Assembly: GCA_026988245.1 (NCBI GenBank)
Contig: JALSLR010000087.1
Coordinates: 1 to 38,239 of the forward strand
Direction: 5' to 3'
DNA length: 38,239 nucleotides
Origin: Sulfurimonas sp.
GTDB taxonomy: Bacteria > Campylobacterota > Campylobacteria > Campylobacterales > Sulfurimonadaceae
Position numbers and translations under genes: made by a program. Each line of letters opens with the position of its first letter. Within the stretch, counting starts at the first letter, position 1. Below, piece after piece: positions 1-38,239 of the stretch. The notes beneath the pieces are model-generated. The model ran no database searches, had not been told where the DNA came from, and worked only from the letters and a program-made list of their open reading frames with translations.

Positions 1-185
1 CAGAAGTTTCTTCTGGTGGGGTCTTAGCATCGGAACTAGACTTTAAGAGTTTAGAATCAAAAAAAATTAAAAATTTATATTTTATAGGTGAAGTGGTTGA
101 TGTTACTGGTGAACTAGGCGGATATAACTTTCAGTGGGCATTGAGTAGTGCTATAATGTGTGCAAATGCTCTCAACTCAATTTGA
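1..185 (+). CDS. HI0933/YhiN-family FAD-dependent oxidoreductase, C-terminal fragment
   Basis: This is the 3' end of a gene that begins before the window. The reading frame opens at base 3 and stops at TGA 183-185, giving about 60 residues. It contains SSGGV, then LYFIGEVVDVTGELGGYNFQ and a WALSSA stretch. That matches the FAD-binding tail of the HI0933/YhiN (BaiN-like) flavoprotein family, in which a GEvlDv-GGYN-QWA signature closes the nucleotide-binding site. The substrate of this family is mostly unknown, so only the flavoprotein assignment is safe. The following gene has its own promoter. Confidence 0.75.
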   Translation, partial: EVSSGGVLASELDFKSLESKKIKNLYFIGEVVDVTGELGGYNFQWALSSAIMCANALNSI

Positions 186-223
186 CTTTAATAAATTTAA
201 TTTATATTTCATATTGTAATGGG

Positions 224-229
224 TACAAT
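224..229 (+). promoter_or_regulatory. -10 box of the outer-membrane protein gene
   Basis: TACAAT preceded by GGG and AT-rich DNA, 32 nt before the ATG at 262. AAGGA at 252-256 is the ribosome binding site. No -35 consensus is seen, as is usual for Campylobacterota sigma-70 promoters. Confidence 0.5.
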
Positions 230-261
230 ATCTCAATAAATAGGCCTAAACAAGGATAGAA

Positions 262-846
262 ATGAAAAATATAATTTTAAAACTAGCAGTACTAAGTGCA
301 TTAATGCTTACAACGGAGGCTTTTGCTTCTCAATATAGATACAATACTAGCTCTTTAGTTGGTATCGAAGGTTCATACAGTTCGTTTGATGTTGAAAATG
401 ATGCGACACCTCCTGTTCGTGAAAAAGTGAAGTTTTCAGGGGTTGGTCTTAAGATAGGAGCACAGACACATAACTATAGAGTATTCTTGAGTGTGAGAAA
501 TAGTTTTATTGATGGGGATTATGATTATGCATATTTTTATGGTGCAGAGGTGCAGTATCTTATGAACTTTTCATCATATGCTAATTTTTTCATAGGCGCA
601 AATGGTGGTGTTGTCAATATGAGATTTGTTGACTCTCTCAATGCTTCTCGAGATGTAGGGGGCACTTACTTTGGTGGTGATCTTGGAGTAAATGTTCACT
701 TAGGCGATAGTGTAGACTTAGAACTAGGTGGAAGAATCATAAAACTTTCAGAAGCGGAATCAACTAATGCCAATGGGTTGACATACAAGTTTGATAATAT
801 TAGTGCTGGATATGCGAGTATTATTTTTAAATACAGTATGGATTAG
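262..846 (+). CDS. Putative outer-membrane beta-barrel protein
   Basis: 194-residue exported protein. A signal peptide is clear: MKN, a hydrophobic stretch, then a likely cut after AFA at about residue 22. The mature part alternates polar and apolar residues, is rich in Gly, Tyr and Phe, and has several short strands such as YFYGAEVQYLMNF and YFGGDLGVNVHL. This fits a small eight-strand barrel of the OmpW/OmpA-like porin type, though I cannot name the family. It does not end in Phe as many barrels do (it ends YSMD). A second exported protein starts 2 nt after its stop, so the two are probably co-transcribed. Confidence 0.6.
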   Translation: MKNIILKLAVLSALMLTTEAFASQYRYNTSSLVGIEGSYSSFDVENDATPPVREKVKFSGVGLKIGAQTHNYRVFLSVRNSFIDGDYDYAYFYGAEVQYLMNFSSYANFFIGANGGVVNMRFVDSLNASRDVGGTYFGGDLGVNVHLGDSVDLELGGRIIKLSEAESTNANGLTYKFDNISAGYASIIFKYSMD

Positions 847-848
847 TA

Positions 849-1178
849 TTGATTAAATTTTTATTATTATGTTTAGTATTTTTACCTACTCTCAATGCTG
901 ATAAGATTTTAAATAAATCTTTAGCCTGTCCAACTATGGACTCTTTACAAAAAGCACCGCTTGGTGATGATTATTTAAACCTAAATATGTACGCTATAGC
1001 ACATGGTTGTGAAATTTTGTATCGTGATGCTCAGATTCATGTTATTGGGTATGATCCTAGAAACACTCAAACTATATATCTTGAAGTAGTGAATAAAAAA
1101 ACGGGAAAGAAACTCTTTATAAAAAAATCTCAAGTTCAAATAGAACAAGGTGGGAAGAAAGCAAATTATAGGTTTTAA
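849..1178 (+). CDS. Small exported protein of unknown function
   Basis: 109 residues from a TTG start, 2 nt after the stop of the preceding barrel gene. No ATG gives a full signal sequence, and TTG places MIKFLLLCLVFLPTLNA at the N-terminus, a typical signal peptide cut after NA. The mature part holds two cysteines (ACP and HGC), which could form a periplasmic disulfide, and a basic C-terminus. I do not recognise the family. The tight spacing suggests it works with, or is simply expressed with, the upstream outer-membrane protein. Confidence 0.55.
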   Translation: MIKFLLLCLVFLPTLNADKILNKSLACPTMDSLQKAPLGDDYLNLNMYAIAHGCEILYRDAQIHVIGYDPRNTQTIYLEVVNKKTGKKLFIKKSQVQIEQGGKKANYRF

Positions 1179-1189
1179 ATTGCTAAAAA

Positions 1190-1265
1190 TGGTGCTCACA
1201 ACTGGACTCGAACCAGTGACTCTTACCTTGTCGAGGTAATACTCTACCAACTGAGTTATGCGAGC
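1190..1265 (-). tRNA. tRNA-Val (anticodon GAC)
   Basis: A complete 76-nt cloverleaf read on the minus strand, with CCA encoded at 1190-1192. Acceptor GCTCGCA pairs with TGTGAGC (one G-T pair), the D-stem is ACTC/GAGT, the anticodon stem is TTACC/GGTAA, and the T-arm is ACTGG-TTCGAGT-CCAGT. The seven-base anticodon loop is TCGACAA, so the anticodon is GAC (Val, codons GTC/GTT). The base at position 33 is C instead of the near-invariant U. A possible -10 box TAAAAT lies at 1287-1282 on the minus strand. Confidence 0.93.
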
Positions 1266-1332
1266 ACATAACAACAAAAGAATTTTACCAAATTAGTCTT
1301 AAATTTTATATAGTTTTTAGGTGCAATATGGG

Positions 1333-1338
1333 TATAAT
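1333..1338 (+). promoter_or_regulatory. -10 box of pckA
   Basis: TATAAT in the context GGGTATAATTG, with an AT-rich upstream tract. The ribosome binding site AGAGGG is at 1357-1362, 6 nt before the ATG at 1369, which favours that start over the in-frame ATG at 1375. Confidence 0.65.
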
Positions 1339-1368
1339 TGCAAATATTAATACCATAGAGGGTAAATT

Positions 1369-2955
1369 ATGAAGATGTCAGAGTTAGAAGATATTGGTTT
1401 AAAAAATGTTGGAAAGGTTTTTCATAATCTTAATTATGATGAACTTATCCAACATGAATTAGATAACAATGAGTGTGCTGTTACTAAAAAAGGTGCAACA
1501 GCTGTTGATACTGGTGTATTTACAGGTCGTAGTCCTAAAGATAAGTATTTTGTAGATCGTGATCCTTCAAATAAATATATTGCTTGGGGTGATGTAAATC
1601 AAAAAGTATCTGCGGAAGTTTTTGATGAACTTTTAGAACTAGCACAAGAACAATTATCGAACAAAGACCTTTATGTCACAGATGTATTTTGTGGTTCCTC
1701 TGCAGCTTCTAAGCGTTCAGTTCGTTTTGTTACTGAGATAGCATGGCAGTCTCATTTTGTTAAAAATATGTTTATACGTCCTACTCCTGCTGAATTAGAA
1801 GTATTTAGCTCGGATTTTACAGTGCTTAATGCTTGTAAAACTGTTAATGACAAATGGAAAGAACATGGACTAAACTCAGAAGTGTTTGTGCTTTTTGATG
1901 TTGAGAGAAACCTATGTATAATCGGTGGAACATGGTATGGTGGTGAGTTGAAAAAAGGTATCTTTTCAATGATGAACTACTGGCTTCCATTGGAGGGTAA
2001 ACTTTCAATGCACTGTTCAGCAAATGTTGGTGAACGTGGGGATACTGCACTCTTTTTTGGACTCAGTGGTACGGGTAAAACTACGCTTTCAACTGACCCG
2101 CATAGAGCTTTAATCGGTGATGATGAACATGGTTGGGATAACTATGGTGTTTTCAACTTTGAGGGTGGATGTTATGCTAAGGTAATCAACCTAGATGGAA
2201 AAAGTGAACCTGAAATTTATAACGCTATCCGTACAGATGCTCTTTTGGAAAATGTAGTGATGTATGGCGAGGGTGAAGTTGATTATGAAGATAGTTCTAA
2301 AACAGAAAATACTCGTGTATCTTACCCAATAGAGCATATAGAAAATCATAAAACAGACCTCATGGCTGGTCATCCTGAAAATATTATCTTTTTAACAGCA
2401 GATGCATTTGGGGTATTGCCTCCAGTATCTAAACTGACTCGAGAACAAGCAATGTATTACTTTTTGAGTGGATACACAGCTAAAGTTGCTGGAACTGAAC
2501 GTGGTATCACTGAGCCTGTTGCAACTTTCTCGGCTTGTTTTGGTGAAGCATTTTTACCATTACATCCAACAGTATACGCAAAACTTCTTGGCAGAAAAAT
2601 TGATGAACATAATGTAAATGTATACCTTGTAAATACAGGCTGGACAGGTGGTGTTTATGGTGTTGGGCATAGAATGAGCATCAAAGATACTCGTTCATGC
2701 ATCAACGCTATTTTAGATGGAAGCATCCAAAAAAGTGAGTTTGATACTACTAAAACATTTAGACTTCATGTTCCTAAAACTCTTGGAGATATTAACCCAG
2801 AGATTTTAAACCCTCGTAATGCTTGGGCAAACAAAGCTGAGTTTGATAAAACTAGAGATACTTTAGCTGATATGTTTGTTGAGAACTTTAAGAAATATCA
2901 GACTGCAGATGCTGAGTTTGATTATTCAGAAGCAGGACCAAAAGTAGGAAGTTAA
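1369..2955 (+). CDS. pckA: Phosphoenolpyruvate carboxykinase (ATP)
   Basis: 528 residues, normal length for the ATP-dependent family. It converts oxaloacetate and ATP to PEP, CO2 and ADP in the cytoplasm, the entry to gluconeogenesis. Visible motifs: substrate-binding [10 protein letters not shown] at 51-60, kinase P-loop [10 protein letters not shown] at 231-240, the metal and nucleotide region GDDEHGW just after it, and an intact C-terminal nucleotide domain. In bacteria that fix CO2 through the reverse TCA cycle this enzyme links C4 acids to sugars; that role here is an inference from the likely organism. The gene is monocistronic with its own promoter and a terminator overlapping its stop codon. 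Confidence 0.97.
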
Positions 2956-2966
2956 ATTCCTACTTT
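2941..2966 (+). terminator. Intrinsic terminator of pckA
   Basis: A perfect 10-bp stem (2941-2950 with 2957-2966), a 6-nt loop holding the pckA stop codon, then a T-rich tail TTCTTTTT. The stem also covers the stop codon of the convergent dedA-type gene, but the other side has no T-run, so it works mainly for pckA. Confidence 0.8.
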
Positions 2967-3523
2967 TTCTTTTTAGTAGCTTTTTCCATATATAACCATA
3001 AACTTCCACCAAAGACTACTAAAACAACCGGTGCTATCCAAGGTTTTTCACCTATGAGTTCGGCTACTTTCATCAATGGAGCTCCAGAATAGTAACTTCC
3101 AAAACCAACACTTAATGCCCAAATAGCTGAACTACCTACATTTAAGATACTAAACTTTTTAAAGTCATACTTTGTAAGACCGATGGCGATAGGTATAAGA
3201 GTTTTTATACCATATACATATTTTTGTATTAATATTATCCATGAACCATACTTTTTCATCATGATATGTGAAAGTGCAAGTTTTCGTCTGTGTTTACGTA
3301 TACCCTCCATCATCATACTCTTTTGGTATCTTGCCATATAAAAAAGCATCACATCACCTAAGGCATTTGCAACAAACGCCACTGCTATGGATGCCTCGAT
3401 ATCCATTTTCCCCATATAGGAGAGTACCCCTGCACCAACAAGTGCTACAAATCCACCCCCAAGTGAGTATAAAAATAAGCCTATATATCCATAGGTTGCT
3501 AGGTTACTAAATGTATCTTCCAA
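2960..3523 (-). CDS. DedA/VTT-family membrane protein
   Basis: 187 residues with about five hydrophobic segments. The conserved core is recognisable: FVANALGDVMLFYMARY followed by a basic stretch, and YGIKTLIPIAIGLTKYDFKKF, which corresponds to the RfxPgvRtlvplpAG motif of DedA proteins. DedA/VTT proteins sit in the inner membrane and several act as lipid scramblases or undecaprenyl-phosphate flippases; which lipid this one moves cannot be told. The start is supported by AAGGAG in the 16-nt gap after uvrB, so it is co-transcribed with uvrB. The protein ends in a run of lysines. Confidence 0.85.
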   Translation of the reverse strand: MEDTFSNLATYGYIGLFLYSLGGGFVALVGAGVLSYMGKMDIEASIAVAFVANALGDVMLFYMARYQKSMMMEGIRKHRRKLALSHIMMKKYGSWIILIQKYVYGIKTLIPIAIGLTKYDFKKFSILNVGSSAIWALSVGFGSYYSGAPLMKVAELIGEKPWIAPVVLVVFGGSLWLYMEKATKKKK

Positions 3524-3539
3524 AAAATCTCCTTGATTT

Positions 3540-5528
3540 TTATAATTTCTTTATTTTCATTATTTCGTCACGAAGACGAGCTGCTTCTTCAAAGTTTAAC
3601 TCTTTTGCAGCTTTTTTCATCTTTAGCATCAATTCTTTAGTTAAAGCCTTTTTTTCTCTTGGAGGCATTTTATCCATTTTTTTATGCTTTTGGTAAATAT
3701 CACCATAATCTTCTACTTTTAAATTAGCATCTAACTTACGAATAGTAGTAGTTGGTGTTATTCCATGCTTTTTATTATGTGCTTCTTGAATCTTCCTTCT
3801 AGAACTTGTTGTATCAATTGCTTTTTGCATAGATTTAGTGATTTTATTTGCATAAAGGATAACGCGACCATTCGCATTTCTTGCTCCACGACCGATAGTT
3901 TGTATAAGAGCGGTTTCACTTCTTAAAAAACCCTCCTTGTCTGCATCGAGAATAGCTACTAAGCTCACCTCTGGTAAGTCTAACCCTTCACGTAAAAGAT
4001 TGATTCCTATGAGTACATCAAATTCACCAACTCTTAAGGCCCGAATGATTTGGTTTCTTTCTATGGTATCGATATCTGAATGCATATACTGAACCTTTAT
4101 GCCTAAGTCTGCTAAGTACTTAGTTAGGGCTTCTGCCATTTTTTTTGTAAGGACAGTTATGAGTATACGTTCATTTTTAGCTGCGATTTCTATAATTTCA
4201 TCATGGATGTCTTCAACTTGGTTATCTGAAGTTTTGATCTCTAGTATTGGGTCAAGTAGGCCTGTTGGCCGGATAATTTGATGTGCAACTTCGCTAGACA
4301 TCTCTAACTCATACTCAGCTGGAGTAGCTGAAACAAAAAGATAATGGGGCGCTTTGTTTATATATTCATCAGCCATAAGTGGTCTGTTGTCTAGTGCTGA
4401 GGGCAGTCTAAAACCATACTCAACTAAAACCTCTTTTCTCGCTCTATCCCCAGCGTACATACCACGATATTGAGGGAGCGAAACATGGCTTTCATCAACT
4501 ATGACAAGATAGTCCTGATTTCTTTGTGCAAAATAGTCAAGCAGGGTAAAAGGAGCTTCCCCTGGTTTTTTATCAGTGAGAAGTCTTGAGTAATTTTCAA
4601 CCCCCTTGCACATACCAGTAGTTTGAAGCATTTCTAAATCAAACTCTACTCTTTGTTTAAGGCGTTGATGCTCCAATAACTTACCCTCTTTGGTGAAGTA
4701 TGCAAGTCTATCATCCAGTTCTTCTTCTATGCGTTTGATAGCTCGTGCCATTTTTGTTTGACCTACGCTAAACTGACTCGTAGCATAGATAGTAAATTTT
4801 TTATGATTTTCAAGTTTTTTTCCATCAATCACTTCAAAAGTATAGATAGCCTCTATCTCATCGCCAAAAAATTCTATGCGTATAGCTTCTTGTTCAAAGT
4901 AGGGTGGGTAGATATCTAAACTTTCTCCATTTACTCTTATATGCCCACTATCAAAGTAACTGTCATTTCTGGCATAACCCATCTCCACTAAACGAAGTAA
5001 AAGCTTTTTTTGATTTATCTCATCACCAACTTCTAAAGCTTGCACCATATTTAAGTATTCTTCAGGATCACCAAGACCATAGTTAGCTGATACTGAGGCT
5101 ATAACTATAACATCATCATAGGAGAGGAGGTTTGCAGTTGAAGAGAGTCGCATACGTTCTAGTTCATCATTTATCGCACTATCTTTTTCGATGAACAAGT
5201 CTTGTCTAGGGATGTAAGCTTCGGGTTGGTAGTAATCATAGTACGACACAAAATACTCAACATGATTGTTAGGGAAAAACTGACGAAACTCAGAGTATAA
5301 CTGAGCAGCTAAGGTTTTGTTATGTGTCATAATAATGGTCGGCATCTTCACATTTTCTATGATTTTGGCCATAGTATATGTTTTACCACTCCCGGTCACC
5401 CCTTCAAGTGTCTGGTATCGGTTTCCCTTGAGGATAGATTCAGTCAATTTTTTTATGGCTGTTGGCTGATCTCCAGCAGGTTTATAGGGAGTATGCGCTT
5501 TAAAATTTATATCTTTTTTCATTGGCAT
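3540..5528 (-). CDS. uvrB: UvrABC system protein B
   Basis: 662 residues, the usual length. UvrB is the helicase-like damage-verification subunit of nucleotide excision repair: it is loaded by UvrA and recruits UvrC. Walker A GVTGSGKT is at 43-50, the beta-hairpin region rich in Tyr ([15 protein letters not shown]) at about 95-110, the DEAD-like box is DESH, helicase motif VI is QTIGRGARN, and a UVR domain ([12 protein letters not shown]) closes the protein and would bind UvrC. There are two candidate ATGs (5528 and 5522). No Shine-Dalgarno precedes either, and the -10 box sits 7 nt before the second, so translation may begin at Met3 on a leaderless mRNA. Confidence 0.97.
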
Positions 5529-5529
5529 A

Positions 5530-5535
5530 ATTATA
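5530..5535 (-). promoter_or_regulatory. -10 box of uvrB (candidate leaderless promoter)
   Basis: TATAAT on the minus strand. Its 3' end is 1 nt from the first uvrB ATG (5528) and 7 nt from the second ATG (5522). Transcription normally starts 6-7 nt after the box, so the mRNA would begin at about the second ATG. Confidence 0.45.
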
Positions 5536-5677
5536 ACTAAAATTGGGGCTATGGCTGTTTATCAACTCACAAATGTTAAGTACTTTTGCTATAACAACCT
5601 TATCTGTAGTCTCTGTATCAGCTTGCGATAAGAGAGAATGAGATTATTAAAAATAAATACTATCGTAGTTATTATGA

Positions 5678-5683
5678 TACAAT
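5678..5683 (+). promoter_or_regulatory. -10 box of the small-gene cluster
   Basis: TACAAT in TATGATACAATTT. AGAGGG at 5702-5707 serves as ribosome binding site for the ATG at 5717. The rest of the 188-nt gap from uvrB shows no other clear signal. Confidence 0.5.
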
Positions 5684-5716
5684 TTAGGATTAATTTACTT
5701 TAGAGGGAAAATAAGT

Positions 5717-6133
5717 ATGGGTTCAGAAGTAGAAGTGAGGATAAACGCAGAGGTAAATAGAGCATATTATACTTTTGAAAGATATAAGGTGGAGGCAACC
5801 TTTGCTTTAGTGTATCATGAAAAAGAATTGAGCTTAGAAGAGTTAGGAAGTTTTGTTCGTATTAGTGATAGGTTTGTAAAGTTGGATGAAAATTATTTTT
5901 TTGTGCTCTATCATTTTACAGGAGCAGAGGAGGCATCTAAGGCTTCTCAAAATTTACTGCTAAAATTAGACAATTACTTTCACAATACAACTACATGTAT
6001 AGCGATAGATAATTTTAACATTGCTAATAATACTAAAGTAGTCTTGCACAGGTTAAAGCAAATTATTAAAGAGACTAGAAAAAACTCTTTTACAAGAATA
6101 GAATATGAAGATATTCTTGATTCATATATATAA
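5717..6133 (+). CDS. Unknown protein, possibly a degenerate nucleotidyl-cyclase-fold domain
   Basis: 138 residues, soluble, no signal peptide. I do not recognise it with certainty. Its order of elements recalls a GGDEF/cyclase fold without the active loop: FERYKVEATFALVYHE (first helix and strand), FVRISDRFVKLDENYFFVLY (the hairpin where GGDEF would be), a central helix, CIAIDNFN (the strand usually reading SIGIA), and a last helix with LKQIIKETRKNSFTRIE, like the end of GGDEF domains. No GGDEF, metal-binding or RxxD residues are present, so it would be inactive, perhaps a regulator. It has its own promoter and lies 17 nt ahead of a coiled-coil gene. Confidence 0.4.
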   Translation: MGSEVEVRINAEVNRAYYTFERYKVEATFALVYHEKELSLEELGSFVRISDRFVKLDENYFFVLYHFTGAEEASKASQNLLLKLDNYFHNTTTCIAIDNFNIANNTKVVLHRLKQIIKETRKNSFTRIEYEDILDSYI

Positions 6134-6138
6134 TATGG

Positions 6139-6144
6139 TAAAAT
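6139..6144 (+). promoter_or_regulatory. -10 box of the coiled-coil gene (candidate leaderless promoter)
   Basis: TAAAAT followed by exactly 6 nt (TTTACA) and the ATG at 6151. No Shine-Dalgarno lies in the 17-nt gap. The predicted transcription start coincides with the start codon. Confidence 0.4.
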
Positions 6145-6150
6145 TTTACA

Positions 6151-6378
6151 ATGGAAAATAAAACTACTTTAGAAAAACTCAGTGATAAGATTTCAACACT
6201 TTTAGCTCAGTTTCATTCTCTAAAATCTGAGAACGAAATGCTAAGAAGAGAACTCACAGTTTTAAAAACAGAGCGTGAAACTAAAGAGGTAGAGATACAA
6301 AAACTCATAGAAGAAAATACCTTAAAAGATATGGAAATAGAAGAGATTGCAAATAATATAGAAAATATTTTAGGTTAA
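6151..6378 (+). CDS. Small coiled-coil protein
   Basis: 75 residues, almost entirely a predicted coiled coil with heptad-like Leu and Ile spacing (LEKLSDKISTLLAQFHSLKS, then ENEMLRRELTVLK). Strongly charged, no membrane segment. Size and character resemble ZapB-type cell-division coiled coils, and the next gene, 2 nt away, resembles ZapA. This pairing is suggestive but not proof. It may be translated from a leaderless mRNA as well as from read-through of the previous gene. Confidence 0.6.
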   Translation: MENKTTLEKLSDKISTLLAQFHSLKSENEMLRRELTVLKTERETKEVEIQKLIEENTLKDMEIEEIANNIENILG

Positions 6379-6380
6379 AA

Positions 6381-6602
6381 ATGAGTACAAAAATAGCACT
6401 AAAAGTAGGTGGAAAAAGATTTGATGTTGATGTTGAAGATGATTTTGCCATTTTCTTAAATGAACAAATGGCAATTGATTTTAAAATAGATGCAAACAAT
6501 GAGATAAAAACTTTACTTCAAGCCTATATACGTAAGAGCCACAACTTATTTATTCAAGAACAAAATATTCAAGATATTTTAGAAGAATGTGAAAATTTAT
6601 AA
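6381..6602 (+). CDS. ZapA-like small protein (tentative)
   Basis: 73 residues, starting 2 nt after the coiled-coil gene. The N-terminal KIALKVGGKRFDVDVEDD resembles the opening beta-hairpin of ZapA (vkigGreY-v), followed by two helices, as in ZapA, which bundles FtsZ filaments at midcell. The protein is shorter than most ZapA and the similarity is judged by eye, so it may be an unrelated small protein. Its stop is 52 nt before tRNA-Arg, which has its own -10 box. Confidence 0.4.
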   Translation: MSTKIALKVGGKRFDVDVEDDFAIFLNEQMAIDFKIDANNEIKTLLQAYIRKSHNLFIQEQNIQDILEECENL

Positions 6603-6621
6603 TATTATAAGTTAAGCATGA

Positions 6622-6627
6622 TATAAT
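6622..6627 (+). promoter_or_regulatory. -10 box of tRNA-Arg
   Basis: TATAAT in ATGATATAATTTC, 28 nt before the mature 5' end of tRNA-Arg. Confidence 0.55.
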
Positions 6628-6654
6628 TTCATCCTCTCAAAATAGAGACAATGT

Positions 6655-6731
6655 GCGTTCGTAGCTCAGCTGGATAGAGCACCGGTTTGCGGTACCGGCG
6701 GTCAGGGATTCGAATTCCTTCGAGCGCACCA
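6655..6731 (+). tRNA. tRNA-Arg (anticodon GCG)
   Basis: A complete 77-nt cloverleaf with CCA encoded (6729-6731). Acceptor GCGTTCG pairs with CGAGCGC, D-stem GCTC/GAGC, anticodon stem CCGGT/ACCGG with loop TTGCGGT, T-arm AGGGA-TTCGAAT-TCCTT. U33 is present. It lies directly ahead of the AAA ATPase gene, a typical entry site for acquired DNA, but I found no repeat of its 3' end further along. Confidence 0.95.
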
Positions 6732-6872
6732 CTCTTAAACTCCTTAATTATCGACTCCATATCACTTTTACATATTTTTTAATTAAGTCAAAATCTATAT
6801 AAACGATTTATTATAAAGTATGCTTCATAATAAATATGCTATTATTCTCAATAGACTACATAAGGAAAAGAG

Positions 6873-8063
6873 ATGGAACTTCAAGTATTGTTTAAAATAT
6901 CAGCACAAATATTTTCAAGAGAGATACCAACATACAGAAGATGGCTCTACTCAAAGATAGATTTTTCGGGCAAGATGATAGGTATTAAAGGTCCAAGAGG
7001 TGCGGGAAAAAGTACAATACTCCTCCAGTATGCTTCAAGTCTTGATATGCCCTCATCTAAAAAACTGTATGTTAGTTGTGACCATCCAGCCATGAGTGGG
7101 GTAAGTATTTACGACCTTGCTGAGAGTTTCTATGCTAGAGGAGGAAAGCTCCTTATAATAGATGAAATTCATAAACGAGAGAGTTTTGCTAAAGAGCTAA
7201 AAGCTATCTATGATGTATTTGATTTGCAAATTATCTTTTCTGGCTCATCTGCTTTGCATATTGACAACTCCATTGTAGATTTATCAAGAAGAGCTGTTGT
7301 TTATAATCTTGGGGTACTTTCACTAAGAGAGTTTTGTGAACTTCAAACAGGTGAAATATTTGAGAGTTATACTTTAGATGAACTTGTGAACAATCATACT
7401 GAGATAGCAACAAAAATTATGTCAAAGATAAGACCACTAGAACAGTTTAATGATTATCTCACTTTTGGGTGTTATCCATTTTATAAAAATTCACTTATTG
7501 AGTACCCTCAAAAACTCACCGAGGTAATAAATATCACAATAGACTCTGATCTATCTACTATATATAAAATAGACCCATCAAAACTGGACAAACTAAAAAA
7601 AATCATCTATATGCTCTGCTCAACTAAACCCTTTGAGTTAAACATCTCTAAACTAAGTTCTGCTGTTGGAGCTTCTTGGATAACACTCTCTAAATACCTA
7701 GAGAGAATGGATGCAGGGAGTCTCATCCATATTGTAAGAGCAGGAAGTGGCATGAGAGCTGTGAATAAACCTGATAAGCTACTCTTGGATAATCCAAACC
7801 TTTTTACAGTGCTTTGTGCATCTGGAAATATTGGAGCAATAAGGGAGAGTTTTTTTGTGTCGCAGACATCACTTGGGCATCAAGTGCATTTTCATAATAA
7901 AGGTGATTTCATTATAGATGAAAAAAGAGTTTTTGAGATAGGTGGTGCTTCAAAAGATGCTCATCAATTAGAGGATAATTCAAATGGATATATTGTCTCA
8001 GATGATATTGAGATCGGTTTTGAGAATAAAATACCACTCTATCTTTTTGGATTTTTATATTAG
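6873..8063 (+). CDS. AAA_14/DUF4143-family ATPase
   Basis: 396 residues. Walker A GPRGAGKST at 40-48, Walker B LLIIDEIH at 93-100, sensor FSGSSA at 122-127 and paired Arg 139-140 identify the STAND/MNS-like AAA_14 ATPase. The C-terminal half has a winged-helix-like part (residues about 230-290) and a DUF4143-type end with FEIGGASKD, a weak trace of the PD-(D/E)xK fold. These proteins are widespread, often horizontally moved, and their function is not settled. AAGGA at 6862-6866 supports the start. The gene stands alone between tRNA-Arg and a mobile element, and the stretch 6732-6872 ahead of it holds only short AT-rich inverted repeats. Confidence 0.85.
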   Translation: MELQVLFKISAQIFSREIPTYRRWLYSKIDFSGKMIGIKGPRGAGKSTILLQYASSLDMPSSKKLYVSCDHPAMSGVSIYDLAESFYARGGKLLIIDEIHKRESFAKELKAIYDVFDLQIIFSGSSALHIDNSIVDLSRRAVVYNLGVLSLREFCELQTGEIFESYTLDELVNNHTEIATKIMSKIRPLEQFNDYLTFGCYPFYKNSLIEYPQKLTEVINITIDSDLSTIYKIDPSKLDKLKKIIYMLCSTKPFELNISKLSSAVGASWITLSKYLERMDAGSLIHIVRAGSGMRAVNKPDKLLLDNPNLFTVLCASGNIGAIRESFFVSQTSLGHQVHFHNKGDFIIDEKRVFEIGGASKDAHQLEDNSNGYIVSDDIEIGFENKIPLYLFGFLY

Positions 8064-8085
8064 AATTATTTGGTTTTTTATATAA

Positions 8086-8350
8086 GGGCACCTCTAAAAA
8101 CCCTTGTATCCTCAGCATTATAGCAGATATGCTAATACAAGGCGAAAATTCGCAGGAGCTACTAGTAGCTTCAAGAGTTTTTAACGCAGTAGTAGTGTAT
8201 CTGCTATAATGCCCATAGGGAGCCAAAAAGAGAGGCAATCTTGCGTCAAAATTTTTCATCACCGTAGCTATGGCTATGGTTCAAAAAAAGTTTTGCACAA
8301 TCTTACCTCTCTTTTTGGCTCTGAGGATATAAGGGTTTTTAGAGGTGCCC
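8086..8350 (+). mobile_element. MITE-like element, copy 1 (complete, 265 bp)
   Basis: Terminal inverted repeats of 30 bp (8086-8115 and 8321-8350, 29 of 30 matching, ends GGGCACCTCT) enclose two inverted-repeat hairpins. The first has arms 8115-8129 and 8198-8212 and extends imperfectly inwards; the second has arms 8221-8235 and 8306-8320, also extending imperfectly to a short loop near 8270. The element is flanked by ATAA on both sides (8082-8085 and 8351-8354), a likely 4-bp target duplication. It carries no transposase. A near-identical inverted copy begins at 38117. It accounts for most of the gap between the ATPase and the J-domain gene. Confidence 0.85.
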
Positions 8351-8378
8351 ATAATTAAATAAACAATAAAAAATCTGA

Positions 8379-8384
8379 TAAAAT
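8379..8384 (+). promoter_or_regulatory. -10 box of the J-domain gene (candidate leaderless promoter)
   Basis: TAAAAT followed by 6 nt (TCACTT) and the ATG at 8391, with no Shine-Dalgarno upstream. It lies just outside the mobile element, so the element did not supply it. Confidence 0.4.
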
Positions 8385-8390
8385 TCACTT

Positions 8391-8861
8391 ATGAAAAAAT
8401 TAATTGGTTTATCCCTTATAGCTTTTGGTATATTTTTAGAGATTACATGGCTTGGTATATGTTTTGGTACGGTTATTATAGGTATTCTTCTTTTGATTTT
8501 TGCTCCAGGTATTCTTTTCTTTCCGTTTAACTTTTTTTTAGTATTAGGCTTGTCGGTTATGCGTGGCCAATCGTATAAAAATTCATATCAATTTAAATAT
8601 AATGAATTTAATTATAAGCAACAAAATTATTCAAATCCTCAGCAAACTTCAAGTAGTAAAGTAGATGAATACTATAAAACATTAGAATCAACAAGGGGTG
8701 ATAGTTTAGAGAGTATAAAAAAGAATTATAGACGTTTAATAAAAGAGTACCATTATGATTCTATTGCGAGTAAGGACCTTCCTGATGAGATGGTGAAATT
8801 TGCACAGGTAAAAACACAAGAACTCAATGAAGCGTATAACGAGATTAAAAAACTTTTTTAA
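8391..8861 (+). CDS. Membrane-anchored J-domain-like protein with HYD in place of HPD
   Basis: 156 residues. Residues 1-55 form two close hydrophobic segments, then a Gln/Asn/Tyr-rich linker (60-90), then a C-terminal J-domain: YYKTLESTRGDSLESIKKNY, RRLIKEY, and AQVKTQELNEAYNEIKK. J-domains stimulate the ATPase of DnaK (Hsp70) through an HPD tripeptide between helices II and III. Here that tripeptide is H121-Y122-D123 (codons CAT TAT GAT), so the Pro is lost. The protein may have lost DnaK stimulation and act only as a scaffold. Its stop codon overlaps that of the convergent fapA-type gene by 4 nt. Confidence 0.75.
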   Translation: MKKLIGLSLIAFGIFLEITWLGICFGTVIIGILLLIFAPGILFFPFNFFLVLGLSVMRGQSYKNSYQFKYNEFNYKQQNYSNPQQTSSSKVDEYYKTLESTRGDSLESIKKNYRRLIKEYHYDSIASKDLPDEMVKFAQVKTQELNEAYNEIKKLF

Positions 8862-10711
8862 TCCTCAGTACACTTATTGATAATTTTGAGAATGCCATCT
8901 TCGTCTTTGATAAGCTGAAATACTTTTTTATTCATAGTTGCATTTATATTGAGTTCTATTTTTCTATCTGGTTTTGTGAGTATGTACTTAATGTGATTAA
9001 ACCCATTGAGAGGTTCTTCTAGTAAGAGTTTAGAATTCATTACATCAAGCGAACAAGAGGATAGTTTTGTATAAAGTTCATCATATTGAGTTTTCTTAAA
9101 CTTGACATCTTCTTGTATCTTTTTGTAGTGCACGTTCATTACCCTACATAGTTTATACTTATCAATAAGAATCGAAGATATTTTGACTCCATGTGCTTTA
9201 CTTTTTAGGATAGAATCTTTGATTTTTTTGCATGGTTCTAGATTTTTTTTAACTTTTATAGTAATGATCTTATATTTTTCAATTAATGTATTGAGCTCAT
9301 TTTTTAGTTGTTTTAAATAATCCTCTTGATTGTCTTCGTTATTATCTAAACCACTATTTGCAGATGCATGAAAAATAAATTTATTTTCTTCACCTCTTGT
9401 TCTGCTAATCTCTATGTACTCAGAAGCTTCTAAAACTACATAGGAACCAAGAACTTTTATCTTGATTGTTTTGGCTTTAATTTTACCACTCATAGCATGT
9501 TCAATTAGGACATTGTCAGCTATAACTTCACCACCTTGCAGTGTTTTAATATTTACTGAACGAGCAATTATTTTACCTTTATGTGTACCAAGTTGGGCAT
9601 CTACACATTGAATAAGTGATGAAGCATGAGTTTGACCGCTTATCGATACATTCCTTGCTTCTATCTCTGTGCTTGGACCTATACTTCCATCTGTAGATAA
9701 ATTTTGAACTCTAACTTTCATCCCTTTTTCTATGGCATCTTCTAGTGGGTCATCTTTTACTATGTTTATAGATATTTCTGTTTCTAAGTCAGTGTCAATC
9801 GTACCTGTAGTTTTAAAAGAAATTTCATCAATATCAATAGAGTTTGAGACATTATAGTTTTCTCCATCTCTGATGAGATAACCACTTTTAGTTGCTAAAT
9901 ATTTGATGTTTTGAAAACTGTCTTGTATCTCTATATTATCATTGACGTCAAACTCAGGTTTAGCATCTAAGTTGACTATTTCGACTTCTATGAGTTTTCC
10001 TCGACAGTCCCTACCATGTTTACCCTGTTTTGGTTTTGAAAACTCAAATAACTCTTCACCTTCTATGCAACTCATCAAATAATTTCTATCAGAGTAATCT
10101 ATCTTTGCATTCTCATCTTCTTCTTTCTTTGCTTCAATTGTCATGAGTATTTCTGCTTGAATTGATTCTAGTTCTCGTAAACCTTGGGAAATTAAAATTT
10201 TTTTATCTTCTTTAAAGGTAATGGTTTTTATTTGCTGAAGAACATCTATAAGGACTTTCAAAGACTCCTTGTAGTTGACATCAAAGAGTTGAAGCATCAC
10301 GCTAGAACGTAGTTGTTGTTCAACGATATAATTTGAAAAGTCCTGTTCTAAATCATCATAATAACTTAGCGAAGAACCTTTTTTTATGATGAGATTTACT
10401 GTTGTAGCTTTATCTTCAAACTCTATTTCACAGTTCATTCTAGCAAAGGGGTAATTATCGTATTGTGAGCGTATGGTTACATCATACTCTTGTTGAAATT
10501 CTATGTCTGGATCTCTTAGAATCTCTTCTTGTGTATATTTTTGAAAATCTTCATAAGATATTTCTATAAACTCTGTATTGGCATCTTTTACAAAAGTACG
10601 AATAGCTGTAACATTAATATAGAGACTAGAAGATGGTACAGCATTTTGTGTAGATATACGTAAAATTTCTCTTGCAACATTGTTTGTTGTGATACTTACA
10701 GGATTAATCAT
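8858..10711 (-). CDS. FapA family protein (DUF342)
   Basis: 617 residues, cytoplasmic. The order fits FapA/DUF342 proteins: a variable N-terminal part, the conserved beta core with VNLIIKKGSSLSYYDD, GKHGRDCRGKLIEV and LATKSGYLIRDGENYNVS, a right-handed beta-helix rich in Val, Ile and Gly (about residues 330-430, for example IEARNVSISGQTHASSLIQC), then a long coiled coil from about 460. In Vibrio vulnificus FapA affects flagellar assembly and polar localisation; the role in this lineage is unknown. It starts 13 nt after trpA with no good ribosome binding site, so its translation probably depends on trpA. It is the third gene of an HPt-trpA-FapA operon. Confidence 0.8.
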   Translation of the reverse strand: MINPVSITTNNVAREILRISTQNAVPSSSLYINVTAIRTFVKDANTEFIEISYEDFQKYTQEEILRDPDIEFQQEYDVTIRSQYDNYPFARMNCEIEFEDKATTVNLIIKKGSSLSYYDDLEQDFSNYIVEQQLRSSVMLQLFDVNYKESLKVLIDVLQQIKTITFKEDKKILISQGLRELESIQAEILMTIEAKKEEDENAKIDYSDRNYLMSCIEGEELFEFSKPKQGKHGRDCRGKLIEVEIVNLDAKPEFDVNDNIEIQDSFQNIKYLATKSGYLIRDGENYNVSNSIDIDEISFKTTGTIDTDLETEISINIVKDDPLEDAIEKGMKVRVQNLSTDGSIGPSTEIEARNVSISGQTHASSLIQCVDAQLGTHKGKIIARSVNIKTLQGGEVIADNVLIEHAMSGKIKAKTIKIKVLGSYVVLEASEYIEISRTRGEENKFIFHASANSGLDNNEDNQEDYLKQLKNELNTLIEKYKIITIKVKKNLEPCKKIKDSILKSKAHGVKISSILIDKYKLCRVMNVHYKKIQEDVKFKKTQYDELYTKLSSCSLDVMNSKLLLEEPLNGFNHIKYILTKPDRKIELNINATMNKKVFQLIKDEDGILKIINKCTED

Positions 10712-10724
10712 TTAAGTAGTATAC

Positions 10725-11465
10725 CTAATAGTTGATTTTATCTTTTATAACTTTTGCTAATTCTACACATTTAGAAATTTTCTGATTGTAGTTCAGTGCA
10801 TCTTGAAGCAATATATCTATAAAGGCACTCCCTACTATTACACCATCAGCCCCTTTGACCTTGTCTCTTGCAGTCTTTTCGTTTACTCCAAAACCTACGT
10901 AAACTGGGGTGTTAGTATATTGTTTTATATTTGCTAAAAATGGTTGTAAGTCTTCTGCCTTTCCTGAACCGGTTATACCCGTATACGCGACCATATAGAT
11001 AAATTTTTGTGCTTCGCTGACAACTGTTTTTATGCGTGCATCTCCATCTGTCGGTGCAACAAAAGAGATGTTGGCAATCTCATTTGAATGAAACAGTTCT
11101 TTATATCGAAGTGCTTCTTCATGAGGTAAATCAGGGATAATCATCCCCTTAAGTTGAAGCTCTTTAGCAAGTGGTAAAAGTTTTTGCATATTTTGTTGGT
11201 AAAAAGAATTAAAGTAACCCATCCATAGAGTGTCAACTTTTGGAGCTACCGCTTGAGTTATCTCTAAAAGATGTTTAAATTTAAAACCAAGCTCTAATGC
11301 TTTGTGATTTGCTTTTTCTATGAGTGGACCATCTGCTACTGGGTCAGAAAAGGCAACACCTAGTTCTAGCGAATCTACACCACTCTCACCTAATGCTAAT
11401 GCAAGGTCTATACTAAAAGATTTTTCAGGGTATCCTGATGTTATATAAGCTACTAATTTTTTCAA
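10725..11465 (-). CDS. trpA: Tryptophan synthase alpha subunit
   Basis: 246 residues, normal length or slightly short. TrpA cleaves indole-3-glycerol phosphate to indole and glyceraldehyde 3-phosphate, and passes indole to TrpB. The TIM-barrel motif LELGVAFSDPVADGP holds the catalytic Glu and Asp; GLRIPD-like GMIIPDLPHEEA and the phosphate-binding VGFGVNEKTA and DGVIVGSAFI are intact. It is separated from the other trp genes and sits between an HPt gene, with which it overlaps by 4 nt (ATGA), and a FapA-type gene. The overlap implies coupled translation. Confidence 0.96.
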   Translation of the reverse strand: MKKLVAYITSGYPEKSFSIDLALALGESGVDSLELGVAFSDPVADGPLIEKANHKALELGFKFKHLLEITQAVAPKVDTLWMGYFNSFYQQNMQKLLPLAKELQLKGMIIPDLPHEEALRYKELFHSNEIANISFVAPTDGDARIKTVVSEAQKFIYMVAYTGITGSGKAEDLQPFLANIKQYTNTPVYVGFGVNEKTARDKVKGADGVIVGSAFIDILLQDALNYNQKISKCVELAKVIKDKINY

Positions 11466-11869
11466 GTTTTATCATCCAAGTCTGGTAAATTAAGTAAGGA
11501 GTACTTTATGCGTGTTAAGTCATTATCTTCTCTAATGTCAGTTTGCCACTGAGCAAAAATATCACTGATTTCTAATAGCCAAGTAACTGTATGCTCACCT
11601 ATGACTTCATCTCTTTGTCTAAGCTCGTCTAAAAATTCTTCAACAAATTGAGCAAGTCTATTCATTTGAGTGATTTTAAGATAACCTGACGCTGATTTGA
11701 TGTTGTGAAATACACGAAAAAGTTCATCTGTACTTCGTTTGTACAAAGTCTCTTTTGACAAATCTAATATCATAACTTCCATACTCTCAATCATCATACT
11801 ATAGTGGTCATAAAATTCATCCACTATCTCATAATCGAATTCAGCATCTAAGTTAGTCCTTATGCCCAT
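11462..11869 (-). CDS. Stand-alone histidine phosphotransfer (HPt) domain protein
   Basis: 135 residues, a single all-helical HPt domain. The phosphorylation site is His55 in FHNIKSASGYL, with the usual Lys three residues later and small residues after it. HPt proteins relay phosphate between response-regulator domains in multi-step phosphorelays. No hybrid kinase is adjacent, so its partner is elsewhere. GGAGAA upstream supports the start. It heads an operon with trpA and a FapA-type gene and is divergent from panB. Confidence 0.85.
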   Translation of the reverse strand: MGIRTNLDAEFDYEIVDEFYDHYSMMIESMEVMILDLSKETLYKRSTDELFRVFHNIKSASGYLKITQMNRLAQFVEEFLDELRQRDEVIGEHTVTWLLEISDIFAQWQTDIREDNDLTRIKYSLLNLPDLDDKT

Positions 11870-11911
11870 AAAGAAATTCTCCTATTTAATGTAATTGTAT
11901 CAGTTTTTAGT

Positions 11912-11917
11912 TAAAAT
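11912..11917 (+). promoter_or_regulatory. -10 box of panB (candidate leaderless promoter)
   Basis: TAAAAT followed by 6 nt (ACTTTT) and the ATG at 11924. No Shine-Dalgarno is present in the preceding 30 nt. Confidence 0.45.
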
Positions 11918-11923
11918 ACTTTT

Positions 11924-12715
11924 ATGAATAAAAAAATGACGATAACCTCAATACAAAAAGCAAAAGGTGTAGTGCCAATAGTGATGCTAACAGCGTATGA
12001 TGCTTTGTTTGCAAAACTTCTCGAAGATAGTGCAGATATGATATTAGTAGGAGATTCTCTCAATATGAGTTTTGCCGGAAAAGATGATACTCTAAGTGCA
12101 ACTATTGAGCAGATGATATATCATACAAATGCAGTTTGCCTAGGCGCTAAAAATACTTTTATAGTTTGTGATATGCCTTTTGGAACCTACACTACAAAAG
12201 AGGTAGCCTTAAAAAATTCCATAAAAATTTTTCAAGAAACTCGCGCTGATTGTGTAAAAATTGAAGGGGGACAAGATAAGTCCCATATTGTAGAACATTT
12301 AGTTAACAATGGTATCGCTGTATGTGGTCATATTGGACTGCTTCCTCAATCTGTAAGAGGTGAAGGTGGATACAAGGTCAAAGGAAAGAACGAAGAAGAT
12401 AGAACCTCTCTTTTAGATGATGCTAAGGCTATACAAAATGCAGGTGCATTTTGTATAGTTGTAGAAGGTGTAAAAGCTGATGTTGCTAAAGAAATAGCAC
12501 AAAACGTAAAAATCCCTGTGATTGGGATAGGTGCCGGAGTAGATGTAGATGGACAGGTTTTAGTGTTTTCTGACATGTTAGGACTCTTTGAAGCTTTTAC
12601 GCCTAAGTTTGTAAAAAAATACATTGACGGAGCCACTGTAGTGAAAAATGCATTTGCAAATTATGCAGATGAAGTTAAAAATAAAAAATTCCCTACTCAA
12701 GAGCATACATACTAG
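11924..12715 (+). CDS. panB: 3-methyl-2-oxobutanoate hydroxymethyltransferase
   Basis: 263 residues, the normal length. PanB transfers a hydroxymethyl group from 5,10-methylene-tetrahydrofolate to ketoisovalerate, the first step of pantothenate synthesis. Seen: VMLTAYDALFAKLLEDSADM, MILVGDSLNM (metal-binding Asp), VKIEGG, GHIGLLPQS and PVIGIGAGVDVDGQVLV with the closing DMLGLFE, all family signatures. It is followed with no gap by ruvB, whose ATG begins right after the panB stop codon. Its promoter suggests a leaderless mRNA. Confidence 0.97.
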   Translation: MNKKMTITSIQKAKGVVPIVMLTAYDALFAKLLEDSADMILVGDSLNMSFAGKDDTLSATIEQMIYHTNAVCLGAKNTFIVCDMPFGTYTTKEVALKNSIKIFQETRADCVKIEGGQDKSHIVEHLVNNGIAVCGHIGLLPQSVRGEGGYKVKGKNEEDRTSLLDDAKAIQNAGAFCIVVEGVKADVAKEIAQNVKIPVIGIGAGVDVDGQVLVFSDMLGLFEAFTPKFVKKYIDGATVVKNAFANYADEVKNKKFPTQEHTY

Positions 12716-13729
12716 ATGGAACGTATAGTAGAGATAGAAACATTTAATGTTGATGAAGAAAGTTCAGAAGTTACTCTCCGTCCAGATGCTTGGAATGAAT
12801 ATATTGGGCAGGAACAAATCAAGAAAAATCTTGGGGTGTTTATTGAAGCAAGTAAGAAAAGAGATGAAGCCTTAGATCATGTTCTTTTTTATGGACCGCC
12901 TGGGCTTGGTAAGACTACCCTAGCCCTTATCATTGCGAATGAGATGAATGCAAATATAAAAGTAACAGCTGCACCCATGATAGAAAAAAGTGGAGATTTA
13001 GCTGCCTTACTTACTAACTTAGAAGAGGGGGATATTCTTTTTATAGATGAGATTCATCGACTGTCCCCTGCAGTAGAAGAGATTTTATACTCCTCTATGG
13101 AAGATTTTCGTATAGATATCATTATCGGGAGTGGGCCAGCCGCTCAAACTGTTAAAATCGATCTGCCAAGGTTTACTCTTATTGGAGCGACAACAAGAGC
13201 AGGGATGCTCTCAAACCCTTTACGAGATAGGTTCGGAATGAGTTTCCGTATGAACTTTTACTCTTCGGAAGAGTTAGCCGAAATCATAATACAAGCTTCA
13301 TCAAAATTAGACAAAAAAATCATTAAAGAAGCCTCTTATGAAATAGCAAAAAGAAGTAGAGGGACCCCTCGTATAGCTCTACGAATTTTAAGAAGAGTAC
13401 GAGATTTTGCTGATGTGGCAGATGAAGTAGATATAGAACATGAACGAACAAAATTTGCACTTGAAGAGTTGGGTATAAATTCTTTCGGCTTTGATGAGAT
13501 GGACATAAGACTTTTAAAACTCTTAGCATCAGCAAAGGGTAGGGCTATGGGACTTAGTACGATAGCAGCATCACTCAGTGAAGATGAGGGTACAGTTGAA
13601 GATGTTCTTGAACCATATCTTTTAGCGAATGGTTATTTAGAACGGACAGCTAAAGGTCGTAAAGCAACAAGAGCAACATATGATGTCCTTAATATGGACT
13701 GGGTAAGCGATGAAGGGGCACTATTTTAA
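12716..13729 (+). CDS. ruvB: Holliday junction branch migration helicase RuvB
   Basis: 337 residues, normal. RuvB forms hexameric rings that, with RuvA, drive branch migration of Holliday junctions. Walker [13 protein letters not shown] around 59-70, Walker [10 protein letters not shown] near 105, sensor 1 [18 protein letters not shown], the arginine finger in [19 protein letters not shown], and a C-terminal winged helix ([20 protein letters not shown]) are all present. The start is the ATG directly after the panB stop. Its own stop overlaps the ATG of a 26-codon reading frame (TAATG). Confidence 0.98.
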
Positions 13730-13809
13730 TGAAATCTAAAAAAATCTATCTCTTCTTCGGGCTAAATTTTATAAATAAAATTTGCTCCAGCAAAGGATTT
13801 TTTCTATGA
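13729..13809 (+). CDS. 26-codon linking reading frame between ruvB and the permease (tentative)
   Basis: ATG at 13729 overlaps the ruvB stop as TAATG, and its TGA (13807-13809) overlaps the permease ATG as ATGA. The product would start [14 protein letters not shown]. Its first 12 bases (ATGAAATCTAAA) repeat exactly at the permease start (13806-13817), so it may be a by-product of a local duplication around the hairpin motif at 13747-13800. Whether it is translated is unknown; it could couple ruvB and permease translation. Confidence 0.3.
   Translation: MKSKKIYLFFGLNFINKICSSKGFFL
13747..13800 (+). repeat. Hairpin leader motif, copy A
   Basis: TATCTCTTCTTCGGGCT, then an 8-bp perfect stem (13764-13771 with 13776-13783, loop TAAA), then TTTGCTC and CAAAGGATTT. 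AAAGGA within it (13792-13797) is the ribosome binding site of the permease. A second copy with the same flanks and a different, still fully paired stem is at 27217-27270. Confidence 0.55.
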
Positions 13810-14852
13810 AATCTAAATATTTTATACTTATTCTTTTTGCAGTATCGCTTTACTGGATGTATCTGCTTTATACGCCTTTTATCTTAGCTATGACTATTGC
13901 AGCACTTTTAAGTATTAGTACGGCAAATATTGATGCATATTTTGTTAAAATATTTCGCTCTAAGCTGATAGCTGCGTCATTATCAAGTTTTTTAATGGCT
14001 AGTTTGTTTTTTGCTCCGCTTGGATATTTTTTAACAACGCTAACAATTATGCTTAACGATATTGATAAAGAAACCTTTGATATGGTTTTAATGTATTTGA
14101 AAAACATGGCTCTCAATCCACCGCAATCCTTAGAATTTTTAAAACCATTTATCATAGATCAGCTTAAGTATTTAGATATTAATAGTTTTACCTCGTATAT
14201 ATTATCTATTACTGGGACTATCGGGGCATTTAGTGCATCTTTTTTAAAAAATGCTATATTGATTGTTGTCTTTTATTTTTTTGCGCAATACAATGGAAAA
14301 AAAGTTGTCGAATTTTTACAAAGAGTGATTCAAATATCTCAAACGCAATCGATTCAACTGGTTAATGAGCTAACCTCTGTTATGAGTGTAGTTTTTTACT
14401 CGATTTTAGCGACTGCAACTTTTGAAGGTGTTTTATTTGGTATCGCAATATCTTATATGGGATATAATGGTCTTCTCTTTGGCATTATGTATGGGTTTGC
14501 ATCATTAATCCCTGTAGTTGGTGGTATAGTGATGTGGTTACCATTTATGTTATGGGAATTTTCGGTTGGTTCAACAGCAAGTGCTATTTTTATAGCCCTT
14601 TACTCTATTGTAGTTATCTCAATAATTGCTGATACTTTTGTTAAACCACTTATTATTAAGGATATTAACAATAGGTTGCTTAAAGCTGAAGATACCCGTA
14701 TTCACGAGATAGTTATATTTTTTGCAATCATTGCGGGACTTTCTACCTTTGGTTTTTGGGGGATGATTTTAGGCCCTGCAATTACTGCATTTTTCTTAAC
14801 AATATTAAAACTTTTTGAGGCATATAATAATATAGAGGTGCCCTATAATTAA
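13806..14852 (+). CDS. AI-2E family (UPF0118) membrane transporter
   Basis: 348 residues from the ATG at 13806, chosen because AAAGGA lies 8 nt upstream; an upstream TTG would add 8 unlikely residues. Seven or eight membrane helices are visible, arranged as in the UPF0118/AI-2E exporter family: two N-terminal helices, a soluble stretch around 85-135, then the conserved GLLFGIMYGFASLIPVVGGI and the C-terminal FGFWGMILGPAITAFF. Members export autoinducer-2 or act as Na+/H+ antiporters; the substrate here is unknown. The last codons resemble the end of the mobile element (14817-14843). It overlaps the convergent acyltransferase stop by 4 nt. Confidence 0.88.
   Translation: MKSKYFILILFAVSLYWMYLLYTPFILAMTIAALLSISTANIDAYFVKIFRSKLIAASLSSFLMASLFFAPLGYFLTTLTIMLNDIDKETFDMVLMYLKNMALNPPQSLEFLKPFIIDQLKYLDINSFTSYILSITGTIGAFSASFLKNAILIVVFYFFAQYNGKKVVEFLQRVIQISQTQSIQLVNELTSVMSVVFYSILATATFEGVLFGIAISYMGYNGLLFGIMYGFASLIPVVGGIVMWLPFMLWEFSVGSTASAIFIALYSIVVISIIADTFVKPLIIKDINNRLLKAEDTRIHEIVIFFAIIAGLSTFGFWGMILGPAITAFFLTILKLFEAYNNIEVPYN
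14817..14843 (+). repeat. Possible decayed end of the MITE-like element inside the permease gene
   Basis: GAGGCATATAA, 6 nt, then AGAGGTGCCC. The intact element end at 8321-8350 reads CTGAGGATATAA, 8 nt, then AGAGGTGCCC, and both are followed by (T)ATAATTAA. The match forms the last codons and stop of the permease gene. Chance similarity is possible. Confidence 0.3.
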
Positions 14853-15736
14853 TTTTGGTAAATTTCTGGTTTGTCACTCTTCCATCGACGATGTAACCAA
14901 AACCAAAACTTAGGTTCATTAGTAATGAGCTCTGTAAGCCAATCAGCTTGTAGTTGTGTAGCTTTTAGTATATCAGCTTCTTCATCATCAGTTTTCTCTA
15001 CTGGTATCTCATCAAACAACATAAGTGTATAGTTCTCTTCATCATCAGTTCTGATGGTTACAGGTATAATCGCCGCATCAAATTTTCTCGCTAAATAAGC
15101 TGCCGTAGAGGTTTGACGAATAGGTTTTCCCATGAAATTGACAAGGATTCCCTCTTTTGGATTCATATTTGTGTCTATTAGTAGGCCACTTGCTTTACCT
15201 TTTTTTATTAATCTAATGAGTGGCTTAATTACGTTTGATTTTTCTAAATTTGTATTTCCAAAGGAAGCTCTTGCATCTAGTAGCCATTGCTCATATTGTT
15301 GGTTTTTTAGTTTTTTATATACAGCAGCTAAGGGTTCAACTAGCGCACCAAGAGATGCACCTCCAAGCTCCCAAGAACAATAATGCGTAGTGACATAAAT
15401 AACTGCACGTCCTTGTGTATGAACTTTGTCTACTGCCTCTTTATTTTGAACAGTTACTTTCTTTTGAAGCTCTTCAATATTCATGTGGCGGAGTTCCATA
15501 AGGTGCAAAAAGTTATACATAAGATTTTTAAATGAGTATCGTATGATTGCATCTATTTTATTATCATCTAGTTTACTATCAAAAGCATAATGAAGATTTT
15601 GATATGCAATATTTCTGTACTTTTTTGATAGTAAATAGCCTAGCTTTCCTAAGAAAGAAAAAAAAGATTTTCTAACCCTCTTTGGTAAAAGCATTAAGAG
15701 TTTTTCTAAAAATAAAAAGAGGTAATAACCAATCAT
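14849..15736 (-). CDS. Lipid A biosynthesis acyltransferase (LpxL/HtrB family)
   Basis: 295 residues. An N-terminal membrane anchor is followed by the catalytic HX4E motif H118-Y-C-S-W-E123 and later motifs of the LpxL/LpxM acyltransferases, including DTNMNPKEGILVNFMGKP and AYLARKFDAAIIPV. These enzymes add secondary acyl chains to Kdo-lipid A at the inner face of the inner membrane. C. jejuni calls its homologue HtrB or WaaM; I cannot say which acyl position this one modifies, so no symbol is given. The start is backed by AAAGGA, and a -10 TATAAT is at 15763-15758. No other LPS gene is near. Confidence 0.88.
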   Translation of the reverse strand: MIGYYLFLFLEKLLMLLPKRVRKSFFSFLGKLGYLLSKKYRNIAYQNLHYAFDSKLDDNKIDAIIRYSFKNLMYNFLHLMELRHMNIEELQKKVTVQNKEAVDKVHTQGRAVIYVTTHYCSWELGGASLGALVEPLAAVYKKLKNQQYEQWLLDARASFGNTNLEKSNVIKPLIRLIKKGKASGLLIDTNMNPKEGILVNFMGKPIRQTSTAAYLARKFDAAIIPVTIRTDDEENYTLMLFDEIPVEKTDDEEADILKATQLQADWLTELITNEPKFWFWLHRRWKSDKPEIYQN

Positions 15737-15757
15737 TGAAATCCTTTGTGTAATCTA

Positions 15758-15763
15758 ATTATA
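15758..15763 (-). promoter_or_regulatory. -10 box of the lipid A acyltransferase gene
   Basis: TATAAT on the minus strand (GATATAATTAG), 21 nt before the start codon at 15736, with AAAGGA between. It is divergent from the promoter at 15791. Confidence 0.5.
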
Positions 15764-15790
15764 TCTTAGCCTTTGTAAATAGCCTTTTGC

Positions 15791-15796
15791 TATAAT
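15791..15796 (+). promoter_or_regulatory. -10 box of the pglG-like/his gene cluster
   Basis: TATAAT in TGCTATAATTAG (extended TGn form), 25 nt before the ATG at 15822. Confidence 0.6.
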
Positions 15797-15821
15797 TAGA
15801 CAATTGAAAAAAAGGGAAAAG

Positions 15822-16727
15822 ATGGTTACATTAGATATACAGCAGTTTTCTGAGGGGCGTACAAAAGCTCGTGCATATTTTTGCTATCTATTTTCTAAAA
15901 ATATTCCAAATAGGCTTCCCTCCCTAAGTGTTGAGATGATTATGCCTCGTTTGTTGAAAATAAAGGCAGATTTAGAAAACTGTGAAGGGGTATATCTACT
16001 TGATTATAAGGGTGTTCAAATCACACCTACTTTTACTGCAAATGGACAAATAGATGATGATGCAGGAAAAATAAGAGCTGATAGAGCTTACTACTATCGA
16101 GCAGTGCGTGAGGGTAGATGTAGTATAACTGACCCATATCCTTCTCTTATTACTCAGGAATTGACGGTAACTTCATCTCAGCCAATTTACTGTGAAAATG
16201 GAAATTTAAAATACGTTGCATGTTTAGATATGCCTTTGAGTGAAGTGATAAAAATCTCACATCTTAATAAATCAGATGCTTTCTTCTCAAAGTTTTTTAA
16301 ATTTTCTTATGCTTTATTTGCTTTTGCACTTATTGCAGTTGCTTTGCTTCTTTTTGTGAGTGGTGTCCAAAGTTTCTTTTTAAATGAAATCTCATCATCT
16401 CATTTAGTTATTGACGATATGTTTAAAGCAACTATCTTACTTACCCTATCCTTGGCTATTTTTGATTTAGCAAAAACTATTATAGAAGAAGAGATACTTG
16501 GACGACATAAGGAACAAGATGTCTCTGGACCACATAAAACGATGGTGAAGTTTTTAGGTTCCATCATCATTGCCCTTTCTATTGAAGCTTTGATGCTGGT
16601 ATTTAAGTTCGCTCTTACTGATCCAGAAAAGCTGATGTCTGCTACTTACATTATTGGGGGTGTAGCTTTACTCTTGGTTAGTTTAGCAGTTTATATAAAA
16701 TTTACAAAAGTGAAGCATAACGCATGA
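15822..16727 (+). CDS. pglG: PglG-like integral membrane protein with PDC-type sensor domain
   Basis: 301 residues from the ATG at 15822, which has an AAAGGGA-type site upstream; a TTG 18 nt earlier overlaps that site. Residues about 1-145 look like a PDC/Cache-type sensor fold (GVYLLDYKGVQITPTF, RADRAYYYRAVREGRCSITD, KYVACLDMPL). Four membrane helices follow. C. jejuni PglG, of unknown function, has this size and topology and lies by cheY. I use that recalled synteny for the name; no glycosylation gene is nearby, so the name should not be read as function. The stop overlaps the hisH start by 4 nt (ATGA). Confidence 0.6.
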   Translation: MVTLDIQQFSEGRTKARAYFCYLFSKNIPNRLPSLSVEMIMPRLLKIKADLENCEGVYLLDYKGVQITPTFTANGQIDDDAGKIRADRAYYYRAVREGRCSITDPYPSLITQELTVTSSQPIYCENGNLKYVACLDMPLSEVIKISHLNKSDAFFSKFFKFSYALFAFALIAVALLLFVSGVQSFFLNEISSSHLVIDDMFKATILLTLSLAIFDLAKTIIEEEILGRHKEQDVSGPHKTMVKFLGSIIIALSIEALMLVFKFALTDPEKLMSATYIIGGVALLLVSLAVYIKFTKVKHNA

Positions 16728-17335
16728 TAGGGATAGTTGATTACAATATGGGAAATTTAGCAAGTGTACAAAATGCTTTTGCATCTTTAGGTGAAGAAAC
16801 AGTAGTTGAAAGTGACCCTGCTAAATTTAAAAATTATGATAAATTGATACTTCCGGGTGTGGGCGCTTTTGGTGATGCTATGCAACACCTTCGCGAACGT
16901 AACATGATAGAACCCTTACAAGCCTACGCTTTAAGTGGAAAGTATATGTTAGGCATCTGTCTTGGTATGCAACTTTTGTTTGAATCAAGTAGGGAGTTTG
17001 GAGAACATGAAGGTCTTAGCATCATAAAAGGTCATGTTACAGCTTTTGATGCTAATAAGTTTAGTGAACCTCTGAAAATCCCTCACATGGGTTGGAACAG
17101 AATGTTTACGAATAAGCATTCTCTTTTTGATGATTTAGACGAAAAACATTATCTTTATTTTGTTCATACTTATCATGTGAATTGTACTCATGAAGATGAT
17201 ATTATTGGGCGTACAAATTATGGCTATGAATTTACTTCAGCGGTCGCTCATAAGAATGTAATGGGTATCCAGCCTCACCCGGAGAAAAGCCATGAAAATG
17301 GTTTGAAAATACTTAAAAACTTTATAAAACTATAG
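16724..17335 (+). CDS. hisH: Imidazole glycerol phosphate synthase, glutamine amidotransferase subunit
   Basis: 203 residues, normal. HisH releases ammonia from glutamine and channels it to HisF, forming IGP and AICAR in histidine synthesis. The class I amidotransferase triad is visible: nucleophile Cys79 in [13 protein letters not shown], and the His/Glu pair in QPHPEKS near 186-190. The oxyanion region [11 protein letters not shown] is intact. The gene overlaps the upstream membrane-protein gene by 4 nt and is 10 nt ahead of hisA. hisF is not in the window. Confidence 0.96.
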
Positions 17336-17345
17336 GAAAATATTT

Positions 17346-18056
17346 ATGACTTTATATCCCGCAATCGATTTAAAAGATGGAAAAGCAGTACGCCTTACAA
17401 AAGGTTTAATGGATAGTGCGAAGATTTACTCAGATGAGCCTTGGCAATTAGTGAAAAAATTTGAAGAGATGGGTACCCAATGGGTACATTTAGTTGATTT
17501 AAATGGTGCTTTTGCAGGGGAACCTAAAAATCTAGAAGAGATTATAAAAATTCGTGCAAATTGTAATGTAAAGTTAGAGTTGGGTGGTGGTATTCGTGAT
17601 GAAGCAACAATCCAAAAAATGCTTCAAATCGGGATAGATAGGATTATTTTAGGAAGTATTGCTGTTAAAGATGCTGAGTTTGTAAAAGATATGGCAGCAA
17701 AATATCCTATAGCTGTAGGGATAGATGCCATTGATGGTTTTGTAGCAGTTGAAGGTTGGGGAGAAGTAAGCTCAATGAAGGCAACTGACTTAGCAAAAGA
17801 GTTTGCAAATGCAGGGGTTGAAGCTATTATATGTACAGATGTTGGTAAAGATGGTACGCTCTCAGGGGTAAATGTAGACTTTACTGTTGAGATTGCAAAA
17901 GCGAGTGGTGTGAGTACTATAGCAAGTGGTGGTGTTAAAGATGAAGAGGACATAACAGCACTTATAGCTACGGGTGAAGTCGATGGTGTTATCATAGGTA
18001 AGGCGTATTATGAAGGTAGACTAGATTTGCCAAAAATGTTTAAATTACTGAGTTAA
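17346..18056 (+). CDS. hisA: Phosphoribosylformimino-5-aminoimidazole carboxamide ribotide isomerase
   Basis: 236 residues, the usual TIM-barrel length. HisA opens the ribose ring of ProFAR to give PRFAR (Amadori rearrangement), the substrate of HisF. The catalytic Asp8 lies in [14 protein letters not shown] and the second Asp near 127 in AVGIDAIDG. Phosphate-binding loops LELGGGIR and [12 protein letters not shown] are intact. AGGAAAA just upstream acts as ribosome binding site. Confidence 0.97.
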
Positions 18057-18101
18057 TATAAATAAAACCAAAATTTTGTTATCATAATGGTAATAATTTT
18101 A

Positions 18102-18107
18102 TAAAAT
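18102..18107 (+). promoter_or_regulatory. Possible -10 box of cheY
   Basis: TAAAAT within TTTATAAAATG in the 72-nt AT-rich gap after hisA, 21 nt before the cheY start. A second candidate (TATCAT) is at 18080-18085. Confidence 0.35.
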
Positions 18108-18128
18108 GTTAGAAAAAAAGGATTTTAG

Positions 18129-18503
18129 TTGAAGATACTTGTTGTTGATGATAGTTCTACAATGCGTCGTATTATAAAAAATACTCTTGCTCGTTTAGGT
18201 TATAAAGATATCTTAGAAGGTGCTGATGGTGTTGAAGGTTGGAATGAGATGGATGCGAATCCAGATATCGAGATGCTAATCACTGACTGGAATATGCCTG
18301 AAATGAATGGACTAGAACTTGTGAAAAAAGTTCGCTCTGATGAGCGTTTCGTAGATTTACCAATTATTATGGTAACTACAGAGGGTGGAAAGTCTGAAGT
18401 TATTACAGCCCTTAAAGCTGGTGTCAACAACTACATTGTGAAACCATTTACACCACAAGTTCTAAAAGAAAAACTTGCAGTTGTGATGGGTGTTGAGGAG
18501 TAA
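18129..18503 (+). CDS. cheY: Chemotaxis response regulator CheY
   Basis: 124 residues, a single receiver domain, from a TTG start with AAGGA 6 nt upstream (18118-18122). CheY phosphorylated by CheA binds FliM and changes flagellar rotation. Key residues are present: acidic Asp7/Asp8, phospho-acceptor Asp53 in LITDWNMPEMNG, Thr83 in IMVTTEGG, and Lys105 in YIVKPFTP. The whole sequence is of the epsilonproteobacterial CheY type, and cheY-prmA-ftsH is an order I recall from C. jejuni. No cheA or cheW is near. Confidence 0.94.
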   Translation: MKILVVDDSSTMRRIIKNTLARLGYKDILEGADGVEGWNEMDANPDIEMLITDWNMPEMNGLELVKKVRSDERFVDLPIIMVTTEGGKSEVITALKAGVNNYIVKPFTPQVLKEKLAVVMGVEE

Positions 18504-18520
18504 TGGGCATAGCATTATAA
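18503..18520 (+). CDS. Five-codon linking reading frame between cheY and prmA (tentative)
   Basis: ATG overlaps the cheY stop as TAATG and its own stop overlaps the prmA ATG as TAATG; the product would be MGIAL. GAGGAG at 18495-18500 is 2 nt from this ATG but 19 nt from the prmA ATG, so ribosomes might enter here and re-initiate on prmA. Confidence 0.25.
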   Translation: MGIAL

Positions 18521-19347
18521 TGGAAGAGTTCTATTATGAACTCACTATCAAAGTGTCATCTCACCTAGACCTTTTTAGAGATTTTTTAGATGATACAGTT
18601 GATGTTGGCTTTGAAGAGATTGATAACGGTTTCATTGTTAGAAGTGAAGATGACTTGGAAACACTGGCATGGGGACTTGAACAGTTTTGTGAAGCACTCT
18701 CAAAAGCACTCTCAACAAGTGTAGAATGTGAATGTTCTCAAAAAAAACTAGAAAATAATGACTGGGTAAAAACCTATCAAAAAAGTATTGAAGCGCTCCA
18801 GATAGAAAATTTTTATATTCACCCTACATGGGATGAACCGAGTGATAGCTTAATCAATATAGAAATAGACCCAGCCTTAGCTTTTGGTACTGGACATCAC
18901 CCAACAACAGCTTCTTCACTTAGAGCAATCTCTAAGTATGTCAGTAAAGATTCTACAGTCTTAGACGTAGGTTGTGGAAGTGGAATACTAGGAGTGGGTG
19001 CATTAAAATTAGGGGCAACAGTTGACGCTTGTGATACCGATATAGTCTCAGTTGAAAATACCTTGGTGAATGCTAAGCTTAATCAGGTAGAGTTTCGTGA
19101 TGTTTGGGAAGGTTCATGTTCCTTAACAAGCGAAAAGTATGATGTCGTTGTTGCAAATATTGTAGCAGATGTTTTAACCTTTATCGCAAAAGATTTAAAA
19201 GATGCTATGAAAGAGAATGGCGTCTTAGTTCTTTCAGGTATTTTAGATAAGTATGAAGATAAAGTGTTACGATTTTATAAAGATATGAATATAGTTCAAA
19301 GAATAGCTCAAAAAGAGTGGGTTACTTTGATATTAAACAAAGGATAG
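18520..19347 (+). CDS. prmA: Ribosomal protein L11 methyltransferase
   Basis: 275 residues from the ATG at 18520; an in-frame GTG at 18490 would lie inside cheY and add residues unlike the family. PrmA trimethylates ribosomal protein L11 using S-adenosylmethionine. A small N-terminal recognition domain (about 1-110) is followed by a Rossmann methyltransferase with FGTGHHPTTASSLRAI, SAM motif I VLDVGCGSGILGVGALKLGA and the NPPY-like VVVANIVADVL. The start lacks a well-placed ribosome binding site. Ten nt separate it from ftsH. Confidence 0.93.
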   Translation: MEEFYYELTIKVSSHLDLFRDFLDDTVDVGFEEIDNGFIVRSEDDLETLAWGLEQFCEALSKALSTSVECECSQKKLENNDWVKTYQKSIEALQIENFYIHPTWDEPSDSLINIEIDPALAFGTGHHPTTASSLRAISKYVSKDSTVLDVGCGSGILGVGALKLGATVDACDTDIVSVENTLVNAKLNQVEFRDVWEGSCSLTSEKYDVVVANIVADVLTFIAKDLKDAMKENGVLVLSGILDKYEDKVLRFYKDMNIVQRIAQKEWVTLILNKG

Positions 19348-19356
19348 GACTGCGTA

Positions 19357-21330
19357 ATGCAAAACAATCAAAACAATAATAAAAATAATAACAATAATAA
19401 CAATAATTTTTTTAATCAAAATCCACTAATAACATTTGCAATATTTTCAGTAGTAATCATACTGCTTTTTAAAGCACTTGTTGGTGAAAATGCTACGATG
19501 AGTAATGCACAAGGAACTTCGCAAAGATCCAAACAGGTGACATACTCTGAGTTAAAAAGCCTTATCTCTTCAAAAAGTTTAACGAAGGTAGAAATCGGGC
19601 AAAGCTACATAAGAGCTAAGGGCACAGATGGTTCTACTTATACAACTAGAATTGTAAGAGGTGATACAGAATTAGTCAAGGAATTAGAAAAGCAAGGGAT
19701 AGCATATACTGGTTTTAGTGAAACAAACTGGTTTACCGAGATGTTTGGCTGGCTATTTCCTTTCTTAATCATTATGGGCTTATGGTTGTTCTTTGCTGGG
19801 CGTATGCAAAAAAGTATGGGTGGCGGTATCCTTGGTATGGGTGGAAGCAAGAATATGATAAATTCTGAAAAACCAACAACTAAATTTGATGATGTAGCTG
19901 GAGTTGAAGAAGCCAAAGAGGAAGTTCAAGAAATCGTGGACTTTTTAAAGCATCCTGCCCGCTACGTTGAGATTGGTGCTAAAATACCTAAAGGTGTACT
20001 TCTTGTTGGAAGTCCTGGTACTGGTAAGACACTTCTAGCAAAAGCAGTAGCTGGTGAAGCTGATGTTCCATTTTTTTCGGTAACTGGTTCTAGTTTTATA
20101 GAGATGTTTGTTGGTGTTGGTGCTGCACGTGTACGTGACCTGTTTGAGCAAGCAAAAAAAGATGCTCCAAGTATCATCTTTATCGATGAAATTGATGCTA
20201 TTGGAAAAAGCCGTGCATCTGGTGGTATGATGGGTGGTAATGATGAACGAGAGCAAACTCTTAATCAACTCCTAGCTGAGATGGATGGTTTTGGAACAAA
20301 TACTCCTGTTATCATTCTTGCTGCTACAAATAGACCAGAGATTCTTGACCAAGCACTTCTTCGTCCTGGTCGTTTTGATAGACAGGTTTTAGTAGATAAA
20401 CCTGATTTTGAGGGCCGTGTTAAAATTTTAAAAGTGCACATGAAAGATGTTAAAATGGATGCTGATGTAGAGATAGAAGCTATCGCCACACTAACGGCTG
20501 GTTTAGCCGGAGCTGATTTGGCAAACATTATAAATGAAGCTGCATTATTAGCTGGTAGAAAAAGTCAAAAAACAGTGAAGCAACAAGACTTGTTTGAGTC
20601 AGTAGAACGAGCTTTAGCCGGACTTGCTAAAAAATCAAGGCGTATAAATCCTAAAGAGAAAAAAATAGTAGCTTACCATGAGAGTGGTCACGCACTTCTT
20701 GCTGAAACGACTAAGGGTGCTAAAAAAGTTTCTAAAGTTTCTATCGTTCCTCGTGGACTTGCGGCTCTAGGATATACTCTCAATAAGCCAGAAGAGAACA
20801 AATACATGATGCAAATGCATGAGATGTGGGCAGAAGTTGACGTTCTACTTGGTGGTCGTGCAGCAGAAGAGATCTTCATAGGTGAAATCTCTACTGGTGC
20901 AGGAAATGATCTTGAACGTGCTACTGATATCATAAAATCAATGGTACAAACATATGGTATGAGTGATGTAGCTGGACTCATGGTTCTTGAAAAATCTCGT
21001 CAATCATTTTTAGCTAACGGTATGCCAGCAGCTCGTGAATATAGTGAAAAAATGGCACAAGAGAGTGATGAATTTATTAAAAAATCATTAGATGAACATT
21101 ATAAGTTAGTACTTGTTAGACTGCAAGAGTATAAAGATGCTATAGAAGATATAGTAAAATTACTCTATAAAAAAGAAAATATCACTGGTGAAGAAGTGCG
21201 TGATATTATCATTGATTTTGAAAAAGCTAATGATATTGAAACTAAAGTAGAATATTCTCAAAACGAGATAGAAGAAGAGTTAAAGCAAGATGCTAAAATG
21301 GCAGAAGATAAGCCAAAAGAAGAAAAGTAA
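19357..21330 (+). CDS. ftsH: ATP-dependent zinc metalloprotease FtsH
   Basis: 657 residues, normal. FtsH is a hexameric inner-membrane AAA+ protease that removes misfolded membrane proteins and short-lived regulators. Two membrane helices (about 23-41 and 130-147) flank a periplasmic domain. Walker A GSPGTGKT begins near 219, Walker [12 protein letters not shown], the second region of homology with the Arg finger [11 protein letters not shown], and zinc site H441-ESG-H445 with a third acidic ligand in [12 protein letters not shown] are intact. The first 21 residues are mostly Asn and Gln, encoded by an AAT/AAC-rich tract prone to length change. The C-terminus is acidic and lysine-rich. Confidence 0.98.
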
Positions 21331-21342
21331 GTTTTTACTTTT
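21323..21342 (+). terminator. Intrinsic terminator after ftsH
   Basis: AAAAGTAA and TTACTTTT form an 8-bp stem with loop GTTT, covering the ftsH stop codon, followed by a pyrimidine-rich tail with several T-runs (GCTTTCTTTCTTTTT). It overlaps the end of the convergent TPR gene. Confidence 0.6.
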
Positions 21343-23668
21343 GCTTTCTTTCTTTTTCTCCATAAAGTAAATCTGTATCTATTTCAAAGTTAAAATAGTT
21401 TGATGTAAATCCTTCATCCCCAATTTGCTTCAACTGTATCGTAGCTCCACGATTATTTTTTTCTTCTAAATATAATAAACCAAGTGCATATCTAGCCTCT
21501 TTAAAAGTTTTATTTTTCATTTTAGATAATTCAAGTAAGGCTATAGCATTTGCATGATGCTCTGCTGCAGTAGAAGCTACCGCGCCTAAAAATAAAGTAT
21601 ACCCATCTCTTACCTTTAAATCATCTATGATGTGATTATAGAGCACATAAGATTCCTCATATGCCTTGTCAAATAAACATGCAAGGGCTAAAGCACTGTT
21701 GAGTTCATGAGTATCGTTACTTGTAGATTCTAAAACGTCTCGAAGTTGACGTCGCAAATAAAATAGTCTTCCTATATTTAAGGTTTGGCGTACATAAAGG
21801 TACCTAGTAACATAGGGACCATAATATAAGTCATTGTATGATAAATGAATATCTTTTAAGTAGTTTGTAACGGCAAATGCATATTTTTTAGGTTTCAAGT
21901 CTTTAAAGTGTGCATCTATATACATGAGATGTGGGAGAATATCGTTTGGAAACAGAGTAATTAAAGCAGTCGTTGCTTTTTTAGCGATAGGACTCTTGAT
22001 TTCAGTTGCTATAATGGCCTCAAGAGCGAGATAAAAAGGTTTTTGTTTATAGCTATTGTCTAGCCAATCCACTGCACTGATAGTATTGTTATCCGCGATA
22101 TATAAGATAGTACGAAGTAAGTCCATCTCTTCATTATCTTCTTCTAAGGTGATATACTCTTTAATGTTTGCTTTTAATCGACGATGCTCTTTATCTATAA
22201 GTTGGGCAGTCATAACTGCATATATACCTGAAAGATAGTTTTTTGCGTCAAGGTGGTATGAAGTCAAGAAGTGTTTATGTGCTTTTTGCATATTCCCCAT
22301 CTGTGCGTAAGTAAGTGCTAGGTTATAGTGCAAGATAGAATGCTTAGGTTGAATGATCGAGAGTTCTTGCAGAAGAGTATTTGCCTCTCTTATTTTAAAC
22401 TTAAGTGCCATTTTAATGGCTTTTACTATACCTTTGTTGACAGATGAGGAGGATGCACTTTTTTCAAGATAAGCTTTTGCATTGCTGATACTATCAACAT
22501 AGATATTTGTAGTTCCTTTTTTGATATTTGTTAAAGTATGCTCAGCATTGAAAATTCTATAAGGAGAAAAATAAAATATTTTTTGATACTTAATCATTTT
22601 AGACGAGTATACTTCATCTCTGTAAATTGCTTGTGCTTTGAGTGTATCAAAAAGTTCATCTTTGAGAGACACTTTTATAGGGTAGGGTTTATACACTTCT
22701 TCTGGAAACATATCTGTCGTATTTTGTATAAGTGTGCCTGCTGAAGTAATCATGCCAGATTTCAGGTATATATAGCTAAGTGCCAATGCCGCTTTTACTG
22801 GTTGTATGTTTTTTTGAATAGCTTCGTTTAAATACTTTTTAGACAACTCTATATCACCCGTTCTCGCATATAAAAGACCTAAAGTAAAACTATCATCGTT
22901 ATCATAGTCTTTTTCTAATGCCTCTATGGCATCGTAATTATTATCAAATAATGCACTGATTTTAGCATTGAGATGTTTTTGTACATTTAGATATTCATCA
23001 GTAGTTGGATTTTTGAGAGCACTAAGTGCCTCAAGATAATTACTTTTATAGTACTGTATAAGGGTGTAGTAGTATGAGTAAAGAGGTGCATCAATCTCTT
23101 GGGGTAGATATGCATACGCTAAGTTAATATAGTAATTAAATGATTTTTTATCCTCAAGGTGAAGGGAACAAACAGCTGCATTTATAGCGCTTACACATCT
23201 TTTTTCTCCATTATTTATGGCATTGGAAAATGATTTTAGGGCTACGTTATATTGTTTATTTTTTAATTGTGCAACGCCGAGATTGTATTGAGATATTGAC
23301 TCACTAAATTGTGCAATTTTTTCATATAGAAAAAGTGCTTTTTCATGTGAACCGTTGGAGTAAAGATAGTTGGCTTTTGCTATCATATTTTCTAACTTAC
23401 TTAATTTTATCGGTTTTGTAGTGTCTTCATTTAGTCTTTCCTCTATAAAATCCAAAGATAATTCTTCTTGTGGTTTCTGCTCAGAACTAAGAGCCAAAAT
23501 GAGAGAAATGATAATGAGAAGAACAACGACAAATCCAATTATGCCAAAGATAAGGGCTTTGTTCTTATTGTTTGAACTTGTCTTGAGTGGTACAACTTCT
23601 TCAATGTCATCAGAACCTGCAGCATCACTCTCTTCAATGATTATAATTTCTTCTTCAAGTTCAGCCAT
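21335..23668 (-). CDS. pflB: PflB-like flagellar motor accessory protein (TPR)
   Basis: 777 residues. An acidic cytoplasmic tail (1-37), a single membrane helix (about 38-60), then a long periplasmic region of tetratricopeptide-like helical pairs (for example SISQYNLGVAQLKNKQYNVA, LHYNLALTYAQMGNMQKAHK). This matches PflB (Cj0390, about 820 residues) of C. jejuni, which forms part of the periplasmic disc scaffold needed to fit stators into the wide flagellar motor. There Cj0390 lies next to serS; here serS is one gene further on the same strand. The naming rests on topology and recalled synteny, not a search. No flagellar gene is adjacent. Confidence 0.6.
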   Translation of the reverse strand: MAELEEEIIIIEESDAAGSDDIEEVVPLKTSSNNKNKALIFGIIGFVVVLLIIISLILALSSEQKPQEELSLDFIEERLNEDTTKPIKLSKLENMIAKANYLYSNGSHEKALFLYEKIAQFSESISQYNLGVAQLKNKQYNVALKSFSNAINNGEKRCVSAINAAVCSLHLEDKKSFNYYINLAYAYLPQEIDAPLYSYYYTLIQYYKSNYLEALSALKNPTTDEYLNVQKHLNAKISALFDNNYDAIEALEKDYDNDDSFTLGLLYARTGDIELSKKYLNEAIQKNIQPVKAALALSYIYLKSGMITSAGTLIQNTTDMFPEEVYKPYPIKVSLKDELFDTLKAQAIYRDEVYSSKMIKYQKIFYFSPYRIFNAEHTLTNIKKGTTNIYVDSISNAKAYLEKSASSSSVNKGIVKAIKMALKFKIREANTLLQELSIIQPKHSILHYNLALTYAQMGNMQKAHKHFLTSYHLDAKNYLSGIYAVMTAQLIDKEHRRLKANIKEYITLEEDNEEMDLLRTILYIADNNTISAVDWLDNSYKQKPFYLALEAIIATEIKSPIAKKATTALITLFPNDILPHLMYIDAHFKDLKPKKYAFAVTNYLKDIHLSYNDLYYGPYVTRYLYVRQTLNIGRLFYLRRQLRDVLESTSNDTHELNSALALACLFDKAYEESYVLYNHIIDDLKVRDGYTLFLGAVASTAAEHHANAIALLELSKMKNKTFKEARYALGLLYLEEKNNRGATIQLKQIGDEGFTSNYFNFEIDTDLLYGEKERKQK

Positions 23669-23734
23669 TATTGCCCTTAGTTGTTATACTCCAATAATAG
23701 CAAAAAAAGTACCAAAATTCAAATAAATTTTTGG

Positions 23735-23740
23735 TATAAT
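23735..23740 (+). promoter_or_regulatory. -10 box of the haem protein gene
   Basis: TATAAT in TTGGTATAATTTT, 24 nt before the GTG start at 23765. AAGGA (23754-23758) lies between. Confidence 0.6.
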
Positions 23741-23764
23741 TTTAAAAAATATGAAGGATATGCT

Positions 23765-24328
23765 GTGAAATATATATATTTGTTTGTACTATTAGTATTA
23801 GGTGCACCATTTTTAAGTGCTACAACAAACCAAGAGGTGATGCAAGAGGCAAAGGGTGCTATCCAAAAAATGGGTAAAGCTCTTAAGTCAAACATGAAAA
23901 AAAACATGAAAGCAGGAGGCCCTCTTCAAGCGGCAAAGTTTTGTTCGCAAGAAGCTTCAAATATTGAAAAAAAGATAAATGCAAGTTATAAGGATGGTGT
24001 AAGTGTAAAAAGAATTTCCCTTAAGTACCGAAATCCAAATAACAAGCCATCAGCAGATGAGCTCAAAGTACTCCAAAGTATTGAAAATGACATCGCGGTA
24101 CATAAAAAAGTACCAAAAATGATAGTGAAAAAAATAGCACCAAATCACTATAAAGTTTACAAGCCAATGTTTATTCAAAAAGCTGTATGTTTAACATGCC
24201 ATGGTGATGCTAAGACAAGAAGTATAGAGGCATATACACTCATAAAAGAGAAATATCCACACGACTTAGCAGTAAATTATAAAGAGGGTGACTTTAGAGG
24301 GGCTATGGTTGCAGAGATTGTAAAGTAG
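23765..24328 (+). CDS. Exported Tll0287-like (DUF3365) c-type haem protein
   Basis: 187 residues from a GTG start, chosen because AAGGA is 6 nt upstream and the signal peptide then begins at residue 1 (KYIYLFVLLVLGAPFLSA). One haem-binding motif C142-LT-C145-H146 is followed by GDAKTR, and the fold signs of the Tll0287-like domain (AAKFCSQEASNI, SLKYRNPNNKP) are clear. This domain is a Cache/PAS-like c-haem sensor, found alone or in front of kinases. As a free periplasmic protein it could be an electron carrier or a redox or gas sensor. It is divergent from the pflB-like gene. Confidence 0.82.
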   Translation: MKYIYLFVLLVLGAPFLSATTNQEVMQEAKGAIQKMGKALKSNMKKNMKAGGPLQAAKFCSQEASNIEKKINASYKDGVSVKRISLKYRNPNNKPSADELKVLQSIENDIAVHKKVPKMIVKKIAPNHYKVYKPMFIQKAVCLTCHGDAKTRSIEAYTLIKEKYPHDLAVNYKEGDFRGAMVAEIVK

Positions 24329-24338
24329 ATACTTTACA
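24319..24338. terminator. Hairpin between the haem protein gene and serS
   Basis: TGTAAAGTA and TACTTTACA form a 9-bp palindrome separated by 2 nt, covering the stop codon of the haem protein gene. Neither side has a strong T-run, so termination is only a suggestion. Confidence 0.3.
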
Positions 24339-25584
24339 TCTCTAAGTAAGGTTTTAAGACCTTAGGAATATCGATACTTCCATCTTCATTTTGGTTGTTT
24401 TCCATGATAGCTACAAGTGTACGTCCAACAGCAAGAGCTGAACCATTGAGTGTGTTTACAAAAGTATTTTTCTTTCCATCTTTATAACGAATTTTTGCTC
24501 GTCTTGCTTGGAAGTCTCTTGTGTTTGAGATAGAAGATATTTCACGGTACTGATTTTGTCCCGGTAACCATACTTCGATATCTACAGTTTTTGCTGCTCC
24601 AAAGCCTAAGTCCCCTGTGCAAAGTTGCACTAAACGGTGAGGAAGTTCTAGGGCTGTGAGTATATCAGATGCACACTCTACCATCTCATTAAAAATAGTG
24701 TCACTTGTTTCAGACTTTGTGACGCAGACTAACTCAACCTTGTGAAATTGATGTTGTCGTATCATTCCTCTTGTGTCACGTCCAGCAGCTCCTGCTTCTT
24801 TTCTATAGCATGATGTATAGCCTGTCATCTTGATAGGGAGGTCTTCATAGGGGATGATTTCATCTTGAAAAAGGTTGGTTAGCGGTACTTCAGCGGTGGG
24901 TATCATAAACATATCTTGTCCCTCTATCTTGTAGAGATCATTTTCAAATTTTGGAAGTTGACCAGTACCTTCTAGGGCAGTTCTATTTACCATATGGGGT
25001 ACACTGACTTCATGAAAACCACGTTTAGCATTAAAGTTGAGCATGAAGTTGATGAGTGCACGTTCGAGTTTTGCACCCATATCGTATGAGACACTAAAGC
25101 GACTTCCTGAGAGTTTTGCACCACGTTCAAAGTCTATCCAACCATTTTCTTGGGCAAGTTCCCAATGCTCTTTTGGTTGAAAGCTAAACTCACGAGGGCT
25201 TAGTACTTTTTTGAGTTCTACATTATCATCTTCGTTTTCACCATCTGGAACTTCATCGTCAGGCATATTTGGTATAGCCATAGCAAGTTTTTCGAGTGCC
25301 TCTTGTTTTTGCCGTTGGATATCTAGTGCTTCTGCGATAACTATCTTGTTAGCATCAACACGAGCTTTAAGTTCACTTATGTCTTTACCTTCGCGTTTAT
25401 ATTGACCAAACTCTTTACTCATAGAGTTTTGTAAAGCTTGAAGTGTTTCAAATGATGCTTTAGCTTTTTTTAACTCTTCATTTGCTTCTTTAAGACTCTC
25501 TAACATCTCAGCATCTACGCCTTTACGCATAAGTTTTCTACTTACTTCATCAAAATCTTTTTGTACTAGTTTTAAATCTATCAA
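24334..25584 (-). CDS. serS: Seryl-tRNA synthetase
   Basis: 416 residues, normal. SerRS charges tRNA-Ser with serine in the cytoplasm. The N-terminal antiparallel coiled-coil arm (about 25-100) that grips the long variable arm is visible, followed by class II motifs: motif 2 in [27 protein letters not shown] and motif 3 in [18 protein letters not shown] (given here in part). The start is TTG at 25584 with AGGAAAG 5 nt upstream; no ATG fits the conserved MIDLKLV opening. Twelve nt separate it from the upstream metF-type gene. Confidence 0.97.
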
Positions 25585-25596
25585 TTTTCTTTCCTA

Positions 25597-26508
25597 TTAT
25601 TGTAATATATCTCTTGCTAAGTCAAACTTATTAGCTGTCATTAAATGGATTTTTGGATGGAGTGCTTTGAGTTCATCAAATAAATTTTTGCTTAGTTCAA
25701 AACCTACTTTATACTCTTCCTCTTCACCTTTAGTGCTTGCTACTCTTAAGGCTTCCAGCCATGAATCTGGTACATTTATACCTGGAACATGGGTTGAGAG
25801 AAATTGTGCTGTACGAAGTTTAGTGATGGGAAATAAACCTAGTATAAGCTCAGAACTCTTAGCATCATTACAACACTCACTGTTTGCCTTGTCCATCAAC
25901 TCTAGTAAAAGTTTCGCATTTTCTAGGTCATATACAGGTTGAGTTATGATTCCCAAGGCTCCATGCTTTATCTTTTTTTGCATCTTTTTTTGAAGTGTTT
26001 TAGGGTTTTTTGCAAAGCTGTTTACAACTGCAAATGGGTAGATCTCTTTTGGTTTGATGCTAAAGGGTTTGCCTGCATAGTTCATTCCAGAGTTAAATGC
26101 TGAGATGATATCTAGAAGCATAGAGCTATCTGCCTCAAACACACCTTTGGCATGAGGTTGGTCACTTATGGTAGCGGGGTCACCAGTAAGAGCTAGAATA
26201 GCTCTAACATCTACTTCATTAGCACCTAGCAAGTCAGACTGCAGGGCTATTTTATTTCTATCGCGCATACTCATAGTTGCAATGACTGGCTTATCGAACT
26301 TATCTTGAAGCATTTTTGCTGCAAAAAGTGCATTGTATTTTAGTTTTGCTAGAGGGTTATCTGTAGTTGTAAAAGCATCTACATAATTTTGAAGCTTTAG
26401 CTCTGCAATTTTTTCTACTATGGGAGAAAACTGTGGCGAATGACCAGGAGTAGTTTCTAAAGTTATATACGTGCTAGATTGTAGTTTTTTTATGAGTGCA
26501 TCAAACAA
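25597..26508 (-). CDS. metF: Methylenetetrahydrofolate reductase family protein
   Basis: 303 residues, about the usual length for the MetF family. MetF reduces 5,10-methylene-THF to 5-methyl-THF for methionine synthesis using FAD. Family signs: ITLETTPGHSP at the N-terminus (replacing the usual FEFFPPK), VDAFTTTDNP, ATMSMRDRN, LALTGDP, a FAVVNSFAKN stretch, GALGIITQPVYDLE and ILGLFPITKLRTAQFLS. The atypical N-terminal motif places it in a divergent branch of the family. The start is TTG at 26508 with AGGA 7 nt upstream. It is divergent from serB and followed by serS. Confidence 0.8.
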   Translation of the reverse strand: MFDALIKKLQSSTYITLETTPGHSPQFSPIVEKIAELKLQNYVDAFTTTDNPLAKLKYNALFAAKMLQDKFDKPVIATMSMRDRNKIALQSDLLGANEVDVRAILALTGDPATISDQPHAKGVFEADSSMLLDIISAFNSGMNYAGKPFSIKPKEIYPFAVVNSFAKNPKTLQKKMQKKIKHGALGIITQPVYDLENAKLLLELMDKANSECCNDAKSSELILGLFPITKLRTAQFLSTHVPGINVPDSWLEALRVASTKGEEEEYKVGFELSKNLFDELKALHPKIHLMTANKFDLARDILQ

Positions 26509-26525
26509 AAGCGTTCCTATTTGGA

Positions 26526-26531
26526 TATAAT
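26526..26531 (+). promoter_or_regulatory. -10 box of serB
   Basis: TATAAT in TTGGATATAATTTC, 30 nt before the ATG at 26562. Confidence 0.55.
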
Positions 26532-26561
26532 TTCGACATTATAACAAAAGAGAGTATTTTT

Positions 26562-27185
26562 ATGTTGAAATTAGCCGTTTTTGATTTTGATTCTACACTT
26601 ATGGATGGTGAAACTATAGATTTTTTTGCAGATGAGCTTGGCATTGGTGAAAAAGTTGCTGCAATAACACAAGAGGCTATGAGCGGAAGACTTGATTTTT
26701 TTGAGTCTTTGCAACAAAGAGTGGGGCTTTTAAAAGGTCTTGATTACTCTGTAGTTGAAAAAGTTTCACAAAACCTTCCTTACATGAATGGTGCAAAAGA
26801 GACTATCAAAGCTTTAAAAGATAAGGGCTTAACAGTTGTATGTTTTAGTGGTGGTTTTAGAAGTGCTACAGGTTACGCAAAAGATATACTTGGTTTTGAT
26901 GCAGATTTCGCAAATATACTCCATGAAAAAGATGGCAAACTTACTGGTTTAGTTGGTGGAGATATGATGTTTTTCTCTTCAAAAGGGGACATGATACAAA
27001 GGTTACAAAAGATACTTGGTGTTTCAAGTGAAGAAACCTTAGTCTGTGGAGATGGGGCAAACGACTTGAGTATGTTTGCTCATGCTGGGACGAGAGTCGC
27101 TTTTTGTGCAAGAGAAATTTTGCAAAAAGAAGCAAATATAATAATTAATGAGAAAGATTTAAGGTTGATACTTCTAGAAATCTAG
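26562..27185 (+). CDS. serB: Phosphoserine phosphatase
   Basis: 207 residues from the ATG at 26562; a TTG at 26496 would overlap the divergent metF start and the promoter. SerB removes phosphate from O-phosphoserine, the last step of serine synthesis. It is a HAD-family phosphatase: nucleophile Asp8 and Asp10 in FDFDST, motif II Ser in VCFSGGFRSATG, Lys in motif III, and GDGANDLSMF for the final acidic pair. The Campylobacter SerB has the same short, single-domain form. Confidence 0.93.
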   Translation: MLKLAVFDFDSTLMDGETIDFFADELGIGEKVAAITQEAMSGRLDFFESLQQRVGLLKGLDYSVVEKVSQNLPYMNGAKETIKALKDKGLTVVCFSGGFRSATGYAKDILGFDADFANILHEKDGKLTGLVGGDMMFFSSKGDMIQRLQKILGVSSEETLVCGDGANDLSMFAHAGTRVAFCAREILQKEANIIINEKDLRLILLEI

Positions 27186-27216
27186 AAGCATCTAAAAGGT
27201 ATGCAGAGTAAATTCT

Positions 27217-27270
27217 TATCTTTTCTGGCTAAACATTTATTGCATAAATGTTTGCTCATCAAAGGAATTT
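27217..27270 (+). repeat. Hairpin leader motif, copy B
   Basis: TATCTTTTCTGGCT, then a 10-bp perfect stem (27231-27240 with 27244-27253, loop TGC), then TTTGCTC and CAAAGGAATTT. The flanks match copy A (13747-13800), while the stem sequence differs but keeps pairing. It lies between serB and the next gene, whose own ribosome binding site (AAGGAG 27278-27283) is just downstream. Confidence 0.55.
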
Positions 27271-27292
27271 ACACTATAAGGAGAAATATAAA

Positions 27293-27607
27293 ATGTTAGA
27301 AAATAGCGTATGGCAACAGTACAATAAAGAAAATAATTTTAGAACTAAATTAGCTGAGTTTTGTGTGATGGAAATTGCAGATTTGATATTTGATGAAAAA
27401 GCACTTTATGGTGTAATGAAATCAAAACTTACAAAAAAAGAGTTAAAACTTTTTGCAATGGATAGTGCCGAGCTTGATGATGCTAAGATAATGCAAGAGT
27501 TTTCTTATACTCAAGATGACTTAGAAAAAGCAAAATTTAAACTATATAAAAAATTTAAACAAGATAAGACTAGACTTTCTTTTAGAGCATCTAAAGATTA
27601 CGACTAG
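27293..27607 (+). CDS. Small protein of unknown function
   Basis: 104 residues from the ATG at 27293, supported by AAGGAG 9 nt upstream. An ATG at 27248 lies inside the hairpin motif and would add 15 residues. The protein is helical and charged with no membrane segment. The C-terminal half (LTKKELKLFAMDSAELDDAK, then EFSYTQDDLEKAKFKLYKKF) has the rhythm of a sigma-factor region 4 helix-turn-helix, but this is weak. I do not recognise the family. Its stop directly abuts that of the convergent beta-propeller gene. Confidence 0.55.
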   Translation: MLENSVWQQYNKENNFRTKLAEFCVMEIADLIFDEKALYGVMKSKLTKKELKLFAMDSAELDDAKIMQEFSYTQDDLEKAKFKLYKKFKQDKTRLSFRASKDYD

Positions 27608-29332
27608 TTATTTAGTTTCATTTAAAATGATTTTAAATGAAACCCTTCTTGATTTTGCTTTATTTTCTACTGCATTGTCAAAGTTAATTTTTTTGCTGTA
27701 GCTATAACCACTCCCTTTAAAGATTTTACTTAACCATACTCTTGTTTGTTTGTTTTGGCAGGAAAACATAAACTTAAGGGTAAAAAATGCTCTTTGCATA
27801 GAGAGTTCCGCATTTTTTACATAGCCCTCTTCAAAAGCACTTGTCCCCCATTCACTTGAGGTATGTCCATTTACTTCAAATGTTTGAATCATATCTTGAT
27901 GTTTATGTAAAAAAGTAAATAATTTTTTGCTAAATGTATCTAAAAAGATCTCTTGTGTCTTAGTGAGTTTATAGTTGGCAATATCGAAATAGAGTCGTTT
28001 GTCTTCTAGGAGTATCGTTAAATCTTGTTTTATCTTTATATCTCCAGAAGCTATCTCTTTTTTAAATAACCTAACAAGCATCTTGTAGAGACCTAGCGTA
28101 TTTGTAGCTTTTTGAGCTATGGTAGCGTCACGGTTGAGCTTGAGTATCCACATATTTGATTCTTGAGAATCATTTTTAGTAAATATACCAGCACAAGCAG
28201 CTTGTGAATTATTTAAAATAGTGACAGCATTTAACATATCGTAGTTATCATCTCCAAAATGTGCCTGTTGGAGCAAGATAGCTTGTGCGTCTAGCATCAT
28301 CACAAGAGCATCAGTATTGTATGCATCTCTAACATAACCTACTCCAACTATTCCACCATCTGAGTACTCTTTTATATCCATAAGTACTGAGGGATATTTT
28401 GTGTGAATGGTTTTATCAAATATGATATTTTTTTGAAGATCAAATTTTAGTAATCTGATTTGATCTTTATTCATATCATCAACAACAGACAAAGAGAGTA
28501 AAAAGTTGTTATCTCTTAGTTTGATAATTTTACGTGGCGTTATGTTTTTTAACTCTTTGTAGTGTTGTAGCCAAATTTTATTGCCATTTTCACCAACTCT
28601 CATAGTTGTTACATGTCTGTTTTTATTGTATCTAGTAGTGCTAACAACTATGATGGAACCATCATAGGCTTCCACAGCGTCTATGGCTCTATCATCATAC
28701 TGTGTACCATACTTTTTACTCCATAGGGTACGACCATCTTTAGAAAAACGTGTTAAAAATATATCGTTGAGTCCAAGACCAGTTTGAAACATTGGGTCGT
28801 TATTGTTTCGAGATGTAGTAGAGGAGCCAACTGCTAATACACCCCCATCACTAAGTTGAACTATATTGCTTAATTTATCAAAATTTTTTGTTCCAAATAC
28901 TTTTTTAAATATCAAGTTAGCAGAGGAGTCTAGCTTTAAGAGGATGAGTTGACCATCCATCGTCTCTCCACCTACATAGTAACCATTTGTAGGGGTCTTT
29001 GTGATAGCGATAGCTTGACTAAATTGTGAAAGTGCACTTGATTTGTCTAAAAGTACTTTTCCCTCTGCATTAAGTTTTATAAGTTGCATCTGAGTACCAT
29101 TTGCACCGCTGATACTAGAAAGGTAGTCAAAGGCATTTGTATAAGAATTTTTATTTTTTTGAGTGTTATATTTTTTTGTAAAACCAACTGCTGTGATATC
29201 ACGATCATAATCTTGACGTATATCTAAAAGAGCGTTGTTAAATGGTTTATCTATAATTATTGAATAATCAGAATCATCTGCTGATAGTAATGATGCTAAG
29301 AGTAGGGAGGTGAAAAGTAAGATTTGTTTCAT
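27608..29332 (-). CDS. Exported beta-propeller protein with C-terminal OmpA domain
   Basis: 574 residues. The signal peptide is MKQILLFTSLLLASLLSA. Residues about 20-400 hold repeated blade-like units, each with a pattern such as VQLSDGGVLAVGSS or EYSDGGIVGVGYV followed by a strand naming a quantity (LTRFSKDGRTLWSKKYG). The last 130 residues form an OmpA domain: VNGHTSS, NAELSMQRAFFTLKFM, and KSRRVSFKI. OmpA domains bind peptidoglycan, so this propeller is probably fixed to the cell wall in the periplasm. The partner or ligand of the propeller is unknown. Just downstream of the rpsR terminator, it likely has its own promoter. Confidence 0.75.
   Translation of the reverse strand: MKQILLFTSLLLASLLSADDSDYSIIIDKPFNNALLDIRQDYDRDITAVGFTKKYNTQKNKNSYTNAFDYLSSISGANGTQMQLIKLNAEGKVLLDKSSALSQFSQAIAITKTPTNGYYVGGETMDGQLILLKLDSSANLIFKKVFGTKNFDKLSNIVQLSDGGVLAVGSSTTSRNNNDPMFQTGLGLNDIFLTRFSKDGRTLWSKKYGTQYDDRAIDAVEAYDGSIIVVSTTRYNKNRHVTTMRVGENGNKIWLQHYKELKNITPRKIIKLRDNNFLLSLSVVDDMNKDQIRLLKFDLQKNIIFDKTIHTKYPSVLMDIKEYSDGGIVGVGYVRDAYNTDALVMMLDAQAILLQQAHFGDDNYDMLNAVTILNNSQAACAGIFTKNDSQESNMWILKLNRDATIAQKATNTLGLYKMLVRLFKKEIASGDIKIKQDLTILLEDKRLYFDIANYKLTKTQEIFLDTFSKKLFTFLHKHQDMIQTFEVNGHTSSEWGTSAFEEGYVKNAELSMQRAFFTLKFMFSCQNKQTRVWLSKIFKGSGYSYSKKINFDNAVENKAKSRRVSFKIILNETK
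27615..27643. terminator. Strong hairpin between two convergent genes
   Basis: A perfect 13-bp stem (27615-27627 with 27631-27643, loop TGA) within the last codons of the beta-propeller gene, just past the stop of the small + strand gene. No long T-run follows on either strand, so it may act as a transcription barrier or 3' stabiliser for one or both mRNAs. Confidence 0.4.
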
Positions 29333-29367
29333 GCATACACTTTTTTATAAAGTATATAGCAAGAAAT

Positions 29368-29388
29368 ATTCCCAATTAAGTTGGGAAT
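29368..29388 (-). terminator. Terminator of the rpsF-ssb-rpsR operon
   Basis: ATTCCCAA and TTGGGAAT form an 8-bp stem with loop TTAAG, followed on the minus strand by ATTTCTT. A second hairpin (29392-29400 with 29404-29412, 9 bp) covers the rpsR stop codon just before it. Confidence 0.6.
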
Positions 29389-29397
29389 GATGAAAAC

Positions 29398-29661
29398 CTA
29401 TTTTAGGTTTTCAAATGGAGCGGTAACTACTTGTTTACGAGTAACAGTATATGGTACTAATGCAGCTGCACGAGCACGTTTTATAACTGTTGCTACCATG
29501 TCTTGGTGACGTTTACAGTTTCCTGTTAAACGACGAGGCATGATTTTGTATCTTTCAGAGAGTGAAAAACGTAGACCAGCTACATCTTTATAATCAATGA
29601 AGTCTACTTTTGCTTCACAGTATTTACAATATCTTTTTTTATACTTTCTTCTTTCTGCCAT
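29398..29661 (-). CDS. rpsR: 30S ribosomal protein S18
   Basis: 87 residues. S18 binds S6 on the platform of the 30S subunit. The core [20 protein letters not shown] is characteristic. Four possible metal ligands are present, Cys12 and Cys15 (YCKYC) with Cys49 and His52 (NCKRH), so this is the zinc-ribbon (C+) form of S18. AAGGA precedes the ATG. It is the third gene of the rpsF-ssb-rpsR operon, 26 nt after ssb. Confidence 0.97.
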
Positions 29662-29687
29662 GTTATATCCTTTTTGTTATCTATCTA

Positions 29688-30245
29688 TTAAAATGGAATT
29701 TCATCTTCATCAATGTCGATTACTGGAATGTCGTTAGAGCTTGGCATCTGTTGTGCAGGTTGTTGGTATGATTGCTGCTGTTGAGGCTGACCATAACTTT
29801 GCTGTTGAGGCTGTTGCTGTGACTGAGGAGCTTGATAACTCTGTGCTTGTTGTTGCTGTGGTGCATTTTGAGGCTGAGACTGGTTTTGAGCTGGAGGAGT
29901 ATAACTACTTCCACCATTATCCCCTTTAGAGTCTAGCATTTGCATTGTTTCAACTATTACTGAGTGTTTACTTCTTTTTTGTCCATTTTGATCTACCCAT
30001 TGGTCAAAGTTTAAGTGTCCCTCAACAAGAATTTTACTTCCTTTGCGAAGATATTGATTAGCCACTTCCGCACTTCGTGCAAAAAATGTAATATCTACAA
30101 AACAAACTTCTTCTTTTTTCTCACCATTACTAGTGAACTTACGAGAAGTAGCAATTGCTGTATTTGCAATTGCAGTACCTGCTTGTGCATATCTAAGTTC
30201 TATATCGCGTGTTAAGTTTCCAACTAAAATAACTTTGTTAAACAT
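29688..30245 (-). CDS. ssb: Single-stranded DNA-binding protein
   Basis: 185 residues. SSB coats single-stranded DNA in replication and repair. The OB-fold spans about 1-105 (MFNKVILVGNLTRDIELRY, then KGSKILVEGHLNFDQW). A Gln/Pro-rich disordered linker follows, encoded by CAA/CAG-rich repeats, and the conserved acidic tip ends IDEDEIPF, the docking site for partner proteins. AAGGAA lies 6 nt before the start. It lies between rpsF and rpsR, the classic arrangement. Confidence 0.97.
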   Translation of the reverse strand: MFNKVILVGNLTRDIELRYAQAGTAIANTAIATSRKFTSNGEKKEEVCFVDITFFARSAEVANQYLRKGSKILVEGHLNFDQWVDQNGQKRSKHSVIVETMQMLDSKGDNGGSSYTPPAQNQSQPQNAPQQQQAQSYQAPQSQQQPQQQSYGQPQQQQSYQQPAQQMPSSNDIPVIDIDEDEIPF

Positions 30246-30286
30246 GAGTTTTCCTTAATATTTAAAGCTTTTAAATAAGCTAATTA

Positions 30287-30727
30287 CTACTCTGCTGCTG
30301 GAGCAGTTTCTTCTGCTGGTGCTTCAGTTTTTTCTTCAGCTACAGGTGCTTCTTCTGCTTTTGGAGCAGCTTCAACTTTAGGTGCTTCAGCTTTTTTAAG
30401 AGCTTTTTTAACTAACTCTTTCCATGCTGTAACTTCACGGTTAGTATCGTATTTGATAGTAACAAATCTTAAAAGTTCTTCGTTAATACGGAAACGTCTT
30501 TCGATTTCTGAGATTACTGAAGGCTCTGCTGAGTAATAGATAACATGGAAGTGTCCACGCTCGTTTTTGTCTATAGGGTATGCTAACTTTCTCATGCCCA
30601 TAGTGTCAGTTGTAGCGATTTCGCCACCATTTGAAGTGATAACTTCTTCGATAGCTTTGATGCTTTCTTGAATCTCTTCTGCTGTTAATGTAGGTTTAAC
30701 GATAACTAAGTTTTCGTAATTTCTCAT
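30287..30727 (-). CDS. rpsF: 30S ribosomal protein S6
   Basis: 146 residues. S6 pairs with S18 on the 30S platform. The ferredoxin-like core is seen in YENLVIVKPTLTAEEIQ, MGMRKLAYPIDKNERGHFHV and RFRINEELLRFVTIKY. After residue 110 there is an Ala/Glu/Lys/Pro-rich tail of about 35 residues with repeated APKVEAAPKAEEAP-like units, longer than in E. coli S6. AGAGGAG is 10 nt upstream of the ATG. First gene of rpsF-ssb-rpsR, preceded by a structured leader. Confidence 0.97.
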   Translation of the reverse strand: MRNYENLVIVKPTLTAEEIQESIKAIEEVITSNGGEIATTDTMGMRKLAYPIDKNERGHFHVIYYSAEPSVISEIERRFRINEELLRFVTIKYDTNREVTAWKELVKKALKKAEAPKVEAAPKAEEAPVAEEKTEAPAEETAPAAE

Positions 30728-30824
30728 ATAATATGATCTCCTCTTGGTATTTGTTTCCCCTTCGGTTCAAAGCCTTATGGCCTGTGATATATCAAAGACT
30801 AGTCTTGATACAAAGAGAAAGGAA
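30728..30824 (-). promoter_or_regulatory. rpsF mRNA leader, candidate S6:S18 autoregulatory element
   Basis: A leader of about 97 nt between the -10 box and rpsF. It holds a near-palindrome (ATCAAGACTAGTCTTTGAT) and, nearer the gene, a small GGCC-ATAA-GGCT stem followed by CCGAAGGGG and ATACC. Bulged CCG and ACC elements are marks of the S6:S18 motif, by which the S6-S18 pair represses its own mRNA in many bacteria. The match is by eye and the full fold was not computed. Confidence 0.4.
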
Positions 30825-30830
30825 CGCGGG

Positions 30831-30836
30831 ATTATA
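30831..30836 (-). promoter_or_regulatory. -10 box of the rpsF operon
   Basis: TATAAT on the minus strand followed by CCCGCG, a GC-rich start region often seen at growth-rate-controlled promoters. Confidence 0.6.
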
Positions 30837-30951
30837 CATAATATATGCTTAATACTTAATAAGAGCAATGAAAGTATGTCATTTTGTTATATCTTAGAAT
30901 GAATTTTGCTTTTTTAGATATAGTTATACAAAATAAATACTTAGGTTCTCT

Positions 30952-31977
30952 ATGTCAAAGCGTAAAATAAAGAAAAATAAAAAACCAGCAGACACTGCTA
31001 AAGTCCTCAGTCTTATAGCTTGGACACTCTCATTCATTACAGTCTCTTTAGCCTCTTTGGCTTTTGGATACTACCTTGGGTATGGCGATGCAAAAAAAGA
31101 ACTCTCAAATGATGCTAAGACAAAAGAGCTACAAAGATTGGCTGTCCTTAAAAAACTAGAGACAGTAAGTTCTGATGGTGCTAAGCAAAGTGTTAGTGCA
31201 AGGCTTAAAGAGGTCTTGAAAAATCAACCAAAACAAAAGAGTAAAAAATCTCTTGGTGCTTCTCATGAATATGATGCTACCTCTTTAGCTATGCCTCCAA
31301 AGAGACCCAAGCGAGCGATAAAAAAAGTTGGGATTAAGCCAAAACTAGCAATCATCTTAGACGATGTTTCAGTTAAGAGTCAAGTAGAAGCTATAAAAGG
31401 CTTACATTTAGCGCTGACAATGTCTTTTCTTCCCCCAAGCAAGGCTCGTCCCCATTCAGCTGAACTAGCATCTAAAGAGCCTTTTTATATGGTACATTTA
31501 CCTATGGAAGCTATGAGTTTTACTAAAGAAGAACCATTTACTCTCAGAGTTGATGATTCGCAAAAAAAGATAAACGATAGAGTCGCAAAAGTAAAAAAAC
31601 TTTTCCCAAGAGTTCGCTACATCAACAACCATACTGGCAGTAAATTTACCTCAAATGAAAGAGCGGTCAATAAACTCATTTATGCATTAAACAAGCAAGA
31701 TATCAATTTTATAGACTCTCGGACTATAGGTGCTACAATGGTTCCAAAGGTGATGAAAAATTTTGGATTAAAGTATATGTCTCGAGATGTCTTTTTAGAC
31801 CATCATATGGATAAGCCCTATGTCAAGAAGCAGATAAAACAAGCTATAAAAATAGCCAAAAAATATGGAAGTGCCATAGCAATAGGTCACCCTCATGCTA
31901 ACACCATTATGGCACTTTATGAGTCAAAAAAACTTTTTAAAGATGTTGACTTAGTCTTAATTAACAAGTTGTATTAA
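30952..31977 (+). CDS. Divergent polysaccharide deacetylase (YibQ/DUF610 family)
   Basis: 341 residues. A lysine-rich N-terminus and one membrane helix (about 20-47) anchor it; a charged linker leads to the catalytic-like domain from about 128. Family signs: LAIILDDVS, LTMSFLPPSKARP, FYMVHLPMEAM, INNHTGSKFTS, FIDSRTIG, SRDVFLDH and AIGHPHANT. These correspond to the NodB-like deacetylase fold with Asp, His and His metal ligands (DD, NNHTGS, FLDHH). Substrate unknown. The stop is directly followed by the dprA start with no gap, so the two are co-translated. Confidence 0.85.
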   Translation: MSKRKIKKNKKPADTAKVLSLIAWTLSFITVSLASLAFGYYLGYGDAKKELSNDAKTKELQRLAVLKKLETVSSDGAKQSVSARLKEVLKNQPKQKSKKSLGASHEYDATSLAMPPKRPKRAIKKVGIKPKLAIILDDVSVKSQVEAIKGLHLALTMSFLPPSKARPHSAELASKEPFYMVHLPMEAMSFTKEEPFTLRVDDSQKKINDRVAKVKKLFPRVRYINNHTGSKFTSNERAVNKLIYALNKQDINFIDSRTIGATMVPKVMKNFGLKYMSRDVFLDHHMDKPYVKKQIKQAIKIAKKYGSAIAIGHPHANTIMALYESKKLFKDVDLVLINKLY

Positions 31978-32757
31978 ATGCCAATAGTTCAAGAATCTAT
32001 CTCTGAACTTAAAGATATGAAAAAGTATCCAAAAGAGATAAACTACAGAGGAAATTTGGCGTTACTTAAAAAACAAAAAGTAAGTATAGTGGGTACCCGT
32101 CACCCAAATCAATATACAAAAATAATGACGCAAAACTTAGCCTCAAAACTTTCTACAAGTGGTGTTTGTATAGTAAGTGGTGGTGCTATGGGGGTAGATG
32201 CTCTTGCGCATAAATCTGCTGGAGTGGACAATACAATCATGGTAGCTGGAACAGGGATAGATGTAAGGTACCCTAAAATCAATGCTAATCTCATAGAGGA
32301 GATAGAAAAAAGTGGACTCGTTTTGAGTCAGTTTAAGTCTAATACACCCTCTGCAAAGTATAACTTTCCTTTACGAAACGAATTGGTAGTAGCTCTTGGA
32401 AACTTTCTCATAGTAACTCAAGCTGATTTAAAAAGTGGCACTATGAGAAGTGTTGAGTATGCTTTAAAAATGAATAAAAAAATATTTGTTTTACCGCATA
32501 GAATAGGGGAATCTGAAGGGACAAACTCTCTTTTACAAAGTGGTGATGCTACGCCAATATATGATATAAATCATTTTATCAAAGAGTTGTTTGGGATTGC
32601 AAACAGTGATGATGCTAAGGACGATTTTACAAAGTTTTGTTTAAAAAATCCCACTTATGATGAGGCAGTTCGTGCCTACCCTAGTAAGATTTTTGAGGCT
32701 GAATTGAGTGGTGAAATTGAGATTGTTGATGCTAAGGTATATCTCACTACACTTTAG
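31978..32757 (+). CDS. dprA: DNA-processing protein DprA
   Basis: 259 residues, the short epsilonproteobacterial form without a C-terminal winged helix of full size. DprA loads RecA on incoming single-stranded DNA during natural transformation. The Rossmann core is clear: VSIVGTRHPNQYTK, IVSGGAMGVDALAHKSA, MVAGTGIDVRYP and FPLRNELVVAL (usual form FPxRNRiia), then VTQADLKSGTMRSVEYA. It starts immediately after the deacetylase stop. Its end overlaps the convergent GGDEF gene by 11 nt. Confidence 0.94.
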   Translation: MPIVQESISELKDMKKYPKEINYRGNLALLKKQKVSIVGTRHPNQYTKIMTQNLASKLSTSGVCIVSGGAMGVDALAHKSAGVDNTIMVAGTGIDVRYPKINANLIEEIEKSGLVLSQFKSNTPSAKYNFPLRNELVVALGNFLIVTQADLKSGTMRSVEYALKMNKKIFVLPHRIGESEGTNSLLQSGDATPIYDINHFIKELFGIANSDDAKDDFTKFCLKNPTYDEAVRAYPSKIFEAELSGEIEIVDAKVYLTTL

Positions 32758-34372
32758 CAACTACTCTATCTCTACCACTCTCTTTAGCCTCATAGAGTGC
32801 TTCATCAACTCTTTTTAGTAGCGCTTCTTTTTCGCTATGCCCATCACAATGTGTAATCCCGATGCTTACAGTGATATGCTCAACATCTTCAAAATAGTGT
32901 GCTTTGACTTGTTTTCTTAGCTTATCTGCAAGTTTTTGTGCTACGTGTATCTCTTCGTTTGGGATAAGGAGCATAAACTCTTCACCACCCCATCTTCCAA
33001 ACATATCAGTATCTCTAATAGAGCTTGAAATGATTTGGCTAAACTCTTTAAGTACTATATCCCCGATATCATGACCATGAGTGTCATTTACTTTTTTGAA
33101 AAAATCTATGTCAAACATGAGCAGAGAAAAATGTTTATTATAGCGTTTTGCTCTTTTGAGTTCATCTTCTATTGATTTGTTTATGCTGTACCTGTTGGCT
33201 ATACCTGTGAGCGCATCTACAGTAGCTAATGTTTCAAGTTGTTCTTGTAGTTTTACTTCTTTGGTAACATCTTTACTTGTAGAAACATAGTACTCAATCT
33301 CATCTGTATCTTCATTGAGAATAGGTGTGATGGTTTGTTCTTCATCGTAAAGTTCACCATCTTTTTTGGCATTGACAAAGACCCCTTTATAGCTCTTTTT
33401 ATCCTCTATGATATTGTACATTTTTTCATAAAATTTTTTATCATGTTTCTTCGAGTTAAAAATATTATTTTGCTGACCAATGAGCTCCCCTTTTTTATAC
33501 TGAGTATGTTTCGTAAGAGCTTCATTGACATAGGTGATATAACCATCTTTGTCTGTTATACGAACCATCTCATCCATTTGTTCCATAGCTTGTGCTAGAA
33601 GTTTTAACCTCTCCTTGGTGTCAAGTAAGTCCGTGATATCAATAGATGTTCCTATACCTGCATATCCACCTTCATACTCAATAGTATCAGTAGTAACACG
33701 ATGTATTTTAGTATCACCATTTTTGCTAACTATGGGTATCTCATTATGTACCCTCGGGAATTTTTTACCCTCTAGTCTTTGATAGACGATCTCTTTGATT
33801 TTTGTAGTGTTTTGAGCTGAGACTAAAGCCCAACTATCCATAGCATAGAGTTCTTCCTTAGTATAGCCAACCATTTGGCAAAAAACCTCATTTACATAGA
33901 TAAACTTTTCTTTGTAGATAAAGACACCAAGTTGTGATGTTTCTAAAATAATCTTAGATCTTGCTTCACTCTCTTTGAGTTGTTGTTGTGCATGTGTAGC
34001 TTCTAACTCTATGATACATTTGTCTATTTGATTTTTAAGTTTATCGAGGTCTACGGGTTTTGCTATGTAGCCATCTATCTGTAACTCTATAGCCTTAAAG
34101 AGATACTCACTATCGATATGCGCAGTTGTAAAGATGACAAGCTGTGCAGGATTGATTTTTTTTATCTCTTGGACCATATCGATGCCATTGAGCTTTGGCA
34201 TTTTTATGTCAGATATTACGATGTCGATATGGTTTTGTTTATATAGTTCTAATCCCTCTTGACCATCGTGAGCAAGGAAGATATTTTTGCAAAATCTAGC
34301 TATAAATTTGCTAAGCATCTCTCTTATATTGTTTTCATCTTCCACATAGAGTATTGATAAGTTATTTTTCAT
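32747..34372 (-). CDS. Response regulator diguanylate cyclase (REC-PAS-PAS-GGDEF)
   Basis: 541 residues from the ATG at 34372; an earlier ATG at 34399 would add nine residues without the usual REC opening. REC (about 1-115) has YVEDE, phospho-acceptor Asp in VISDIKMPKLNG and TAHIDSE with Lys in YIAKPVD. Two PAS domains follow (about 135-250 and 260-375). The GGDEF domain has LTGIANR, FDIDFFKKVNDTHGHDIGD and an active GGEEF (462-466) with the inhibitory RxxD motif (RDTD) five residues before it. It makes cyclic di-GMP from GTP, probably after phosphorylation by the kinase encoded just upstream, with which it overlaps by 11 nt. Confidence 0.9.
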   Translation of the reverse strand: MKNNLSILYVEDENNIREMLSKFIARFCKNIFLAHDGQEGLELYKQNHIDIVISDIKMPKLNGIDMVQEIKKINPAQLVIFTTAHIDSEYLFKAIELQIDGYIAKPVDLDKLKNQIDKCIIELEATHAQQQLKESEARSKIILETSQLGVFIYKEKFIYVNEVFCQMVGYTKEELYAMDSWALVSAQNTTKIKEIVYQRLEGKKFPRVHNEIPIVSKNGDTKIHRVTTDTIEYEGGYAGIGTSIDITDLLDTKERLKLLAQAMEQMDEMVRITDKDGYITYVNEALTKHTQYKKGELIGQQNNIFNSKKHDKKFYEKMYNIIEDKKSYKGVFVNAKKDGELYDEEQTITPILNEDTDEIEYYVSTSKDVTKEVKLQEQLETLATVDALTGIANRYSINKSIEDELKRAKRYNKHFSLLMFDIDFFKKVNDTHGHDIGDIVLKEFSQIISSSIRDTDMFGRWGGEEFMLLIPNEEIHVAQKLADKLRKQVKAHYFEDVEHITVSIGITHCDGHSEKEALLKRVDEALYEAKESGRDRVVAKV

Positions 34373-36311
34373 TAAAGTCCATCCTAAATTCCACTCCATC
34401 TTCGGTATTGTGTACGCTGAGTTTTGCGTCCATATTTTCTTCTATAATTATCTTAGACATATAAAGACCCATCCCTGTGCCTTTACCTTGTTCTTTTGTG
34501 GTAAAGTAAGGTTCAAAGATTCTATCCATAATCTCTTTATCTATACCACCCGCATTATCTCTTACTGAGATAATATTATCTTGCATATCTATAAATATCT
34601 TGGCATTTGGTATATTGTTGTCAATGAGCGCATCTTTTGAATTGTTGATAAGATTGAGTAGAACTTGTTGAAATTCATTTTTATAACCATCTATCTCAAA
34701 ACTTTCTTCACTTATAAATACAGATATATTGTGGTTGATAAGTTGTGCCATTTGAAGGGAAAGTGTGTTCTTTATAGCTTTTTTGGCATCAAAAATCTCT
34801 TTTGTTTTATCAATTCTGTAAAAATTTCTAAAATCATCTATAGTAGTTGACATAAAATGAACGACTTTTTTATTTTGTGCTATAAACTTATCTAAAAACT
34901 TATCATCTATGAGCCCATCTTCGTAGTCATATTTTAAGTTTTGTATAGATATGCTTATCTCATTGAGTGGTTGTCTCCATTGGTGAGCTATAGCCCCAAT
35001 CATTTCACCCATAGAGGCCATTTTATTTTGTTGTTGGAGTATCTCTAGTTGTTGTATATTTTCACTTGTTTTTTCCTCTACGATATTTTCTAAGTTTTCA
35101 TTGAGCAGTTGGAGTTCTTTTGTTCTTTCATTAACTTGTAGTTGCACCTCTTTTTTAGAATCCTCAAGCTTTTTAATCATTGTTTTTAAAGAGCGTGAGA
35201 GGTCGCCTATCTCATCACTACTATCAGATGTGACGAACTCTACCGTAGCATCATCATCTGCAGAACTTATCTCTTTTGCCTTATTTGTGAGATGTATAAT
35301 AGGGCTGATGAGAATCTTAATAACTATAAGAGAGACAAGGGCTATAAAAACAGTAATAATAAAAATGTATACAATGAGAGTTTTAAAATACCCATTTGAT
35401 TGTTGATGTAAAAATTTGTCTGTAGTAGTTATAGCAATAAAAATACTGCGATCTTTTGTAAGGGGCATTTTTGAGTAAGCAAATGCAATGCTTTTGTTGA
35501 AATAAGATTTTTTATTGAGTTCGAAATCATTTGTGAATTTATCATGAGTATTGAGCTCAAAACCAAAAGTTTTTTCTTTATTTGGATGGTAAAGATAGTA
35601 ACCTTCTTGATTTGCAATATATATCTGCTTGTCATCTGCAATGAGATTTTTTATAGGTAAAAAAAGTTTGTAAATATTTGCGTTGATGATAATAATAGCA
35701 AATATTTTGTTGTTGAAGTATACGGGCAATGCTACTCTTATGGTTGGTATATAGGGAATAGAAAGTTTTCCGTACTCACGGTTGAGTTCTATCTTAGATA
35801 TATATATATCATTTTCAGCTAGTTGTATAGCTTTTTTAAAATAGTCTCGATTTGCTTTGTTTTGTAATAGGGTCTCTTTTTGTATGCTTACTTTTCCTTT
35901 AGCATCTTTTACGCTTACAACAAGTTCTTCTCCCTTTGCATCTATGAGTCTAATGTTAAAGTATGCATCGTTATGCTCTAAAATAGACTTCATTGTTTGC
36001 GCTAGTTTGTATTTGAGTGATGGTAGTGTTTCATTTGTCACTTCATCATAATGATATTTATTGGAAGTTGCACGATAAAGAGCAGATATGTTTTCATTGT
36101 TTATAAGTAGAGTTACATCTTTTTTTACACTTGCTAAGTTCTGCTCTATCGCTTTTGTATGCTCTATAAGCTCAGATTCAAGAGATGTTAATACATTTTG
36201 CTTGATATAAGAGCGAATTTGAGTGTAGGATAAAACAGATATAAGCAAAACACCAAAACCTGAAGCAACAAAAATAGCTATTGCAACTTTTAAGGAGAGA
36301 CTAATCCTCAT
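34362..36311 (-). CDS. Sensor histidine kinase with periplasmic dCache-type domain
   Basis: 649 residues. TM1 (about 7-29), a periplasmic double-Cache-like region (30-308) with RLIDAKGEELV, NRDYFKKAI and RVALPVYFNNKIFAIIIIN, TM2 (309-335), HAMP (336-390), a coiled coil, then the kinase core: phosphorylated His443 in AHQWRQPLNE, N-box LLNLINNSKDAL, G1 VRDNAGGI, F-box FEPYFTTK and G2 GKGTGMGLYM. Cache domains usually bind small molecules such as amino or carboxylic acids. It overlaps the repeat-protein gene before it by 11 nt and the cyclase gene after it by 11 nt, so the three are one translational unit. Confidence 0.92.
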   Translation of the reverse strand: MRISLSLKVAIAIFVASGFGVLLISVLSYTQIRSYIKQNVLTSLESELIEHTKAIEQNLASVKKDVTLLINNENISALYRATSNKYHYDEVTNETLPSLKYKLAQTMKSILEHNDAYFNIRLIDAKGEELVVSVKDAKGKVSIQKETLLQNKANRDYFKKAIQLAENDIYISKIELNREYGKLSIPYIPTIRVALPVYFNNKIFAIIIINANIYKLFLPIKNLIADDKQIYIANQEGYYLYHPNKEKTFGFELNTHDKFTNDFELNKKSYFNKSIAFAYSKMPLTKDRSIFIAITTTDKFLHQQSNGYFKTLIVYIFIITVFIALVSLIVIKILISPIIHLTNKAKEISSADDDATVEFVTSDSSDEIGDLSRSLKTMIKKLEDSKKEVQLQVNERTKELQLLNENLENIVEEKTSENIQQLEILQQQNKMASMGEMIGAIAHQWRQPLNEISISIQNLKYDYEDGLIDDKFLDKFIAQNKKVVHFMSTTIDDFRNFYRIDKTKEIFDAKKAIKNTLSLQMAQLINHNISVFISEESFEIDGYKNEFQQVLLNLINNSKDALIDNNIPNAKIFIDMQDNIISVRDNAGGIDKEIMDRIFEPYFTTKEQGKGTGMGLYMSKIIIEENMDAKLSVHNTEDGVEFRMDFNEK

Positions 36312-38058
36312 AATTACTATCTTTGAAAATATTTGAGATGATTTTTATTGTGTCATCTACTGTTTCATAAACATCCGATGGTGTTTTGTTTTTGACATTC
36401 AATATATCTTTATAGGGTGGTTCTATGCTGTAATGTACTTCTATTTCTGATAGCGTAGCACTGACAAGTCTAAGTGCATTGTAGACTGATGTAGGCGTTT
36501 TGATTTTCTCGTTTGGTAGGATTATTTTTACAGACTTAAAGTTTCCTCTCTCTTTTACATCTTGTAAAAGTTCAAGAAGTTGTATAGATTTTTGAAAAAC
36601 ATCACTAGGTTTTTTTGATTTTACATGGGTAGGAATTACTTTTATATTTTTTCCTATTAAAAATTTTTCTAGAAGTTTTATCTCGTTTTGTATTTTTTTT
36701 GCTAGTATGTATGTCTCATTTGGGGTATAGTCTTGGTTGAGTATCGCATCTAGTTCATAAGATATTTTCCACAAATTATTATAGGCATCAGAAGGTGTTT
36801 TATCAGTAAAATATTTTTTATTTGAAAGAGCCCTGTATGCGCTAAGTTTAAAACTATCTTTGTAGATAAGATTGAGCTCATCATCGAGTCTCAATATAAG
36901 TTCATAGACCTCACTAGGGGTTATCTTAGTACTAGGTGATTGTGGTACCTGAGATGGTTTGAAGCCTTCTAACATTTTAAGTTTTGCTATTTTTTCTAAA
37001 CTTTCTATCCCCTTTTCGTAGACATGGATAGGTTCTAAGCCATAGAGGTAAGTGGTCTCTTTTGCTTTAAGATGTATCCCTTTTTTTGCTTTTATAGTAG
37101 TAATCTTATCAAGTATGTAACTACTCAGAGCAAAAACATCATTTGGGGTTTTTAGTAGGGATTGTTTTGGATACTGGTTTAAAGGTGTTTCAAGAGAAAA
37201 AGAAGGCATTAAAGCTATGGCATATTCTAGATTTTGAACAACATCTGATGGTGTTTTTCTCTCTTTTATCTCTTGAGGTACGAAAGATTTTTCTATACCA
37301 ACTCTTCTTGCTATTCTATTTATTTCTGCTTTAACAGTTTGTAATGCATCATACACCTCTGTTGGAGATATCACTTTTTGTTCGATTTTTGGAACTGGAG
37401 TTGTTGTCATCCAGAGTAATTTTTCAACATTGGAAATTTTTTGCAAAAGTTCTATTGATTTATAAAGTGCATGATTTGGATGTAGATTTTTTTTGAGTTT
37501 TGGCATTGGCACTAAGTTATTAGAGTGTTGAGAATCACGCAAAAGCATGATGGTGTCTATAATCTGTGTTGTTTGTGCATATACATCTGTTGGGGTAAAT
37601 CCTTGTCCTATGAGAGCATCAAATCCCAAAGATATTGTCCACAACTGTGTATATACATCACTTGGTGTTTTGTTTGTGTACATTTTTGCTTTATGAAATA
37701 TATGTTTACCCTTTATAAGGTAAGCAACTTCTTCCCTTAGTCTTTGGACATTGTAATACACATCTTGAGGGGTGATCTTTCTTGCTGGAACTGGTGGAAT
37801 GGTTATGCGTCCATATCCATTGAGTTCTCGATATTTATTTACTTTTGTGAGTATTTCAAGTGTCTTTTGTATAACATGGCGTGGTGACTTATTGGCTTGG
37901 TACTGAACTTTTTTTAGTGGTGTAGTGATATCATTTTGTTTTCTTAGTAAAACGATAGCTTCTTTGAGTACCATAGACTGTGAATAAACATCAGAGGGTG
38001 TTTTAACCTTGGCTTGCAACAAGATACTTACAAAAAGTACAAATACAATATATCTCAC
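36301..38058 (-). CDS. Exported TPSDVY-repeat protein of unknown family
   Basis: 585 residues from a GTG start (AAAGGA 8 nt upstream). Signal peptide 1-16, cut after LLQA. The whole mature protein is built from sixteen motifs of the form (T/S)P-S-D-V-Y, starting at residues 20, 58, 96, 131, 155, 193, 231, 269, 304, 342, 380, 421, 445, 483, 521 and 559. Most are 38 apart. Motifs 9-16 repeat motifs 1-8 with an offset of 284 then 290 residues. Each unit looks like two amphipathic helices with a Pro-rich link. I know no named family. It is first in an operon with a histidine kinase and a diguanylate cyclase. Confidence 0.85.
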   Translation of the reverse strand: MRYIVFVLFVSILLQAKVKTPSDVYSQSMVLKEAIVLLRKQNDITTPLKKVQYQANKSPRHVIQKTLEILTKVNKYRELNGYGRITIPPVPARKITPQDVYYNVQRLREEVAYLIKGKHIFHKAKMYTNKTPSDVYTQLWTISLGFDALIGQGFTPTDVYAQTTQIIDTIMLLRDSQHSNNLVPMPKLKKNLHPNHALYKSIELLQKISNVEKLLWMTTTPVPKIEQKVISPTEVYDALQTVKAEINRIARRVGIEKSFVPQEIKERKTPSDVVQNLEYAIALMPSFSLETPLNQYPKQSLLKTPNDVFALSSYILDKITTIKAKKGIHLKAKETTYLYGLEPIHVYEKGIESLEKIAKLKMLEGFKPSQVPQSPSTKITPSEVYELILRLDDELNLIYKDSFKLSAYRALSNKKYFTDKTPSDAYNNLWKISYELDAILNQDYTPNETYILAKKIQNEIKLLEKFLIGKNIKVIPTHVKSKKPSDVFQKSIQLLELLQDVKERGNFKSVKIILPNEKIKTPTSVYNALRLVSATLSEIEVHYSIEPPYKDILNVKNKTPSDVYETVDDTIKIISNIFKDSNYED

Positions 38059-38116
38059 ATAGAATCCTTTTAGTTGTATCTATATTATGATACATAATAT
38101 ATTAAATAATGTTTAA

Positions 38117-38239
38117 GGGCACCTCTAAAAACCCTTATACCCTCAGAGCCAAAAAGAGAGGTAAGATTGTGCAAAACTTTTTTTGAACCATAGCCATAGC
38201 TACGGTGATGAAAAATTTTGACGCAAGATTGCCTCTCTT
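38117..38239 (-). mobile_element. MITE-like element, copy 2 (cut by the window edge)
   Basis: The first 123 nt match the reverse complement of 8228-8350 at 122 of 123 positions: terminal repeat GGGCACCTCT, then the second hairpin almost to its end. So it lies inverted relative to copy 1. It begins 58 nt upstream of the TPSDVY-repeat gene start. The flank before it reads TTTAA; the other flank is outside the window, so no target duplication can be tested. Confidence 0.85.

Follow-up and report, generated by a model that had tools for sequence, protein, structure and literature searches.

Along the minus strand of the window (the whole stretch analysed here, 38,239 nucleotides of Sulfurimonas sp. 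contig JALSLR010000087.1), a gene for a protein with sixteen similar sequence motifs runs directly into the gene for a membrane histidine kinase. What kind of protein do these motifs build, and what might it do for the kinase encoded beside it?

A repeat protein of two eight-motif blocks

The repeat gene (36301..38058, minus strand) started with GTG, with a ribosome-binding site read in the sequence AAAGGA directly 5′ of this codon, and encoded 585 amino acids. Homologues were found in other genomes, and the gene was present as a single copy in the window's genome. A promoter scan 5′ of the gene yielded one weak site, no more than expected by chance, and an Rfam search returned nothing. Based on sequence and alignment, the first 16 residues or so (MRYIVFVLFVSILLQA; 38011..38058, minus strand) look like a cleavable signal peptide. 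Ala16 was invariant in the alignment of close homologues, and signal-like N-termini were recognised in many family members, by eye and with hydropathy. The protein thus looks exported, which is consistent with the periplasmic location proposed in an earlier note on this DNA.

The motif class [TSKHE]-P-x-x-[VATH]-[YVFIL] occurred 16 times in the protein, starting at residues 20, 58, 96, 131, 155, 193, 231, 269, 304, 342, 380, 421, 445, 483, 521 and 559. The open reading frame and all sixteen positions were exactly as the earlier note had listed them. In 20,000 shuffled versions of the protein, the same class was found 0.83 times on average and at most 6 times. Only 8 occurrences fitted the stricter pattern TP-x-[DE]-V-[YVF], so TPSDVY is a consensus and does not represent sixteen identical copies. 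No mention of TPSDVY was found in the papers searched.

In a self-comparison of the protein (mean BLOSUM62 score), offsets of 290 and 284 residues scored +0.55 and +0.10, respectively, while the best offset among 200 shuffles scored −0.22. An offset of 38 alone scored −0.31, not above the shuffle maximum. The two halves of the protein aligned end to end, with 30% identity over 271 amino acids (E 3e-38), and the units LWTISLGFDALI and LWKISYELDAIL, previously described as a matching pair, were visible as such in this alignment. The halves correspond to an N-block with motifs 1–8 (residues 18–303; 37150..38007, minus strand) and a second, more diverged C-block with motifs 9–16 (residues 304–585; 36304..37149, minus strand). 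The N-block was delimited with a structural model of a lone block and a full match to the single-block profile, and the C-block with the model, the profile, the tree described below and the alignment of the halves. The proposed duplication of an eight-unit block was therefore borne out by the offsets, by the alignment of the halves and by the separation of N- and C-blocks into two clean groups in the tree.

Predicted fold and searches for known families

The AlphaFold2 model of the whole protein (19 homologues; pLDDT 87, pTM 0.85) contained sixteen helices of approximately 20 residues, each starting at the proline of a motif, as the earlier note had anticipated. The helices were mostly joined by extended linkers of approximately 17 residues, with short turns of five residues after helices 4 and 12. 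When one block was modelled alone, the same helices were obtained (pLDDT 90.8, pTM 0.83). Since the lone block folded with the same helices and a high pLDDT, each block is likely an autonomous eight-helix domain of approximately 290 amino acids. Both models consisted of helices without strands, and in both a unit comprised one helix, not a helix pair. The alpha-solenoid suggested earlier was not supported, because each unit has just one helix, followed by a long stretch of extended linker, and the block invariably occurs as the same complete eight-helix domain. The repeat family resembles the alpha-solenoids of TPR, Sel1 and HEAT proteins in its tandem helical units of approximately 38 residues. 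It differs from them in the single helix per unit with its long extended linker, in having exactly eight units per block and in the absence of a profile or fold match.

Sequence searches gave no match to a Pfam, NCBIfam or PDB family; the Pfam and NCBIfam searches covered the window protein and 40 members of its family and included the TPR, Sel1, HEAT and CpxP profiles and, in Pfam, those of solute-binding proteins. The view that the motif belongs to no known repeat family therefore stood, as no profile of a named repeat family matched. The Pfam profile PexRD54_WY aligned with 17 residues of the window protein (E 0.0034) and appeared in 4 of the 40 members, below the cut-off, and was regarded as a chance match on helical sequence. 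The remaining Pfam, NCBIfam and PDB sequence matches were sub-threshold or unrelated and were taken in the same way.

A Foldseek search against 350,542 PDB chains gave no significant match for the whole protein (best E 0.1) or for one block (best E 0.51), with TM-scores <0.2, and no significant match was obtained among viral models (BFVD; best E 1.1). The best VIA-align Z-scores were 4.4 and 5.0, mostly with long-helix bundles of the fumarase/argininosuccinate-lyase type over approximately 100 residues. These scores are low even for helical proteins, and an absent match does not prove a new fold; judged from the models, the fold of the repeat protein is likely, but not proven, to be new.

Spread of the family and its receptor neighbours

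Double-block proteins (approximately 580–640 amino acids) were found in Sulfurimonas, other Campylobacterales, Gammaproteobacteria, Magnetococcales and a Desulfobacteraceae bin, and single-block proteins (approximately 300–350 amino acids) in Campylobacterota and Pseudomonadota. The family was thus not confined to Campylobacterota, contrary to the earlier expectation. In evenly drawn samples, 397 genomes from the window's phylum yielded 11 with the family, among them the one containing the window; it was present in 29 of 299 genomes from the phylum of a Magnetococcales genome and in 17 of 229 genomes from the class of a Gammaproteobacteria genome, where a few were short, weak matches. For the phylum of the Desulfobacteraceae genome, the seed genome was the only one of 148. 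Phage and plasmid collections contained no match to the repeat protein. A match of 110 residues (E 8e-4) inside an unrelated 736-aa frame (genome G018, locus L016) was dismissed as chance.

Nearly all intact members spanned the entire 297-position profile, once or twice, which indicates that the eight-motif block, and not one repeat alone, is the unit of evolution. A tree of 93 blocks, constructed with a short search and no bootstrap, placed the N-blocks in one group (SH-aLRT 100) and the C-blocks in another (SH-aLRT 98). The double form therefore most likely arose once, and all double-block proteins would trace to a single duplication that preceded their spread over the phyla.

Three polar residues were among the most conserved positions across single and N-blocks. 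Arg60, at the start of helix 2 (37879..37881, minus strand), was kept in 68 of 73 single and N-blocks and was usually replaced by Ile in C-blocks. Glu245 in helix 7 (37324..37326, minus strand) was kept in 69 of 74 and lost in C-blocks to Thr or other residues, and Gln275 in helix 8 (37234..37236, minus strand) was kept in 66 of 73, with variable residues in C-blocks. The C-blocks kept the prolines, Lys72, Lys130 and Asp147. The retention of the polar residues in N-blocks and their loss from C-blocks suggest that the N-block retains an ancestral, putative binding face and that the C-block took on another role.

The partner kinase (34362..36311, minus strand) was composed, according to Pfam, of a transmembrane segment, a periplasmic dCache-type sensor (PF21623), a second transmembrane segment, HAMP, HisKA and HATPase; a kinase in the operon had been foreseen. 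The first 11 bp of the kinase gene overlapped the end of the repeat gene. The kinase gene in turn overlapped by 38 bp a gene encoding a response regulator–PAS–PAS–GGDEF protein, a diguanylate cyclase by Pfam (32747..34399, minus strand). The kinase was the only PF21623 protein found in the window's genome and adjoined that genome's single repeat gene. Elsewhere in the window, a MITE-like element of approximately 270 bp, with terminal inverted repeats of approximately 30 bp and two inner palindromes, was located at 8083–8354, and the contig ended inside another copy (about 38115–38239), which folded far better than shuffles (z −6.7). The genome contained 25 pieces matching the element.

Across the family, a signalling receptor was adjacent on the same strand in 73 of 77 distinct genes, although these counts are not independent since the genes share ancestry. 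Nearly all receptors had transmembrane segments. The median spacing between repeat gene and receptor was −1 bp, and 67 of the 73 pairs overlapped or were separated by ≤20 bp. As a control, a receptor neighbour followed 10 of 732 other genes of the same stretches. The four exceptions were one gene at a contig end (L037) and three without a receptor neighbour (L076, L155 and L160). Contrary to the earlier prediction, the partners were not restricted to kinases; they comprised histidine kinases, hybrid kinases (in many cases with a CheB–CheR fusion encoded next), MCPs, GGDEF or GGDEF-EAL proteins and one SpoIIE phosphatase; these output categories were assigned automatically and are approximate (the nearest receptor of L139 is an MCP 11 bp upstream). 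The PF21623/dCache sensor was present in the window's kinase and in 7 of the 10 first partners scanned, and most receptors share it. In a distant subfamily, the partners were MCPs with four-helix-bundle or unrecognised sensors, not dCache. Among 60 relatives, every sensor homologue with at least 37% identity over most of the domain adjoined a double-block gene.

Several further arrangements were observed. In two loci (L117, 3608–11339; L067, 6263–11440), hybrid kinases were encoded beside single-block genes and followed by a fused CheB–CheR protein, and in several genomes a gene for a membrane protein (with CHASE3 in L117) stood in front of such clusters. This group is a conserved signalling cluster. 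At locus L064 (4187–12266), two distinct single-block genes lay in tandem; behind each of them was the gene for a PAS or GGDEF membrane protein of its own. Genome G446, a single contig, encoded one kinase-linked and one MCP-linked copy (L111, L130). Genome G047 encoded a double-block gene with several eroded motifs and no receptor neighbour (L076, 4575–6284), as well as a dCache kinase without an adjoining repeat gene (L143, 4608–6445). Of the kinases unlinked to a repeat gene, it had the sensor most similar to the one in the window, and the two genes are possibly separated partners. Upstream of the same repeat gene, a gyrA-like gene (L076, 1–4379) seems to hold an in-frame intein-like insert (after ...SARIVGD, 'CLVAGSLVSTKRGLVAIEDVEVGDEVFTQKG').

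The divergence of the repeat block was compared with that of both halves of the kinase in a mirror-tree analysis of 48 repeat–kinase pairs, with distances taken as raw identities among genes of shared ancestry. The correlation was 0.86 with the sensor domain and 0.64 with the kinase core. With the kinase core controlled for, the partial correlation with the sensor was 0.76, a value reached by none of 1000 permutations; with the sensor controlled for, that with the kinase core was 0.09. Within single-block pairs alone, the partial correlations were 0.69 (sensor) and 0.45 (kinase), and within double-block pairs alone 0.56 and 0.50. The smaller excess for the sensor within each set indicates that the co-divergence signal is strongest between subfamilies. 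Taken together with the changing outputs, co-divergence with the sensor points to contact between the repeat protein and the periplasmic half of the receptor.

A putative periplasmic input subunit

We propose, with a probability of roughly 0.72, that the repeat protein is a secreted periplasmic co-receptor, that is, an input subunit, of the kinase encoded by the overlapping gene. The proposal builds on the sequence family, the predicted fold, the duplication, the gene linkage and the co-divergence with the sensor, from which we infer export, physical docking, ligand binding and the direction of signalling. The repeat protein would be made together with the kinase, exported and docked on the kinase's periplasmic dCache-type sensor. 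Ligand binding, or occlusion, probably at the conserved face of the N-block with Arg60, Glu245 and Gln275, would alter the engagement of the sensor, and the signal would then travel via HAMP and the kinase to the response regulator–diguanylate cyclase, with c-di-GMP as the output. Subunits of this kind in other genomes would connect to hybrid kinases, chemoreceptors, GGDEF-EAL enzymes or SpoIIE phosphatases. A single mode of docking cannot account for all pairs, as the distant subfamily is paired with four-helix-bundle MCPs. The 'binding scaffold' of the earlier note is more fittingly described as a periplasmic co-receptor for the membrane receptor encoded next to it.

A membrane histidine kinase can also be controlled by a helical periplasmic protein, as ExoS is by ExoR (a Sel1-repeat protein) and CpxA by CpxP (of the LTXXQ type). 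The repeat family is likewise a helical, putatively periplasmic protein paired with a membrane histidine kinase; it differs in that its 40 searched members matched no Sel1, TPR or CpxP profile. The strongest competitor of the co-receptor reading, which we consider unlikely, is negative regulation of the kind exerted by ExoR or CpxP. The repeat protein would then hold the receptor off and be released or degraded on envelope stress, carrying no small ligand. The same gene placement and co-divergence would fit, as would the all-helical predicted fold, and ExoR and CpxP are indeed periplasmic accessory proteins of kinases (PMC6978683). However, a polar set kept in single and N-blocks and lost in C-blocks suits a binding site, and graded sensing fits better than release under stress with partners such as chemoreceptors and c-di-GMP enzymes.

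A structural or assembly factor appears improbable. Such a periplasmic scaffold would dimerise, cluster or localise the receptor, for instance by tying it to the cell wall or outer membrane, and would take no part in sensing. A helical domain that was duplicated and resembles no known catalytic or binding fold would suit this role, but many receptors with related sensors have no repeat protein and manage without it, and no wall-binding or membrane-anchoring domain was found with Pfam in the window protein and 40 members. Finally, an independent periplasmic function, such as that of a carrier or chaperone under the control of a receptor with which it merely shares an operon, would account for the three family genes without a receptor but is very improbable, given that the tight linkage persists while the output type of the partner varies and that the divergence tracks the receptor's periplasmic half.

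The proposed co-receptor can be compared with known two-part sensors. Solute-binding proteins are two-lobed alpha/beta proteins. They are covered by 45 Pfam profiles and can feed kinases, chemoreceptors and c-di-GMP enzymes alike (PMC9602780); the membrane receptor LuxQ, with its PDC/dCache sensor, is fed by the separate periplasmic protein LuxP (PMC8534201). The family shares with these systems the combination of a separate, here predicted, periplasmic protein and a membrane receptor with a dCache sensor. Unlike LuxP and the solute-binding proteins, it is all-helical in the models, has no two-lobed alpha/beta fold and has no Pfam match. In the co-component systems VtrA/VtrC and ToxR/ToxS, a membrane signalling protein and a periplasmic partner, encoded by genes that overlap or adjoin, together form one sensor (PMC9214523), an arrangement similar to the overlap in the window and the adjacency throughout the family. 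The co-component partner (VtrA/VtrC) has a lipocalin-like beta fold, in contrast to the all-helical models of the repeat protein, and the co-component receptor is a membrane-anchored HTH transcription factor, whereas the receptors of the repeat family are histidine kinases, hybrid kinases, MCPs, GGDEF-EAL proteins or SpoIIE proteins. By analogy, these comparisons point to a family that works like LuxP with LuxQ or the VtrA/VtrC partner, yet belongs to neither by profile or fold. No helical periplasmic co-sensor resembling the repeat protein was found in the literature.

We judge the odds to be about even that the family represents a widespread, undescribed class of periplasmic co-receptors. 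These would have a new all-helical fold of eight single-helix units with Thr/Ser-Pro caps and would act as an interchangeable input to kinases, chemoreceptors, c-di-GMP enzymes and phosphatases; a single duplication would have produced the two-domain form, which occurs in several phyla. For many bacterial receptors whose sensor is of the dCache or four-helix kind, no ligand is known. If it is true that such receptors read the outside via a co-encoded subunit, screens with isolated sensors would miss the signal. The repeat family shows one putative input subunit re-wired to unrelated outputs, with a predicted fold that appears new. As a profile-less family in sulfur-oxidising Campylobacterota, Gammaproteobacteria and magnetotactic bacteria, it would offer a direct handle on these signals, with the receptor and its neighbour taken together.
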